64,000 bases of DNA from positions 372,001 to 436,000 of the forward strand of contig NZ_JAAOZT010000007.1 in the NCBI RefSeq assembly GCF_011947285.1, written 5' to 3'. The position numbers were made by a program, and so were the translations under genes. The notes beneath the pieces are model-generated. The model was not told where the DNA came from. It did not search any database and was given only the letters and a program-made list of their open reading frames with translations. The stretch's first letter is position 1; every line of letters starts with the position of its first letter. Of this stretch, positions 1 to 64,000 are shown one piece after another. Source of the DNA: Glaciimonas immobilis. GTDB taxonomy: Bacteria; Pseudomonadota; Gammaproteobacteria; Burkholderiales; Burkholderiaceae_D.

Positions 1-108
1 GTCGACGAGGTTACCGGCGAGTTAATCGCTGATGAGTCGGACGAGGATTCCGAAACAGCGGCCGATACACCGCCGGATGCTACGCCAGGATCAATAGCAG
101 CGTCGTAA
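1..108 (+). CDS. C-terminal end of an unidentified protein (partial)
   Basis: The first reading frame is open from the window edge to a TAA at 106-108, giving 35 residues. The tail is acidic and rich in Ala, Asp and Pro, with a Glu-Leu-Ile-Ala-Asp-Glu-Ser-Asp-Glu-Asp-Ser stretch, as is common for disordered C-termini. There is no domain left to name it. It lies on the same strand as the following deacylase gene, about 146 bp upstream. Too little is present to assign a family. Confidence 0.4.
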   Translation, partial: VDEVTGELIADESDEDSETAADTPPDATPGSIAAS

Positions 109-254
109 TCTGGATCAGGTCGGACTAATGACTTCTTCAGACGGATTCAATTTCGCAGGAACCATGGTCAATCTAGTCCCCTTCGCACTTGTCATTATTC
201 GATGGTCCGAGTTGTTGTTCGGGCCATTTTTGCGCTTTTAGTCCTTTAATCACT

Positions 255-749
255 ATGGCCAAAAAAGAACATGTATCAGAAACTCCCGCCACGCAGTTCT
301 TGCGTCAGCGCGGCCTGTCTTTCTCAGAGCATCCCTATCCTTATGAAGAGCGTGGTGGCACTGCGTCGTCGGCACTGGCCTTGGGGGTTGATGAACATTC
401 GGTGGTGAAAACGCTAATCATGCAGGACGAAGGCGCGCGGCCTCTAATCGTTTTGATGCATGGGGACTGCAAGGTTTCAACTAAAAATCTGGCCCGGCAA
501 ATCGGATGTAAGTTGGTGGAGCCGTGCAAGCCCGAGGTTGCGCAGCGTCATTCCGGCTATATGATTGGGGGAACGTCTCCATTTGGCACGCGTAAAACTA
601 TGCCCGTTTATATCGAGCAAAGTATTTTGCAGTTGCCGGTTATATATATTAATGGCGGACGACGCGGATTTCTGATCGGCATCGCGCCCCATATCACTAC
701 CCATCACCTTGCCGCGCAGCCAGTGGTATGCGCGCTGAAGGATGCGTGA
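255..749 (+). CDS. ybaK: YbaK/EbsC-type Cys-tRNA(Pro) deacylase
   Basis: The 164-residue product matches the YbaK/ProX family, single-domain enzymes that hydrolyse mischarged Cys-tRNA(Pro) in the cytoplasm and so guard translation. The family pattern is visible: an N-terminal helix (TPATQFLRQRG), the central VVKTLIMQ strand with its conserved Lys, the KVSTKNLARQIGCK segment, and the Gly-rich core GYMIGGTSPFG followed by the end strand FINGGRRGF-like YINGGRRGFLIGI. The length fits the usual 155-165 residues. The frame stays open upstream to 189, but that adds 22 Cys-rich residues unlike the family, so the ATG at 255 (MAKKEHVSE) is preferred. It precedes plsY by 160 bp and may be cotranscribed. 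Confidence 0.88.
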   Translation: MAKKEHVSETPATQFLRQRGLSFSEHPYPYEERGGTASSALALGVDEHSVVKTLIMQDEGARPLIVLMHGDCKVSTKNLARQIGCKLVEPCKPEVAQRHSGYMIGGTSPFGTRKTMPVYIEQSILQLPVIYINGGRRGFLIGIAPHITTHHLAAQPVVCALKDA

Positions 750-909
750 TGTTTTAGCCAAAGTTTTACTAAGACACCGAATGCAACGCCTGTATGTTTG
801 ATCAAGCAGGCGAATGCAATGCGTTCATAACAATGTCAGAACCCATTACAGATTACTGAAAGCCGCGCCATACCGCTTCGCTTAATACGAATTAGGAGAA
901 AGAAAAAGC

Positions 910-1545
910 ATGAATATTGTTTTATTTGCAGTCGCCGCTTATTTGATTGGTTCAATCTCGTTTGCAGTCGTGGTCAGTAAATTGTTCGGGCTAGGCGACC
1001 CCCGCACTTATGGATCAAAAAATCCCGGCGCGACCAACGTACTTCGCAGTGGCAATAAAGTGGCCGCAATCGTGACCTTGATAGGCGATGGCTTTAAGGG
1101 TTGGATAGCGGTCTGGTTAGCTCAGAAATTCGGCCCGCAATTTGGGATCGACGACGGCGGAATTGCTCTGGTTGCTATCGCTGTATTTTTGGGCCATTTG
1201 TGGCCGATATTTTTTCGTTTTGTAGGCGGCAAAGGTGTAGCAACAATGTTTGGCGTGCTGATTGGCATCAACCCGTGGCTGGGTCTGGGCGCGCTGGCAA
1301 CCTGGGGAATCATTGCGTACGCTTTCCGGTATTCGTCGTTAGCGGCGCTCGTTACCTGTTTATTTGCGCCATTTTTTTATACCTTGCTAAAAGGTCCGGA
1401 CATCATTTTGCTAATGATAGTGGTGATGAGCGTGTTGTTGGTTTATCGGCATGCGAAGAACATTGGAAATTTGCTTGCAGGTAAGGAAAGCCGTATTGGC
1501 GCCAAAAAAAGTGAGACTAATTCAAAAGCCCCTAAGGCACATTAA
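910..1545 (+). CDS. plsY: Glycerol-3-phosphate acyltransferase PlsY
   Basis: This 211-residue polytopic membrane protein is PlsY, which transfers an acyl group from acyl-phosphate to glycerol-3-phosphate, the first step of phospholipid synthesis in bacteria that use the PlsX/PlsY route. The three family motifs are visible: YLIGSISFA near the N-terminus, [12 protein letters not shown] around residue 36, and GGKGVAT around residue 107, together with five or so hydrophobic segments. The C-terminal tail is Lys-rich, as expected for a cytoplasmic end. A good Shine-Dalgarno sequence (AGGAGAAAG) lies just before the ATG. Length agrees with the family (about 200 residues). Confidence 0.95.
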
Positions 1546-1885
1546 TAATATGTGAAATACACCTGGCTTGCGCGACGCCTGTTTAGAATTCATTAGCGGA
1601 TCGCATTGTTCGAGAAAGTAAACAAGGTGACTGTCGGGTGGTTTTTTGATTTCGTGGGCCTGTTAATTTTGACCACTTTGCACTTTTAGTTGTATTTTGT
1701 AATTAATTTATAAATGAAAATACCGTTTCGTGGTCGCATTGTTGCAATGCATCACGATTTTTTTTGTCTATTTTTTACTTATATTGCCTATACAGCCACT
1801 CTACACTTCTGCAAAAAGTATTTTTTTAATAAAAATTATGCTGCCACGCCGCAAAATTTCATATTATGAAAATGAATATCACCAT

Positions 1886-1914
1886 TTGAAAGTGTAAAAG
1901 GTCTCTGTTAGAAT
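1886..1914 (+). promoter_or_regulatory. Putative sigma-70 promoter of the pyruvate dehydrogenase operon
   Basis: TTGAAA (1886-1891) and TAGAAT (1909-1914) are separated by exactly 17 bp, close to the sigma-70 consensus, in an AT-rich stretch about 270 bp upstream of the aceE start. A weaker alternative (TTGACC at 1669, TATTTT at 1693, 18-bp spacing) lies further upstream. Not confirmed by transcript data. Confidence 0.45.
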
Positions 1915-1962
1915 TCCGGCATCGCTTATATTTAATGTATGTAGATTGTATTTTTTATCACA

Positions 1963-1990
1963 GGATTTACGCAAAACCGTCCCGCAACGC
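1963..1990 (+). repeat. Partial copy of a dispersed palindromic (REP-like) element
   Basis: The 20 bases after GGATT (TACGCAAAACCGTCCC and neighbours) match the arm of the palindromic elements at 16968-17120, differing mainly by one C-to-T change near the start. Only one arm is present here, between the putative aceE promoter and the aceE start codon, so it would be transcribed in the leader. Confidence 0.6.
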
Positions 1991-2181
1991 CTATCAACGC
2001 TATCGCCGAACGCATATGCTAGTACCGGTCCAACTTAGCCGGGAGGCGCAAGGTGCTGGGTAAGGCACAACGCCGCAGGGGATTTTGGGTAGGTCCGACA
2101 CCAGATTGATGCAAAGCCCGGCCTTCATCCGATACCATAAGATATCGGTGCAAAGCACTTAATTAACTCAGGAGACTCCAT

Positions 2182-4878
2182 ATGTCAGCTCAGTTCGATC
2201 AGGTTTTGGCGCAAGCCACCAACGATCCCGATGTCATCGAAACCAAAGAATGGTTGGACGCGCTTGAAGCCGTCATTGAAACTGAAGGGCCTGAACGGGC
2301 GCATTATCTGATGGAGCGCATGCTGGATCTGGCACGTCGTCGGGGCGCACAGGTACCTTTTTCAAGCAACACTGCCTACGTCAATACTATTCCCGCGCAT
2401 CTTGGCGAGCATTGTCCGGGCAATCTTGAGATCGAAGAGCGTTTGCGCTCATGGATGCGCTGGAACGCGATGGCGATGGTGGTCAAAGCCAATCGTCTGG
2501 ATGGCGATCTGGGCGGTCATTTGTCAAGTTTTGCATCGCTGGCAAACATGCTGGGTATCGGCTTTAACCATTTTTGGCATGCGCCGTCCGAGAACCACGG
2601 CGGCGATCTGCTATACATTCAAGGCCATTCATCGCCCGGCGTGTATGCACGTGCGTACCTCGAAGGACGTTTAACCGAAGAGCAAATGCTCCATTTCCGT
2701 CGCGAAGTCGATGGTAAGGGCTTGTCATCGTATCCGCATCCAAAACTGATGCCGAATTTCTGGCAGTTTCCAACGGTATCGATGGGTTTAGGACCGCTAA
2801 TGGCGATCTATCAAGCGCGTTTCTTAAAATATTTGCATGCGCGCAGCATTGCCGATACAGCCAACCGTAAGGTCTGGGCATTCTGCGGAGATGGTGAAAT
2901 GGACGAACCGGAATCGATGGGTGCCATCGGTATGGCCGGTCGCGAAAAACTGGATAATCTGGTCATCGTCGTCAACTGTAATCTGCAGCGTCTAGACGGC
3001 CCTGTGCGCGGTAATGGCAAGATTATTCAGGAACTCGAATCCGATTTCCGTGGCGCTGGCTGGAACGTGGTTAAAGTCATTTGGGGTGCTGGTTGGGACG
3101 ATCTGCTGGCCCGCGACAAAGAAGGTATCCTGCAACAGGTCATGATGGATACCGTCGATGGCGAATACCAGAACTACAAAGCTAAAGATGGCGCGTTCGT
3201 GCGTAAGAACTTCTTCGGTAAACACCCTAAATTGCTGGAACTTGTCAGCAAAATGTCCGACGATGACATCTGGCATCTGACCCGCGGTGGTCATGACCCT
3301 CACAAGATTTACGCCGCTTTCAAAGTTGCGCAAGAGCACAAAGGTCAGCCGACAGTATTACTGGTCAAGAGTATTAAGGGCTACGGTTTCGGCAAATCAG
3401 GCGAAGCACGCAACACGGCACATAACACCAAGAAGCTGGACGATGAAGCGATCAAGGCAATGCGCGACCGCTTCCAGCTGCCGATCCCCGACGATCAGCT
3501 GGCCGACGTGCCGTTCTTCAAGCCAGCCGACGACACGCCAGAAATGATTTATCTGCACGAGCGCCGCAAGGCGTTAGGCGGATTTTTGCCGCAACGTCGC
3601 ATGAAGGCAGACGAAGAGTTGATCGTGCCACCGTTGGAAACGTTTAAGGCAGTGTTGGAGCCAACCGCCGCCGGTCGTGAAATATCGACGACGCAAGCCT
3701 ATGTGCGGATGTTGACAACATTGTTACGCGATCCTAGTCTGGGTCAGCGTATCGTGCCGATTATGGTCGATGAGTCCCGTACCTTCGGTATGGAAGGCCT
3801 GTTTCGTCAAATCGGTATTTTCAGCCAGGTTGGTCAGCTCTACGAGCCGGTCGATAAAGATCAGGTCATGTATTACCGGGAAGATAAAGCCGGTCAGATT
3901 CTGCAAGAAGGTATTAATGAAGCCGGTGGCATGAGCTCATGGATCGCCGCGGCGACTTCTTACTCGACCAATAATCGCGTCATGATCCCGTTCTACACTT
4001 ACTACTCAATGTTCGGTTTCCAGCGTATCGGCGATCTGGCGTGGGCGGCGGGCGATATGCGTGCACGTGGCTTTTTGATCGGCGGCACTGCGGGACGTAC
4101 GACATTGAACGGCGAAGGCCTGCAGCACGAAGACGGTCATAGCCATATCATTGCGTCGACGATTCCCAATTGCGTACCTTACGATCCGACCTTCTCGCAC
4201 GAAGTAGCAGTCATCATGCATGATGGTTTGCGTCGCATGGTGACCAATCAGGAAGACGTGTTTTACTACCTGACGCTAATGAATGAAAACTATAGCCACC
4301 CAGGTCTGAAGCCGGGCAGCGAAGAAGGCATCATCAAGGGCCTGTATCTGTTGCAAGAAGGTGGAAAGAATAACAAGCAGCGCGTTCAGCTGATGGGTTC
4401 CGGCACCATTTTGCGCGAAGTCATCGAAGGTGCCGCTTTGCTGGAACAAGACTGGGGCATTGACGCCGACGTCTGGTCAGCACCGTCGTTCACACTGCTG
4501 GCCCGCGACGGTCAGGATATTGAGCGTTGGAACATGCTGCACCCTACCGATGCACCACGCGTGGCACACATCACTGCATGTCTGCAAGACACCAGCGGCC
4601 CGATTATTGTGTCGACCGACTATATGCGCACCTATGCAGAGCAAGTCCGCGCGTTTGTGCCAAATGGTCGTACTTACAAGGTGTTGGGCACTGATGGTTT
4701 CGGTCGTTCCGATACCCGCGCCAAACTACGTGAATTTTTTGAGGTAAATCGCTACTTTGTCGTGATTTCCGCATTGAAAGCACTCGCCGATGAAGGTAAG
4801 ATCAAAGCCACGGTAGTTGCTGAAGCCATTACCAAGTATGGTATTAATCCAGAAAAGCTTAATCCGGTCACACAATAA
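2182..4878 (+). CDS. aceE: Pyruvate dehydrogenase E1 component (homodimeric)
   Basis: The 898-residue product is the homodimeric E1 subunit of the pyruvate dehydrogenase complex, which decarboxylates pyruvate with thiamine diphosphate and reductively acetylates the lipoyl groups of E2. The ThDP-binding motif is seen as FCGDGEMDEPES (about residue 234) followed by NLVIVVNCNLQRLDGPV. Other family blocks include NHFWHAPSENHGGDLLYIQGHSSPG, the E1-specific KSIKGYGFGKSGEARNTAHN, and the C-terminal transketolase-like region with GEGLQHEDGHSH. Length matches the family (about 890). A clear RBS (AGGAGACTCC) precedes the ATG. It heads the operon with aceF, a BPH gene and lpdA. Confidence 0.97.
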   Translation: MSAQFDQVLAQATNDPDVIETKEWLDALEAVIETEGPERAHYLMERMLDLARRRGAQVPFSSNTAYVNTIPAHLGEHCPGNLEIEERLRSWMRWNAMAMVVKANRLDGDLGGHLSSFASLANMLGIGFNHFWHAPSENHGGDLLYIQGHSSPGVYARAYLEGRLTEEQMLHFRREVDGKGLSSYPHPKLMPNFWQFPTVSMGLGPLMAIYQARFLKYLHARSIADTANRKVWAFCGDGEMDEPESMGAIGMAGREKLDNLVIVVNCNLQRLDGPVRGNGKIIQELESDFRGAGWNVVKVIWGAGWDDLLARDKEGILQQVMMDTVDGEYQNYKAKDGAFVRKNFFGKHPKLLELVSKMSDDDIWHLTRGGHDPHKIYAAFKVAQEHKGQPTVLLVKSIKGYGFGKSGEARNTAHNTKKLDDEAIKAMRDRFQLPIPDDQLADVPFFKPADDTPEMIYLHERRKALGGFLPQRRMKADEELIVPPLETFKAVLEPTAAGREISTTQAYVRMLTTLLRDPSLGQRIVPIMVDESRTFGMEGLFRQIGIFSQVGQLYEPVDKDQVMYYREDKAGQILQEGINEAGGMSSWIAAATSYSTNNRVMIPFYTYYSMFGFQRIGDLAWAAGDMRARGFLIGGTAGRTTLNGEGLQHEDGHSHIIASTIPNCVPYDPTFSHEVAVIMHDGLRRMVTNQEDVFYYLTLMNENYSHPGLKPGSEEGIIKGLYLLQEGGKNNKQRVQLMGSGTILREVIEGAALLEQDWGIDADVWSAPSFTLLARDGQDIERWNMLHPTDAPRVAHITACLQDTSGPIIVSTDYMRTYAEQVRAFVPNGRTYKVLGTDGFGRSDTRAKLREFFEVNRYFVVISALKALADEGKIKATVVAEAITKYGINPEKLNPVTQ

Positions 4879-4919
4879 GCACTTCCTGCGCGCCTGCAGA
4901 CGGTAGCGCAATGGTAAGG

Positions 4920-4948
4920 TCAGGTGGCAGCTTAACCGCTGCGCCTGA
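4920..4948 (+). other. Intercistronic hairpin between aceE and aceF
   Basis: TCAGG at 4920-4924 pairs with CCTGA at 4944-4948 and GCAGC at 4927-4931 pairs with GCTGC at 4938-4942, around a TTAACC loop. No U-run follows, so it is not a typical terminator; it could stabilise or process the mRNA end. A second small hairpin (CACGCTC/GAGCGTG, 5023-5040) lies nearer to aceF. Confidence 0.35.
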
Positions 4949-5078
4949 TCTTGCGACTGAGCGTCCTCTGCATGCTAGTGTGGAATACCAAACTACAAAT
5001 TAACTCGTATGCATCGCACGGTCACGCTCCATAGAGCGTGGCGCGATGAGCAGCGAGTAGAACGAATGGAGTTAAGCG

Positions 5079-6746
5079 ATGAGTATGGTGGAAATAAAAG
5101 TACCGGATATCGGCGACGTCAAAGACGTGGAAGTCATCGAAGTAATGGTCAAGGTCGGCGATACGATCAAGATCGACCAGTCGCTTGCGACGCTGGAGAC
5201 TGACAAGGCCAGCATGGAAATCCCGTCGACTCAGGCGGGCGTCGTGAAAGAATTGAAACTCAAAGTGGGCGATAAAGTCAGTGAAGGCTCGCTCATCCTG
5301 ATCCTGGAAGCTGAAGGCGCTACTGCCGCACCGGTTGCCGCGGCACCAGCGGCACCAGCGGCACCAGCACCAGCACCAGCTATCGCCGCAGCACCGGCTG
5401 CTCCCGCTCCTGCTGCAGTCCCGGCCGGACTGGTCAACGTCAACATACCGGATATCGGCGACGTTAAAGACGTGGAAGTCATCGAAGTAATGGTCAAGGT
5501 TGGCGATACGATCAAGATCGATCAATCGCTGGCGACGCTGGAAACCGACAAAGCCAGCATGGAAATTCCATCGACTCAGGCTGGTGTTGTTAAGGAAGTA
5601 AAAATCAAAGTGGGCGATAAAGTCAGCGAAGGTTCGCTCATTTTGGTAGTGGAAACAGCCGGCGCGGCACCCGCAGCGGTGGCAGCAGCACCGGTGAGTG
5701 CGCTAGCCGCAGCGCCAGTCATGAATGCGGCACCGGCGGCTCCAGCAGCAGCACCTGCAGCGGTATCCGCACCGACCGCTTCAGCGCAAGCGACTTCGGG
5801 TGGCGCCGTCCCGCATGCATCGCCATCGGTACGTAAATTTGCGCGAGAACTCGGCGTAGAGCTGAGCCGTGTAACCGGCACGGGTCCCAAGGCACGGATT
5901 GTTCTGGACGACATACAAAATTACGTCAAGGGTGTCGTCGCCAACGCGATCGCTCAACCGGAGGGTGCTACCAGTGCAGCTAAAAAAGGCAGCGGCATCG
6001 GACTAGAATTGTTGCCATGGCCATCACTCGACTTCGCTAAATTCGGCACCACCGAATTGCTGCCTCTGTCGCGCATCAAGAAAATCAGCGGTCCTAATCT
6101 GCATCGCAACTGGGTCATGATTCCACATGTGACACAATTTGATGAGGCGGACGTGACTGAGCTGGAAGAGTTCCGCAAAGACGCTAACGCCTCCTATGCG
6201 AAGTCCAAATCCAGCGTCAAACTCACCATGCTTGCGTTTGTTATCAAGGCCAGCATCGCGGCCCTGAAGAAATTCCCTGCGTTCAATGCATCGCTGGACG
6301 GAGCGGGAGAAAATCTGATACTGAAGCAGTATTACAACATCGGTTTTGCCGCAGACACACCCAACGGTCTGGTCGTTCCCGTCATCAAAAATGCTGATCA
6401 AAAAGGCATTGCGCAGATCGCACAGGAGATGGGCGATTTGTCAGCGCAAGCCCGTGATGGCAAATTAAAAGGCCCCGATATGCAAGGTGCCAGCTTCACC
6501 ATCTCCTCTCTGGGGGGAATCGGTGGGACCGCATTTACACCAATCATTAATGCACCGGAAGTGGCAATTCTGGGCTTGTCCAAGGCGGCTATCAAACCGG
6601 TGTGGGATGGCAAACAATTTATGCCGCGGTTGATGATGCCGATGTCGTTGTCTTACGATCATCGGGTGGTAGACGGCGCGATGGGCGCACGCTTTAGCGT
6701 GTATCTGGCAGAAGTGCTGGCGGATATGCGTAAAACATTGTTGTAA
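5079..6746 (+). CDS. aceF: Pyruvate dehydrogenase E2, dihydrolipoyl acetyltransferase
   Basis: The 555-residue protein is the E2 core of pyruvate dehydrogenase: its lipoyl arms accept acetyl groups from E1 and the catalytic domain passes them to CoA. It has two N-terminal lipoyl domains with lipoylated lysines at K43 and K158 (both in ETDKASME), joined by flexible Ala/Pro linkers. A peripheral-subunit-binding domain (ASPSVRKFARELGVELSRV, roughly residues 245-285) and the acetyltransferase domain follow, the latter ending in SYDHRVVDGA with catalytic His and Asp near residue 526-530. The two lipoyl domains are nearly identical even in DNA, which points to recent duplication or gene conversion. 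The start is the ATG at 5079 (MSMVEIKVP), preceded by GGAG. Confidence 0.97.
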   Translation: MSMVEIKVPDIGDVKDVEVIEVMVKVGDTIKIDQSLATLETDKASMEIPSTQAGVVKELKLKVGDKVSEGSLILILEAEGATAAPVAAAPAAPAAPAPAPAIAAAPAAPAPAAVPAGLVNVNIPDIGDVKDVEVIEVMVKVGDTIKIDQSLATLETDKASMEIPSTQAGVVKEVKIKVGDKVSEGSLILVVETAGAAPAAVAAAPVSALAAAPVMNAAPAAPAAAPAAVSAPTASAQATSGGAVPHASPSVRKFARELGVELSRVTGTGPKARIVLDDIQNYVKGVVANAIAQPEGATSAAKKGSGIGLELLPWPSLDFAKFGTTELLPLSRIKKISGPNLHRNWVMIPHVTQFDEADVTELEEFRKDANASYAKSKSSVKLTMLAFVIKASIAALKKFPAFNASLDGAGENLILKQYYNIGFAADTPNGLVVPVIKNADQKGIAQIAQEMGDLSAQARDGKLKGPDMQGASFTISSLGGIGGTAFTPIINAPEVAILGLSKAAIKPVWDGKQFMPRLMMPMSLSYDHRVVDGAMGARFSVYLAEVLADMRKTLL

Positions 6747-6844
6747 AAAGTTTAGTATGAAAAATTAGTACGAGAAGTTTAGTACGAGAAGTTTAGTAGG
6801 AAAGGGGCAGTACCAGAGGGTCAGTACGATAGGTTGAGTACGGG
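6747..6844 (+). repeat. Seven-unit 14-nt tandem repeat directly after aceF
   Basis: Immediately after the aceF stop codon the sequence divides into exactly seven 14-nt units (6747, 6761, 6775, 6789, 6803, 6817 and 6831), consensus AAGTTTAGTACGAG. Every unit has AGTA at the same place; the third is closest to the consensus and the later units drift. It sits in the operon between aceF and the proteasome-like gene, so it would be transcribed. The unit length is not a multiple of three and no reading frame uses it. Confidence 0.8.
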
Positions 6845-6955
6845 TATTCACCGTCTATTTACTTAGCAGGCACGGTGACAGTGAGCGGATGACGAGACTG
6901 CAACAGCGGCGCGTTGTCCGCTCGCCCTGATGGGCTTTTCAGTTGGAGAACAGAC

Positions 6956-7525
6956 ATGACTACCTGTGTTGTTGTTAAGAAAAATAACCAGATTGCAATA
7001 GCTTCCGATTCTCTGATGACATTCGGTGATACGCGTCTATCGCATGCCTATGAAGTCAACAATAAAATCTTTCAGGTCGGAGAGTCGTTTATCACCATGG
7101 CTGGGACTGCGGCGCATTTTCCTGTGATGCGCAAGCTGATGCTGGCAATGGGAGACGATTGCAAGCTCGATAACCGAGAAGACATTTTCGAAACTTTCTC
7201 GCGTATTCATACAATACTGAAAGATCAGTATTTTTTGAATACCAAAGAAGACGAAGATGATCCGTATGAGTCATCCCAGATCACTGCACTAATCGCTAAT
7301 CCTTCCGGTATTTTTGGGATTTATTCTTATCGGGAAGTGTTCAGTTTTGAACGTTTTTGGGGTATCGGAAGCGGCCGAAATTTTGCATTAGGCGGAATGT
7401 ACGCGGTCTATGATCAGGATCTTAGCGCGCATGAGATTGCCGAGATTGGGGTGCAGGCTGGCGTAGAGTTTGATAAAAGTTCGGCGGCGCCGGTACGGAT
7501 TCATAGTTTTTCGATGGTGGATTAA
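6956..7525 (+). CDS. Beta-proteobacteria proteasome homologue (BPH), Ntn-hydrolase fold
   Basis: The 189-residue product resembles HslV/proteasome beta subunits and fits the family known as BPH. After removal of the initiator Met the chain starts with Thr-Thr, as in HslV; Asp17 (IASDS, counted from the first Thr) and a Lys at about 36 (NNKIF) sit where the catalytic Asp17 and Lys33 of HslV lie. The GTAAHF segment corresponds to the Gly-rich turn of the fold, and the GIGSGRNFALGGMYA motif to the GSGxxxA(L)GA block of proteasomal subunits. The frame is open from 6914, but only the ATG at 6956 gives the Thr-Thr N-terminus and has a RBS (TTGGAGAA). BPH is thought to be a self-compartmentalising peptidase; no ATPase partner is encoded nearby. 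It lies inside the PDH operon, between aceF and lpdA. Confidence 0.8.
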   Translation: MTTCVVVKKNNQIAIASDSLMTFGDTRLSHAYEVNNKIFQVGESFITMAGTAAHFPVMRKLMLAMGDDCKLDNREDIFETFSRIHTILKDQYFLNTKEDEDDPYESSQITALIANPSGIFGIYSYREVFSFERFWGIGSGRNFALGGMYAVYDQDLSAHEIAEIGVQAGVEFDKSSAAPVRIHSFSMVD

Positions 7526-7629
7526 TTGCTTTGTCTGCGTAGCAGATTCAGAGAACGCCCGGCTAAAAATAGTGCGAAGTGACACCACCCAATCCCCACG
7601 TGGGCAGACAAAATAATGGAGCAATCTTT

Positions 7630-9429
7630 ATGAGTATGGTCGAAGTCAAGGTCCCGGATATCGGCGACTTCAAGGAAGTTGAAATCATCGAATTACTGGT
7701 CAAAGTAGGCGATACCGTTAAGGTGGATCAGTCGCTCATCACCGTTGAATCCGACAAGGCCAGCATGGAGATTCCATCAAGCCACGCCGGTGTAGTCAAA
7801 GAACTAAAGGTCAAAGTTGGCGAAAAAATCGCCGAAGGATCTATTATTTTGACAGTGGAAGCGAGCGGTGCTGGCCCTAGTCCTGCGGCCGCACCTGCGG
7901 CAGCCTCCGTGCCGGCTTCCACGGCACCGACGGCTCCCGCTGCTGCCGCGGCACCGGCTCCTACAAGTGCGCCAGCATCAGCAAGCTTTTCAGGTAATGC
8001 CGATATTGAATGCGACACAGTCGTTCTCGGCGCTGGTCCAGGCGGATACACCGCGGCTTTCAGGGCAGCCGATTTGGGTCAAAAAGTCGTGCTGATTGAA
8101 CGCTACGCTGATCTCGGCGGTGTTTGTCTTAACGTTGGCTGCATTCCATCGAAAGCATTGTTGCACGCTGCCAAGGTTATTACTGAAGCAGAAGAAATGG
8201 CCCATTTTGGGGTCAAGATGTCAGCGCCGGAAATCGATATCGATGCATTGCGCGGTTGGAAAGAAAGCATCATCAAAAAGCTGACCGGTGGCCTGACCGG
8301 CTTATCCAAAGCACGCAAAGTACAAGTAGTCTCAGGCAAGGGCGAGTTCAGTTCCGCCAATACTATCGTCGTCCAAACAGCAGAAGGTCCGAAAGTTGTA
8401 GCGTTCAAAAACGCGATCATTGCCGCCGGATCGTCAGTCGCAAAGATACCCGGATTTCCTTACGATGATCCGCGCCTGATCGACTCAACCGGTGCGCTGC
8501 AACTGAGCCAGATTCCAAAGACGTTGTTAGTCATTGGTGGCGGTATTATTGGTTTGGAAATGGCTTGTGTGTATGATGCACTGGGCTCTAAAGTGACCGT
8601 CGTAGAATTTGCCGATGGCCTGATTCCTGCCGCTGATCGCGACTTGGTCAAGCCACTACAAAAGCGGATTGAAAAACGTTATGCCGCGATCTATTTAAAA
8701 ACCAAAGTCACCAAGCTGGAGGCGTTGCCAGAAGGCTTGCGCGCCACTTTTGAAGGTGCGGATGGCAACACTACTGCGCCGACAGAACCACAATTGTTTG
8801 ACATGGTACTAGTCGCAGTTGGTCGTCGCCCTAACGGCAAAGAATTTGCAGCGGAAAAGGCGGGCGTCATCGTCAATGACCGCGGTTACATCCCAGCCGA
8901 TAAACAGCAACGCACCAACGTTGCCCATATTTTTGCAATCGGGGATGTGTGCGGTGAACCGATGCTAGCGCATAAAGCCACCAACGAAGCCAAAGTCGCA
9001 GCCGAAGTTATTGGCGGGCACAAGGTGGCGTTTGACGCGATGACGATTCCGTCAGTCGCCTACACCGACCCGGAAATTGCCTGGATGGGTTTGACGGAAC
9101 TAGAAGCCAAGGCCAAGGGTATTCCCTACGAAAAAGCTAATTTTCCATGGGCCGCCAGCGGTCGCGCACTGGCAATGGGGCGTGATGATGGCATGACAAA
9201 ATTGTTATGGGATCCAAAGACCAAGCGCATTATCGGTGCCGGTATCGTAGGCGTGAATGCGGGTGAATTGTTAGCAGAGACGGTGCTGGCGATGGAAATG
9301 GGCGCGGATCTTGAGGATCTTGCGCTGACGATCCATGCGCATCCTACGCTATCCGAGACGCCGATGTTTGCAGCGGAAATGGGTTTAGGGACGATTACGG
9401 ATTTGTTTATTCCGGCTAAAAAGAAGTAA
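7630..9429 (+). CDS. lpdA: Dihydrolipoyl dehydrogenase E3 with N-terminal lipoyl domain
   Basis: The 599-residue protein reoxidises dihydrolipoyl groups of the PDH complex with FAD and NAD. It begins with a lipoyl domain (modified Lys at residue 43, ESDKASME) and an Ala/Pro linker, an architecture common in betaproteobacteria. The pyridine nucleotide-disulfide oxidoreductase part shows the FAD motif [13 protein letters not shown], the redox disulfide [13 protein letters not shown] (near residues 165-172), the NAD motif [10 protein letters not shown], and the C-terminal His-Glu dyad in HAHPTLSE (near residue 571). The frame is open from 7579; the ATG at 7630 starts the lipoyl domain exactly like aceF and has a GGAG about ten bases upstream. 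It ends the operon, followed by a terminator. Confidence 0.96.
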
Positions 9430-9476
9430 GTATTATTGGGACCAATTTGGACAAATTGGGATTAATTTGACCTAAG

Positions 9477-9512
9477 CGTGGCATCGTATCTTGCGGTACG
9501 GTGCCACGTTTT
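9477..9512 (+). terminator. Rho-independent terminator of the PDH operon
   Basis: CGTGGCA (from 9477) pairs with TGCCACG (to 9508), and the inner CGTA/TACG extends the stem; TTTTA follows at once. It lies 48 bp after the lpdA stop codon. Confidence 0.8.
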
Positions 9513-9539
9513 ACGTTGTACGCCAATCGATGACCGGCC

Positions 9540-9995
9540 TCAATGACACCCACCCCCATGGCTCCCCAAATTAACCACTCCCTCATCCTTCATATCCGCC
9601 AAGCCCTGCAAAATTCCACAATCCTTGGCCGCTTGAGCGCTATGGCATTGTTTCCTCAACACTTTTAACTGCGATTGCAGCGCTTTCAGTTCAGCAATGC
9701 GACTTGCTACATGCTCGATATGATGATCCAGCAACGTATTGACTTGTTCGCAATTTTCTTCGGGAAGATCACGAAATTGCAACAAGCTCCGCACTTCATC
9801 CAACGTCATATCCAGTGACCTGCAATGGCGGATAAATTGCAGCCGCTCGACGTGACCCGGCCCGTACAGTCGGTAATTACCAAGCGACCGTGCTGCCGCT
9901 GGCAGTAAGCCCTCCTTTTCGTAATAGCGAATGGTTTCAATCGGACAACCCGCAAAAGTTGATAATTCGCCGATTTTAAGTGTAGTGGTGGTCAT
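9540..9995 (-). CDS. cadR: MerR-family Cd(II)/Pb(II)-responsive regulator
   Basis: The 151-residue protein is a MerR-type regulator: winged-helix DNA-binding N-terminus (KIGELSTFAGCPIETIRYYEKEGLLP), a long dimerisation helix, and a metal site. Cysteines at 82, 117 and 126 match the triad of CadR/PbrR proteins, and the C-terminal SHGGGCH tail resembles the His/Cys extension of CadR. Such proteins bind the divergent promoter and twist it to activate transcription when Cd(II), Pb(II) or Zn(II) is bound. It is divergent from cadA and shares a 146-bp region that has a textbook MerR operator. The ATG at 9995 lies just upstream of KIGELS, as in the family. Confidence 0.92.
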   Translation of the reverse strand: MTTTTLKIGELSTFAGCPIETIRYYEKEGLLPAAARSLGNYRLYGPGHVERLQFIRHCRSLDMTLDEVRSLLQFRDLPEENCEQVNTLLDHHIEHVASRIAELKALQSQLKVLRKQCHSAQAAKDCGILQGLADMKDEGVVNLGSHGGGCH

Positions 9996-10073
9996 GGATT
10001 ATTCTCCTCTGGTTGTGAATGTTCCATTCTTATTGGCTAAAAGGCGCTTTAAAGCCTTTTTTACAGCTAACGC

Positions 10074-10104
10074 TTGACTCTATAGTAGCTACAGGGTTTT
10101 AAAT
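10074..10104 (+). promoter_or_regulatory. MerR-type cadA promoter with dyad operator
   Basis: A -35 TTGACT (10074-10079) and a -10-like TTAAAT (10099-10104) are 19 bp apart, the long spacing typical of MerR-activated promoters. Inside lies the dyad ACTCTATAG-TAG-CTACAGGGT (10077-10097), close to the ACCCTGTAG/CTACAGGGT operators of MerR and CadR. It faces cadA, 38 bp upstream of its start codon. Confidence 0.85.
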
Positions 10105-10141
10105 ACGCAAGATGATTCAATAATCAATTAAGGAGAGCTGC

Positions 10142-12499
10142 ATGGCAAGTTGTGAGCACGACCATAAGCACGACGAAAAACCTGAGCACGCGCACAGCCA
10201 TGAGGCACAGGGCGATCATGCGTGTAACGACTCTCACGATCATGGCCATTCGCACGCGCATGGACCAGCGCCAGTCGCGGTCCCTTTCCTGAGTGCCCAG
10301 ATGCCAAATGGCAGCGCTGAAGCGGTCTTCCTGATTCAGAAGATGGATTGCCCCACAGAGGAGAAGTTGATTCGTGATCGATTTAAAAGCATGGCAGGCA
10401 TCGTCGGGATGCAATTTAACCTGATTCAGCGAGAGTTGACGGTCCAGCATCATCTGGATTCGGTGGCGACCATCATTAGCTCCCTGAAAGCGCTTGACCT
10501 TGACCCCGCCCTGAAGTCCGATACGCTCACCGGCACCGCAGGACTGAGCGCTGAATTGGGCGATGGCGTGTTCAAAATTGCGCGTAGCAAGTGGCTGTTG
10601 ATGGCGGTTTCCGGGGTTGCCGCGATAGGCTCCGAGGTAGTCGCCTGGACTGACGGCAATGAAACCTCATGGCTGGTCATTGGATTGGCGTTGCTGGCGA
10701 TATTGACGGGCGGTCTGGATACTTTAAAAAAGGGCTGGATTGCGCTTAAAAACCTATCGCTAAACATGAACTTTTTGATGTCGCTGGCCGTGATCGGTGC
10801 GGCGATAATCGGTCAATGGCCCGAAGCGGCGGTGGTGATTTTTCTGTTTGCGCTAGCTGAAATGATTGAGGCGCTGTCATTAGACCGCGCCCGCAACGCA
10901 ATCAAAGGCCTGATGGCGATGGCACCCGATCGGGCGACGGTACAGGCCGCCTCTGGTGAGTGGATTGAGGTCGTCACAGCACAGGTGGTTATGGCGGCGC
11001 TGGTGCGGGTCAGACCGGGTGAACGGGTGCCGCTGGATGGGATCGTCATGGATGGTCAAACCACGATTAATCAGGCACCGATTACCGGCGAGAGTATGCC
11101 GGTAGTCAAGCAGCCTGGCGATCAGGTGTTCGCCGGTACAATCAACGAACGCGGCGCTTTTGACTATAGAGTGACTGCCCTTCAGGCTAATTCTACGTTG
11201 TCACGCATTATCAAAAGCGTGCAACAAGCGCAGGGTCAGCGTGCGCCCACGCAACGCTTTGTCGATCAGTTTGCGCAGTATTACATTCCGGCGGTAGTCC
11301 TGATGGCAGTGCTGGTGGCGGTATTGCCGCCATTGGTGCTCGGCACCGGGTTTTATCCATGGCTGTATAAAGCGCTGGTGTTGCTGGTGATTGCCTGCCC
11401 TTGTGCATTAGTTATTTCTACCCCGGTGACGGTGGTCAGCGGACTTGCGGCGGCGGCTAAACATGGTCTGCTGATCAAAGGCGGGGTTTATCTGGAAATG
11501 GGGCGCAAGATCACGGCGCTGGCGCTGGATAAAACGGGTACCCTGACTATCGGAAAACCTGCAGTTACCGATATTCAGTTAGTGCAACCGGAAGATCCGA
11601 TAGAAGTCGCCCGCCTGATGGGTTACAGACGCCTTGCGGCCAGTTTGTCACATCGTTCGGATCATCCGGTCTCAACGGCAGTCGGGGTACATTGGCGTGC
11701 AAATAGGGGGCAAAGTGCTGAGCCTACTAACAATGACGCCGCCGGTTTGATCGATGTCAGCGATTTTGCCGCACTGACCGGGTTGGGCGTAAAGGGCCGC
11801 ATTAATGGTCAGCTTTTTTATTTGGGCAATCACCGGATGGTCCACGATATGGCTATTTGCAGTGCCGCACTGGAGGCCCAACTGGAAGCTCTGGAGGTGC
11901 AGGGAAAAACCACCATCGTGCTGTGTTCTGCGACCGCGCCATTATTGATTCTGGCAGTTGCAGACACCGTCCGCGACACCAGTGTAGAGGCGATTGCGCA
12001 ATTGCGCGCAATGGGCATTACGGCATTGATATTAACCGGCGACAACCCGCACACGGCCCAGGCGATTGGTGCCAAAGTCGGCATCACGGATGCCCGCGGC
12101 AACTTGCTGCCGGAGGATAAGTTGAACGCTATCAACGAGCTGGTCCGACGCCATGGTTACGTTGGTATGGTGGGGGATGGTATTAATGATGCGCCTGCGC
12201 TGGCCAAGGCGAACATTGGGTTTGCCATGGGGGCCGCCGGGACCGACACTGCGTTAGAAACCGCCGATGTCGCGCTGATGGATGATGATTTGCGGAAGAT
12301 TCCGGACTTCATCCGTCTCAGCAAAAAAACGCATAATGTCTTGATGCAAAATATTGTTCTGGCACTTGGCATCAAGGCAATATTTTTGGTCCTTGCATTA
12401 AGCGGCGAGGCAACCTTATGGATGGCTGTATTTGCCGATATGGGTGCCAGTTTGCTGGTGGTATTTAATGGATTGCGATTGTTGCGGGCGCTGCGGTAG
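10142..12499 (+). CDS. cadA: Cd(II)/Zn(II)/Pb(II)-exporting P1B-type ATPase
   Basis: This 785-residue P1B-type ATPase pumps Cd, Zn or Pb ions out across the inner membrane. The N-terminus is a His/Asp-rich metal-binding tail (about 15 His in the first 45 residues), followed by an HMA-like domain carrying MDCPTEE instead of the usual Cys-x-x-Cys, a variant common in these exporters. Family marks: TGES actuator (PITGESMPV), the CPC transmembrane metal site (IACPCALVIST, near 419), the phosphorylated Asp in DKTGTLT (near 463), the SHRSDHPVS His-Pro motif and GDGINDAPAL. RBS AGGAGAG precedes the ATG. Controlled by the adjacent CadR operator. Confidence 0.95.
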   Translation: MASCEHDHKHDEKPEHAHSHEAQGDHACNDSHDHGHSHAHGPAPVAVPFLSAQMPNGSAEAVFLIQKMDCPTEEKLIRDRFKSMAGIVGMQFNLIQRELTVQHHLDSVATIISSLKALDLDPALKSDTLTGTAGLSAELGDGVFKIARSKWLLMAVSGVAAIGSEVVAWTDGNETSWLVIGLALLAILTGGLDTLKKGWIALKNLSLNMNFLMSLAVIGAAIIGQWPEAAVVIFLFALAEMIEALSLDRARNAIKGLMAMAPDRATVQAASGEWIEVVTAQVVMAALVRVRPGERVPLDGIVMDGQTTINQAPITGESMPVVKQPGDQVFAGTINERGAFDYRVTALQANSTLSRIIKSVQQAQGQRAPTQRFVDQFAQYYIPAVVLMAVLVAVLPPLVLGTGFYPWLYKALVLLVIACPCALVISTPVTVVSGLAAAAKHGLLIKGGVYLEMGRKITALALDKTGTLTIGKPAVTDIQLVQPEDPIEVARLMGYRRLAASLSHRSDHPVSTAVGVHWRANRGQSAEPTNNDAAGLIDVSDFAALTGLGVKGRINGQLFYLGNHRMVHDMAICSAALEAQLEALEVQGKTTIVLCSATAPLLILAVADTVRDTSVEAIAQLRAMGITALILTGDNPHTAQAIGAKVGITDARGNLLPEDKLNAINELVRRHGYVGMVGDGINDAPALAKANIGFAMGAAGTDTALETADVALMDDDLRKIPDFIRLSKKTHNVLMQNIVLALGIKAIFLVLALSGEATLWMAVFADMGASLLVVFNGLRLLRALR

Positions 12500-12624
12500 G
12501 GGCATTTGCGCAGGCGTTGCACCAAAAACCGCCTGACCGCGCCGTCGTTTAGTCATCATCTTTATCCTGTTTTCTACGCAGTATGGCTATAACGATAGCG
12601 GCGATTAGCCGTCTCGGCTGTACT

Positions 12625-12858
12625 TTACTCGGAGGCGGGGTCAGCGGCCAGCACCCGGATTTTGACATCGCCCAGAGTGACGATCTGGCCAGCACGAATC
12701 TTACAGGTTTTGCGGAGTTCAACTTTGCCATTGACCGATACGGCACCGCTGGCAACGATCGCTTTGCCCGCGCCGCCGCTGTCGCACACGCCGGTCAGCT
12801 TAAGTAGCTGGTTCAGTTCGACGTATTCGCCGTCGATATTAAATTCAAGTTGTTGCAT
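12625..12858 (-). CDS. Small S4-domain RNA-binding protein (YbcJ-like)
   Basis: The 77-residue protein is a free-standing S4 domain: it opens with FNIDGEYVELNQLLKLTGV and continues with GGAGKAIVASGAVSVNGKVELRKTCKIRAGQIV, the S4 core of helix-turn and basic loop seen in YbcJ and ribosomal S4. Such proteins bind structured RNA; the target is unknown. The length matches YbcJ (about 70-77). It lies between convergent cadA and a metallopeptidase gene on its own strand. Confidence 0.87.
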   Translation of the reverse strand: MQQLEFNIDGEYVELNQLLKLTGVCDSGGAGKAIVASGAVSVNGKVELRKTCKIRAGQIVTLGDVKIRVLAADPASE

Positions 12859-12932
12859 ACATATTCCAGTAAATTAAAAAGCTTGACGCGATTGTCGTCC
12901 GTCGCAGTTGCGGCATCGTCGCAAAAGTAATC

Positions 12933-12963
12933 GCTTAAAAGTAACGCTTAAAAGTAACGCTTA
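12933..12963. repeat. Short 13-nt tandem repeat
   Basis: GCTTAAAAGTAAC occurs twice head to tail (12933-12945, 12946-12958) and begins a third time (12959-12963), preceded by a degenerate GCAAAAGTAATC. It lies between the S4-domain gene and the metallopeptidase gene and has no evident role. Confidence 0.6.
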
Positions 12964-13038
12964 CTACGCTTGATCGGGACACGTAATGGGCTTTTGCTGC
13001 GATGCTTTTGCGATAGCAACCGTCGAGGTTCCGGCAGG

Positions 13039-13917
13039 TTACAGCATTTGTGCGTCAAACGTATTACAGGATGCAACCTGACCGTTAGCGATGCCTTGCT
13101 TGAACCAGCGCACGCGTTGCGCTGAGGTGCCGTGCGTGAAGGAATCAGGCACGATGTGTCCCTGGGCTTTTTGCTGCAGGGCATCGTCGCCGATAGCATT
13201 GGCCGCATTCAATGCCGTCTCGACATCGCCTTGTTCCAGAATATTGCGGGCTTTGTTGGCATGGAAGGCCCAGACTCCGGCCAGGCAGTCGGCCTGTAAT
13301 TCCAGTTTTACGGATAGGGCGTTCGCTTGTGTTGGGCTAGATTGGCGGCGCACTTTGTCGACTTTCGCCATGATGCCCAGCAGATTTTGAACGTGGTGGC
13401 CGACTTCGTGCGCAATCACGTAAGCTTGGGCGAAATCGCCCGAGACGTTAAAGCGCTGTTTCATCATCTGAAAAAAAGTCAGATCGATATACACTTTTTT
13501 ATCTTCCGGACAATAGAAAGGTCCCGAAGCGGTTTGCCCTGTGCCGCAGGCAGTAGGCGTTGCGCCCGAAAAAAGTACTAATTTGGGTACGCTGTAGCTT
13601 TTCCCGCCGGAACGAAAAATTTCGGTCCACACGTCTTCCGTATCGGCCAACACCGTAGCAACGAATTTTGCCGTGTGGTCATTGGCCGGGGGCGCGTGAG
13701 CGGGGCTTTGCTGCTGGCTTTGGAGTGCCGGTCCGGCGCCCCCGCCGCTAAGCAAGTTGATGACAGTCATCGGATTCACGCCGAAAAAGTAGGACGCTAC
13801 CAGCGCAATAACGATGGTGCCCAAGCCAATCGACCTGCCACCGAAACCCCCGCCGCCGCTCTCATCGCCGCGCCGGTCCTCGACATTATCGCTTTCTCGA
13901 TTTCCGTCCCATTTCAT
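13039..13917 (-). CDS. ypfJ: YpfJ-family neutral zinc metallopeptidase
   Basis: The 292-residue protein belongs to the predicted neutral zinc metallopeptidase family of E. coli YpfJ. It has an Asp/Arg/Gly-rich N-terminus, one membrane segment (about residues 28-48), a Gln/Pro linker and a peptidase domain. The zinc motif is IAHEVGHHVQNLLG near residue 170; the later ELQADCLAGVWA supplies the third ligand, and the GPFYCPEDKKVYIDLTFF block is characteristic. It is probably membrane-anchored with the catalytic part in the periplasm. The substrate is unknown. A good match in length and motif order; the downstream gene is the S4 protein on the same strand, 180 bp away. Confidence 0.9.
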   Translation of the reverse strand: MKWDGNRESDNVEDRRGDESGGGGFGGRSIGLGTIVIALVASYFFGVNPMTVINLLSGGGAGPALQSQQQSPAHAPPANDHTAKFVATVLADTEDVWTEIFRSGGKSYSVPKLVLFSGATPTACGTGQTASGPFYCPEDKKVYIDLTFFQMMKQRFNVSGDFAQAYVIAHEVGHHVQNLLGIMAKVDKVRRQSSPTQANALSVKLELQADCLAGVWAFHANKARNILEQGDVETALNAANAIGDDALQQKAQGHIVPDSFTHGTSAQRVRWFKQGIANGQVASCNTFDAQML

Positions 13918-14446
13918 GGTGCGCTCCCGTTAGTTTATTTTGATAATTTTAGCGGAATACGGACCAAACGAGTTGTCATAAATGACAGCATTTTGGTCAA
14001 TGGTCTGGTCTTTAGTACGCAATAACGTCCGATAGATGCGGAAGAAAAGTAACCATTGCTGAGAAGGAGATTGCCTTCCAACCGGTTTCTGAAGAATCGC
14101 TAAAAGGCGTAAAAGTGAGGCAGCATCAAATCTTGTTTGCCTCTCGCAGCGAGCCGATCTAGGATGGTTATATCAACAGTTTATTTATTTTTTGATATTT
14201 TTTTAAGATTGCGAAGGACGCTGATCGCTAACCTGCAGGCGTCAACAAATGTTGAATAAGAGCCAAAAATGTTCGAAGAATTGTTTATATGCACTGCTTT
14301 GATGCACGGATACGCAAACGTTCCTGATTTATACCTCAATTAGTTGAACCTTTGCCTACTAGCAAGTGACCAATGTCTATGAATTCAGTAAATCGCTATC
14401 GATTTGCGCAAAGGGACAAGTTATTGAACATTAACAGGGAGTAAGC
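13918..14446. other. 529-bp intergenic region between divergent ypfJ and fadE
   Basis: No gene was recognised. The region carries promoters for two divergent genes and is AT-rich in its centre, with a T-run at about 14190-14210. No operator could be assigned, although a FadR- or TetR-like fatty-acid regulator would be expected to act on fadE. Confidence 0.4.
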
Positions 14447-16966
14447 ATGGTTTATTGGATCGCAGCGCTCGTCATCGTTAGTATTGCATTGATGACCTTA
14501 CGCGTTAGCGCCGGAATTTGGCTGGTCGCCATTGCGCTGTGGATCGCAGCCGGTTTTCAGTATGTTGGGATTGGGCTTTTAGCTACTGTTTTGTTGATAT
14601 TGCTATTGGTCGTGCCAGCATTGATCATCGCGCTTAAACCGTTGCGGATGCGGTTATTGACCGAGCCTGCTCTACAAGTTTTTAAAAAAATTCTGCCTCG
14701 CATGTCGCGCACCGAACGTGATGCAATTGAAGCAGGAACGACATGGTGGGACGCCGAATTGTTTTCAGGCAAGCCGAATTGGCACACACTGTTTTCATTG
14801 GCGGCACCGACCTTAACGGAAGAAGAGCAGGCCTTTCTGGAAAACGAAGTACAGCAATTATGTACGTTGATCACTGATTGGGAAACCACTGAAATCTGGC
14901 AGGATTTGCCGCCGCAAGCCTGGAAGTTTATCAAGGACAACGGATTTCTTGGCATGATCATACCTAAACATTATGGTGGCAAAGCCTTCTCTGCCTATAT
15001 GCACTCGCAAGTGATCATGAAGCTATCGTCGCATTGTTCCGCAGCGGCGATTTCTGTGATGGTACCCAATTCGCTCGGTCCTGCAGAATTATTGCTGCAA
15101 TATGGCACTGACGCCCAAAAAGACCACTATTTACCGCGTTTGGCGGGAGGCCTTGAACTCCCCTGTTTTGCGCTGACCGGCCCGTATGCCGGCTCAGATG
15201 CAGCGGCGATTCCCGATGTGGGGGTAGTGTGTCTTGGCACCTATGAGAATAAAGAAACCCTAGGGTTCCGCGTTACATGGGACAAACGCTACATCACTCT
15301 GGGACCCGTTGCCACGTTACTCGGCCTTGCATTTCGTGTATTTGATCCGGAGGGATTGCTTTCCTCCGATGGCACCTTTGAAGTCCATGACGACGGCGAT
15401 CTGGGTATTACCTGCGCATTAATTCCTACCAGTCATCCGGGGGTGGTCATTGGCCGCCGTCACCGGCCGCTGGACGCCACATTTCAGAATGGGCCAACTT
15501 CGGGCAAGGACGTGTTCATTCCGCTGGACTGGGTTATCGGAGGACGCGCGCAGGTAGGTAAAGGCTGGCGCATGCTGATGGAATGTCTGGCTGCAGGGCG
15601 GGCGATTTCACTGCCGTCGTCAACGGTGGGATATTCCAAGACGGCAGTGCGCGGCACCAGCGCCTATGCGGCAATGCGGAATCAATTCAAAATGCCGATC
15701 GGAAAATTCGAAGGCATCCATGAAATGCTGGCATCCATGGGCGGTAATTTATATTTGATCGATGCTACGCGCAGATTATCGGCCATGGCTGTTGATAGCG
15801 GCGAGAAGCCATCGGTGATTTCAGCGATCTCCAAATATCACGTGACCGAACGCGGTCGTGTAATTGTAAACGCGGGCATGGATATTCTCGGCGGCAAAGG
15901 CATCTGCATGGGGCCGAACAATTTTCTGGCGCGCACCTATCAACAAGTACCGATTGCGATCACTGTCGAGGGCGCTAATATCCTGACGCGCTGCCTGATT
16001 ATATTTGGCCAGGGTGCCATCCGCTGCCATCCTTATGTGTGGCAGGAAATAACCGCCGCTGGGGAAGAGAATGAGAGTAAGGCGCTGCAGGATTTTGACA
16101 CCGCATTTTTCGGGCACGTGAGCTTTATTTTTTCCAATTTCGCCAGAACCTTGCTGGGTGGTATTTCGGCGGGTACGTGGCTGGCGGCACCTAAGGCGGC
16201 ACCCGCCGAGCTGCGCCATTTTTATCGGGCAGTGAATCGTATGTCGACCGCGTTTGCGCTACTTAGCGATGTATCGATGTTCGTATTTGGAGGCTCGCTT
16301 AAATTTCGGGAGAGGGTTTCTGCCCGACTTGGCGACATTTTGTCACAACTATATTTGATATCAAGTGTACTAAAGCGCTATGAAGACGAGGGTCGTCAAA
16401 AGGACGATTTGCCGTTTGTGTTCTGGGCTATTGAGGACGCCTTGCATCAGGCGCAAGAGGCATATTTTGCAATATTAGCCAACTATCCAGGTCGCGCAAT
16501 GGCTTTTTTATTGCGCCTGTCAGCGTTTCCCTTTGGGCGATCTTACCGTCAGCCATCAGACGCGCTGGAGAGTACCGTAGCGCGTGCGATGCAGACGGAT
16601 GGCCCTAGTCGTGACCGCTTGATCGCCGACATCTACTTACCCGATCATACCCAGGCATCGATGGCTTATGGTGAACTGGCGTTCAAGCTGATTCCCGAGG
16701 TAAATGCAATTGAAGCCCGTCTGAAGCCAGCGATCAAAGAAGGCCAACTTGCCCCATTACCTCAAAGTCTTATCGACATGCAGCACTGGATAGAGGCGGC
16801 GCTGGCGGGGGGATTTATTACAGTGGAAGAACAGCAGCTAATGACGGAATATGCGCATTGTGTGGATATCAGCGTCCAGGTAGACGATTTTCCGCAGGAT
16901 TTGGGCCGACTGGAGGCAAGGCAAAAAAGACATCAGCTAGTCCAACTTCAGCAGTATCACCGGTGA
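14447..16966 (+). CDS. fadE: Acyl-CoA dehydrogenase FadE
   Basis: The 839-residue protein is a FadE-type acyl-CoA dehydrogenase, which performs the first FAD-dependent oxidation of beta-oxidation. Two to three hydrophobic helices fill residues 2-70 and tether it to the inner membrane. The acyl-CoA dehydrogenase core starts near residue 120 and includes FALTGPYAGSDAAAIPD (the substrate/FAD loop) and LGGKGICMGPNNFLARTYQQVPIAITVEGANILTR (the C-terminal FAD and catalytic region, given here in outline). A family-specific C-terminal domain of about 300 residues follows. Length agrees with E. coli FadE (814). The ATG follows AGGGAGTAAGC. Confidence 0.94.
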   Translation: MVYWIAALVIVSIALMTLRVSAGIWLVAIALWIAAGFQYVGIGLLATVLLILLLVVPALIIALKPLRMRLLTEPALQVFKKILPRMSRTERDAIEAGTTWWDAELFSGKPNWHTLFSLAAPTLTEEEQAFLENEVQQLCTLITDWETTEIWQDLPPQAWKFIKDNGFLGMIIPKHYGGKAFSAYMHSQVIMKLSSHCSAAAISVMVPNSLGPAELLLQYGTDAQKDHYLPRLAGGLELPCFALTGPYAGSDAAAIPDVGVVCLGTYENKETLGFRVTWDKRYITLGPVATLLGLAFRVFDPEGLLSSDGTFEVHDDGDLGITCALIPTSHPGVVIGRRHRPLDATFQNGPTSGKDVFIPLDWVIGGRAQVGKGWRMLMECLAAGRAISLPSSTVGYSKTAVRGTSAYAAMRNQFKMPIGKFEGIHEMLASMGGNLYLIDATRRLSAMAVDSGEKPSVISAISKYHVTERGRVIVNAGMDILGGKGICMGPNNFLARTYQQVPIAITVEGANILTRCLIIFGQGAIRCHPYVWQEITAAGEENESKALQDFDTAFFGHVSFIFSNFARTLLGGISAGTWLAAPKAAPAELRHFYRAVNRMSTAFALLSDVSMFVFGGSLKFRERVSARLGDILSQLYLISSVLKRYEDEGRQKDDLPFVFWAIEDALHQAQEAYFAILANYPGRAMAFLLRLSAFPFGRSYRQPSDALESTVARAMQTDGPSRDRLIADIYLPDHTQASMAYGELAFKLIPEVNAIEARLKPAIKEGQLAPLPQSLIDMQHWIEAALAGGFITVEEQQLMTEYAHCVDISVQVDDFPQDLGRLEARQKRHQLVQLQQYHR

Positions 16967-16967
16967 C

Positions 16968-17120
16968 GGACTTACGCAAAACCGCCCCAGCGGCGTTGTG
17001 CTTTCCTTGCCGCACTTTTAGGACTTACGCAAAACCGTCCCAGCGGCGTTGCGCTGTCCTTGCCGCACTCGCGTGCTGTCTGCGTCGGCACGCCTTGCCG
17101 GGACGGCTTTGCGTAAGTCC
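16968..17120. repeat. REP-like palindromic element, one partial and one full copy
   Basis: Two copies start with GGACTTACGCAAAACCG (16968 and 17021). The second is complete: its left arm (17021-17042) is matched by the inverted right arm ending GCGTAAGTCC at 17120, enclosing a GC-rich interior that could fold into a long cruciform. The first copy holds only the left half (to about 17017). A third, single-arm copy lies upstream of aceE (1963-1990). Such elements are usually spread by REP-associated transposases; none is encoded here. The element begins one base after the fadE stop codon. Confidence 0.8.
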
Positions 17121-17256
17121 TAAGTGGGAGTTTACTTAATCTTCGCCTGGCGGCGTTTGGTTTTTTTTGCCGCTCATTAACCTACTTAACAGACGAATTA
17201 CCAAAAATTTTAGCAACATGATCAGCAACAATAACGGAATTGAATAGAAATTTATT

Positions 17257-17793
17257 ATGACCACCTTGACTAAACCCGGCGTCAGATTACGTCCTCTGGA
17301 ACGGAACGATCTGCATTTCGTTCATCAACTCGATAACAATAGCCATATCATGCGGTACTGGTTTGAAGAGCCTTATGAAGCTTATGTTGAATTGGTGCAG
17401 TTATACGATCAACACGTTCATGACCAGGGCGAACGGCGATTTATTTTAGAAAGTGACGCCGGTGAAATGGTCGGTCTGGTTGAATTGGTTGAAATCAATT
17501 ACATCCACCGCCGCGCCGAATTCCAAATCATCGTGGCACCGGTCGCGCAGGGTAAAGGATACGCAGAACTGGCATCACGACTGGCGATCGAATATGCATT
17601 TTGCGTACTCAATCTTTACAAGCTTTATCTATACGTCGATAAAGAAAACCACAAAGCGATTCATATCTACGACAAATGCGGCTTCACATTGGAGAGTGAA
17701 CTGCGCAGTGAGTTTTTCGTTAATGGTGAATATCGTGACGCGATCAGGATGTGCATGTTTCAACCGGAATATCTGGATAAGCAGCGTCGCTAA
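17257..17793 (+). CDS. speG: Spermidine N1-acetyltransferase SpeG
   Basis: The 178-residue GNAT-fold protein follows E. coli SpeG almost block for block: [61 protein letters not shown], the acetyl-CoA motif [16 protein letters not shown], and [21 protein letters not shown]. The enzyme acetylates spermidine and spermine and so prevents polyamine toxicity. Codon context and the ATG at 17257 fit the family start. It stands alone, convergent with sbcB, just after the palindromic repeat region. Confidence 0.95.
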
Positions 17794-17958
17794 CATGGCG
17801 GCTGACTGGATGCTGGATGGTTTGTAGACGATGAATAAAGACGATGGATATTGATGACGAATGCAACTCATTGATGCAGCCAACGACTGCAGCCGGGAGG
17901 TTCGTAGGTGCCACAAAGTACAGTCTTGCGACCACCTTAACGATGGCCGCACAATTGC

Positions 17959-19392
17959 TCAGTTCCGCTCAGGCGCGATCATTTCCACATAGTCGTACAA
18001 TTCGCCCAGAATTTCCTCGCCGCGCTCATCCGCTGTCTCTGACAACGCATCAATGGACGCAAAGAAGTCATCAACGTTGCGCGCGCCGCCCTCGCCATCG
18101 AACAGCTTCGCCGCGCGATGCTCTTCCCAGCGCTGGCTTTCTTCTTCCGATAAGGTTTCGGGGAAGTTACGAGCGCGATAGCGGAACAGTAATTCTTCCA
18201 GGCGCTTATCGTCAAAATTAGGGACGGAAGTGCTAAGCTTTTGTGGAGACATAGTACGACAGTCGTCCAGTTTTCGACGGTCGCCGTTACCGATAAAGCC
18301 ACCGTACAAATCCTCGTCGACATCGGTAGGACCAGCAGCGGGACGTTCAAATACTTGCCTCCATAGGGCGGTCAAGTCTGGTGCCTGTGCTGCGATATCG
18401 CTGTGTTTCAGTGCAAGTTCACGATCAATGCCCCATTTGACTGCCATCTCCGGTGACAAGGTTTTGAGGTTGCCGATAACCATTGGCGACTTGTTCATGT
18501 GAATCGACTTTAATGGCAAGCGGGTCACGCCTTCCGGTAAATCGGCGGACTTACTGAACAAGCGGGACCGCACGGTTTCTGGGTCCAGACTAAATAATTC
18601 GGTTGGATCGAAAGCCAGATTCCATGCGAGTATTTCGTTCTTATTAGTCGGATGTACGCCCAAAGGCCACATCAGCGCCACACAACCCTGTTCGGCAGGG
18701 AACATGCCCGAAATATGTAAAAATGGTTTTTTAGTAACCAGTCCCAATTCAGCGGCGACGCGGTCTTTTTTATGCAAGCCCAGACAGAAGTCGAATAACT
18801 TGGGTTGATGCTGACGGATCAATCTTGCCAACGCGATCGTGGCGCGCACGTCGGACAACGCGTCATGCGCTGCCTCGTGACCAAGGCCATTGGCGGCGGT
18901 CAGGTGCTCCAGCCGAAAACTAGGGCGTCCTTCGTCATTGGTCGGCCAATGAATGCCTTCTGGACGCAATGCATATGCGGTGCGTACGACGTCGAGGATG
19001 TCCCAGCGACCACAATTGTTTTGCCACTCACGCGCATACGGATCGATCAAATTACGCCAAAACATAAAGCGGGTAATTTCATCGTCAAACCGGATGGTGT
19101 TGTAACCAACGCCAATCGTGCCCTGTTGCGAGAAGGCACGTTCGATTTCGGCAGCGAATTGATATTCAGGCACGCCACGCTCCAGGCATTGCTGCGGCGT
19201 GATATGCGTAATAAGGCAAGACTGGGGATCCGGCAAGAAATCGGGCGCGGGTTTGCAATAGAGCATGATCGGCGCACCGATCTCATTGAGCTCCGCATCG
19301 GTACGGATGGCGGCAAATTGCGCGGGCCGGTCACGTCGCGGTTGCGCGCCAAATGTTTCGTAATCGTGCCATAGGTAACTGAATTCACTCAT
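17959..19392 (-). CDS. sbcB: Exodeoxyribonuclease I
   Basis: The 477-residue protein is Exonuclease I, a 3'-to-5' single-strand DNA exonuclease of recombination and mismatch repair. The DEDDh residues are visible: Asp and Glu in LWHDYETFG near the N-terminus, Asp in VGYNTIRFDDE, and the final His and Asp in GHEAAHDALSDVRATIALA. The SH3-like and helical C-terminal domains follow, with FDDKRLEELLFRYRARNFP typical of the family. Length agrees with E. coli SbcB (475). The gene is monocistronic, convergent with speG. Confidence 0.95.
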   Translation of the reverse strand: MSEFSYLWHDYETFGAQPRRDRPAQFAAIRTDAELNEIGAPIMLYCKPAPDFLPDPQSCLITHITPQQCLERGVPEYQFAAEIERAFSQQGTIGVGYNTIRFDDEITRFMFWRNLIDPYAREWQNNCGRWDILDVVRTAYALRPEGIHWPTNDEGRPSFRLEHLTAANGLGHEAAHDALSDVRATIALARLIRQHQPKLFDFCLGLHKKDRVAAELGLVTKKPFLHISGMFPAEQGCVALMWPLGVHPTNKNEILAWNLAFDPTELFSLDPETVRSRLFSKSADLPEGVTRLPLKSIHMNKSPMVIGNLKTLSPEMAVKWGIDRELALKHSDIAAQAPDLTALWRQVFERPAAGPTDVDEDLYGGFIGNGDRRKLDDCRTMSPQKLSTSVPNFDDKRLEELLFRYRARNFPETLSEEESQRWEEHRAAKLFDGEGGARNVDDFFASIDALSETADERGEEILGELYDYVEMIAPERN

Positions 19393-19859
19393 CGGTAAAT
19401 AACTCTAATTTCTCTTCGGTGAAGTGGTGAAAATGGTGTCGCCATTGTTTTTCTGCTCTTGTGTTCTGGCACTATTTAACCAGCAGATAAACCGCCTGTC
19501 AACAATTTCAAAACCGTTAAGGGTGACCGTTAATGGCAGGGCCGGGCGCATGAAAATCGGCGCAGCAGCGTGTCGTGATCGTGAACGCTGCGTCTCGCTG
19601 CTTACATGAGACCGACGTGCCATCGCGTGATCTTCGCGTGATCTGCGTGATTTTTATCGTGGCGGGGATCATCCGCCTTCTCATCCGACGGATGCACTCA
19701 GCGTTGCCTTAACGGTAGAATTTTCCCTCTCTGCGCAGATGTATATCAGACCATCAATGGGTGCCTGACGAACTGGTACGCTGGCATTCTTGAATCTGCC
19801 AATATTATTTGATAAGATATTTATAAAGCAACTTTAGCCAACGCGAAAAGGAGATTGTC
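19393..19859. other. 467-bp intergenic region before a small ORF
   Basis: No gene with recognisable features was found; the open frames on both strands are low-complexity and lack RBSs. A TTGATAAGAT-type AT-rich stretch near 19810-19830 could hold the promoter of the small downstream gene. Confidence 0.35.
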
Positions 19860-20066
19860 ATGACATCAGTGAACCCGCTTTTGTGCAAAAATTTAAAAGC
19901 CAAGATAGATTTTCGATGCGTCCCCGAATACGCGCAAGCAAAAATCCTGATTACAGAGAAGGGTCTATTACAAGCGCGGCTTAGAGCGATAGATAAATCA
20001 TTAAGGCAGACAGAAGCACTTTATCCCGGAATTGTGTCGGTCGCAAGATATGACATTGGAGATTAA
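19860..20066 (+). CDS. Small hypothetical protein, 68 residues
   Basis: This ORF has a strong RBS (AAAGGAGAT) seven bases before its ATG and codes for a basic, soluble protein of 68 residues with a helical middle (EKGLLQARLRAIDKSLRQTE) and no membrane segment. I do not recognise a family. It lies 270 bp upstream of two small heat-shock genes and in the same direction, so it may belong to the same stress region, but a heat-shock promoter separates them. Confidence 0.5.
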   Translation: MTSVNPLLCKNLKAKIDFRCVPEYAQAKILITEKGLLQARLRAIDKSLRQTEALYPGIVSVARYDIGD

Positions 20067-20186
20067 TTGCCTCTCTAATCTGTCTAGCACGCCTACAGGG
20101 TCCGCTGCGGTCCTGCAGCGAATGGAGGCTGACCTATCGTCGTTCCAGACGACTCTCAGCATGCAGGAATTGAAGAAACTAACGGT

Positions 20187-20215
20187 CTTGAAACTGCTTT
20201 AGCGTGGTCCTATAT
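20187..20215 (+). promoter_or_regulatory. Putative sigma-32 heat-shock promoter for hsp20
   Basis: CTTGAAA (20187-20193) and TCCTATAT (20208-20215), 14 bp apart, resemble the sigma-32 consensus CTTGAAA-N11-16-CCCCATNT. It lies about 125 bp upstream of the first small heat-shock gene, where such a promoter is expected. Confidence 0.5.
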
Positions 20216-20297
20216 TGAGTTCAGGGAGAAAGTATTGCGCTTGGGTCGGTGGAAAAATCTCCCGAAAGGTCGAAGATACTGCCACATGCAACGCGGT

Positions 20298-20328
20298 CTT
20301 TTCGTAGGTCAATCTTACTCATGAAAGG
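20298..20328 (+). promoter_or_regulatory. Possible fourU-like RNA thermometer at the hsp20 ribosome binding site
   Basis: CTTTTC at 20298-20303 can pair with GAAAGG at 20323-20328, masking the Shine-Dalgarno (AAAGGAG) of hsp20; the four U residues face the SD purines, as in fourU thermometers. ACTC/GAGT (20317-20320 and 20329-20332) offers an alternative local pairing. The stem is short and may be fortuitous. Confidence 0.3.
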
Positions 20329-20339
20329 AGTCGTAAATC

Positions 20340-20804
20340 ATGTTCTCATCATCAATCCGTCTTCCCGGGGGATTTTTGGCTGAATTTGGCGATATTCGCC
20401 GTCAATTTGAACAGTTATTGGGGACGGTAGGATCGCCATCGAGCATACGTGCCGTAAGGCGGGGTGCGTTCCCTTCAATCAATATGGGAACCACCGACGC
20501 CGCAGTGGAGATTTATGCCCTTGCTCCGGGAATTGATCCTTCGCAACTGGAGGTCTCGGTCGATAAGGGGTTACTTATTATTGCAGGATCGCGCAAAAGC
20601 GCCGTACCCTCCGAAAAGCAAGAGAAACTAAATGTCTATGCGAGCGAACGCTTCACAGGGGAATTTAAGCGGGTGCTGAGCCTACCCGAGGACGTGGATT
20701 CTGAAAATGTATCCGCCACATATAAGAATGGGATTTTGCGTGTCGTAGTACCTAAGCGCGAATCGAGGAAGCCACGTCGCATCGAAGTTAATAACGTCAG
20801 TTAA
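20340..20804 (+). CDS. Small heat-shock protein, Hsp20/alpha-crystallin family
   Basis: The 154-residue protein is a small heat-shock chaperone that binds unfolding proteins without ATP. The N-terminal arm (residues 1-50) is hydrophobic and contains Phe and Arg residues for oligomerisation. The alpha-crystallin domain runs from about 51 to 145 (AAVEIYALAPGIDPSQLEVSVDKGLLIIAG ... GEFKRVLSLPEDVD ... NGILRVVVPK, given in outline). The C-terminal PRRIEV supplies a short tail. A good RBS (AAAGGAG) precedes the ATG. It is followed 33 bp later by a second Hsp20 gene, a common tandem arrangement in betaproteobacteria; heat-shock control is suggested by the upstream promoter. Confidence 0.93.
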   Translation: MFSSSIRLPGGFLAEFGDIRRQFEQLLGTVGSPSSIRAVRRGAFPSINMGTTDAAVEIYALAPGIDPSQLEVSVDKGLLIIAGSRKSAVPSEKQEKLNVYASERFTGEFKRVLSLPEDVDSENVSATYKNGILRVVVPKRESRKPRRIEVNNVS

Positions 20805-20837
20805 AACACTACTTACGTGGAGAGGAGGGTTCAAAAA

Positions 20838-21242
20838 ATGAATAGCAAACAGGAATTAGCGGAGCTGGAGGCAAGTAGCAACGACGGTAGCAATGACGCT
20901 AGCAACGCCGGAGAAACCTACCTTCCCCTCGTGGACATTATTGAGGACGAGAACGGGATTACGTTGTTGGCTGACTTGCCCGGCGTCACAAAAGAAAACC
21001 TCGCGATCCGGGTTGACGCCGACATGCTCATCATTGAAGGGACCGTGACGCTCAATGAGGCTGAAAATATACAACCAGTATATGTCGAGACCAGAGCTGC
21101 GCAATACAAACGCACTTTTACTTTAAGTCACGAACTGGACGCGTCGCAAATCGCCGCCTCCATCAACGACGGCGTGCTGACGCTCCATTTGCCCAAACTG
21201 GAACAGGCCAAACCGCGCAGGATCGAAGTGAACGTAGCTTAA
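20838..21242 (+). CDS. Second small heat-shock protein, Hsp20 family
   Basis: This 134-residue Hsp20 paralogue has a short Ser/Asn/Asp-rich N-terminus (SSNDGSNDASNAG) and an alpha-crystallin domain from YLPLVDIIEDENGITLLADLP to DGVLTLHLPKLEQ; the end, AKPRRIEVNVA, resembles the upstream partner's RKPRRIEVNN. A GTG further up (20817) opens the frame, but the ATG at 20838 lies eight bases after a strong GAGGAGG site, which is itself inside the longer version, so the ATG is chosen. It is likely cotranscribed with the first Hsp20; paired small Hsps often form mixed oligomers. Confidence 0.92.
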   Translation: MNSKQELAELEASSNDGSNDASNAGETYLPLVDIIEDENGITLLADLPGVTKENLAIRVDADMLIIEGTVTLNEAENIQPVYVETRAAQYKRTFTLSHELDASQIAASINDGVLTLHLPKLEQAKPRRIEVNVA

Positions 21243-21271
21243 CGGTTTTATCGGTATAGCCAATTCAGCGG

Positions 21272-21303
21272 GACCGGCCTGAGCTTTTTGCTCAGGACCG
21301 GTC
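21272..21303 (+). other. Strong hairpin after the hsp20 pair
   Basis: GACCGGCCTGAGC (21272-21284) pairs with GCTCAGGACCGGTC (21290-21303) around TTTTT, an almost perfect stem of 12-13 bp located 30 bp after the second hsp20. No U-run follows, so it may be an mRNA-stabilising end or a factor-assisted terminator. Confidence 0.55.
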
Positions 21304-21759
21304 AGAAGGGGAAGCAGTCACGCATCCCGCTAATTTTATAATCCTGCCGGGTAGGTCTCGCCATTTCATGATTTTTAGAAGGCGTTCAGATTAAGCAGGG
21401 GGAGTCGGAATTAAGGTTGGACTCATTAATGTTCCGTGAAAATTGCTCAATAATTATGGGGTAGGACATCTATTGCACAATCTTTAATGCCGAAATGCCA
21501 CCAATGCGCATATTAGCGTTTTTGCAGGGGTGGCCGCGTAGTGCGCTACCGAGTCTAAATAAAGTAAATATTCTAGTTCTGCAACAATCGGGGAGTTTAT
21601 TTGCAGCATGGAAAATAGTCCGCTATGCCCCCGGAATTCACATAGATGATAACTGCTATGGGGATTTGAAATTGGTAAAATTCGCTGTAAACGCTATTGT
21701 GATGATGCGCCGCAACAAATGTAGGCCGTTTGCGGTAATTATTGTAATAGGAAAATATC
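21304..21759. other. Intergenic region without a convincing gene
   Basis: A 94-codon frame (21495-21779) overlaps the next gene out of frame and has no RBS, and its product shows no recognisable pattern. The rest is AT-rich, probably promoter and leader of the DUF3563 gene. Confidence 0.35.
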
Positions 21760-21984
21760 ATGTCAACATTGACCATTAGTTCTAATCAGGAAGCACATTC
21801 ATCTGGGTTATTTAGCAGCGTCACGGCGTTCTTCAAACGCATTGGTAACGCATACGAATTGTCGGAAGCCGCGCGCAAAGAAGCGTATTTGTCCGAAGCC
21901 GCCGATTTATACGACCTTGAATATCGTATTCGCCAAATGGATCGTGAAACAGTACAGTCAGCCGCATGGATGAAGGGCTATTAA
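21760..21984 (+). CDS. DUF3563-family small protein
   Basis: The 74-residue protein matches the DUF3563 family, short proteins frequent in Burkholderiales. The family signature is the C-terminal AYLSEAADLYDLEYRIRQMDR, preceded by a region with FSSVTAFFKRIGNAYELSEAARKEA. It is soluble and largely helical. No function is known. The ATG is preceded by ATAGGAAAATATC, a modest RBS. It appears to be monocistronic. Confidence 0.78.
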   Translation: MSTLTISSNQEAHSSGLFSSVTAFFKRIGNAYELSEAARKEAYLSEAADLYDLEYRIRQMDRETVQSAAWMKGY

Positions 21985-22204
21985 TTCATTGTCCCTTGAT
22001 GCATTATGCCGTTGAATACGCATGTGAATTAAGATCGGGACACGTGTCCTGAAAAAAATCTGACTAACTTAAAACCACCTAAGTTAAAGCTACCTACGTT
22101 ATCTGCCGGAAAGATCAGTACATCAGTCGGCTCCGTCCGTAAAGACTCTTTGCGCACTGAGATCGTAGTCGCGTATTTTGCAGTTTTAAAATAGACGAAG
22201 GCTG

Positions 22205-22248
22205 ATCGTCACGGTGGAGTGCGTATATCTTTAATCCAGCGTGACGAT
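22205..22248. repeat. Inverted repeat between DUF3563 and ABM-domain genes
   Basis: ATCGTCACG (22205-22213) is the exact reverse complement of CGTGACGAT (22240-22248), spaced by 26 nt, just after the stop of the minus-strand ABM gene and after the plus-strand DUF3563 gene. It may serve as a transcription barrier, but no U-tract is attached. Confidence 0.4.
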
Positions 22249-22260
22249 TACGTTAGGATG

Positions 22261-22563
22261 TTAGTTTGATTTTGCCAACAGCGAGAAATGCTCGACTGTT
22301 GGCGGTGCAGCAAAAAATGGCCCCACTATTCCACGCCATACGGCAAACGCCGCAGATTCACGAAAATCGACGGTGTGGTTTTCTAGTGTCTCCCAATAAA
22401 TCATCAGGATGTAACGCTCTGGTGTATCAATCCCTTTCTGTATCGTAAAGCCGGAAAAGCCTTTCGCAGTGCTGATTGCTTCAGCGATGCCGCGTTGGAT
22501 CGCTACGTCAAATTCAGCCTGTTTACCGGGTTGAATACGAATGTCGGCGAGTTCAAGAATCAT
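22261..22563 (-). CDS. Antibiotic biosynthesis monooxygenase (ABM) domain protein
   Basis: This 100-residue protein has the ABM ferredoxin-like fold: an opening strand MILELADIRIQPGKQAEFDVAI, a helix, GFSGFTIQKGIDTPERYILMIYWETLENH, and a closing helix with F-rich end VGPFFAAPPTVEHF. Members are small dimeric oxygenases, heme-degrading enzymes or stress proteins; the substrate cannot be told from sequence. The strong match in length and strand order to the YdhR/YgiN-like group supports the family. It stands alone on the minus strand. Confidence 0.85.
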   Translation of the reverse strand: MILELADIRIQPGKQAEFDVAIQRGIAEAISTAKGFSGFTIQKGIDTPERYILMIYWETLENHTVDFRESAAFAVWRGIVGPFFAAPPTVEHFSLLAKSN

Positions 22564-23019
22564 GTGGTCTCCATGTGTCGGGTGATTAAAAATAGTACTT
22601 ATACCGGGTGTACGCGCTCGCTATCACTGCTGCGCGTAAAGCACGTTCTTACATTGTGCACAGCGCGTTAGCATGCTTACTCCGCTAACAAGTTTGCAAG
22701 TGTGCTACGCAGGCGCACACAGTAAGTACTAATAAGAAACCAGATTGTCGCATTTTTGGTGAAGTTTGGAAGATCTGCGTCACATTGTCCGAGCCAAAGT
22801 ACGCAACAGCCAAGCGTTTTGCAAACCTGGACGCCATCACCTTGCAAAAAGCGGCGCGTATCGTTGGTAGGCCTGATCCGTTCATTGACTGGTTTCTACA
22901 AAAATAGCGCACTCTGCGGTAAAGTTGGCATGGATGTTGCATCATAAAATGCGGCTAAAAATGCATCGCATAGCAGCCACAATACGTTGTGTTTCCACTG
23001 TTCATTACCGGGGTTTACA
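22564..23019. other. 456-bp intergenic region between divergent genes
   Basis: This region carries the promoters of the minus-strand ABM gene and the plus-strand binding-protein gene. Short open frames on both strands overlap each other and lack RBSs. No operator or RNA gene was recognised. Confidence 0.35.
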
Positions 23020-23817
23020 ATGAAATTAAAAAAAATGTTGTTGCTGTCGTCGCTGTCTGTGGTCGTGATGTCAGCGCAGATTGCGCATGCCGATGCATTG
23101 GCCGATATTCAAAAATCGGGTACTTTGCGCATCGCGGTTCCTCAGGATTTTCCGCCATACGGCTCGGTGACATCTGATATGCAACTGCAAGGATTGGACA
23201 TCGATGTCGCAAAATTGCTCGCCAAAGGAATGGGGGTGAAGGCCGAATTGATTCCTGTCGGCAGCGCGAATCGGATGGCCTATTTGCAGACGCATAAGGC
23301 GGACGTTGTGGTATCTTCTCTGGGCAAAAATGCGGAGCGTGAAAAAGTCATCAGCTTCTCGCAACCTTATGCCCCTTTTAACAATAGTCTGTATGGCGCA
23401 GCCGACCTCAAAGTGGCGAGCGCGGCGGACCTCGCCAACCAGACGGTGGGGGTCGCACGCGGAACGTTTGAGGATACTTTGTTATCGGACACCGTTCCTA
23501 AAAGCACTGTCATGAAGCGCTATGAAGACAACAATACGCTGATCTCAGCCTATGTTTCGGGACAGGTGCGGTTAATCGGGACCGGCGATTTTGTGGCAAT
23601 CACCATTGGCGAAAAGGATCCAAAACACAAACCGTTCATGAAATACGTCATTCAGGAATCCAGGTGTCTGGTCGGCCTGAATAAAGGCGAACCCGCGCTG
23701 ATGGCAAAGGTCAATGAGGTCCTGACTAAAGCCAAAAAATCAGGTGAACTCAACGCGATCGTCAAAAAATGGCTTAACGTCCCTTTGCCGGATAAATTGG
23801 CTAACGTTTTTGAGTAA
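23020..23817 (+). CDS. Periplasmic amino-acid-type substrate-binding protein (orphan)
   Basis: The 265-residue product is a periplasmic solute-binding protein of the polar amino acid ABC transporter family (SBP_bac_3). A Sec signal peptide (MKLKKMLLLSSLSVVVMSAQIAHA) is followed by the mature start DALADIQKSGTLRIAVPQDFPPYG, the typical first strand and ligand loop, then GLDIDVAKLLAKGMGVKAELIPVGSANRM in outline and the hinge DVVVSSLGKNAEREKVISFSQPY. The frame also opens from a TTG at 22987; the ATG at 23020 gives the clean signal peptide. No permease or ATPase gene is adjacent, so it may work with components elsewhere. Confidence 0.9.
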   Translation: MKLKKMLLLSSLSVVVMSAQIAHADALADIQKSGTLRIAVPQDFPPYGSVTSDMQLQGLDIDVAKLLAKGMGVKAELIPVGSANRMAYLQTHKADVVVSSLGKNAEREKVISFSQPYAPFNNSLYGAADLKVASAADLANQTVGVARGTFEDTLLSDTVPKSTVMKRYEDNNTLISAYVSGQVRLIGTGDFVAITIGEKDPKHKPFMKYVIQESRCLVGLNKGEPALMAKVNEVLTKAKKSGELNAIVKKWLNVPLPDKLANVFE

Positions 23818-24038
23818 CTCCGTCAGCCGGCGGGGCGCGGGGCGATATGGCGCTGTGTGCTGATTTGTTGAATACATGCTATGCGGCTATTTGCGGTATG
23901 GCGAGGTTTGCCCGCCTTTTACCCACTCTACCTCGACTGGCGCATAAAGACGTAATCAGCTGAGGTAGCTTGTATGTCGACGCGGGGCGCAGAGAGCAAC
24001 ACTGCGCCTGTTCCAGAAGTCTTCAGGTTCTTGACAGC

Positions 24039-24743
24039 TTAGGTCCGCTTAGGGATGACAAGGCCTCGGGCGACTGCAGGACGTGCAATAAAAAGATCCA
24101 GGACGCGCGTGATATGGGGAAAGTCTCTGAATCCCACAATGTCGCCCGCCTCATAAAAGCCGATCAGATTGCGTACCCAGGGAAAGATTGCGATATCGGC
24201 GATTGTATAGTCGTCGCCCATAATCCAGTTGCGCCCCGCCAGACGGCGATTCAGCACATCTAACAAGCGCCGTGATTCTGCGACGTAACGATCACGCGGG
24301 CGCTTATCTTCATAGTCTTTGCCCGCAAACTTATTAAAGAAGCCAAGTTGTCCAAACATCGGACCGATGCCGCCGATCTGAAACATCAGCCACTGGATAG
24401 TCTCGTAACGACCAGCGGCGTCGGTCGGTAAGAACTTGCCAGACTTGTCGGCCAGATAGAGCAAAATTGCGCCGGATTCAAATAGCGCTATCGGCGCGCC
24501 ATCAGGGCCGTTCGGATCGAGGATGGCGGGAATCTTGTTGTTCGGATTAAGAGAAAGAAACTCCGGCGACATCTGATCGCTGGTGTCAAAGTTGACCAGA
24601 TGTGCTTCGTACGCCAGGCCGGTTTCTTCCAGCATAATCGACGCCTTTACGCCATTTGGCGTAGGCAGAGAGTACAGTTGGATTCTGTTAGGGTGCTTGG
24701 CTGGCCATTTTTTAGTGATAGGAAATGCAGAAAGATCGGCCAT
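24039..24743 (-). CDS. Glutathione S-transferase family protein (nu-class/YfcG-like)
   Basis: The 234-residue protein has a thioredoxin-like GST N-terminal domain with the motif LYSLPTPNGVKASIMLEETGL, as in YfcG/Ure2p-type (nu class) enzymes where a Thr/Asn pair replaces Tyr or Ser in the active site. NPNNKIPAILDP is the cis-Pro loop and ALFESGAILLYLADK the glutathione-binding ESxA segment. The C-terminal helical domain has DDYTIADIAIFPWV, the N-cap box of GSTs. Likely role: glutathione-dependent disulfide reduction or detoxification. The upstream partner, 185 bp away, is divergent paiB. Confidence 0.9.
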   Translation of the reverse strand: MADLSAFPITKKWPAKHPNRIQLYSLPTPNGVKASIMLEETGLAYEAHLVNFDTSDQMSPEFLSLNPNNKIPAILDPNGPDGAPIALFESGAILLYLADKSGKFLPTDAAGRYETIQWLMFQIGGIGPMFGQLGFFNKFAGKDYEDKRPRDRYVAESRRLLDVLNRRLAGRNWIMGDDYTIADIAIFPWVRNLIGFYEAGDIVGFRDFPHITRVLDLFIARPAVARGLVIPKRT

Positions 24744-24928
24744 GATGAGTCCTTTTAAGAAGTGATGGGCATGTTTATGTGAAAAATGCCATCATTAAGT
24801 AAGTTACCTAGCTTCGGAAGCCAAGTAAGTAAGCGTCAATTCAACCACAGCCGTATAGAATATCGGAAATAGCCTTCGTCTGATACTTAACGACGGAAAT
24901 CGCTCCATCCTCTAACCGACGAGTATCC

Positions 24929-25570
24929 ATGTATCTGCCTAAGCACTTCGAGCAACCGCGGATTGACGTGATGCACGACCTCATCCGCTCGCATCCTTTG
25001 GCGACGCTGATCACGATGACCGCCGCTGGTATTGAGGTCAATCATATTCCATTGTTATTATCGGATCAGCCGAGGCCTCTCGGCACCTTGTGCGGGCATG
25101 TGGCCAGGGCCAATCCGCTCTGGCGCGATTACCAGAAAGAGGTTGAGGTGGTGGCTGTATTTAATGGCCCTGAAAGTTATATTTCACCCACCTGGTACGC
25201 GACCAAAAAACAGCATGGCAAAGTAGTTCCGACCTGGAATTATGCCGTCACGCATGCCTACGGTACTTTGCGTGTAATGGATGACGCCGTTTGGCTACGG
25301 ACGCATCTGGAGCAACTCACCGCTCATAACGAGGACGGTCGTCCGGCGCCTTGGATGGTAGACGACGCGCCGCGTGAATACACAGAAAAAATGATTATGG
25401 CGATTGTGGGGATTGAAATCGTTATCACGCGCTTGATTGGCAAGTGGAAAGTTAGTCAGAATCAGCCTGCGGAAAATCGTGCGAGTGTCATTCATTCTCT
25501 AAATAACGGCAGCGAATTGCATGGCACGTCCATGGCTACGCTTATAGCGGATGCGGGCAAAAATTTCTGA
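24929..25570 (+). CDS. paiB: FMN-binding PaiB-family protein
   Basis: The 213-residue protein fits the PaiB family (FMN-binding split barrel), first known as a negative regulator in Bacillus. The N-terminus MYLPKHFEQPRIDVMHDLIRSHPLATL is diagnostic; the flavin-fold core contains GHVARANPLW, YISPTWYATKKQHGKVVPTWNYAVTHAYGTLR and the C-terminal IVGIEIVITRLIGKWKVSQNQP. The full family length is present. Its target in this organism is not evident; the flavin site may indicate an oxidoreductase role. It is divergent from the GST gene. Confidence 0.9.
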   Translation: MYLPKHFEQPRIDVMHDLIRSHPLATLITMTAAGIEVNHIPLLLSDQPRPLGTLCGHVARANPLWRDYQKEVEVVAVFNGPESYISPTWYATKKQHGKVVPTWNYAVTHAYGTLRVMDDAVWLRTHLEQLTAHNEDGRPAPWMVDDAPREYTEKMIMAIVGIEIVITRLIGKWKVSQNQPAENRASVIHSLNNGSELHGTSMATLIADAGKNF

Positions 25571-25754
25571 ACAGGCGTTTCTTTTTGCGCTCAGCGAATA
25601 TTCGAATAGGACGCAATACCGACCTGGGACTTTAACCTCGATAATAATGCCCCGTTTTAGTGCGTAAACGCATATTGCCCCACATAAAATTTGTCTATTA
25701 GCTTCCCATTGCCTATGCTGTAAACATATTCTGTCATCCTTGAAGGAGACCGTT

Positions 25755-26273
25755 ATGTTAGCCCGACAAAGACTTTATTTCATGTTACCGGACGTTGTCA
25801 GTGCGCGCGGTATGCTGGATGAATTGCTATTGGCCCGTATAGAAATCCGGCACATGCATTTTTGGGCGGCGGAAGGTGCGCTGCCAGAAGATATGCCCGA
25901 CGCCAATATCTGGCATAAAACCGATCTGACGCACGGTGCGCAAAACGGCATGATGATGGGCGGCGTGATGGGGTTCCTGGGCGGTATCTGGCTGGTTTAC
26001 TTTCCCCCCGACTGGGTACATCTTAATATGCTCGCTATAGTAGTGACCACGATTGCCGGTATTATCCTTGGCGGCTGGATGTCGGGTATGGCGGCCGCGG
26101 CGCTGCCGAACTCGCGACTAGAAAATTTCCAGAAGGATATCGCTAATGGTAAAGTCTTGTTGCTGGTGGACGTACCGTTCAAAAAAGTGCGGATGATCGA
26201 GGATTTGATTGAAAAACGACATCCCGAAGCAAAATTTGGCGGTGTGGAGTCTCATATTCCCGTATTTCCTTGA
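25755..26273 (+). CDS. DUF1269-type membrane protein
   Basis: This 172-residue protein carries two Gly-rich transmembrane segments (about residues 58-75, GMMMGGVMGFLGGIWLVYF, and 84-108) flanked by soluble ends: the N-terminal LYFMLPDVVSARGMLDELLLARI and the C-terminal GKVLLLVDVPFKKVRMIEDLI, which together look like a split ferredoxin-like regulatory fold as in DUF1269 proteins. Function unknown; such proteins may insert as gated or structural membrane components. The start is the ATG at 25755, after GAAGGAGACC; an upstream TTG at 25740 would put the RBS inside the gene. A terminator follows. Confidence 0.75.
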   Translation: MLARQRLYFMLPDVVSARGMLDELLLARIEIRHMHFWAAEGALPEDMPDANIWHKTDLTHGAQNGMMMGGVMGFLGGIWLVYFPPDWVHLNMLAIVVTTIAGIILGGWMSGMAAAALPNSRLENFQKDIANGKVLLLVDVPFKKVRMIEDLIEKRHPEAKFGGVESHIPVFP

Positions 26274-26319
26274 TGGGAGTATCGGGTTGGATTGCCACGC
26301 AGGGGAGCAGGAGGGAAGA

Positions 26320-26346
26320 AACCGGACGATTAGTCCGGTTTTTTTT
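26320..26346 (+). terminator. Rho-independent terminator after the DUF1269 gene
   Basis: AACCGGAC and GTCCGGTT form an 8-bp perfect stem around GATTA, followed by TTTTTT (to 26346). It lies 46 bp after the stop codon, and can also read on the other strand only weakly. Confidence 0.88.
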
Positions 26347-26448
26347 CAGTGATGCGCTTTCAACGATCCGCATTCCAATATGAATGACCGGTATTAATAA
26401 CTGGTATTAATAACCAATATTAATCTCGAGCTGGATGAAAAGATTGTC

Positions 26449-27483
26449 TTAGTTTCCCGAGAGGCGCCGTCTGACGCTAACACTATACGCAAGCGGACGC
26501 GCCAGCAGAATTGGATCCGCCGACGGGGCAATGCCATCGACCAATAATAGCGGATTAAACGCCAGCGTCTTCTGGATCGCCAGACTGTCAGCCGCCATGG
26601 TGGTTAGCGACAGAACGCCTAGCTCTATCTGAGGCCGATTATCCGGCCAGATAACTGTACCGTCATCGGTCACGTCGCCAGGGGCGGCAAGTTGCGCGCT
26701 GATGCGGAATGTGACGGGTGCCTTCTCCAGACGCGTCGGTAATTCATCCATTAAATAATTCGGCGCCGCTTTTGCCAGTTGTTCCTCGTTCAGCGATTGA
26801 TTGCCCGCCAGAGGTTCTATGCGATACCGCGCATATTGGCTTTCCCCTTTTGCATTGGTGAACTTAAATGCATTCACGCCGTAAAAGCTTAAGGTCCCAA
26901 AACTGACCGGTGCTGGCTTCGGCGCGATGACAAATCTCTTTGCAGCAGGATGCGTTGCCAAAAATTGTTCGACCGGGGTCGGCTTTGGCGAGTCCGGTTT
27001 GGTGCTTGAAACGGCTGTCAGGAGCGCTAGAAAGTCTTCAGGATTGGCAACTGGAAATCCATTGAACGAGATACTGACAATGTCAGTAATTCCGCCATCG
27101 GGCAACTGGAAGCGAATCGCGATACCGTGCGGGCTGGCGTTTGGCGATGCATCCGGTAGCGTCGGAACACCCGTCGGATCAGAGAAGCGCACCGTCACCG
27201 GTACGGCGCTCTGGAAATGCGCCGCTTTGCTCAGCGTTGGCGCGGCGGCCGAAGGCGTGAAGGTGCCGGTGACGACTATTCCTTTGGCGTGATTGGCGCG
27301 AAATCCTGTGTACGGGCCTTTCGCCAAAACGGTCATCGTATCGACGATTTTTTCATTCACATTTTTTTCAGGAGTGGTCTGATCAGCTGCGATTACTGGT
27401 GAGGCGAGTAACAAGAGCACAGCACCGCTGAGCATCTTGCGTGTTGTTGATGCATGGGCATGACGAATGAAAAGGGATTTCAC
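26449..27483 (-). CDS. Catalase-related heme peroxidase with signal peptide
   Basis: This 344-residue protein is a catalase-like peroxidase of the SrpA type, shorter than true catalases. A signal peptide (residues 1-33, ending SPVIAA) predicts export to the periplasm. The catalase fold is visible in ANHAKGIVVTGTF (with the distal His), AHFQSAVPVTVRFSDPTG, ASPHGIAIRFQLPDG, NGFPVANPEDFLALL, and the region QYARYRIEPLAG. The C-terminal part lacks the long helical domain of classical catalases, which favours peroxidase over catalase activity. It is a single gene on the minus strand, with no RBS problem. Confidence 0.9.
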   Translation of the reverse strand: MKSLFIRHAHASTTRKMLSGAVLLLLASPVIAADQTTPEKNVNEKIVDTMTVLAKGPYTGFRANHAKGIVVTGTFTPSAAAPTLSKAAHFQSAVPVTVRFSDPTGVPTLPDASPNASPHGIAIRFQLPDGGITDIVSISFNGFPVANPEDFLALLTAVSSTKPDSPKPTPVEQFLATHPAAKRFVIAPKPAPVSFGTLSFYGVNAFKFTNAKGESQYARYRIEPLAGNQSLNEEQLAKAAPNYLMDELPTRLEKAPVTFRISAQLAAPGDVTDDGTVIWPDNRPQIELGVLSLTTMAADSLAIQKTLAFNPLLLVDGIAPSADPILLARPLAYSVSVRRRLSGN

Positions 27484-28016
27484 AAATAACTCCGGGAATA
27501 AGGTGATTTATTTATTTAGATGGATTCAAAAAATGGTTTAGGCAACTTAAGGCCGATAACTATTAGAATTTTTGGGCCTCGTGGTCCAACTTATGAAGTT
27601 GTTAGTAAAGCAAGCGTAGCCTACAGGGGATTTGCTAAACGCGTTGCAAGTGGGCCTTTTTTGCCAATGACGGAGGCCGTATCAAAACGCAGGAAGCGGG
27701 CAGCGGAGCGTCTCAGAGACTTCCATCGCCGGGAGAATTATTTTATCGATGGCGGCATTGCGCTGCACCGCTTTGGGGCATCTTCGGGATTACGATCCAG
27801 CGCGGCGTTTTTCGCGTGGTGGCGATGCTCATCCCCTTCGGCATGATCGTGAGAAACTATTTTTAGCAGAGCGACGACTATCGATTGTTATTTCGTAGTT
27901 GTCTTCGTACACTACGTCCAATCAAAATTCTAATAAATCCTCCGAAATATTACGGTTTTTGCCGAAAATTACAGCGACAAAATATCGTAGCAATCCGGGC
28001 TTTCAGGAAAAAATAT
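27484..28016. other. 533-bp region between divergent genes; no convincing gene
   Basis: A 108-codon frame (27520-27846) has no RBS and an Arg/Ser-rich, low-credibility product. The region ends with the 5' leader of the NCS2 permease, where the true start is at 28017. A few short complementary stretches exist, but no known purine or pyrimidine riboswitch core was recognised. Confidence 0.35.
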
Positions 28017-29315
28017 ATGGCGAGTTCTTATTTCCCAAAATGGCGCCTGCGCGCTGCTGCGGCTAACGGTCAGGCGCAGGTAATCGGCACCGACGAACGT
28101 CTGCCCGGGCCGCAGACTTTTGCGATGGGTGTGCAGCATGTGGTGGCAATGTTTGGCTCGACAGTTCTGGCACCGTTGCTAATGGGATTCGATCCGAATC
28201 TGGCGATATTCATGTCTGGAATAGGGACATTGTTATTTTTTGTATTGGTCGCGGGTCGGGTTCCCAGTTATCTTGGGTCCAGCTTCTCTTTCATCGGTTT
28301 GGTGATTGCTGTCAGCGGTTACGGCGGCACTGGTCATAACGCCAATCTGGGCGTGGCGCTGGGTGGCATCATCGCTTGCGGGGTGGTCTACACGCTCATC
28401 GGGTTCGTCGTCATGGCGGTCGGTACCCGCTGGATTGAAAAGTTGATGCCGCCAGTCGTCACCGGTGCAGTGGTCGCCGTGATCGGGTTAAATCTTGCGC
28501 CGATTGCAGTCAAAAGTGTGAGCGACAACAGCTTTGATGCCTGGATGGCATTGGGCACGGTCATCTGTGTCGGGATCGTTGCCGTATTCGGACGTGGCAT
28601 GTTGCAGCGCTTACTGATTCTGGTCGGTCTAATGCTGGCCTATGTGATTTATGCACTGCTGACCAATGGTGCCGGCATGGGTAAACCGATTGATTTTTCT
28701 ATCGTCGCGCAGGCTGCATGGTTTGGGATTCCGCATTTTGCAGCGCCGGTTTTCAAACTGAGCGCGATGGCGTTGCTGGCGCCGATTGCAGTGATTCTGG
28801 TCGCCGAAAATCTGGGGCATATAAAAGCCGTCAGCGCCATGACCGGTCAAAATCTGGATAAATACATGGGACGTGCCTTCGTCGGCGACGGTCTCGCCAC
28901 TATCGTCTCGGGCAGTGTCGGCGGGACCGGTGTCACCACCTATGCAGAAAATATCGGCGTCATGGCCGTGACCAAAATCTATTCGACGCTGGTGTTTGTG
29001 GTCGCTGCCGTGATCGCATTGATATTGGGATTTTCACCCAAGTTTGGCGCCGTCATCCAAACGATTCCTTCCGCTGTCCTCGGCGGTGTATCGATCGTCG
29101 TATTTGGATTGATAGCCGTTTCCGGTGCGCGTATCTGGGTCGAAAATAAAGTTGATTTTTCCGATAACCGCAACTTGATCGTGGCCGCTGTAACGTTGGT
29201 GTTAGGAGCAGGGGATTTTACCCTCAAGTTGGGACAGTTTGCGTTGGGCGGTATCGGTACCGCAACCTTTGGAGCGATTATTTTATACGCGTTGCTGGGG
29301 TTGAAAAAGAAGTAA
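28017..29315 (+). CDS. NCS2-family uracil/xanthine permease
   Basis: The 432-residue protein is a nucleobase permease with about 14 membrane segments, closest in motif to UraA/RutG. Diagnostic: TFAMGVQHVVAMFGSTVLAP near the N-terminus, PSYLGSSFSFIG, VAENLGHIKAVSAMTGQNL (with the substrate-binding Glu), and GGTGVTTYAENIGVMAVTKI (the second Glu). It imports uracil or a related base by proton symport. The frame stays open to 27885; the ATG at 28017 follows a good RBS (CAGGAAAA) and removes a 44-residue basic extension unlike the family. Substrate specificity cannot be told precisely. Confidence 0.92.
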   Translation: MASSYFPKWRLRAAAANGQAQVIGTDERLPGPQTFAMGVQHVVAMFGSTVLAPLLMGFDPNLAIFMSGIGTLLFFVLVAGRVPSYLGSSFSFIGLVIAVSGYGGTGHNANLGVALGGIIACGVVYTLIGFVVMAVGTRWIEKLMPPVVTGAVVAVIGLNLAPIAVKSVSDNSFDAWMALGTVICVGIVAVFGRGMLQRLLILVGLMLAYVIYALLTNGAGMGKPIDFSIVAQAAWFGIPHFAAPVFKLSAMALLAPIAVILVAENLGHIKAVSAMTGQNLDKYMGRAFVGDGLATIVSGSVGGTGVTTYAENIGVMAVTKIYSTLVFVVAAVIALILGFSPKFGAVIQTIPSAVLGGVSIVVFGLIAVSGARIWVENKVDFSDNRNLIVAAVTLVLGAGDFTLKLGQFALGGIGTATFGAIILYALLGLKKK

Positions 29316-29506
29316 TTTGATGTGTACTCGTGCGGACGCTGCTGGACCGCCGCCTGATGTCGGCCAGTTATCATGCATACCCTTGGCAATTCGATAATCG
29401 TTGACGCTTTAGAAAGTTACGGCGAAGATTTGCGTTTTAAACCATGACTTGCATTTTTTGAAAAGCATTGCGACAAAACCAAGCCTTAATCCTTGCCGCT
29501 GCAATG

Positions 29507-29971
29507 CTAGTCACTCGATCCACCTGCGCCCCAACACTCTACAATGAGGTCACCATTTCCGGGATACTTGTTGACTAGGTTTCGCTTGCCGGATTGGTCG
29601 AGCGTAAAGCTACCGCATTCGTCGTCAGAATCAGGATCGGTCGGACTAGCGTGAAGTACATAGTCGGTATCGCTAGCCCTGAAGATCGTCAACTGATATT
29701 TCTGTTCACCTGATTCCGGCGATCTGCTAAGTTCAATCGGTAGTGCCAAATTCGCCGAGCCGTTCATGTAGCTGTTGTTAATGGTGAACTGTTGTTCCAG
29801 CCAGTTACTGGCCTTCATTAACGCGATGATCGCTCCTGTACGCTCACTGCGCTGGACGTATTGCCTGTAATTGGGCAACGCAATCGCAGTAAGAATACTA
29901 ATTATCGCGACCACGATCATTAGTTCCACAATCGTAAATCCATCTTGCCTTGGTGTTTTTTCTGGTCGCAT
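29507..29971 (-). CDS. pilE: Type IV pilin PilE
   Basis: The 154-residue protein is a type IV prepilin. The short basic leader [11 protein letters not shown] is followed by the PilD cleavage site G11-F12 and the Glu+5 motif [28 protein letters not shown]. The globular domain has the D-region with two Cys ([13 protein letters not shown] and VECWG) for the C-terminal disulfide loop. It is the last gene of the minor-pilin operon, after pilY1, a standard place for PilE in betaproteobacterial and pseudomonad clusters. Length typical. Confidence 0.92.
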
Positions 29972-30034
29972 AGCCTACTTTCTGTGAAATTTATAGTGAC
30001 TTCTCAACGTCATTGCTACGCCTCGTCACGCCGA

Positions 30035-33000
30035 CTAATCCCGACGGCGGATCACTGCGGGGACGGACAATTGCCGCCAGCGTCGCATTGTTTCCGATGA
30101 GGCTTTGTAGGGGATGCATTTTGTGGTTCCATCGAGTTGATTAATTGTCAGACAGTCGGTGGCTATACCGGGAATACTGACACCTTCAGAGGAGGTACCC
30201 CCGGTCTCGATAGAACTGGCGTTGTTGCCGTTACTATCGGTGATGGGTTTGCCGTCAGCACCGATAAAGACAAAGTTTTTTGCCACGCCACCAATGAGAA
30301 AATCGGTCGCCATCGTGAATGATGTTCCGTCACCGCTACAGGCGTTAGCCGCCGGTGCCAGCGTGGTCGATAGCAACACCGTAATTTCTATAATGCGCAG
30401 GCGACCAACAAAACGCTCACCATTGTTCAGCATGTCAATGTACCAGCCGTTCTGCGTGGTCCAGTCGACGGTATTATTCGTTAACGTGCGTCCTATGATT
30501 ACGTTATCTTTGTATAAGGGCGTAAGTGTTTGTGGCTGCAAATGTTTACGTTGTTTTGGTTGGGTTTCACCGGGTTTGTCCCAGACACCGTATAAAGCGT
30601 GTATGTCCAAATCGGCTTTATCCCGGAATTCAAGATACTTACCGGTGCCAAATATCACCATGTAACCGCCGGTGGGATGCGGGGCCAGCAATGGTTGCTG
30701 CACAATCGGTGCTACTTTGGCGGACTTGGTTGTGGCGGTGAATAGCTTCTTGGAATGCCAGTCGGTAACCGTGGCCGATTGCAGGTCGAACTTCCATAAA
30801 TTACCCTGAAGGTCGCCTGCATACGCGGCGATTAGTTCACGCTTATTGTTGAATAATAAGCCGGGTGCAGACAGGCCATTAGGCTTATCTACGCTGCCGA
30901 CTTCGATGTTGAGTGCGCGTATCAAGTTACCGCTGGCGAGATCGACGATATACAACAAAGCCTTGCCTCCGATACTGTCATAGCCATTGCCGTATATCGC
31001 TGCCCATTGGCCGTTGGTCAGGCGGGCCACGCTGGCTGTTCCCAACACGTGTCCCATGTCGGCGAAGTCATTTGTGTCGTTTTCTGCGCTGCGTTCCCAT
31101 AAAATATTTGCGGTACCCATAGTGGCAGGATCGGTGATATCAATCGCAAACACTGCCTTTGATCCGGCACCTGTGCTGCCTAATAAAATGTTCTTCCATT
31201 GGAAATTAATATAAGCATCTGCCTCAGTCAACGGGCCATCTACAAAATAATGATGCTGGTATTCCGGTTGGCTTAACGCATACAAATGGGGATAAACGGA
31301 ATAAGGAACAAAAGCAAATGTCTCTACGCCGCTTGTTGCATTAAAAGCGTGCAACATTCCATCGTTAGCCCCGACATATAACATCGCCGGACGCTGCGGC
31401 GAGGATTTTTTCTGAAGAAACGCTGCATAGGAAGCACCGCCATGCTTGTCATCCGATGGCATCGCATAACCGAAATTGGTCCTGCTGACAAACAGCGGTG
31501 AAGAGTTAACGATATTGCCGAGCTTGTTTGCGCGATTCCGATATGGACCACCATTTTTATTTTCTTTTTCATCGTTTCCACGCAGGTAATCCACGATTTC
31601 GGATGATTTTAGATACACCATCTGCGCTGCGCTAAGGCTGGGTTGCAGGAATTTTTGGCCTCCCTCCGCGCTCCACGTGACAATATTGCGCGATTTCGAA
31701 TCAGGTATCAGGTCTGCCGCATCCCATTTAAAAAGATCTGGCTTACCGTCTTTTAAGCTATATGCTTTTAGATGGCCGGTCCATTTTTCTGTCTCAAAGC
31801 TGGGCAGATAGGTCAGGGCGTTTCCGCTTAGCGAGTTGCCGCTGTAGGCGATGCTGGAACCGGCAGCATTTTGTTGACGAATTTCTTTGAGCATCGCCAA
31901 AAATCCACTTTTTAAATCCTGCGGATTTAGAGCACTAAAGTATGTGCCATGACCATTGACCGCTGCGTGCCACACGTCGTCTGCCGCAGATTGGCTGTTC
32001 TTGACAGGAAACGGCCAGTTTTTCTTCCCACTTTTTATTTCTGGAAAGTCACCGGTAGTCGCGGTTCGATAATCGGATTGATACTTTAGTTCGCCATCGG
32101 CACCCAGAGCGATGGTGTGTGTGACCATGTGTTGCCAGGTCGCCGGGTCGTATTCATTGGGACTGATTAATCCAGCTGTGCTTTTTCCTAGCCGCGACCC
32201 GACATCGGTTGCCCAGTATTTCATTGCGGTGTCCGCGAGCGAGCTTTTCGACTTTTTTGGTCCTTCGTGATACGGCGCAGGCCACGGATCAAATGCCGTC
32301 AGCGGCGTCCCCGATACCGGATCAAATGCAATGTCTTCGGGCAAGGCCATCACGTTCTTATCCCAATTAGCGATGGTCGATCGAGTTACATTCCATTGAC
32401 CGTCGGTTGCAAGAATTGCATAGTTAGCCTGACATTGCAGTTTAATCGGGTCGGGAATTCCTTTGGGAAAATCATGTACCTCGTGACCGCTGTAATATTG
32501 TCCGACGTTGTCTAACGCTGCGATAAGCGGCGTCGCGCCAATCATGGCGGTGCCGTACAGCTGGTCGTACCATTTTTGCCGTTGGGCGCTGACAAAGGGG
32601 GCCACCGGAATAAAATTTTCGTCCGTTCCATTAATGGTTGAAAATCCCACCCGTGCGTTGCCATTAAGCTCGGAAAAAGCAATACCGAGCACGGTTTTGG
32701 TCAGTAATTCGCGTGACCGATAATAAGAAAACCAGTTGGCAAAGTTTTGTAGCTCTTGCTCGTACGAGCACCCTATCAACCCGATGCCACAATCGGTACG
32801 ATTTACATCAGCGGGATATGACCTGTTACTGGGAAGAATATCCCACCGCTCGTATAACAGGTCCTGCGCTTTGCTACCATTTGGCGTTTGCGACTTCGCC
32901 AGTGTGTAATAAAAGGCGTACTGCGCAATCTCCGTGTCACCGTTCCGTTTGCAGTTATTAATAGTTTCGTAAGTACTGGGATCGTATAGCGGCAGTGTAA

Positions 33001-33652
33001 ATTTTTTATTAGCTTTTACTTTGCAGATCGCACGTGGATGAATTATGGCCGATTTTGGATTGTAGGCATTGGCTCTGGTGTCGATTGTACTGGCGTTCGG
33101 CATCAGTTTTCCAGCGGCGTCAAGGCCCGGTTTATAGCGAATCGAAGGATCATAATAAATACGGTTCCAGCGACTGGAATAAAAAGCGGCCTGATTTTTT
33201 TGAGCGTATGGAGAGCAGTAATCCAAACGTCCACAACCCTCCGCGCCGTAATTTTTTACGTTGTTTTTTGCGGACGTGTATTCACTATCCGCATCCTGAC
33301 CCGTCACAGTGTTGTATTTCATCGAACCAGAGTTGTCCAAAATAAACATGATATTGGGTGGCGGGTGCTGTGGTAAAAATAATGGGGACTGGGCGATCTC
33401 TGCCTTAACCTCACTGGCTAATACGAGCATGATTAGACAACTTAGCGCCAGAAAGCCTGTGATCTTATGCGGCGTTGTAAGTTCGCGTGTGAACCTGTCG
33501 CTAGTTCCCGCGGACGTGATCGACGCGTGGGCGAATACATGCGGAGAGATATAAGGTGGAGCTGATCGCGTGGCACTTGATCGGGTTGCATTTCTTACGC
33601 TCAGGTTTAATAGGGTGACGGCTGGTCGGGGTGGTAAGAGTGGTCGTAGCAT
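30035..33652 (-). CDS. pilY1: PilY1/PilC-type pilus tip adhesin
   Basis: The 1205-residue protein is PilY1, the tip-associated adhesin and assembly factor of type IV pili. A MIDAS-like von Willebrand A motif appears at FILDNSGSMKYN (residues 103-114). The C-terminal half is the beta-propeller domain, with GANDGMLHAFNATSG, GSTGAGSKAVFAIDITDP and GDLQGNLWKFDLQS. The hydrophobic export signal lies at residues 64-84 (ITGFLALSCLIMLVLASEVKA), so the start at 33652 gives a 60-residue Pro/Ser/Arg-rich stretch before it, unusual for this family. No other ATG lies before the signal. It follows pilX by 14 bp and precedes pilE. Confidence 0.93.
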   Translation of the reverse strand: MLRPLLPPRPAVTLLNLSVRNATRSSATRSAPPYISPHVFAHASITSAGTSDRFTRELTTPHKITGFLALSCLIMLVLASEVKAEIAQSPLFLPQHPPPNIMFILDNSGSMKYNTVTGQDADSEYTSAKNNVKNYGAEGCGRLDYCSPYAQKNQAAFYSSRWNRIYYDPSIRYKPGLDAAGKLMPNASTIDTRANAYNPKSAIIHPRAICKVKANKKFTLPLYDPSTYETINNCKRNGDTEIAQYAFYYTLAKSQTPNGSKAQDLLYERWDILPSNRSYPADVNRTDCGIGLIGCSYEQELQNFANWFSYYRSRELLTKTVLGIAFSELNGNARVGFSTINGTDENFIPVAPFVSAQRQKWYDQLYGTAMIGATPLIAALDNVGQYYSGHEVHDFPKGIPDPIKLQCQANYAILATDGQWNVTRSTIANWDKNVMALPEDIAFDPVSGTPLTAFDPWPAPYHEGPKKSKSSLADTAMKYWATDVGSRLGKSTAGLISPNEYDPATWQHMVTHTIALGADGELKYQSDYRTATTGDFPEIKSGKKNWPFPVKNSQSAADDVWHAAVNGHGTYFSALNPQDLKSGFLAMLKEIRQQNAAGSSIAYSGNSLSGNALTYLPSFETEKWTGHLKAYSLKDGKPDLFKWDAADLIPDSKSRNIVTWSAEGGQKFLQPSLSAAQMVYLKSSEIVDYLRGNDEKENKNGGPYRNRANKLGNIVNSSPLFVSRTNFGYAMPSDDKHGGASYAAFLQKKSSPQRPAMLYVGANDGMLHAFNATSGVETFAFVPYSVYPHLYALSQPEYQHHYFVDGPLTEADAYINFQWKNILLGSTGAGSKAVFAIDITDPATMGTANILWERSAENDTNDFADMGHVLGTASVARLTNGQWAAIYGNGYDSIGGKALLYIVDLASGNLIRALNIEVGSVDKPNGLSAPGLLFNNKRELIAAYAGDLQGNLWKFDLQSATVTDWHSKKLFTATTKSAKVAPIVQQPLLAPHPTGGYMVIFGTGKYLEFRDKADLDIHALYGVWDKPGETQPKQRKHLQPQTLTPLYKDNVIIGRTLTNNTVDWTTQNGWYIDMLNNGERFVGRLRIIEITVLLSTTLAPAANACSGDGTSFTMATDFLIGGVAKNFVFIGADGKPITDSNGNNASSIETGGTSSEGVSIPGIATDCLTINQLDGTTKCIPYKASSETMRRWRQLSVPAVIRRRD

Positions 33653-33666
33653 CCTGTCCTGTTTCC

Positions 33667-34317
33667 TTATATTTTAAAGCGCAGCGAACTTTGCAGCATG
33701 ACGACCGTCAGGTCGGTAGGTCCGGTGCCGCGGGCGGTCACTTGATAGACATGAAGATTTTCATCCTTGCTGACTTCAGTCGGGCCAAGTACCAAACGAT
33801 CCGAGATATCCATGGCCTTGCAGGCGGGTGCCGTTTTTACGCCTTCCGGCTTAATGGGTATTGGAACAAATTCACTGTGTATATATTCGCTGGTGGTGCC
33901 TGCCCTGATGTGGGTTTGCAAGTCAAGTTCACATATTCGCAGCGCCATCTCGGCAGCCTGAAACGCCATCTGCTGACTATGTGCATTGCCCGCCATTTTT
34001 TCGCCTGAGGTGACGTTGCGTATGACGGTCACGCCGATAAATGTCATTACCGCCAAAAAAATCATTACCATCGGCAATACAAGGCCAGCTTCGGATGGTA
34101 ATCGTTTGGTTTCGACTTCTTTTTTCGGCGCTGGCTTATTTTGTTGCGATGCCCGAGCCGTTGTCGGTGTGCCGGTTAGATCAAAAGTAGAAATATTGTT
34201 GCTGCCGCAGTCAACGACGTGACCAGCCCTGTAAAACGGGCCATAAAAGAAGCCACAAGGTGGTCCCCAGAGCGCACCGCAACCGCGTTGTTGCACTCGA
34301 TCATTGCGGGTTTTCAT
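33667..34317 (-). CDS. pilX: Minor pilin assembly protein PilX
   Basis: The 216-residue protein has the PilX pilin-like membrane segment EAGLVLPMVMIFLAVMTFIG (residues 76-95) and the family pattern NVTSGEKMAGNAHSQQMAFQAAEMALR. PilX forms the initiation complex of the pilus tip with PilV, PilW, FimU and PilY1. The gene starts with an ATG that overlaps the end of pilW by 17 bp. A 76-residue N-terminal region rich in Cys, Pro, Gly, Thr and Lys precedes the hydrophobic segment; ordinary PilX leaders have about ten residues, and I find no ATG, GTG or TTG between it and the helix in the region 34110-34200. Confidence 0.88.
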   Translation of the reverse strand: MKTRNDRVQQRGCGALWGPPCGFFYGPFYRAGHVVDCGSNNISTFDLTGTPTTARASQQNKPAPKKEVETKRLPSEAGLVLPMVMIFLAVMTFIGVTVIRNVTSGEKMAGNAHSQQMAFQAAEMALRICELDLQTHIRAGTTSEYIHSEFVPIPIKPEGVKTAPACKAMDISDRLVLGPTEVSKDENLHVYQVTARGTGPTDLTVVMLQSSLRFKI

Positions 34318-35362
34318 TTTTAGCTTCCATCAAAGTCGGCTGTGCGTGATTGCGCAACGCAAACGTGCGGGTGAAGGTGCGGTAGAGTCTTTTGTCGTTG
34401 ACCGTCTTGCGCACATTGTGGCAATCAGTGAAGGTTTGATCGCGCGTAGTGATAAGGTTGGTGCTATGTGCCTCCAGGCAGACTTTGACGCTGATGACCT
34501 GATCCCAGTTGGTCTTGTTGCCAGCCGAAACGGGTAACGCTTGAACCTGATCCGTATTGGTATAAAACGTTGTCGGTGCGTATTGGCCCTTGGTATCAAC
34601 GCCAAAGGTGAAACCCATATCGATAACGTTACCCATGATCGGCTGCGCGCCATCCTCGCCCGCGGGTACCTCGCCGTTGCCCTGACAATATAAAGAAGGG
34701 GAATCCTCGCCGAAATTTCTCTGCAGAAAAAAGCGGTTGGTCACAATAAGGGGTTTAGAACCTTCTACTTTTTCAGCCAGCGGGAAGAAATTGTTGCAAT
34801 CGGCATTGTTATAATCTTTAGCATCCTTTGGACGGTCTACGACATAACTAACAAGAAACTCAGGAAGACCATGGGCCTTGCAGGTCAAGTCAGTGGTCAG
34901 TGGCATCTTGAAGCCTTTCTGACATGCCTTGAATCCGACGCCACCAAAATCGGTAGTGGTCGTGGTCAGCATATTGCCATAACCGGCTTGCATCAAATTA
35001 CGGCCAATAGTGGTCATGGCGACGTACCCGTCCTCTTGCATGTTGCCGTTGTCGAAGTTAAGTCGTGCACTGAGTTGCGTGCTAAAGAACAGGCTGGTGA
35101 CGACGACTATCAGCGCCAAACCAAGTGCCAGCGCTACCATCAGTTCAATTAGCGAGAACCCAGTTTCTTGCCTGTATGCCAGTCCCAGGTTTGAGTGGCC
35201 GGACAGCCGAGTTGTAGGTCTGAATAATCGTTGATTAGCCGGAGAGGTGGATTTAATGGGTGGCTCCATCATTAATTGAATCATCGCTGCAATTGCTGCA
35301 TTCGTTATTATCGCTGGCATCCCTACCAGTTGTCGCGCGTGGAAGATCGGTTGTCTGCTCAT
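34301..35362 (-). CDS. pilW: Minor pilin PilW
   Basis: The 353-residue protein has the prepilin signature QETG68-F69SLIELMVALALGLALIVVV, with Glu at +5, and the PilW globular region (NMQEDGYVAMTTIGRNLMQAGYGNML, DMGFTFGV). The ATG at 35362 overlaps the pilV stop as ATGA, so translation is probably coupled. The leader is 68 residues, or 36-37 if translation starts at Met31/32; typical leaders have 5-20. It contains one IKST motif (36-39), encoded by a 12-nt segment shared with the pilV leader. Role: core component of the pilus tip complex. Confidence 0.9.
   Translation of the reverse strand: MSRQPIFHARQLVGMPAIITNAAIAAMIQLMMEPPIKSTSPANQRLFRPTTRLSGHSNLGLAYRQETGFSLIELMVALALGLALIVVVTSLFFSTQLSARLNFDNGNMQEDGYVAMTTIGRNLMQAGYGNMLTTTTTDFGGVGFKACQKGFKMPLTTDLTCKAHGLPEFLVSYVVDRPKDAKDYNNADCNNFFPLAEKVEGSKPLIVTNRFFLQRNFGEDSPSLYCQGNGEVPAGEDGAQPIMGNVIDMGFTFGVDTKGQYAPTTFYTNTDQVQALPVSAGNKTNWDQVISVKVCLEAHSTNLITTRDQTFTDCHNVRKTVNDKRLYRTFTRTFALRNHAQPTLMEAKNENPQ
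35246..35257. repeat. 12-nt repeat copy in the pilW leader
   Basis: GGTGGATTTAAT at 35246-35257 (plus strand) is identical to the first and third units of the 12-nt tandem repeat in the pilV leader (35863-35898). It encodes IKST on the minus strand in frame with pilW. Confidence 0.6.
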
Positions 35363-35958
35363 GGTAGAAACACCGTTTTAAAACAGCGTATCGATAATTT
35401 ACCCGCACCTTCGCACTTAATCCCTTTAGCGCCGCCGCCCGCAATATCAGGCTCATAAAAGTACACGGTCAAGATCATTCCGTTGGTGACATCGCCAGTG
35501 ACGTTGCCCCAACCGCCCGCTATTTTTTGGAGATCGTTGCGCCAGTGGTACAGGTCAGCTGCTGCAATCTCTTGCGCATTACACGGGTCGATAGTTGCCA
35601 TGCATTGCTTGATCGGTAGCGTGTTTAAGGGGTAGGAATCCTGCGTGAAATAATGGCCGTCCTGAGCGGCATTCACGTTAGCACGTATCCTGTCTGCCAT
35701 ATCGGCGCTGGTCTGGCTTGCCAGCGAGCGGAAGTGCGCGACCGTTTGGTATTTCAGTGAGATCACTTCTAAACCGGCTAAGCCGAGCAAGCCAAATGCA
35801 GAGATCAGGAGCGCAATCAGGACTTCTATCATTCCGACGCCGCATTGCTTGCATTGTGGAACGGTGGATTTAATCGTGGATTTATTGGTGGATTTAATGC
35901 CGGATCCTTTTGATGCAGGATCGTTGAGATGCGTCATATTGGTACGCCTCATGCGCAA
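35359..35958 (-). CDS. pilV: Minor pilin PilV
   Basis: The 199-residue protein is a PilV-type prepilin: cleavage after Gly40 and Glu at +5 (VGMIEVLIALLISAFGLLGLAGLEV), followed by a helix with SLKYQTVAHFRSLASQTSADMADRIRANV, typical of PilV. The leader before the cleavage site is 40 residues, or 33 from Met8, and holds the tandem motif IKST-NKST-IKST, encoded by three 12-nt units. The start overlaps the fimU end by 10 bp and its stop overlaps the pilW start (ATGA). It is a tip minor pilin working with FimU, PilW and PilX. Confidence 0.9.
   Translation of the reverse strand: MRMRRTNMTHLNDPASKGSGIKSTNKSTIKSTVPQCKQCGVGMIEVLIALLISAFGLLGLAGLEVISLKYQTVAHFRSLASQTSADMADRIRANVNAAQDGHYFTQDSYPLNTLPIKQCMATIDPCNAQEIAAADLYHWRNDLQKIAGGWGNVTGDVTNGMILTVYFYEPDIAGGGAKGIKCEGAGKLSIRCFKTVFLP
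35863..35898. repeat. Three 12-nt in-frame tandem repeats in the pilV leader
   Basis: Three consecutive 12-nt units (35863, 35875, 35887; GGTGGATTTAAT, CGTGGATTTATT, GGTGGATTTAAT on the plus strand) encode IKST, NKST and IKST on the minus strand. The third copy is identical to the single copy in the pilW leader (35246-35257). Confidence 0.85.
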
Positions 35959-36572
35959 GAGGGCGTGGCGGCGCTAGTTTGCAAAACTACTCGCGAACGA
36001 CCGGTTTTATCAAAGCACACCCGACGTCCATGATTTTTGTTACATTGAAAATAGAATTTCGGATTGGGGCTACAGGTTTGAGCCACCAATCTGCCGGTCG
36101 ACGAATAGACCAGATAAGGCTCGGTCGTGACGACGGTCATGCGCTCGGGCGTATCGTCGGCTGTTCTTTTATTTAAACTACTTTGCCGGGATAGGATTCT
36201 TTTTTGCTTGCCGTGTTCATCGGCTATCACGAGCCAACCGCTTTCCCACGGCCATTTGGTATATTCCAGATCGCCGGGCTCTGGAGCGTTGCATGCGATC
36301 ATGTCGTCGATTGTCAGCTTAGTGTGAAAACAGCACGCATCGGGATCTTCTTCCTGCGTTCCTGCGATACATAGGGACACCGGACGCCCACGCTTAATTG
36401 CCTCGGAACGCGCTAACTGATTTGCCGCCAGGAACTCGTTTACGTTGCTGGAAATTCGATAGTCCAACACAAAATCTCGCATTGACGGTAGCGCAATCGA
36501 GAATATAATCCCGAAAATACCTAGTGTCACAATCAGTTCAATCATTGTAAAACCGTTGTAAGCACCATCCAT
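35949..36572 (-). CDS. fimU: GspH/FimU-type minor pilin
   Basis: The 207-residue protein has a short prepilin leader (MDGAYNG) and the pilin signature FTMIELIVTLGIFGIIFSIALPS with Glu at +5, then the GspH/FimT globular domain (NEFLAANQLARSEAIKRGRPVSLC, and GWLVIADEHGKQKR). It is the first gene of the operon fimU-pilV-pilW-pilX-pilY1-pilE, all on the minus strand. Here the leader is of normal length, in contrast to its three downstream partners. The upstream region carries a nine-nt tandem repeat. Confidence 0.9.
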   Translation of the reverse strand: MDGAYNGFTMIELIVTLGIFGIIFSIALPSMRDFVLDYRISSNVNEFLAANQLARSEAIKRGRPVSLCIAGTQEEDPDACCFHTKLTIDDMIACNAPEPGDLEYTKWPWESGWLVIADEHGKQKRILSRQSSLNKRTADDTPERMTVVTTEPYLVYSSTGRLVAQTCSPNPKFYFQCNKNHGRRVCFDKTGRSRVVLQTSAATPSCA

Positions 36573-37037
36573 GTGTCGTTATCTTTATAAAAAGGTGGAC
36601 AGAGATCAAGGCCAAAGAGGTTCACTGTTGGCCGGTTTTACATGCACGTACATCCAGCACGCTCAGCCCACCAAGTACATCCAGTACATCCAGTACATCC
36701 AGTACATCCAGTACATCCAGTACATCCAGTACGTCGAACATAAAGCACGGAAAAAACGATCACCGTTTTCACGCAAAACAGGCACCATCTTTGTTATTGC
36801 GAGGAATCATTCTGATCTAAAACAGAGCGAGAAATATCTGAAAATCCCCGAGACTTATCTGTGGACTACAGATAAATCTTAGAACAAATAGACGATTACA
36901 TAATTGAATGAGGCCAGCCGTCGGGGTTCCCATGCATCCGCTAGCTGATTGGGAGCTTATTGATCGGGCCGTAAATAAGAATTGGTTTGGCGAATATAGT
37001 TAGCTAGACTAGACTAATTATGTTGAGGAGTGTCGCT
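36573..37037. other. Intergenic region upstream of the minor-pilin operon
   Basis: The 465-bp gap separates the divergent fimU operon and an antitoxin gene. Besides a 9-nt tandem repeat (36676-36732), it is AT-rich and probably contains both promoters. A frame of 103 codons through the repeat reads as YIQ repeats and does not look like a gene. Confidence 0.4.
36676..36732. repeat. Nine-nt tandem repeat (TACATCCAG) x6 upstream of fimU
   Basis: Six identical copies of TACATCCAG run from 36676 to 36729, followed by a partial TAC. A degenerate copy (TACATCCAGCACG) lies at about 36649. The array starts 104 bp upstream of the fimU start codon, on the side where its promoter is expected. Perfect identity suggests recent slippage. 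Confidence 0.92.
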
Positions 37038-37277
37038 ATGCATATTGTCAATATGCTACAAGCCAAATCTAGTTTGTCGCGTCTGGTTGAGGCTATTGAG
37101 CAAGGCGCTGAACGGGAAATTATCATTGCCAGAAATGGTCGTCCGGCCGCCAAATTAGTGTCCATCGGTTTAGTTGATAACACTCAGCGAATAGGCGTGG
37201 CGAAAAGAGCCTTTAAGGTGCCTGATAATATTGACGCCTGTAACAATGAAGTTGCCACATTATTTCTGGGAATTTGA
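37038..37277 (+). CDS. Phd/YefM-family antitoxin
   Basis: The 79-residue protein is a type II antitoxin of the Phd/YefM group: the N-terminal DNA-binding part is seen as MHIVNMLQAKSSLSRLVEAIEQGAEREIIIARNGRPAAKLV, in outline, with the strand-helix-strand pattern and EREIIIARNGRPAAKL motif. It neutralises the downstream PIN toxin and probably represses its own promoter. The start used is the ATG at 37038, following TGAGGAG. The gene ends inside the start of the toxin gene (TTGA overlap). Confidence 0.9.
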   Translation: MHIVNMLQAKSSLSRLVEAIEQGAEREIIIARNGRPAAKLVSIGLVDNTQRIGVAKRAFKVPDNIDACNNEVATLFLGI

Positions 37278-37666
37278 TCTTGAATTTGTTGCTCGATACC
37301 CACGTGGCGTTATGGGCTATTACTGACGATCCGAAGCTTTCTGTTAAAGCGCGTGAGTTACTTTCGGCACCACGTAATAACATTTGGATAAGTGCCGTAA
37401 ATGTGTGGGAAATAGCGATCAAGCACAGTCTTGGTAGAGAGGTCATGCCAATATCAGGCCAAGAAGCATTACAATATTTTCGCCAGGCAGGATACCAATT
37501 TCTTGTCGTTGAGGCAGAACATGCGGCCATTATGGGAGAGCTGGCAAACCATCACCAAGATCCGTTCGACCGTCTTTTGGTGGCGCAAGCGCTGGCAGAA
37601 CCGATGCGTTTGTTGACACACGATGTCACAGTGGCAAAGTATAGCGATACTATCATTTTGATTTGA
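37274..37666 (+). CDS. VapC-type PIN-domain toxin
   Basis: The 130-residue protein is a PIN-domain ribonuclease. Acidic active-site residues appear in LLLDTHVALW, NVWEIAIKHSLGR and DPFDRLLVAQALAE, followed by LLTHDVTVAKY. Paired with the Phd-type antitoxin. It starts with TTG, either at 37274 (overlapping the antitoxin stop as TTGA) or at 37280; a TTG start is a little unusual and may lower toxin yield relative to antitoxin. The cassette is upstream of a convergent MATE gene. Confidence 0.9.
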   Translation: MILNLLLDTHVALWAITDDPKLSVKARELLSAPRNNIWISAVNVWEIAIKHSLGREVMPISGQEALQYFRQAGYQFLVVEAEHAAIMGELANHHQDPFDRLLVAQALAEPMRLLTHDVTVAKYSDTIILI

Positions 37667-37727
37667 CATATTGGCGTAGTATTTGGCTTAGCTTACTGCG
37701 ATGTCGATTTCCGCATAACCGCTCCCC

Positions 37728-39128
37728 TCAAGTCGTCCCCCGTTGCGGCGTTGCCAACATGTGCGCATTGCGCCACGGGCCAAAACGATAATAACTCATG
37801 GACATGAGCATTGCCGAGACGGAGCCAACCCCAAAACTCCACCACAATGCATCCGCGCCCCAGCTGTACATCAGCGCCCTAGCAAACGGCAGGCGGATGC
37901 ACCATAGCGCCAGGAACAAAATAATCAGCGGTGCCATCACCGCACCAGAGGCGCGCATCACGCTCGACAACACAAAGGTAACGCCCAATGCCACAAAGGA
38001 CCAGGCGACCATGGCGTTGATATGTTGCGCAATCGGTAGCGCGTTAACATGCTCTGGTAAAAAGAAAGACAGCGCCACGTGGTTAAACAGATAGATTAAG
38101 GTGACCAGCCCGCCGGTCATCAAAAAGTTGAACATGATGCCGACCTTTGCTATCCGCTGCACCCGATCCAGACGGCGCGCACCGATATTTTGCGCCGCCA
38201 TCGAAGATACGGCCATGCCGACAGCGAGTGCTGGCATTTGCACATAATTCCATAATTGCAGGCAGGCACCATAGGCGGCCGAGGTCTCCGAGCCAAAATG
38301 ATTAACCAAAGAAATCATCATGATCATGGATAACGATATGACGATCATTTGCAGCCCCATCGGGCCCCCTTTTAGTATCATGGCTTTTAAAATTGCCGGG
38401 TCAGGGCGCAGGTAGCGGCCTTCGCCGATGTGCAGACACAAGAAGTGTTTTTTGTAATAAAGATAGCTGACGAGGGCGCTCAGGCTGACACTTTGGGCGA
38501 CCAGCGTGGCGAGAGCAGAACCTGCGATCCCTAGCGCTGGGATAGGGCCTAGTCCAAATATAAATAGTGGATTAAGCGCGATATCCAGACCAACCGATAG
38601 CATCTGAAATTTCAAAGGCGTCTTGGTGTCGCCCGCACCGCGCAAGATCATCGTCAAAAAAATGGTAGAAAACTGAAATGGTAATGCCAGAAATGTAATG
38701 CGCATATACGCGACCGCCAACGGCAGCGCATCCTGCGGCGTATGCATCAGCTCCATCAGGCGGCGGGAAAATATCAGGCCGCACAGTGCCACCAATAAAG
38801 ATACCGAGAGAAAAAATGTGACGCTGGTGCCGACAACGCGTTTAGCCTGATCTTTATTCTTCGCCCCCAGACTTTGGCCGACCAATATCGTGGCCGCCAT
38901 GCCGAGACCCAGGACGCTGGTAATCAGAAAGAACAGAATCGCATTAGAATTGGCGGTCGCGGTCAGTGCCGCCTCGCCCAGATAATGGCCGACCCACACC
39001 GCATTGACCGATCCGTTCAATGATTGCAATACATTGCCGCACAAAATCGGCAAGGTAAAAAAGAACAAGGTTTTTGCTATCGGACCTTCAATGAGCGAGG
39101 GGGTAGAGCGCAGGGCAGTTGGTTTCAT
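37728..39128 (-). CDS. MATE-family multidrug efflux transporter
   Basis: The 466-residue protein has the twelve membrane segments of MATE antiporters, with the N- and C-terminal halves each starting from a similar pattern (PILCGNVLQSLNGSVNAVWVGHYLGEAALTA in the first, MGLQMIVISLSMIMMISLVNHFGS in the second, in outline). Typical marks: GLGMAATILVGQSLGAKN and MAVSSMAAQNIGARR. It likely exports cationic or aromatic drugs with Na+ or H+. Single gene, convergent to the PIN-toxin cassette; the start has no close competitor. Confidence 0.93.
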   Translation of the reverse strand: MKPTALRSTPSLIEGPIAKTLFFFTLPILCGNVLQSLNGSVNAVWVGHYLGEAALTATANSNAILFFLITSVLGLGMAATILVGQSLGAKNKDQAKRVVGTSVTFFLSVSLLVALCGLIFSRRLMELMHTPQDALPLAVAYMRITFLALPFQFSTIFLTMILRGAGDTKTPLKFQMLSVGLDIALNPLFIFGLGPIPALGIAGSALATLVAQSVSLSALVSYLYYKKHFLCLHIGEGRYLRPDPAILKAMILKGGPMGLQMIVISLSMIMMISLVNHFGSETSAAYGACLQLWNYVQMPALAVGMAVSSMAAQNIGARRLDRVQRIAKVGIMFNFLMTGGLVTLIYLFNHVALSFFLPEHVNALPIAQHINAMVAWSFVALGVTFVLSSVMRASGAVMAPLIILFLALWCIRLPFARALMYSWGADALWWSFGVGSVSAMLMSMSYYRFGPWRNAHMLATPQRGTT

Positions 39129-39256
39129 CGGACGGGGTCAATAGATGGGAAATTATCGGATTAGCTTACCAATTATTTGTGTAAATTAAAACACCGGACT
39201 TATGTATAGTCATTTCAATTGCGTTTTGTTTCTTGTCGCCTGCCCTGCCGGGCCAC

Positions 39257-39407
39257 ATACACATCGGCAGGATTGGTAATTCGGTTGCTGGTACGATTTT
39301 ACGTAAGAGCTTAGGTGACCGCCTTCGAGTCGCGTACTGCTCCGCAATAGAATTGGTAAATATCTTGATAGCAAAATCGCGACCCTTTTGAGGGATGGAG
39401 TGAATGA
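39257..39407 (+). pseudogene. Probable decayed antitoxin of the second PIN toxin
   Basis: In one frame (from about 39257) the sequence reads HIHIGRIGNSVAGTILRKSLG and beyond, resembling the AbrB/MazE-type DNA-binding motif (RKIGNSLGVTIPKEL-like), until a TGA at 39389. A shift of frame then gives RDPFEGWSE and a TGA at 39405-39407 that overlaps the toxin ATG as ATGA, as a genuine antitoxin end would. No continuous ORF joins them and there is no good start codon or RBS. This reading is tentative. Confidence 0.35.
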
Positions 39408-39802
39408 AGCGATACATGCTAGACACTAATACTGTAAGTCGTCTGATTAAATCGCATCCAGTTGTTGCGCGGAATACACTTAAAGTGCCGATGGCGTCCC
39501 TGTGTATTTCTGCTATTACTGAGAGTGAGCTGCTTTTTGGATTGTCCAGGCGGCCAGAGGCAAAGCGACTTCACGTGGCTGTCCGAGAATTTTTGCGGCG
39601 CGTGGATGTCATGTCTTGGGATAGTGCGGTCGCTAAACATTACGGAATCTTACGGGCGAGGATGGAAGGGCACGGCAAAATACTGGCATCGCTGGATATG
39701 CTGATTGCAACGCACGCCCTGAGCACTGGGGCAATCCTCGTAACAAATGAACGTGCGTTCGATCTGGTACCAGACCTGCAGCGGGAAGACTGGACAAGTT
39801 AA
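39404..39802 (+). CDS. PIN-domain toxin (VapC/FitB-like)
   Basis: This 132-residue PIN-domain protein has acidic residues in YMLDTNTVSRLIK, ITESELLFG, LDMLIATHALSTGAILVTNERAFD, as in VapC-type ribonucleases. It is preceded by no intact antitoxin; the expected gene seems decayed (39257-39407). The ATG follows GAGGGATGGAGTGA, a plausible RBS. It is intact in length, so either the antitoxin is provided elsewhere or the toxin has lost activity by changes not evident here. Confidence 0.85.
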   Translation: MKRYMLDTNTVSRLIKSHPVVARNTLKVPMASLCISAITESELLFGLSRRPEAKRLHVAVREFLRRVDVMSWDSAVAKHYGILRARMEGHGKILASLDMLIATHALSTGAILVTNERAFDLVPDLQREDWTS

Positions 39803-39847
39803 TTGTCGAATTGCGTTGTCGAACTGCGGTCTGGCTTTTCACCGGTG

Positions 39848-41029
39848 TCAGATCGCGACTTGATTCACCCGTTTACTTAATTCCTCCGCACTTTCCTTGC
39901 GTTCGCTATAGCGGTCTACTAACAACGACGAAACGTTGCGAGTGAGTAAGGTAAATTTGAACAGCTCTTCCATTACATCGACCACGCGGTCGTAATAGGC
40001 GGAAGGCTTCATGCGCCCTGTATCGTCAAACTCTAAAAAGGCTTTGGCGACCGAGGATTGGTTAGGAATGGTGATCATCCGCATCCAGCGTCCCAGAATC
40101 CGCATTTGATTGAGCGCGTTAAACGACTGCGAACCGCCCGAGACTTCCATGACCGCCAGCGTTTTGCCTTGCGTCGGACGCACCGCGCCCATGGACAGCG
40201 GAATCCAGTCTATCTGCGCCTTCATGATGCCGGTCATGGCACCGTGCCGCTCCGGCGAACACCACACCATGCCTTCGGCCCATTGCGCCAGCGCGCGTAG
40301 TTCTGCTACTTTCGGATGGGTCTCGGGTTCAGCGTCGGGTAATGGCAAACCGCGTGGGTCGAATATTTTGACTTCGCCCCCCATTGCTTCCAAAAGTCGC
40401 GCCGCTTCTTCGGTAAGAAAACGACTGTAGGACTTTTCTCGCAACGAACCATACAACAGCAGAAAACGGGGTGCGTGAGAGGACCGCGTAACGCCCGTAA
40501 AATCCGCTATCACGGGCTTGTGAAACAGATCAGGCCGAAGGTGGGGCATTATCACGAGCGCTTCCGGCTGGTGTCCGCTAATGTGCTTAACTACTTGTTC
40601 AGTCAGATTGGAAACACGTTTTCCCTCCGCATTGATGACGACTTCGCCGTCTTCTTTAGTAAAAGGTGCTGTTTGTGCGGCGGGTAAAATGTCCAGTAAT
40701 AATTCGGACGGGCGACACAAACGGGTGCCAACAGGCGTCACCACAAACGGGCGGTTTATCAGCGATGGATGCGTCAGCATGGCGTGCAATAACTGGGCGT
40801 CCGTCAGCGTTGCATTGTCCAGAGCGAGTTCGGTATATAGCTTCTCTTTCTGGCGCATCGCGTCACGCACGGTGAGACCTGCATCGGCAATCATTTGTGT
40901 GAGCGTGGCAAGCGATGGCGGGTGTTTAAGGTATTCAATTACCTCCGGCTCAGCGCCGGTATTGCGTATCAGGGCCAACGTGTTGCGCGATGTTCCGCAG
41001 GCGGGATTATGATAAATAGTGATACTCAT
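39848..41029 (-). CDS. ArsC-ArsH fusion: arsenate reductase joined to NADPH-FMN reductase
   Basis: This 393-residue protein fuses two arsenic-resistance enzymes that are usually separate. Residues 1-140 are ArsC of the glutaredoxin-dependent type: [13 protein letters not shown] with the catalytic Cys11, and the arginine-bearing [13 protein letters not shown]. Residues 161-393 are ArsH, an NADPH-dependent FMN reductase that oxidises organic As(III), with [15 protein letters not shown] (flavin loop), [20 protein letters not shown] and [22 protein letters not shown] linker of about 20 residues (141-160) joins them; the ArsH part starts with a Met (161) like a former start. There is no arsR, arsB or acr3 next to it. 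Confidence 0.93.
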
Positions 41030-41187
41030 GGCGTGACTCTCATTAGTGATAAAGTGTCTGTCGTCTACATCGCTTCGTTACCTATACCAACAAGCGACAG
41101 ATGGCTAGTCGTGAGTCCTTAGTTAGTGCGGCTAAAGGGTCGAGTGCGTTCTAAGCGCGTAGTGCTTTGTAAGATTCAGTTCTATAT

Positions 41188-41211
41188 TTCTATAATATTA
41201 GAATTATAGAA
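41188..41211. promoter_or_regulatory. Palindrome upstream of the ArsC-ArsH gene
   Basis: TTCTATAAT (41188-41196) and ATTATAGAA (41203-41211) form a perfect 9-bp dyad with a 6-nt gap in an AT-rich region about 160 bp upstream of the arsC-arsH start. It looks like an operator for a homodimeric repressor such as an ArsR or MarR type, but no such regulator is adjacent. Confidence 0.5.
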
Positions 41212-41287
41212 TTGTAGCAACAGTTTAACCGTCAGGCGCTCGTTAGACCAATCGACTGAAGGATTGCAGCAATCAGTGCCGGACCGG

Positions 41288-44200
41288 TTATTTTAGAGTT
41301 GGTTCGGGCCGCCGCGTCATCCTTATCTCTACGACATGTTCCTTTTCGTCATCAACCAGAGGCACCGAATGGTGGGCGATGAATACGCCGTCGATGGTCA
41401 TCAGGTTTGCTCCGTCGTCGTGTTGCGTCAGGTTGATCTGATAGTTCGTACTGCGATAACGATACCGTATCGAAAACCTGGTCCATTCAGGCGGTATGCA
41501 CGGAGTAATCGTAAGCCGGTCGTTTTCTAGTTTCAAACCCAATAAGGACTCAGTGATCAGTCGGTACATCCAACCCGCGGAGCCGGTGTACCAGCTCCAG
41601 CCACCGCGTCCCATATGTGGTGCGATGCCATACACATCGGCGGAGATGACATATGGCTCTACCTTGTAGATGGCTATATTTTCTGCACTAAGTCCATGCT
41701 TGACCGGATTAATCAGGTCTAATAATTCCCATGCGCGGCGGTGATCGCCCAGGTCGGCAAACGCCATGATGGTCCAGATCGCTGCATGCGTATATTGACC
41801 GCCGTTTTCGCGCACGCCGGGTGCGTAGCCGCGAATGTAGCCGGGGTTGAGCGGGGATTTGTCGAACGGCGGATCCAGCAACTGAATTAGTCTTGCCTCG
41901 CGCCGGACTAAGCGGTGGTCGACGGAGTCCATGGCTTTTTTGGCGCGCTCAGGGTCGCCCGCGCCGGAGATAACGGCCCAGCTTTGGGAGATAGCATCAA
42001 TCTGACACTCTGGATTGGTGGCGGAACCGAGCGGTGAGCCATCGTCGAAGTAGGCGCGGCGATACCATTCGCCATCCCAGGCATTGGTTTCAATATTGGT
42101 CTGCAATTTTTTGGCTTCGGACCGACAAAGATCAGAAAATGCGATGTCACCATGCCGCGCCGCGATGCCCGCAAAGGTAACCAGGACGTGGTAAAAAAAC
42201 CAGCCTAACCAGACGCTTTCACCGTGGCCATGCTCGCCCACTTTATCCATCCCGTCGTTCCAGTCGCAGGACCCTATCAGCGGCAGTCCGTGGACGCCAA
42301 AGCGCAAACCGTGGGTGATCGCGCGCATGCAATGCTGATATAGCGTCGCGGTTGTAGTGGAATGGGCCGGAAGATCGTAGTAAGAATCCTCATTGTCGCC
42401 TACCGGTCGGCCTTCCAGGAAGTGCGCCATTTCATCGAGCACGGTCGTATCTCCCGTCGCGATAATGTAACGGCATGTCGCCAGCGGCAACCATAAGAAA
42501 TCATCGGAGCATTTGGTCCGTACTCCGCGACCCAAGGGCGGATGCCACCAATGCAGCACGTCACCTTCAACAAACTGATGCGCTGCACAAAGTATAAGAT
42601 GATCGCGCAATAAATGCGGTTGCGTATGTACCAGCGCCATAACGTCTTGCAGTTGATCGCGGAAACCAAAGGCACCGCCAGATTGATAATAGCCACTGCG
42701 CGCCCAAAGTCTGCAAGCAATGGTTTGATACATCAGCCAGCCGTTCGCAAGTACATTGAGCGAGGTATCGGGCGTGTCAATCTGTACGGCCCCGAGGGTT
42801 TGATCCCAATACCGATGGACGGCATCCAGAGCGCTATGAGCGGCGGCGCTCCCGCGTAGTTTGCGCACCAGAGCGCTCGCATCCGCGCTGCCATTTTTGG
42901 ATAATCCCAGCATAAAGACGATTTGCTTGCTTTCTCCATTTGCGAGCGTAAATGGCACCTGTATGGCGGCGCATGGATCAAGCCCCGCGCCTACCTTGCC
43001 CGATAAATGCGTCCGTTCCAGCGCCTGCGGTTGTTGCAATGATCCGTTGCGACCGATGAACTCGTTGCGATCTCCCGTCACCGTACGATTTGGATCGTCA
43101 ACGTCGAAGAAAGCCACCCGCTGGCCGAACTCTGTGTTGTAGGCGTTATGGGCAAACAATGCACCACTATGGGGATCGACTTCCGTGACGACATGCATCA
43201 TGGATTTTTCGCGCAAATCCCCTAATACCCATTCGACATAACCGGTTGCAGACAACTTGCGGGTATGGCCAGAATCATTGCGTAATTTAAGCACAGAGAA
43301 CTTCACCGAATCATCGGTGGCAACGTATATCCAGAGTGCGGATGCGATGCCGTTCTCGACATGTTCAAATACGCTATAACCAAAACCGTGACGGGTGACG
43401 TAGGGCGTTGCGGAGCTTGAGTGACCATTAGCCGCGCTCCGGGAGATCGCGGCGGCGCTAGAAAAAGGGTTCGACGACGCGTTGGAAAATGCATGGGCAG
43501 ATGGGGGGGCAGCTGCGTAGGTAGATAAGAGCGGCGTCGGCGACCAGTATTCGGTTGTCTCTTCATCCCGCAGAAAAAAAGCCTCACCGCTGGCAGCGCT
43601 GACTGGATCGTTATACCAGGGCGTGAGACGAAACTCATGCGCGTTTTCGCCCCATGTATAGGCGATGCCATTTTCAGAAACGATAGTGCCGAATTCGGCA
43701 TTGGCCAGCACGTTCACCCATGGCGCAGGGGTTTGTTGATGCGCGCCGGTATTGATGACATATTCGCGACCATCTGGGATGAAGCCACCATACGGATTGG
43801 TCAATATCAGATCGCTACGCTGAATTAGCGCATTGACCGGTTGTATTGACGGCGCCTTGCTGGCGCTCAAACGGGGGACGCGGCTTTCCATGGCACCGCG
43901 ACGATTAAGTTGTTCAGCTAGCGTGCCGCCGCTATCGGTGAGGACGATGCGCGCTACCGAATACAGCAGGGTGCGATCTTCATTGGTAATTTGATCACCG
44001 GGACGGACAAAAATACCGCCGGGGCGATCAACGACATGGCCTTCAATCCCCGCGGCAATCAGTCCCATGATCTGGTCCTGCAGCAATTGCCGGTAACCGG
44101 CATGGTCTTCGTTCCAGATGACCAGATCAACCGCCAATCCTTTCAGACGCCAATAGGAATGGGCCTGCACCAGTTGCCGAACCAGTTCAATGTTGGCGAC

Positions 44201-47200
44201 ATCCTTCATCTGTAGCAGGACAATCGGTAAATCGCCGGAGATAGCATAACTCCACAGGCCGGATTGACCGCGCGTGTTCTTCATCAATATGCTGGCGTCC
44301 GCACGCAACGCGTTATTGGCATAAATGATGGAGTTTGCCAATCGCCCGTATAACTGGGCGTCGGTTTCGGTAGCATTTATCTGGCGCAGGATGACCTGAC
44401 TATGGGTCCATGACAAATCGAACACGCGGTCCGCCAGATGACGATCTTGATATTTATTTATCAGCGTCAGGCCGCCATCGCGCGTCTCACTCACGCCGGT
44501 GACGATATCGATGGTGACCGTCTGCTCCGGGGCTAGCGTAATGCGGTAGCGGATTGCTACGACCGGATCCAGCACCGAGCCCTGGCTGCCTGATAGCGCA
44601 TGGTGACTCAGCATCGCTTGCGGTGCAGCGACGGTACGACCACGTCCGATAAATTGCATGCGATCTGTTTCATAGGACACGACATCGATTTTGGCGCCGT
44701 GTGCCGCCATTAAATGAAACATCCACGGCAGTTTTTCATCGATTGAACGTGGTCTGCGGGTGCATAGAATCGCCCGCTGGTCCTCTAATATTTCCGTCTG
44801 AACGAACAGATTGCTAAACGCTGGATGGGCGCTGTCGGCCGCTGCCGGTGCCAGTACGACTTCCGAATAGCTGGTGATATCGATGGATCGGCGACTACGT
44901 GAGCGATTGGTAATGCGACTGCGGCGCAACTCTATATCGTCCTCCGGCGACACGACGATTTCGGTATGCATCTCGATATCGTAGCCGTCGCCCACATCGC
45001 GGCGTCGGAACTCAGCGCGACCCTCGGAAAAGATGACCTCGTAACCTTGCGCCAGTTTGTGGGTAGGCTGAAATGTGCTGGACCAGTAGACGCCAGTGCT
45101 CAGATCGCGGATATAACAGAATGCCCCCCAGTTGTCGCAAGTCGTGTCCTCGTGCCAGCGTGAAACCGCCAGATCGCGCCAGCGGCTGGACCCGCCACCG
45201 GCATTGCTGACCATCACATGATAGCGACCATTGGAGAGCAACTGCACCTCAGGAATGGCGGTGTGAGCACTGCTTAGTATGCGAACCGGCATTTCTTGCG
45301 TGATGGCCGCGACAGTGCGTATCTCCGCCAGTTCAGTGCTATTGGAGTAGAACGCGCTGGCCTTTGGCACGCGCTCGTGCAGCAATAGCATAGTGGCCTG
45401 AAATAGCGGGTCCGAAGCAAAACGTCGTTGCATCGGTTTATCGAGCAAGAGGTAAGTCAGCGCCAGCAAGCTCATGCCCTGATGATGCGCCATAAAGGAC
45501 CGAATCAGCGCGTGCGACTGACCGCGCGGAAGTCGGGCGCGCGTGTAATCGATGGCTTCATACATGCCGTATTTGCCCTGAAAACCATCGGCATGCAGGC
45601 GCTGCAAGTTAACGCATGCTTGTTCCGGCGCGACCATCAATGCTAATACCGATGCATAAGGTGCGATCACCTGATCGTCTGCCAGGCCGCGCTTGAGTCC
45701 CAGGCCGGGCACGCCGAAGGCACGGTATTGATAATTCAGGCTAGCGTCGAAAGCGTTATAGCCAGACTCTGAGATTCCCCAAGGCATGCCCGTTTGGGTC
45801 CCATAGTCGATCTGGCGTTTGACCGCGGAACGATAAGTTTGATCGAGCAGCGTCTTGTGAAAGGTGGGCATCACGAGCAGCGGCATCAGATATTCGAACA
45901 TCGAACCGCTCCACGATAGCAGAATCGGCGCGCCGCCAGCGGTGGTGAGCTGGCGTCCGAGTGAGAACCAGTTTTCTTGGGGAAGCTGGCCTTGAGCGAT
46001 GGCAACAAAACTGCATAGACGCGCTTCCGAGGCCAGCAAATCGTAGTAGCTTGCGTCGCGTCGGCGCTCGCTTACGTTATAACCAATCGCCAACAAATGG
46101 CTGGCGCGGTCGTATAAAAATCCGTATTCCATCTGCGCTATTTCGCCTAATTCAAGCGTCAGTCGCGCAATAGTTTTGATGTAGGTGGTGGCGCGCTGCG
46201 CCGCCATTTCTACACAGGCGTGGATCTCAGCCAGATGATCGCTTTGGTCGGCGCTGCCAAGCAGTGAACTAACGGGGGACGCGGACAGGATTGTAGTAGC
46301 CTGATTTTCATTCGCGTCATTATTTACATCCCCAAAATGAGAGTTATTCCGATTGGCGTAATCCATAGCGCTAACCGAATTTGCCACAGTAGCTGCCACA
46401 GGATCGGCAACCCTCAGGGTACTTTCAGCGAACGCCCTTTGTTCGGTTTGCTGCATCCTTGCGCTCAAGGCCAGCAAATCGCGCATGGTCGGAATGTGAT
46501 TCAGATGCGGCAACTCGGTCATCCAGTGCGCATGCTGCGGCAGCATCATCCAGGGTGCCAGCCATGCCAGCGTCGCGCTTGCTTCGCGGCAATGATGTAC
46601 CAGCGCGCGCGTCCACCATGCGATCTCCGAAGTCGGGCTGATTTGCACAGCGCTTTCAATTTCCAGTGCGCCATAAGTTAGTCGATCGATGACCGTTTGC
46701 AACGCCATCAGACTGATCGGCGGCGAGGCGCAGGCTGCCGCCAGCTCCACATGAAAGGCGATACATTCATTGGCCGCTTTAGCCGGTAACGTTTCAGCAG
46801 CGTTGATGGCTTCTTGTAAAATTGAAAGCGTATCCTGTAGTCCGACTAGCCATTGTTTGCCAATGATCGGCTGATCGCTCAAGTCGTTGAGTCCGGCCTT
46901 CAATGTCAGCAAATGACCAGCCAGATTGCCGCTGTCAACCGTCGATACGTACATCGGCTGTAGCGGTTTTAGATATTGCGTATCGTACCAGTTATAAAAA
47001 TGACCCCGATGACGCTCCAGCGTGAGTAACGTGCGGATGGTATTATCCGTGCGCTCCAGCAATTGTGCCAACAATATGTAGCCGAAATCATGCGCGGCAA
47101 GATTGGCTAGTAGCGCCATCCCGATATTGGTGGGCGAGGTCCGGTGTGCAATGACCGCGACGGGTTGCTCCTGCACGTTATCGGGCGGCAGCCAGTTATC

Positions 47201-50200
47201 CTCCGGACCGACATAGGTTTCAAAAAAAGCCCACGTTCTGCGCGTCAGGTTGCGTAGAAAACGGTGCTGTTCGTCCGTCAGTTGCGATGGCGGCGGGACC
47301 TGCGGACAACTGATGCGCCATGCGATGCCCGGCGCAATGATCCACAAAACGAGTAACGGTGCGGCGATAATCAGCGCCTGCGGTGCTGCCACAAGAATAA
47401 CGGCCACGATGGCAAGCGCCAGCATCGGTTCCATCCACATGGCGTGGTAGCTGCCGAGCAGATCGTTGGCACCATGACGACTGATCTCGCTGGACGGATT
47501 CCACTCCAGCATGCGGCGGCGGGATATCAGCATGCGCCAGCAGGTGCGCACAATCGCGTCCGTACTGAAACTTGCTTCATACGGCAGAAAGGCGAGCACC
47601 AGTAATGCCTGGATCAAGTAATTTCCGCTGCTGTCCAGGACCGCTCTTAAATGTTGCCTTAGCAGGACATCGCTGGGCTTGCGCAACAGATCAATCAGCG
47701 ACCCGATCATGTAGGGCAGAATGATGATCCCCAGGACCGTCATGGTCCAGAAAAACGGTGCGTTGAATAGCGTCCAGCCAAAAATCATTAGTAAGAATAA
47801 TGCGCCGGGGACCATGCTGCGTCGCAGGTTGTCGAATATCTTCCAGTGCGACAAGGCCGATAAATAATTGTGCTGTCGGGGCTGGCTACTGTCGCCACCG
47901 GTTACGCGGGGGCGCAGCCATCCGGCGATTTGCCAATCGCCGCGAATCCAGCGATGGCGACGGCTAATGTCGGTACCAAAACGATTTGGATATTCTTCAT
48001 ACAGCTGAATGTCAGACAGCAAACCAGACCGTGCATAGCAGCCTTCGAGCAGGTCGTGACTCAGAATTTGGTTCTCTGGCAGGCGGTCAGCCAAGGCATG
48101 TTCAAAGGCATCGACATCGTAAATGCCTTTGCCTATGAACGATCCTTCTTTGAATAAATCCTGATACACATCGGAGACAGCGCGGGTATAAGGGTCAATT
48201 CCGGATTCGCCACCGTATAATCGTGCGAAAAAGGACGTGTCCGCACGCGGCAAACTGTTGGCGACGCGGGGCTGCAAAATGGCGTATCCGGCCGTTACAC
48301 GCTGTAGCGCCGGATCATAAAACGGTCTGTTAAGCGGATGCGCCATGGCCCCGGAAAGTTGCCATGCGACATCGCGTGGCAATAGCGTATCCGTGTCCAG
48401 CGTGATGACATATTTGATATTGGACAGCACTTCGGGCTTGCCCACAATTTTCATGAAGGCATTATCAAAATGGGCGCTTGCAGTCCCACTGCGCAACCAG
48501 GCGTTTAATTGCGCCAGTTTGCCGCGCTTGCGTTCATACCCCATCCAGATATTTTCTTGCGGATTCCACCTCCTCGGGCGATGAAACAGGAAAAAAGTGT
48601 TGCGGTGTTCAGGGTTATATTTATCATTTAGTTCGTCAATGCGCTGCGCCACCATCTGGAGCAGCAATGTATCCTCAGGCAGGGCTTCACTGGAGGCGTC
48701 GCGAAAATCGGTGAGCAGGCAAAAGTGTAGATGCGGATCACGATTAGCTAAAAATCGTACTTCCAGCGCCTCACATAAATCGTCGATTCTCTCCGGGTGT
48801 ATCAACATGCTGGGCACGACCACCAACGTTCTGGATTCTGCCGGAATACCTTCTGAGTAATCCATTCGGGGAAGGCGTTGCGGCTTCGATAGCATCGTCG
48901 CGAGCCAGTTGACCAGCGCCAGCGCCAGGTGGCTGGTGGCGATCAGCGCCAGAACGGTGATAATAGGCAGTTGCCATTTTTGGGTGTGCTGCGGATAAGC
49001 GTAGATGTAGACGTGATACAGCAGGCCCGCAGTCAGTAACGAAGTCAGGACGGCAATCCCGCCCAGATACAGTCGTAGCGGTATAGCACTGGCAGATTTT
49101 ATAAAACGCTCCAGCCCGACGCGCCGCACTGCCGCAATTTTTTCTATTTGGCGTACACCGACATCGACCAGGTAATACCCAATATGCGCTTTACGCGGAT
49201 CAAGTGTCGCATCACCGGCCCCGAATCCGTGGCTATCCTGCGCTGCCCCGGATAGTTGCGTTGCCGCCTCATGCGCAAACAGGATCGTTTGCTGCGCGAT
49301 TTCCAACTCGGTAAAGTGTGAGTGTTTAGCGAGATGCTCGACACTATGCCGATACTGATCGCGCGTCGCGAAGTCCATTTTTCCATAGACTTCCGCAGGA
49401 TCGTTTTGCAGCGTCAGCTCAACGATACTCATGGTTTCAAAAAATTCCCGCCAGTTCATCGTCGCCAGAAAACGCAGGCTGCCGATACTGTTGCTAATTG
49501 AAACCTGATCCGCCGCCTGTTGCTGTATTTCAGTCAATACCAGTTGCTCGACGGTCTCGCCTGATTGTAATAATCGCTGTTCGATCCATGTCAACGGTAG
49601 CGCCAGCGCCGGTCCTTGCCCCTGCAGACGGCGCGCCAGTTCTGCCACGAACGCTCCCACCATCGGCGGGTCGGAGCGCGCCATGTCGGCAATAATCAGA
49701 ATCAGGCTGCTGGGATCGGTTTCCAGTATTTCCGTCATCTGGTCAGCCCAAGAGTCAGCCAGATTACGGTGTTGGCTACCGATTGCCAGCCTTGCAGCTA
49801 CGCGGCGCAAATTATCGATCAGCGCTAAGCGCAGCATGATAGGAATAGCCCACAACTCGCCCATTTTAAGCGGCATAACCTTTTGATATGCGGCAACAAA
49901 ACGACTGAGATTTTCTGGATCGACGCGCGCATCGCCGTGCGAAATTGTTTCCAGCGCGATATCGTAGACTCGCGGAAACCCCGCAGAGGGTCCGTCAAGT
50001 AGTCTCGGCAACTCCATGCTGTAATTTTTTGGAAGATGACGTTTGGCCGTGCGTATTTGCTCTTCGATGAGATAAAAATTATCCAGCAACCACTCTGCGG
50101 CAGGGGTGATCTGACGGTTGACCTTTACCGACTCAATGAGCAGAGTGGACGCATGCATCAGCACTCGCTCGTTGTCGGCCAAACGCGGCAACAGCTGGTC

Positions 50201-50404
50201 TGGGCTCGGTTCAGGATTGATTTTATGATCAGTGGCGAGCAGTTTGCCGTGCTGCTCCATCTGTAATCCGCTAAAAAGCTCTGCCCGCAGTGGACGTTCA
50301 TCGGCGGCGGTCTTTGAGAGCGTGGTGTTGGCGCTGAAACGGTCGGTAAAGTGGCGGATCGTATGATCCAGTTCACCTAGCAAGTTGTTGAGATATGCTT
50401 TCAA
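41288..50404 (-). CDS. ndvB: Cyclic beta-1,2-glucan synthase-like protein (GT84-GH94)
   Basis: At 3038 residues this is the giant of the window and matches NdvB/ChvB-type synthases. Order: soluble N-terminus (1-430), a pair of membrane helices (about 435-500), a GT84 glycosyltransferase domain with [10 protein letters not shown] (near 665) and the QxxRW-like [11 protein letters not shown] (near 813), further helices (about 850-1010), a glycoamylase-like domain (about 1030-1550), and a long C-terminal GH94-type phosphorylase region with [37 protein letters not shown] and the catalytic Asp in [17 protein letters not shown] (near 2715). It makes osmoregulated periplasmic beta-1,2-glucans, chain-length control lying in the phosphorylase domain. 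Slightly longer than ChvB. It is monocistronic. Confidence 0.93.
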   Translation of the reverse strand: [3038 protein letters not shown]

Positions 50405-51065
50405 TTCAGGTGCACCTTTCTGTCTATTTGAGGCGCGACAGCGGGGAGATGCTCCGACTGTTGCATAGAGAGCACGGCGGTAATATTTAATTACAGGGCC
50501 GCTTTAGGATTTGATTATCATAGAGGAGGCGACAGAAGAGCAGTGGCCATCGCGACTGTTTATGATCCCGGTTTGCTTGAGCAGAAACGTTTTAACGAGA
50601 GATGTGATGCTGTTCCGAAAAAAATGGAGCAGCTAAAATTCTATTAAAAATTGGCGAACGATGCCAGAAAAAAACCAAATAAATCAGTTATTGCATGAGA
50701 ACGCCAAAAATAAAATTTATATAATGATAATATTTCTACTTATCCTACAGGTATTGAACCGTAATGCAAGTTGCATATTTATCAATTTTTATTGACAGGT
50801 TAATTGAGACGAGATAATTAACGATACTGACTTGCGATTCTAAATGCGCGCTGAAAACTAAATCTACGTTCGATGGGATGAGGAAAATTAGTGACTTCAG
50901 GAACTCTCTTGCAATGTATTGGCGACAAGAAAGTTATGCTTTACGTGACACGGCGATTAGGAGGTGGACAAATGACGGGCGCAAAAAAATAGGTGAGCAA
51001 CCTAAATCGTTGCCCACCTATCCTTAATGCAAGTCCTTCAGCTAACGTGCAACGTTAACCGATTA
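50405..51065. other. Non-coding region between the glucan synthase and pepA
   Basis: This 661-bp region holds the promoter of the giant synthase (transcribed to the left) and the pepA terminator (50983-51021). The middle (50620-50850) is strongly AT-rich, in contrast to the neighbouring genes. A 49-codon frame (50878-51027) runs through the terminator and is not supported. A good AGGAGGTG site at about 50959-50966 leads only into a 6-residue reading frame. Confidence 0.45.
50983..51021 (-). terminator. Rho-independent terminator of pepA
   Basis: Read on the minus strand, ATAGGTGGGCAAC pairs with GTTGCTCACCTAT around GATTTAG, with one mismatch, then TTTTTTT follows. It lies 45 bp after the pepA stop. 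The stem is unusually long for an intrinsic terminator. Confidence 0.9.
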
Positions 51066-52577
51066 TTACTTTGCCAGCGCTGCACGATGGATCAAAAAGC
51101 TTGTGAGCAACGGCACTGGTCGACCAGTTGCCCCCTTCGCGGCGCCACTTTTCCAGGCAGTGCCAGCGATATCCAGATGGGCCCATGTGTATTTCTTTGT
51201 GTATCGCTCCAGAAAGCACGCGGCGGTAATACTGCCACCAGCAGAGCCGCCGATATTTGCCATGTCGGCAAAGTTCGACTTCAATTGCTCGTTGTAGCTT
51301 TCTTCAATCGGCATGCGCCAAGCGGTGTCGCCGGTGGCTTTACCGGCGCTGAGCAATTCATTGGCCAAGGTGTCGTGCGCCTCGTCATGACGGGTAAACA
51401 GGCCCGAATTATGATGACCAAGAGCAGTAATGCAGGCGCCCGTGAGGGTGGCAATATCGACTACGGCAGACGGTTTAAAGCGTTCAACATACGTTAACGC
51501 ATCGCATAAGACCAAACGGCCTTCGGCGTCGGTATTGAGTACTTCAATGGTCTGGCCTGACATGGAGGTCACGACGTCGCCCGGCTTGGTGGCGCTGCCG
51601 GATGGCATATTTTCAGTCGCAGCAATGACGCCGATGACGTTTAACTTCAGCTTCATTTCGGCGATCGCGCGCAAAGTACCTAATACGGTAGCTGCGCCAC
51701 ACATGTCATATTTCATTTCATCCATGCTCAGACCGGGTTTGATCGAGATGCCGCCGGAGTCAAACGTAACACCTTTACCAACCAGCACGACCGGAGCATC
51801 CTTGGCTTTGCCGCCCATATGTTTTAGCACGATGAATTTGGGAGGCTGATCGCTGCCGCGGGCAACTGATAAAAAGCTGCCCATTTTGAGCGCTTCCAGT
51901 TGTTTCCGATCCAGCACCTCAACGTCGAGTTTGAACTCTTTTGCCAACTTCTTGGCGGCGGTAGCCAGGTAAGTCGGTGTGCAAAAATTGCCGGGCAAAT
52001 TACCCAGATCCTTAGTCAGGTCGGTGCCATTGGCGAGGGCGATAGCTTGTGCCAGCGCTTCTTTCGCGTCAGCAGTTTGTAATGCGGTAGCCAGAAAGGC
52101 GAACTTCTTGACGCCGGTTGGTGCAGCGTCTTTTTTGCTTTTCAGGCCATCGCAACGATACTCGCCATCGCGCAAAACTTGCACGGTGGCGCGGATACCC
52201 CAGGCTTGATTGCGTTCTTTGATGCTGGCCAAAGGTAGCGCGATAACAGCGTCGTTAGCACCCAGTGTGGTCGCCACGCGTGCAACGCACAGGGCAGCCA
52301 ATGAAATAATTTTATCTGAAACGTCGCCTTCCGGACCCAGGCCGATTAGTAATATACGCTCGGCGATGGCGCCAGCGATTTTGCGCAACAGGAGTGTAGA
52401 GCCCGGTTTACCCGAAATGTCACCCGACTTTAGTGCTGCCGTGATTTCTCCACTTTTGTCAAGTGCTTCTGCTTCTGGCGTGAGTTTTTTGTTTTCGAAG
52501 ACCCCCACTACGATGCAGCCGGATTTGAGCGTGGCAATTGAGGTTTTTGCGTCGTGTGTTTTTATGCTAAAGTCCAT
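51066..52577 (-). CDS. pepA: Leucyl (cytosol) aminopeptidase PepA
   Basis: The 503-residue M17 enzyme is Pep[35 protein letters not shown] and the signature [14 protein letters not shown] supply the two-metal active site; [15 protein letters not shown] and [13 protein letters not shown] are also typical. It removes N-terminal amino acids from peptides in the cytoplasm; in E. coli it also binds DNA in Xer recombination. The N-terminus MDFSIKTHD matches the family. It is divergent from lptF with only 37 bp between start codons, a usual neighbour in betaproteobacteria. Confidence 0.97.
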
Positions 52578-52614
52578 CAGTTACTCCTTATCGATCCTCA
52601 ATTATAGTCCCCCC

Positions 52615-53748
52615 ATGATTTTTCAGCGCGCTCTTCGACGCGAATTGTTGAGTACGGCAGGCGCCGTGTTCACCACGCTCTTCACAATAACCATCACCGT
52701 CATGTTGATCAAGATTCTTGGACAAGCGGCTGGTGGCCAGATCGCATCCGCAGATGTCATCGCTCTCATCGGTTTTCAGGCACTGAATTATTTGCCGGTT
52801 ATTCTGATCCTGACGGGCTACATTTCCGTGCTGCTGGTGGTCACGCGCAGTTATCAGGATTCCGAAATGGTCGTCTGGTTTGCGTCTGGCCTGAGCCTGA
52901 CGCAATGGATTAAGCCAGTACTGCTGTTCGGCCTGCCGATAGTCATATTGACGACCCTTCTCAGTTTTGTCGCCACGCCATGGGCCAACACGCAAAGCGC
53001 CCAGTATCGCGAGCGCTTTGAAAAGCGCGAAGACCTGTCTAAAGTCTCCCCCGGTAAATTTCAGGAATCGGCTGCGGGCAATCGTATTTTTTTCGTCGAG
53101 GGCTTGGAAGGCAACAGTAATAAGGTCAAAAACGTCTTTATTAACACGCAGACCGAGGGCAAGAACAGTATCGTGATCGCGAAAGAGGGAACGATTGAGC
53201 TAGATAAGAAAGGCGATAAATTCCTGATTTTGTCGCAGGGACGCCGTTACGACAATACCAGACAGCAAAGCGACTTCCGGATTATGGAGTTTGAGCGTTA
53301 CGGCACGCTGGTCGCTAGCGAATCGCAAGCGCTCAGCGGCGACAGGTCCGCGCGGGCGCTGCCTACCAGTGAATTATTAAAAACACCGAATAATTTTAAT
53401 ATGGGCGAATTATTGTGGCGGATGTCGTTACCGGTAATGGCCCTGTTTTTGATGTTGCTTGCCATACCGCTGAGCTTTGTGAATCCACGCGTAGGCCGTT
53501 CCGCTAGCCTGATCATTGCACTGCTATTATTTGTAACCTATAGCAATATGGTAAGTTTTTTCCAGGCGACCGTGGTTCAAAGCCGATCAACCTTCCTCAT
53601 GGCCTGGTGGCCCGTACATTTGGTGGTGCTCGGATTGATTGTGTTCTTGTTCTCATGGCGGTTAAAAGTAAATAGCCGCTACCATCCTCTGGTCGTCTGG
53701 TCTGCCATCAAGCATGCCCGCCTACTTAAAAAATCGGCGGCAACATGA
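52615..53748 (+). CDS. lptF: LPS export permease LptF
   Basis: The 377-residue protein is LptF, one of two inner-membrane permeases of the LptB2FGC transporter that extracts lipopolysaccharide from the inner membrane. N-terminal helices (FQRALRRELLSTAGAVFTTL, then two more) are followed by the periplasmic jellyroll (GKFQESAAGNRIFFVEGLEG) and C-terminal helices (WRMSLPVMALFLMLLAIPLSFVNPRVGRS). The frame is open from 52210 but that extension overlaps pepA on the opposite strand and is not real; the ATG at 52615 gives the typical start. Overlaps lptG by 4 bp (ATGA). Confidence 0.95.
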   Translation: MIFQRALRRELLSTAGAVFTTLFTITITVMLIKILGQAAGGQIASADVIALIGFQALNYLPVILILTGYISVLLVVTRSYQDSEMVVWFASGLSLTQWIKPVLLFGLPIVILTTLLSFVATPWANTQSAQYRERFEKREDLSKVSPGKFQESAAGNRIFFVEGLEGNSNKVKNVFINTQTEGKNSIVIAKEGTIELDKKGDKFLILSQGRRYDNTRQQSDFRIMEFERYGTLVASESQALSGDRSARALPTSELLKTPNNFNMGELLWRMSLPVMALFLMLLAIPLSFVNPRVGRSASLIIALLLFVTYSNMVSFFQATVVQSRSTFLMAWWPVHLVVLGLIVFLFSWRLKVNSRYHPLVVWSAIKHARLLKKSAAT

Positions 53749-54875
53749 AAGTCCTGCAACGCTATTTTCTCAATGAGATCGTACGCTCGGTGTTGTTTGC
53801 ACTGGCCGCATTTTTGGCGCTATTTGCGTTCTTCGATTTAATGAACGAGTTGCAGGCGGTCGGGCGCGGGGGCTACAAGTTACAGCACGCATTCGGTTTC
53901 GTTTTACTGGGATTACCTAGTTACGCGTACGAATTGATGCCGATTGCGGTATTGATCGGGACGATCTATACACTTGCACAATTTGCCGCGCATTCCGAAT
54001 TTACGATCATGCGGGTTTCAAGTATGTCGACCCGGATGTCGGCCATGATGTTGTTTAAAATTGGCGCTTTATTTGTGGTCGCAACAGTCCTCATCGGCGA
54101 GTTTGTCGCGCCTAAAAGTGCTGAATTTGCCGAAAAATTAAAGCTGGGTGCCAAAGGTGCATCGTTGTCGCAAGAGTTCAAATCCGGCTTGTGGAGCAAG
54201 GATGTTATCAAGAAAGATGGCCTTACCGGCGAGGTAACCGGATCGCGTTTTATTAATATTCACGACATCTTGCCCAACGGCGAGTTACATGGGGTAAAGG
54301 TGTATGAATTCGATCAGAACTTCCACCTCACCGCCATTATTTTGGCGGACCACAGTATTTACGCCGGCGCGCACGTATGGCGCTTGAGTAATGTAGTACA
54401 GACCGATTTTGTTAATGGCGGATCGACTGACATTAATACTGCGATCGCAACCAAAAATATGCCAGTGAAGGATATGGTGTCGGAAATCACGCCAGGAATT
54501 CTGGCCGTTCTTTTTGCCGACCCGGATCGGATGTCCGCTTTTGATTTAAAAGCATACATCAAGCATTTGGCCGAAAATAGTCAACACACCGAGCGTTATG
54601 AAATTGCATTCTGGAAAAAAGTCATATATCCGTTATCGATATTTGTAATGATGGCACTGGCGCTGCCTTTTGCCTATTTGCATTTCCGGGCAGGTGGCGT
54701 TAGCCTTAAGATATTTACCGGTATTATGATTGGCCTGAGCTTTCAACTAGTGAACAGTCTGTTTTCGCATCTGGGCTTGCTCAATACCTGGCCGCCACTG
54801 ATTACTGCGGCAGTGCCAAGCGTCTTGTTTATGGTGGTCGCGATCGGGGCGTTGTCGCGTGTCGAGCGGCATTAG
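53745..54875 (+). CDS. lptG: LPS export permease LptG
   Basis: The 376-residue LptG is the partner of LptF: MKVLQRYFLNEIVRSVLFALAAFLALFAFFDLM in outline gives the first helix, the periplasmic domain carries GSRFINIHDILPNGELHGVKVYEFD, and the last helices show AFWKKVIYPLSIFVMMALALPFAY, a strong LptG signature. Its ATG overlaps the lptF stop (ATGA), so translation is coupled. Works in the LptBFG complex; lptB, lptC and lptA are not in this window. Confidence 0.95.
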   Translation: MKVLQRYFLNEIVRSVLFALAAFLALFAFFDLMNELQAVGRGGYKLQHAFGFVLLGLPSYAYELMPIAVLIGTIYTLAQFAAHSEFTIMRVSSMSTRMSAMMLFKIGALFVVATVLIGEFVAPKSAEFAEKLKLGAKGASLSQEFKSGLWSKDVIKKDGLTGEVTGSRFINIHDILPNGELHGVKVYEFDQNFHLTAIILADHSIYAGAHVWRLSNVVQTDFVNGGSTDINTAIATKNMPVKDMVSEITPGILAVLFADPDRMSAFDLKAYIKHLAENSQHTERYEIAFWKKVIYPLSIFVMMALALPFAYLHFRAGGVSLKIFTGIMIGLSFQLVNSLFSHLGLLNTWPPLITAAVPSVLFMVVAIGALSRVERH

Positions 54876-54963
54876 CGCTGCAAATTCTTTGCAGGTCAGT
54901 CCAACCGTTTCTTCAACTGTTTCTTCAAGCGTTATACAATTTTGTCAGGAGGCTGCGATTCAC

Positions 54964-55332
54964 ATGAAAAAACAAGCATTAATCCTATTCGCCCATGGCG
55001 CACGCGCCGCCAGTTGGGCAGAACCGTTCGAGCGTTTACAACAGCTCACTCAGGAACAATTGCCGGATGTCCGGGTGGTTTTGGCTTTTTTAGAATTAAT
55101 GACGCCGCAATTGCCCGAACTCCTCGCCGAATTTTCCGCCAAAGGCATAACGGAAGTCAGCATAGTCCCCGTATTTTTAGGGCAGGGCGCTCACGTGAAA
55201 AGTGACTTGCCGCTGCTAGTGGAACAGGCGCGCGGGCAGTATCCCGAAATGGGGATTAAAACTGTTGAAGCGGTGGGCGAGCAGCCAGAGGTGTTGGGCG
55301 CGATTGCGCGGTATTGCGTGGCTAGTTTGTAG
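54964..55332 (+). CDS. cbiX: Short CbiX-type sirohydrochlorin chelatase
   Basis: This 122-residue protein is a single-domain CbiX/SirB-like chelatase, the short form, which probably assembles as a homodimer. Metal-binding His lies in ILFAHGARAASWAEPFERL, and a second in GQGAHVKSDLPLLVEQAR. It inserts Fe or Co into sirohydrochlorin for siroheme or cobalamin. The frame continues upstream to 54859, overlapping lptG; the ATG at 54964 after AGGAGG is chosen. It may serve the siroheme pathway together with cobA (57549-58382), 2.2 kb away on the other strand. Confidence 0.85.
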   Translation: MKKQALILFAHGARAASWAEPFERLQQLTQEQLPDVRVVLAFLELMTPQLPELLAEFSAKGITEVSIVPVFLGQGAHVKSDLPLLVEQARGQYPEMGIKTVEAVGEQPEVLGAIARYCVASL

Positions 55333-55390
55333 GGATTGAAAAAGGTGCAGATGGAGAGCGCAAGATGTGCGAAGTCTAAATTGGTCCCTC

Positions 55391-55606
55391 GATAGCTAAA
55401 ATGGTTAGTGCTCCGTGGATGCTAGTCGAGGTGGCCCGATAGCCAGTTTTTCTTGGTTCGGTTGATCGATAGCTAAAACGGTTAGCTCTCCGTGGATGCT
55501 GGCCGGGAGTGGCCCGGCGGCCAGTTTTTCTTGGTTCGGTTGATCGGTAGCTAAAATGGTTAGTGCTCCGTGGATGCTGATCGGGGGTGGCCCGATAGCC
55601 AGTCAC
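55391..55606. repeat. Three tandem copies of a 77-78-nt unit
   Basis: Units at 55391-55467 and 55468-55545 are complete; the third at 55546-55606 stops short. Each has AGCTAAAA-GGTTAG, CTCCGTGGATGCT, a variable part, then CCAG. The third copy matches the inverted copy at 56098-56177 perfectly for about 64 nt. Confidence 0.85.
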
Positions 55607-55816
55607 TTTTTTTTGCTTGGCTAGGCGCCCCCCGCAAATAAAGTAACCAAAAAAAAGGCGACCGCAACGACGCTGCCCTTCGGGTCCCCAAACGTTTTAG
55701 CCATCAGTCGGGTCGAAATACCAACTCGCTAACGCTCAAACATGTATTCCGACAATTCCCGCCTGACGACTAAAACACTTGGCAGCGCCAATGACGGGGT
55801 AGGTCAAGGGCCACTT

Positions 55817-55850
<34 letters not shown>

Positions 55851-55916
55851 GTCAAGGACCGCAACCAAGATAATCAGCCATCCAATCAACAAGGCTGCGG
55901 CGGTTGCGGTTGTTGT

Positions 55917-56080
55917 TGACCTGCCCCGTCATAGGTGATGCCGGTTATTTCGGCTGTCAGTCGGGAATTGTCGGAATACATGTTTGAGCGAAGCGAGTTG
56001 GTATTTCGGCCCGACTGATAGTCGAAATAATCGGGGACCCGACCAACGGGAGGGCAGCACCTCTGCGGTCGCCTTTTTTT
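55917..56080. repeat. Left copy of a long direct repeat
   Basis: The 160-nt segment from GACCTGCCCCGTCATAGG to GGTCGCCTTTTTTT recurs in the same orientation at 57154-57312 with about 90 percent identity by eye. The two copies bracket a small cassette of three overlapping ORFs (56474-57077). Confidence 0.8.
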
Positions 56081-56473
56081 TGGCGAAGCAAAAAAAAGTA
56101 ACTGGCTATCGGGCCACCCCCGATCAGCATCCACGGAGCACTAACCATTTTAGCTACCGATCAACCGAACTAACCAATCAAACACTACCCCATTTTTCAA
56201 ATAAGATTTGCGCTCCCGCAAAATCTCCGCTATGGTTTGCTTGTCCCTGAGAAAAAGGGGAACGGGTTTGGCGACCTGAGCACCTACAGCGGACACACCG
56301 CGCAATGCGGTTTTTTTACGTCTGCTTACCCTTGGCACTCCTTCAATGGCGAGCTGGGTGGGGATACCTTCGGGTATGCCGGTTGCTGTAGGTGCCGGTT
56401 CGCCAACCCTGTCCAGTTCCGCCACCATCATTTGGCGATGATGGGCGGATTACAGCTACCTACGGAGGCCACA

Positions 56474-56584
56474 ATGCCTAACATCGTCACGTCCACTCAA
56501 TCCCGCTTAAAAATAATTCAACGCCTGACCCCGTACTCTACCGCCATGGTAGCCCTGTCCGCATTCACCGGCGGTGCAACATGA
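56474..56584 (+). CDS. Small ORF 1 of a three-ORF cassette (Ash-like?)
   Basis: The ATG at 56474 has a fine RBS (GGAGG, six bases upstream) and gives 36 residues (MPNIVTSTQSRLKII...). The same frame is open upstream to a TTG at 56237, adding GGLQLPTEATMPN just before it, faintly like the Ash family of phage P4-type satellites (GG-L-T-EA-M). The final TGA overlaps the next ATG (ATGA). Only the short form is supported by a RBS. No function can be given. Confidence 0.4.
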   Translation: MPNIVTSTQSRLKIIQRLTPYSTAMVALSAFTGGAT

Positions 56585-56982
56585 CCAAGCCCATCACGCC
56601 AAATCAAGCGCCAGTTATACCAAAAACTAATCCCCATTTTCGCGGCGTTGAGCGCGCACCGTATGAGATTGGCTTTCTGCTCAAAGCTATCGATGACGAT
56701 GTTTCACCCCATGCACCAATCACCGATGATCAGTCACTGGAAGCAGAAGCCATCGCCAGGCACGCAGACAACGCGCAAGAAGTTATTTCTCGCGGACTGG
56801 AAGCGATTGGCGAGGTCCTGTCCATTGCTGCGTGTAATGCCGAATGTACGGTCAATGGCAGCACTGTTTCCGCCATAGGAGAAATTATCCGACACCTGAC
56901 TGTCGAAGCCCAACTGATGCGCGACATGGGCGACTTGATGACAGATACGGTAGCGGCCCACCAAAAAAGGCGGGCGCAATGA
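56581..56982 (+). CDS. Hypothetical protein, ORF 2 of the cassette
   Basis: This 133-residue acidic protein has no recognised family. Its sequence looks coding: a Pro-rich start, then a helical domain (LEAEAIARHADNAQEVISRGLEAIGEVLSIAACN), and SAIGEIIRHLTVEAQLMRDMGDLMTD. It starts in the stop of ORF 1 and its TGA overlaps the ATG of ORF 3, so the three may be translated together. The position between two long direct repeats suggests mobile or phage-derived origin. Similar small helical proteins occur in prophages. Confidence 0.6.
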   Translation: MTKPITPNQAPVIPKTNPHFRGVERAPYEIGFLLKAIDDDVSPHAPITDDQSLEAEAIARHADNAQEVISRGLEAIGEVLSIAACNAECTVNGSTVSAIGEIIRHLTVEAQLMRDMGDLMTDTVAAHQKRRAQ

Positions 56983-57077
56983 CTGAGATCACCGGTACAG
57001 CAGCCTACACCACAGTCGAGCCGCCCAAAACACAGCAAGGGACACCGTTTTCACGGTATCCCTTTTTTATATATTAG
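56979..57077 (+). CDS. Mini ORF 3 of the cassette, 32 residues
   Basis: ATG at 56979 overlaps the stop of ORF 2 as ATGA and opens 32 codons (MTEITGTAAYTTVEPPKTQQ...), ending with PFFIY at 57077. Its last codons lie inside the terminator hairpin (57039-57068), so it could be a by-product of the transcript end. Coding status is uncertain. Confidence 0.3.
   Translation: MTEITGTAAYTTVEPPKTQQGTPFSRYPFFIY
57039..57068 (+). terminator. Terminator of the three-ORF cassette
   Basis: GGGACACCGT pairs with ACGGTATCCC (one mismatch) around TTTC, then TTTTTT (to 57068). It marks the end of the cassette transcript. Confidence 0.85.
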
Positions 57078-57153
57078 GACCGGTTGACATACTAAAATCG
57101 CAGATGACATTCTGCAAAACTACATTTCATCAAGGATAAAGGCTGTTGCTCTT

Positions 57154-57413
57154 GACCTACCCCGTCATAGGCGTTGCCGGTTATTTCGGCTGTCAGTCGG
57201 GAATTGTCGCAATACATGTTTGAGCGTAGCGAGTTGGTATTTCGACCCGACTGATAGTCGAAATAATTGGGGACCCGCCCAACGGGAGGGCAGCACCTCT
57301 GCGGTCGCCTTCTTTTTGGTTACTTTTTCTGCGGGGGCGCCTAGCCGAAGCAAGAAAGAAGTAACTGGCCGCCGGGCCGCTCCTGGCCAGCACCCACGGA
57401 GTAGAATCCGTTT
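57154..57413. repeat. Right copy of the long direct repeat
   Basis: From GACCTACCCCGTCATAGG to the GGTCGCCTTCTTTTTGG block it matches 55917-56080 in the same orientation, and the following part (GTAACTGGCC...CCACGGAG) matches 56098-56140 as a diverged copy. With its partner it forms a bracket around the cassette. Confidence 0.8.
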
Positions 57414-57433
57414 TATCTAACGACGAACAAACT

Positions 57434-57529
57434 AAAACCAAAAGCAAAACCAAAACCAAAACCAAAACCAAAACCAAAACCAAAACCAAAACCAAAACCA
57501 AAACCAAAACCAAAACCAAAACCAAAACC
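57434..57529. repeat. (AAAACC)16 hexanucleotide tract beside cobA
   Basis: Sixteen consecutive six-nt units, all AAAACC except the second (AAAAGC), end 19 bp from the cobA stop codon. On the cobA transcript this reads as (GGUUUU)n, a G-rich strand able to form two-layer G-quadruplexes. No gene reads through it. The perfect repetition suggests active slippage. Confidence 0.95.
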
Positions 57530-57548
57530 ACAAGCTTAGACCTAAACG

Positions 57549-58382
57549 CTAAGCCACATCCCGCCGCTCAAGATCACCGTCAACGTCGAGACTATCACCA
57601 GTAGCCATAAGACGAACCCGCTCCCTCAACGCCTCCCCAATCATCACCAATACCGGCCCTTCACATTGCGCCAATCCACCTTCCAACCGACCCAATTCCA
57701 ACCGAAAAATACGCTCATTATCGCGACTACAATTTTCAACCACCACAACCGGCGTGGAAGAGACACGACCCTGGGCCAACAACCGTTGCGCTGTAGTAGC
57801 AGCTTCACGACCGCCCATGTACTGAACCAGCGTATCGCAATTCGGAATCGTGGTTTGATCAGCCTCACCCGGCGCTGTGCTCGATGTAAAGAAGGCAACA
57901 CTACGCGACACACCACGTTTGGTTAACGGCTGTCGCGACGATGCAGCAGCTGCTAAGGCGGCGGTGATACCTGGGATGATTTCGACTTCAATCCCAAGCA
58001 GCTCCAATGCCCGCAACTCCTCATCGGCGCGACCGAATAACATTGGATCGCCACCTTTTAAACGGACCACCAATGCATGTTTTTTTGCACTGTCGACCAT
58101 TTGCTTGTTAATGAATTGCTGTGCGGTGGAGAGCTTGCCGCAGCGTTTCCCCACCAAAATTTTGATCGCCTGAGGACACAACGCCAACATATCGTCGGTG
58201 ACCAACGCATCATGCAACACCACGTCGGCTTGCGCCAGAATACGCGCACCGCGCACCGTTATCAGGTCCGCAGCACCCGGGCCTGCGCCGATCAGCCAGA
58301 CCTTGCCAAAATCGCCGGAAGCGGATGGTGGAACGGTCGTCGTATCGGTTGAAGTAGCAGGTACAGCGGCAGTGGATCGCAT
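57549..58382 (-). CDS. cobA: Uroporphyrinogen-III C-methyltransferase
   Basis: The 277-residue protein is a SAM-dependent uroporphyrinogen III C-methyltransferase that makes precorrin-2 for siroheme (and cobalamin). Motifs: WLIGAGPGAADLITVRG, VVLHDALV, VRLKGGDPMLFGRADEE, PGITAALAAAASSRQPLTKRG, TLVQYMGG and TPVVVVENCS. It has a 25-residue Ser/Thr-rich N-terminal extension before the fold. It ends the sulfur operon, and siroheme is the cofactor of CysI, so the location makes sense. No CysG-type dehydrogenase/ferrochelatase domain is attached. Confidence 0.93.
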   Translation of the reverse strand: MRSTAAVPATSTDTTTVPPSASGDFGKVWLIGAGPGAADLITVRGARILAQADVVLHDALVTDDMLALCPQAIKILVGKRCGKLSTAQQFINKQMVDSAKKHALVVRLKGGDPMLFGRADEELRALELLGIEVEIIPGITAALAAAASSRQPLTKRGVSRSVAFFTSSTAPGEADQTTIPNCDTLVQYMGGREAATTAQRLLAQGRVSSTPVVVVENCSRDNERIFRLELGRLEGGLAQCEGPVLVMIGEALRERVRLMATGDSLDVDGDLERRDVA

Positions 58383-58442
58383 AGTCAGGTCTAAATCAAA
58401 AGTAAAGGTTAAAAAACTGCAAAGCGGAGCGCAAACGTACCA

Positions 58443-59774
58443 TCAGTCGAACCGGATCATACCAGCCGCGACGGTTTGATGCGTCACTTCGTCAATCAGG
58501 ATAAACGCACCGGTCGCCCGCACAGCTTCATAAGAATCCGCTGCGATAGGTTGTTGCACCGTTAACGATACACGCGCAATATCGTTCAGTTTCAATGTGT
58601 CGGCTGGACGGCGGTCTTGCGTATTGATATCGAGCAGCGTATCGACTTTGGTAACGCGAGCGCTAGTTTGCTTGGTTGTATGCTTGATCCAGTATTTGCG
58701 ACGCAAATCGAGTGCATCTTCAGATAACCAGCAAAGATCGGCACTGAGGGTTTTCAACAAGGTCGGTGCGCGCTCAACCGAGGCCAGCATGTCGCCGCGC
58801 GAGATGTCCAGATGCTCCTCTAATAGCAATGTCACGGATTGACCCACGACTGCCGATTCCAGCGAACCTTCTAATACCAAAATTTCTTTTACTGTTGCGC
58901 TTTGACCGCTAGGTTGAACTGTTAGCTTGTCGCCCTTGCTAACTTTACCGGCTTCGATACGTCCCATATAGCCGCGGAAATCGTTGGCTTCATGACCGTT
59001 GTGGCGCGCGACCAGTTGCACCGGAAAGCGGAATGGCTCGTCGTGGCACTCATCGTACACACTCAGGGACTCCAGCAAGGTGATCAGAGTGGGACCTTTG
59101 TTCCACGGCATCTTATCGCCAGCCACTACCACGTTATCACCAGCGAGGGCCGATAATGGAATTGCGTGTATATCACGCAGTCCAAGCTGTTTGGCAAAGT
59201 CCATATACGCAGCAACGATGCGGTCATACACGGTTTGATCATAGTTGACCAAATCCATTTTATTCACGGCCACGATGACGTGTTCGATTTGTAGCAGATG
59301 CGCAATAGTCGAATGGCGCTTGGTTTGCGTCAGCAATTCCACGCTGCCGTCGTCGCCAAGTTTGACTTTGGAGACGTCAACCAGAATGATCACTGCATCA
59401 GCGGTCGATGCACCGGTAACCATGTTACGGGTGTATTGCTCATGACCCGGCGTATCGGCAATGATGAACTTACGCTTTGGTGTGGCGAAGTAGCGGTACG
59501 CGACATCGATCGTGATGCCTTGTTCGCGTTCGGCTTCCAGACCATCAGTCAATAATGACAGGTCAATGGTATCGCCCACGGTGCGCTTATGTTTGGCGCG
59601 TGACATGGCATCCAGCTGATCGGCAAAGATGCCTTTGCTGTCAAATAACAGACGACCGATCAACGTACTTTTGCCGTCGTCGACCGAGCCAGCGGTAATA
59701 AAGCGTAGCAGACCGCGTTCTTGCTGTGGATGTTGTGGTTTCACGAGATTCTTTTCAGACACTACGTCATTCAT
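58443..59774 (-). CDS. cysN: Sulfate adenylyltransferase large subunit CysN
   Basis: The 443-residue GTPase subunit of ATP sulfurylase has the G-motifs AGSVDDGKSTLIGRLL, DTPGHEQYTRNM and VNKMDLV and the EF-Tu-like beta-barrel domains. With CysD it makes adenylyl sulfate (APS). It ends without an APS-kinase (CysC) domain, and no cysC is in the cluster. Its ATG overlaps the cysD stop in TAATG. Length matches stand-alone CysN. Confidence 0.95.
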   Translation of the reverse strand: MNDVVSEKNLVKPQHPQQERGLLRFITAGSVDDGKSTLIGRLLFDSKGIFADQLDAMSRAKHKRTVGDTIDLSLLTDGLEAEREQGITIDVAYRYFATPKRKFIIADTPGHEQYTRNMVTGASTADAVIILVDVSKVKLGDDGSVELLTQTKRHSTIAHLLQIEHVIVAVNKMDLVNYDQTVYDRIVAAYMDFAKQLGLRDIHAIPLSALAGDNVVVAGDKMPWNKGPTLITLLESLSVYDECHDEPFRFPVQLVARHNGHEANDFRGYMGRIEAGKVSKGDKLTVQPSGQSATVKEILVLEGSLESAVVGQSVTLLLEEHLDISRGDMLASVERAPTLLKTLSADLCWLSEDALDLRRKYWIKHTTKQTSARVTKVDTLLDINTQDRRPADTLKLNDIARVSLTVQQPIAADSYEAVRATGAFILIDEVTHQTVAAGMIRFD

Positions 59775-60709
59775 TAGAAATATCCTTCTTTTTTACGTTT
59801 TTCCATCGATGCTTCCGACGTCTGATCGTCCATGCGCGTGGCACCACGCTCAGTAATTTGTGTGATCGCAGTCTCGGCAATGATGGCCTCGACCGTTGTC
59901 GCGTCGGAGGCAACCGGGCAGGTGCATGAAATATCGCCCACCGTGCGGAAGCGTACTTCGCGCATTTCAACTACTTCACCGTCCAGAGCCGGGGTCAGAT
60001 CAGTCAATGGCACGAGTAAGCCATTGCGTGGGATTACCTGACGTTGATGCGCAAAATAAATCGGCGGCAATTCCAGCTTTTCGCGGGCGATGTATTGCCA
60101 GACGTCTAGTTCAGTCCAGTTGGAGATCGGGAACACGCGCATGTTTTCGCCCGGATGTACGCGGGTGTTATACAGATCCCACAACTCAGGACGCTGCGCC
60201 TTTGGATTCCATTGACCGAATTCATCGCGGAACGAAAAGATACGTTCTTTGGCGCGGGCTTTTTCTTCGTCGCGACGGGCGCCACCGATGCAGGCATCAA
60301 ACTTGTATTGGGCGATGGTTTCCAGCAAGGTCACGGCTTGTGCGGCATTGCGCGAGTCGGTTAATGGATTACGCAAACGCACGGTGCCGCGTTTGATCGA
60401 ATCTTCGACCGAACCAACTATCAGGCGCTCGCCCAGTTCGGCCACTTTTTTGTCGCGGAAAGTAATAACTTCGGCGAAGTTATGACCGGTGTCGATGTGT
60501 ACTAATGGGAACGGAAATTTACCCGGGCGAAAAGCTTTTTCGGCGATCCGCAACATGACCACCGAATCTTTGCCGCCGGAGAATAGCAATGCCGGGTTGC
60601 TGCACTCTGCCGCAACCTCACGCATGATATGGATCGCCTCAGATTCCAGCCAGTCAAGATGGCGGTCACTGGCGTTATCGAGAAAAAGTTTTTCTACTGC
60701 AGTGTTCAT
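59774..60709 (-). CDS. cysD: Sulfate adenylyltransferase small subunit CysD
   Basis: The 311-residue protein is the catalytic subunit of ATP sulfurylase. The PP-loop SGGKDS lies near residue 44 (PALLFSGGKDSVVMLRIAEKA); other marks are HIDTGHNFAEVI, ACIGGARRDEEKARAKERIFSFRD and SNWTELDVWQYI. It pairs with CysN, with which it overlaps (TAATG), so translation is coupled. Length agrees with CysD (about 302-320). Confidence 0.96.
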   Translation of the reverse strand: MNTAVEKLFLDNASDRHLDWLESEAIHIMREVAAECSNPALLFSGGKDSVVMLRIAEKAFRPGKFPFPLVHIDTGHNFAEVITFRDKKVAELGERLIVGSVEDSIKRGTVRLRNPLTDSRNAAQAVTLLETIAQYKFDACIGGARRDEEKARAKERIFSFRDEFGQWNPKAQRPELWDLYNTRVHPGENMRVFPISNWTELDVWQYIAREKLELPPIYFAHQRQVIPRNGLLVPLTDLTPALDGEVVEMREVRFRTVGDISCTCPVASDATTVEAIIAETAITQITERGATRMDDQTSEASMEKRKKEGYF

Positions 60710-60779
60710 GATGTCTTATCTCTTAAATATTAATTAAGCTTTGCAATGATTGATTGGATCGCTTGTATCTGCTGCGGAG

Positions 60780-61511
60780 TTACGCTATCGATTTAATCCG
60801 AATCAGCTTTCCATCCACTACATGCAAACCACATTCTTTCGAGTCCGGATTTTCCCACCACCAACGGCCAGCGCGGACATCTTCACCGGGTTGAATGGCG
60901 CGCGTACACGGCTCACAGCCTATCGATGGATACCCCTTGTCGTGCAACGGGTTGTACGGCACGTTATTGCTGCGAATATATTCCCAAACGTCTTCTTCGG
61001 ACCAGTCAGCCAACGGGTTGAACTTGGTCATCGCGTGGGCTTCGTCCTGCTCTTGCACGTGCAGCTCGGCGCGTGTTTGCGATTGCGCACGGCGTTGACC
61101 AGTTACCCATGATTTTTTGCCCGAAAGCGCCCGATTCAGCGGCTCAATCTTGCGGATCCGGCAGCATTCCTTACGCATCTCGACGCTGTCATAAAACGCA
61201 TTCAGGCCGTTTTGTTCAACGTAGTTAGCCACCGCTTCAGGTTGGGGACGAAACGGCGTGACATCATAGTCATAGGCTTCCTTGATGCGGTCCAGCATGC
61301 CTAAAGTTTCTGCATGCAGGCGACCGGTTTCAAGCGTAAATATTCCAATATCCAATTTGCTGCGGAGGATCAGATCAGTCAATACCATGTCTTCTGCCGC
61401 GAGACTGGAGGCAAATACAGCGGGCGTATAGTCGCTCGATATTTTTTCCAGTGTCGCTTTGGTAGCGGCAATCAGATCCGGCAAAGAGATGGTTGAATCG
61501 GTAGTGGACAT
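60780..61511 (-). CDS. cysH: Assimilatory APS reductase CysH (iron-sulfur type)
   Basis: The 243-residue enzyme reduces adenylyl sulfate to sulfite. Besides ASSLAAEDMVLTDLI and LETGRLHAETL it has two Cys in RKECCRIRKIEPL (about 113) and a Cys-x-x-Cys in SIGCEPCTRAI (about 195), the ligands of the [4Fe-4S] cluster of APS reductases; PAPS reductases lack this set. The catalytic Cys is in the end motif KECGLHV. The absence of CysC supports direct use of APS. Sits 4 bp from the DUF934 gene in the operon. Confidence 0.95.
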   Translation of the reverse strand: MSTTDSTISLPDLIAATKATLEKISSDYTPAVFASSLAAEDMVLTDLILRSKLDIGIFTLETGRLHAETLGMLDRIKEAYDYDVTPFRPQPEAVANYVEQNGLNAFYDSVEMRKECCRIRKIEPLNRALSGKKSWVTGQRRAQSQTRAELHVQEQDEAHAMTKFNPLADWSEEDVWEYIRSNNVPYNPLHDKGYPSIGCEPCTRAIQPGEDVRAGRWWWENPDSKECGLHVVDGKLIRIKSIA

Positions 61512-61515
61512 GCGA

Positions 61516-62076
61516 TTATCCTTGCACCACTGGCTGGCGCTTTACGCGACGGAACAAAGGTGTTTTTTCGTCCCATGAGGCTTGGTATTTTTCCGAAAAG
61601 TCGGTTAACCCTTTTAATGCATCGTTGATATTTTTATCGGCACGCACTGCATAGGCGTCAAAGCCAACGCGTGACATATAAAATAATTGATCGCGTAAGA
61701 CATCACCGATGGCGCGTAGCTCGCCTTCATAGCCATAACGGGTACGTAGATTAAAGGCGATGGAATAACCGCGACCATCTGTAAAGATCGGGAAATCGAC
61801 AGCGATTAATGCAAAATGGTCGAGGTCGTCTTTCAACGCCTCAGGGCGTGCATTGCTGGCCAGCCAGACGCCTAATTGCGCACGACCTTCCAGCGTTGCG
61901 CGTTGTGCTTCCCACACGGTGAAAGGCACGATCACCTTGCCAGCGGGAATCTCAACGGTTTCTGGCGTGTCATCGGCAGCTAAACGCAGGACCGTCCAGT
62001 CATCTGCGACGACGCTGCGGTTTTTGATGATGTTTGTGGTCAAATTAGTAGCGTACTCAGTATCGGTATTAAACAC
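61516..62076 (-). CDS. DUF934 protein of the sulfite-reductase operon
   Basis: The 186-residue protein is a DUF934 member, usually encoded between cysI and cysH in betaproteobacteria and others and thought to help sulfite reduction. The family core is seen as VPFTVWEAQRATLEGRAQLGVWL, DLDHFALIAVDFPIFTDGRGYSIAFNLRTRYGYEGELRAIGDVLRDQLFYMSRVGFDAYAV, in outline. The frame is open to 62181 but that would overlap cysI by more than 100 bp. A GTG at 62076 with an excellent GGGGAGGA site overlaps the cysI stop by eight bases and gives the expected N-terminus; it is chosen. Confidence 0.82.
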   Translation of the reverse strand: MFNTDTEYATNLTTNIIKNRSVVADDWTVLRLAADDTPETVEIPAGKVIVPFTVWEAQRATLEGRAQLGVWLASNARPEALKDDLDHFALIAVDFPIFTDGRGYSIAFNLRTRYGYEGELRAIGDVLRDQLFYMSRVGFDAYAVRADKNINDALKGLTDFSEKYQASWDEKTPLFRRVKRQPVVQG

Positions 62077-63763
62077 AAGCGTCCTCCCCAGTTGGTTGTG
62101 CAGCTTTGATCGGTGTGGCGTAGACGTATTCTTTGAACGGTGCGACGCCAAGTCGCTGTACCGTGTCAATAAAACGCTCATCTTCAGTGCGTTGTTTTAC
62201 GTAGACGCTCAGCAGACGTTCAATTACTGTCGGCATCTGATGCGCCGAGAACGACGGCCCGATGATTTTTCCGATGCTGGTGCTGTTGCCTTGCGCGCCG
62301 CCGATGGACACCTGATACCACTCGGCACCGTCTTTATCTACACCCAAAATACCGATATTGCCGACGTGATGATGACCGCAGGCGTTGATGCAACCGGAGA
62401 TGTTTAATTCAATCTCGCCGATGTCGTGCTGGAAATCGATATTGTCGAATTTTTCAGCAATCGCCTGTGCAATCGGGATTGATTTTGCGTTCGCCAGCGA
62501 GCAAAAATCGCCGCCTGGGCAGCAAATGATATCGGTCAGCAAGCCAATGTTTGGTGTTGCCAGACCTTGTGCTTTAATCGCTTGCCAGAACGTGAATAGT
62601 TCAGAAATCTTGACATCTGCCAGCACCAGATTTTGCTCATGCGTCACCCGCACTTCACCAAAACTGTAGCGGTCCGACAGATCAGCAACGAAGTCAAGCT
62701 GGTCTGCGGTGATGTCGCCCGGCGGAACGCCAGTCTTCTTCAGCGACAGAATGACCGCCGCATAGCCGCTAACCTTGTGTGCTTTAACGTTGCGTTTGAT
62801 CCAGTTTGCAAAAGCTTTGTCGCTGACTTTTAATGCTTCGAATTCTGTATCGGTGGCAGGCAATGTTTCATAAGCAGGTGCCGTGAAATATTGCGCTACG
62901 CGTTGTAGTTCTTCGACCGTCAGCGTGCCCGGACCGTCTTTGATGTCCAGCCATTCTGCTTCAACCTGACGCGCAAATTCTTGCGGGCCGAGCGCCTTGA
63001 CCAAAATTTTGATACGCGCTTTGTAGATATTATCGCGGCGACCATGCTGGTTATACACGCGCAGAATCGCTTCCATGTAGGTCAATGCATGTTGCCAAGG
63101 CAGATATTCACGAATCACGCTGCCGATAATCGGGGTGCGGCCCATGCCGCCGCCGACCATGACTTTAAAGCCGACTTCGCCCGACGCGTCTTTGACCATC
63201 GTTAAACCGATGTCGTGAACGGCGGTTGCAGCGCGGTCTTCTTCAGAGCCATTGATGGCGAATTTAAACTTGCGCGGCAGATAGGCAAACTCTGGATGGA
63301 ACGTGCTCCACTCGCGCAAAATTTCTGCGTAAGGACGTGGATCGATGACTTCATCGGCGGCAACGCCAGCCAACTCATCCGAGGTAATATTGCGGATGCA
63401 GTTACCGGAGGTCTGAATCGCGTGCATTTCAACCGTTGCCAGATCGGCAAGGATATCCGGTGATTCTTCCAGCTTGATCCAGTTATACTGAATATTTTGA
63501 CGCGTCGTGAAATGACCGTAACCACGATCATACTTGCGGGCGATATAAGCAAACTTGCGGACCTGCGCGGAAGCCAGCAGGCCGTAAGGCACGGCCACGC
63601 GCAACATATACGCGTGACGTTGCATGTACAGACCATTTTGCAGGCGCAGGATGCGGAACTCGTCTTCAGCAAGTTCATCCGACAATCGGCGCTCTACCTG
63701 ACCGCGATATTGGGCGATGCGTTCTTTGACAATCTGGTGGTCGTATTCATCGTAGCGATACAT
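62069..63763 (-). CDS. cysI: Sulfite reductase hemoprotein CysI
   Basis: The 564-residue protein is a siroheme- and [4Fe-4S]-containing sulfite reductase of the ferredoxin-type nitrite/sulfite reductase family. It opens with MYRYDEYDHQIVKERIAQYR, has HFTTRQNIQYNWI and TSGNCIRNI in the first half, and its cluster ligands in ICCPGGDFCSLA (near 412) and SGCINACGHHHVGNIGI (near 456). It reduces sulfite to sulfide. No separate CysJ flavoprotein gene is adjacent, which supports an alternative electron donor. The DUF934 gene overlaps its 3' end. Confidence 0.95.
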   Translation of the reverse strand: MYRYDEYDHQIVKERIAQYRGQVERRLSDELAEDEFRILRLQNGLYMQRHAYMLRVAVPYGLLASAQVRKFAYIARKYDRGYGHFTTRQNIQYNWIKLEESPDILADLATVEMHAIQTSGNCIRNITSDELAGVAADEVIDPRPYAEILREWSTFHPEFAYLPRKFKFAINGSEEDRAATAVHDIGLTMVKDASGEVGFKVMVGGGMGRTPIIGSVIREYLPWQHALTYMEAILRVYNQHGRRDNIYKARIKILVKALGPQEFARQVEAEWLDIKDGPGTLTVEELQRVAQYFTAPAYETLPATDTEFEALKVSDKAFANWIKRNVKAHKVSGYAAVILSLKKTGVPPGDITADQLDFVADLSDRYSFGEVRVTHEQNLVLADVKISELFTFWQAIKAQGLATPNIGLLTDIICCPGGDFCSLANAKSIPIAQAIAEKFDNIDFQHDIGEIELNISGCINACGHHHVGNIGILGVDKDGAEWYQVSIGGAQGNSTSIGKIIGPSFSAHQMPTVIERLLSVYVKQRTEDERFIDTVQRLGVAPFKEYVYATPIKAAQPTGEDACV

Positions 63764-63808
63764 CTTTTATTCCTATAATCTGTGGTCGTAACTATGTCTC
63801 TAAATATT

Positions 63809-64000
63809 TTAAAAAACCAATTTGATTGCTACGCTGGTCAGCGTCACTGCTAATAAAGCGCGTAAAATTTTCTCGGGCACTTTTCGCGCCGCTAATGAAC
63901 CTAGTGTAATACCAGGAACAGAACCGAGTAGCAGCGCGCTCAATAATGCCCAATCGATTGAGCCCAACCACCAGTGACCCGCCGCCGCAATCGCCGTCAG
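63809..64000 (-). CDS. TauE/SafE (TSUP) sulfite/sulfate transporter, partial
   Basis: The final 63 residues of a protein run off the window on the minus strand and end with TAA at 63809-63811. They show the tail of a TauE/SafE-family transporter: WLGSIDWALLSALLLGSVPGITLGSLAARKVPEKILRALLAV in outline, then two short membrane stretches. As the first gene upstream of cysI it could import sulfate or export sulfite. The N-terminal part is outside the window. Confidence 0.85.
   Translation of the reverse strand: MTAIAAAGHWWLGSIDWALLSALLLGSVPGITLGSLAARKVPEKILRALLAVTLTSVAIKLVF

Follow-up and report, generated by a model that had tools for sequence, protein, structure and literature searches.

The DNA analysed here, referred to as the window, is a stretch of 64,000 nucleotides from a contig of Glaciimonas immobilis. 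One of its genes encodes ArsC and a complete ArsH in a single 393-codon frame. Translation of 39848-41029 meets no internal stop, and from ATG to stop it yields 393 residues. The gene lies on the minus strand, a detail missing from the sequence-only reading that first drew attention to it. Four other genomes of the same genus (G001-G004) were available for comparison and G004 is the nearest relative. The features of the locus are as follows.

39848-41029 (stop included), minus strand: the arsC-arsH fusion as one open reading frame of 393 codons and a stop
40610-41029, minus strand: residues 1-140, the ArsC half, a glutaredoxin-type arsenate reductase with Cys11 (TIGR00014, PF03960)
40550-40609, minus strand: residues 141-160, the linker, partly resembling the N-terminal extension of G004 ArsH and of low model confidence
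39851-40549, minus strand: residues 161-393, the ArsH half, an FMN-dependent flavoprotein (TIGR02690)
40603-40632, minus strand: the junction, with the old arsH start region retained (a GTG preceded by GGAGG, with an ATG five codons ahead of the GTG)
41086-41220, minus strand: operon-head remnant, sharing 70% identity with the G004 arsR promoter and arsR 5' end (140 columns)
within 41177-41220 (41220-41192), minus strand: promoter-like site, TTGCTA, 17 nt, TATTAT, a consensus match only
41177-41192 and 41199-41214: 16-nt inverted repeat, overlapped by the promoter-like site, a consensus match only

The domain order proposed from the sequence, ArsC followed by ArsH, is borne out by the NCBIfam models, with both families above their cut-offs. 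Residues 3-115 match TIGR00014 (arsC) with 140.3 bits against a cut-off of 106.05, and residues 161-379 match TIGR02690 (resist_ArsH) with 396.8 bits against 292.25, over positions 1-219 of the 219 in that model. The narrower exception model NF007456 gives the ArsC half a score of 189.5, below its cut-off of 242. Pfam places ArsC at residues 6-111 and FMN_red at 188-330. The active-site motifs, said to be intact in both halves, are indeed kept. In an alignment with relatives Cys11, Arg59, Arg93 and Arg106 of the ArsC half are conserved, and we take these to be the equivalents of Cys12, Arg60, Arg94 and Arg107 in ArsC of plasmid R773. When a near-invariant column is defined as one that is at least 95% conserved, the ArsH half deviates at none of 103 such columns (129 rows) and the ArsC half at one of 39 (96 rows), a change of V to L at residue 111. 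Each half also matches known structures over nearly its full length, ArsH 2q62, 7ple and 2fzv, and ArsC 1i9d and others; no chain spans both halves among the 13 PDB sequences listed (E up to 1e-10). A structure model of the whole fusion is of moderate quality (mean pLDDT 79.4, pTM 0.54), with high confidence in the ArsC part and low confidence in linker residues 141-160 (mean pLDDT 48-51).

Within the window's own genus, both domains share a frame in one of five genomes. In G002, G003 and G004 arsC and arsH are separate neighbours in different frames, with arsH starting inside the end of arsC, and G001 (L104) possesses arsR-acr3-arsC with no arsH alongside. A wider scan of contigs for relatives, in which the best 80 of at least 590 loci were classified, returned 7 fused loci, 47 with adjacent separate genes and 26 with ArsH but no ArsC within the distance limit. 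The sequence-only reading had counted separate genes in most relatives, with a stop codon between them, against a natural fusion. Separate genes are what the near relatives possess; as for the stop, 36 of the 47 adjacent pairs are frame-shifted and 11 are in frame with a stop between. Plasmids present the same picture. On pBMUL01 (L230) the NCBI-derived annotation gives arsC at 1230-1652 and arsH at 1630-2367, an overlap of 23 nt, and on a second plasmid the overlap annotated in the same way is 14 nt. No single-frame fusion was found among the best 40 of 207 and the best 40 of 202 plasmid records (at least 80% coverage), all of which were two-piece.

Comparison of the junction with these overlaps sheds light on how two frames became one. 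In the relatives, arsH begins within the overlap at a candidate ATG, or at a candidate GTG five codons on, behind GGAGG. The window and G004 both have this GTG at nucleotide 412 of the gene. It precedes the ArsH core by 137 nt in the window but by 126 nt in G004, and this net difference of +11 nt, which lies between the arsC ATG and the ArsH core, takes ArsH from frame 1 to frame 0 and thus into the frame of arsC. The old arsH frame in the window runs into a TGA four codons past the GTG, so that ArsH is read on from arsC. It had been suggested that arsC lost its stop codon, giving rise to the fusion, and that Met161 is the former ArsH start. Neither suggestion agrees with the comparison, since arsH of the relatives lies in another frame and starts inside arsC, and the residue opposite Met161 in G004 ArsH is an internal Met. 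The N-terminal extension of the G004 protein resembles the linker of the window. The placement of the insertions and deletions is ambiguous. Either about 11 nt were gained at or near the junction, as favoured by MAFFT and by gap costs from -5 to -12, or one base was lost and four codons were gained later, which suits the protein alignment. A simple one-base deletion is weakened as the origin by the size of the net difference and by this ambiguity. The retained arsH start signals, together with GTG159 or ATG161, could permit some separate production of ArsH.

The surroundings of the gene point to its descent from an operon. In G004 an arsR-acr3-arsC-arsH cluster adjoins the same MATE-family gene that adjoins the fusion in the window. 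At the fusion locus acr3 is absent and arsR is reduced to a stub that has lost its start and contains a stop, with the promoter region retained; there is therefore no complete ars operon here, if such an operon is taken to need arsR and a gene for an efflux pump in one cluster. The inverted repeat is a possible ArsR operator. Another promoter-like site was found on the plus strand. Genes for arsR (71% identity) and acr3 (89%) were located on another contig, C10, and no arsC or arsH was seen beside them among the open reading frames listed. In the genome as a whole the fusion is the only strong match to ArsC and to ArsH, the others having identities of 35% (E 2.5e-8) and 23% (E 1.6e-5). A search for thioredoxin-type ArsC gave one match below the cut-off (45.3 bits vs 174.3), and the ArsB model gave no match in the genome. 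As read from the list of open reading frames, the arsR-acr3 pair of C10 stands amid genes resembling those for copper, chromate and heavy-metal efflux (L133, G000:C10:14000-33000), and this region is a possible metal-resistance island.

A search for the same domain order, as recommended by the sequence-only reading, located it elsewhere. In genus g22, 3 of 13 genomes carry ArsC and ArsH in a single frame, one of the proteins being identical to that of Oxalicibacterium faecigallinarum (L021), and in the genus to which L038 (titled Psychrobacter immobilis) belongs 10 of 100 genomes do. Two metagenome-assembled genomes, one of Comamonas (L024) and one gammaproteobacterial (L023), have the fusion as well. 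Positions 4551-5687 of L036, a contig of 7.6 kb titled Vibrio hibernica, carry a fusion that is very close to those of Psychrobacter and represents either transfer or contamination. G762 (L158, L163) and G765 (L161, L164) each contain the fused form alongside a separate arsC-arsH pair. At the six fused loci for which neighbours were tested, a gene for ArsB, Acr3 or ArsR adjoins each: ArsB at L021, L038 and L035, Acr3 at L024 and L023, and ArsR at L038, L032 and L024. In broader surveys the fused form accounts for 1 of 369 matches in the class (E up to 1e-60) and, at E up to 1e-100, for 1 of 399 matches in the order, in both cases the window's own, and for 4 of 392 in the family among the matches listed; these surveys overlap, and divergent fusions could escape them.

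An ArsH tree was constructed by a quick method from 138 rows, comprising 16 fused, 81 adjacent and 41 without ArsC nearby. On this tree the fused label takes 7 state changes, of which 4 are forced by starred branches, and on this basis a single origin of all the fusions is rejected. Because three changes can equal one gain and two losses, we claim several origins and no exact number. The window pairs with the separate gene of G004 (SH-aLRT 94, not starred) and belongs to no starred set, so that its fusion is most likely a separate event of its own. In the other fused lineages, pairs with unsaturated dS (many pairs were saturated) gave dN/dS values of 0.022-0.110 for ArsH, 0.065-0.203 for ArsC and 0-0.56 for the linker. 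The low values indicate that the fused proteins have been kept functional there. The end branch of the window on the ArsH tree is 0.13, twice that of G004 (0.065). When changes in the window and in G004 were counted with different outgroups, the ratios were 10:6, 9:8, 7:7, 7:8 and 6:6 for ArsC and 7:6, 8:5, 8:5 and 4:5 for ArsH; by these counts neither half has a consistent excess over G004.

These data must be weighed against the possibility of an artefact. If the assembly had the wrong number of bases at the junction, two overlapping genes would appear merged, and the intact old arsH start region, the separate genes of near relatives and the fact that the frame changes with a single base are all compatible with this explanation, as is the alignment with one base lost and four codons gained. 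However, the difference from G004 totals 11 nt, most of it placed at the junction under most of the gap costs tried, and on this account we regard a simple base-calling error as quite unlikely. The assembly also appears sound on other evidence, of modest weight: of 304 G004 open reading frames only 31 (41,943 bp) could be matched to a conserved counterpart across 456 kb of the contig, and none of these was frameshifted; when the comparison was reversed, the sole candidate among 32 was the fusion. Further, the fusion is real in other lineages. A second possibility, which we consider unlikely though less so, is that the frameshift is real and occurred in an abandoned operon remnant, where it was tolerated as resistance is carried by arsR-acr3 elsewhere, and that poor production or loss of activity may affect one half or both. 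With acr3 and most of arsR deleted, the locus may be decaying, and the position of arsR-acr3 between other metal genes on C10, the lack of arsH beside arsR-acr3-arsC in G001 and the longer end branch of the window are consistent with such a history. It is harder to reconcile with 1179 coding bases that contain neither a stop nor a second frameshift, with the retention of the conserved columns and absence of consistent acceleration, and with a genome that possesses no other clear ArsC or ArsH.

The idea that a shared polypeptide couples arsenate reduction to the oxidation of organoarsenicals, with the product of ArsC handed to ArsH, finds no support in these results and seems to us very improbable. 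Both activities do concern arsenic and reside in one polypeptide, and a discussion passage of PMC9137774 leaves room for a transfer of electrons from As(III) by free flavin. But ArsC yields inorganic arsenite, which is not the main substrate described for ArsH; the parts consulted of PMC6205960 and PMC9137774 describe an enzyme that acts on organoarsenicals, oxidising the trivalent forms (both sources) or, according to the abstract of PMC9137774, reducing organo-As(V). In addition, the linker is the fastest-changing part in the fused lineages and is modelled with low confidence, and thus gives no sign of a fixed interface.

We consider it somewhat more probable than the reverse that this is a natural gene fusion that tethers two independently working enzymes. 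An ancestral arsR-acr3-arsC-arsH operon, like that of G004, would have been stripped of acr3 and the greater part of arsR, and the two coding frames would have been united by a net shift of frame where arsC and arsH briefly overlap. A single polypeptide of 393 residues would then be made from the retained ars-type promoter. Its ArsC half would reduce arsenate with glutathione and glutaredoxin, and its ArsH half, an FMN/NADPH flavoprotein, would act on organoarsenicals or as an NADPH-FMN reductase, each half working on its own across a flexible linker of about 20 residues. The two enzymes would thereby be supplied at a constant ratio of one to one, and ArsH oligomers would carry ArsC; ArsH is tetrameric in known structures, and the tetramer of P. 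denitrificans ArsH (7PLE) is described in the consulted portion of PMC9137774. Export of arsenite and regulation would presumably come in trans from the arsR-acr3 genes of C10. A more general proposal, which we advance only tentatively, is that ArsC-ArsH is a recurrent, selected architecture. Time and again, overlapping arsC and arsH genes would come to share one frame, and the product would be kept in some lineages as ArsH oligomers bearing ArsC at a fixed ratio. In the window this would have left a one-gene arsenic module that has lost its regulator and pump and acts in trans with arsR-acr3 elsewhere.

The fusion is a modest variant of known arsenic resistance, in which two enzymes that usually come from two overlapping genes are produced as one protein, and it does not constitute a new system. 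The separate pair of pBMUL01 encodes the same two proteins, as immediate neighbours in the same order and on the same strand, but in two frames, whereas the window has one. Stand-alone ArsH (2q62, 7ple, 2fzv) and ArsC (1i9d) each match one half of the single chain. The fusions of g22 and of the genus of L038 share the domain order and the single frame but, at 377-379 residues, they are shorter and have other linkers; the loci tested adjoin arsB, and they occupy branches of the ArsH tree separate from that of the window. ArsC is also joined to products of ars operons in ArsR-ArsC, Acr3-ArsC, AqpS-ArsC and ArsN-ArsC, the partners given in the consulted part of PMC6205960; the window differs in having ArsH as the partner, a combination that this part of the account does not name. 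No fusion is mentioned in the corresponding part of PMC3954881, on Burkholderiales, and 'arsCH' in that of PMC3644233 is shorthand for genes. The claim of novelty therefore stands insofar as no ArsC-ArsH fusion was found in the open-access literature searched, and falls insofar as the same fusion exists in at least three other lineages.

ArsH may accordingly be added to the known fusion partners of ArsC, and the locus offers a clean case of overlapping, co-translated genes turning into one protein. Since fused and separate forms coexist in close relatives (g22, the Psychrobacter-titled genus, G762 and G765), the costs and benefits of tethering are directly testable. Annotation by best family only may name these genes 'ArsH' and overlook their ArsC half: ArsH was the first NCBIfam match in all five of the other fused proteins tested, and no fusion-specific NCBIfam model was found among the six scanned, the window's included.

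The fusion is bordered upstream by a gene for a 3038-residue protein of glycosyl hydrolase family 94 (41288-50404), which we take to be probably a cyclic beta-glucan synthase. On the other side, PIN-domain genes flank the MATE gene. One (37020-37666) comes after a PhdYeFM-type antitoxin gene, and the other (39404-39802) is situated between the MATE gene and the fusion, on the opposite strand.
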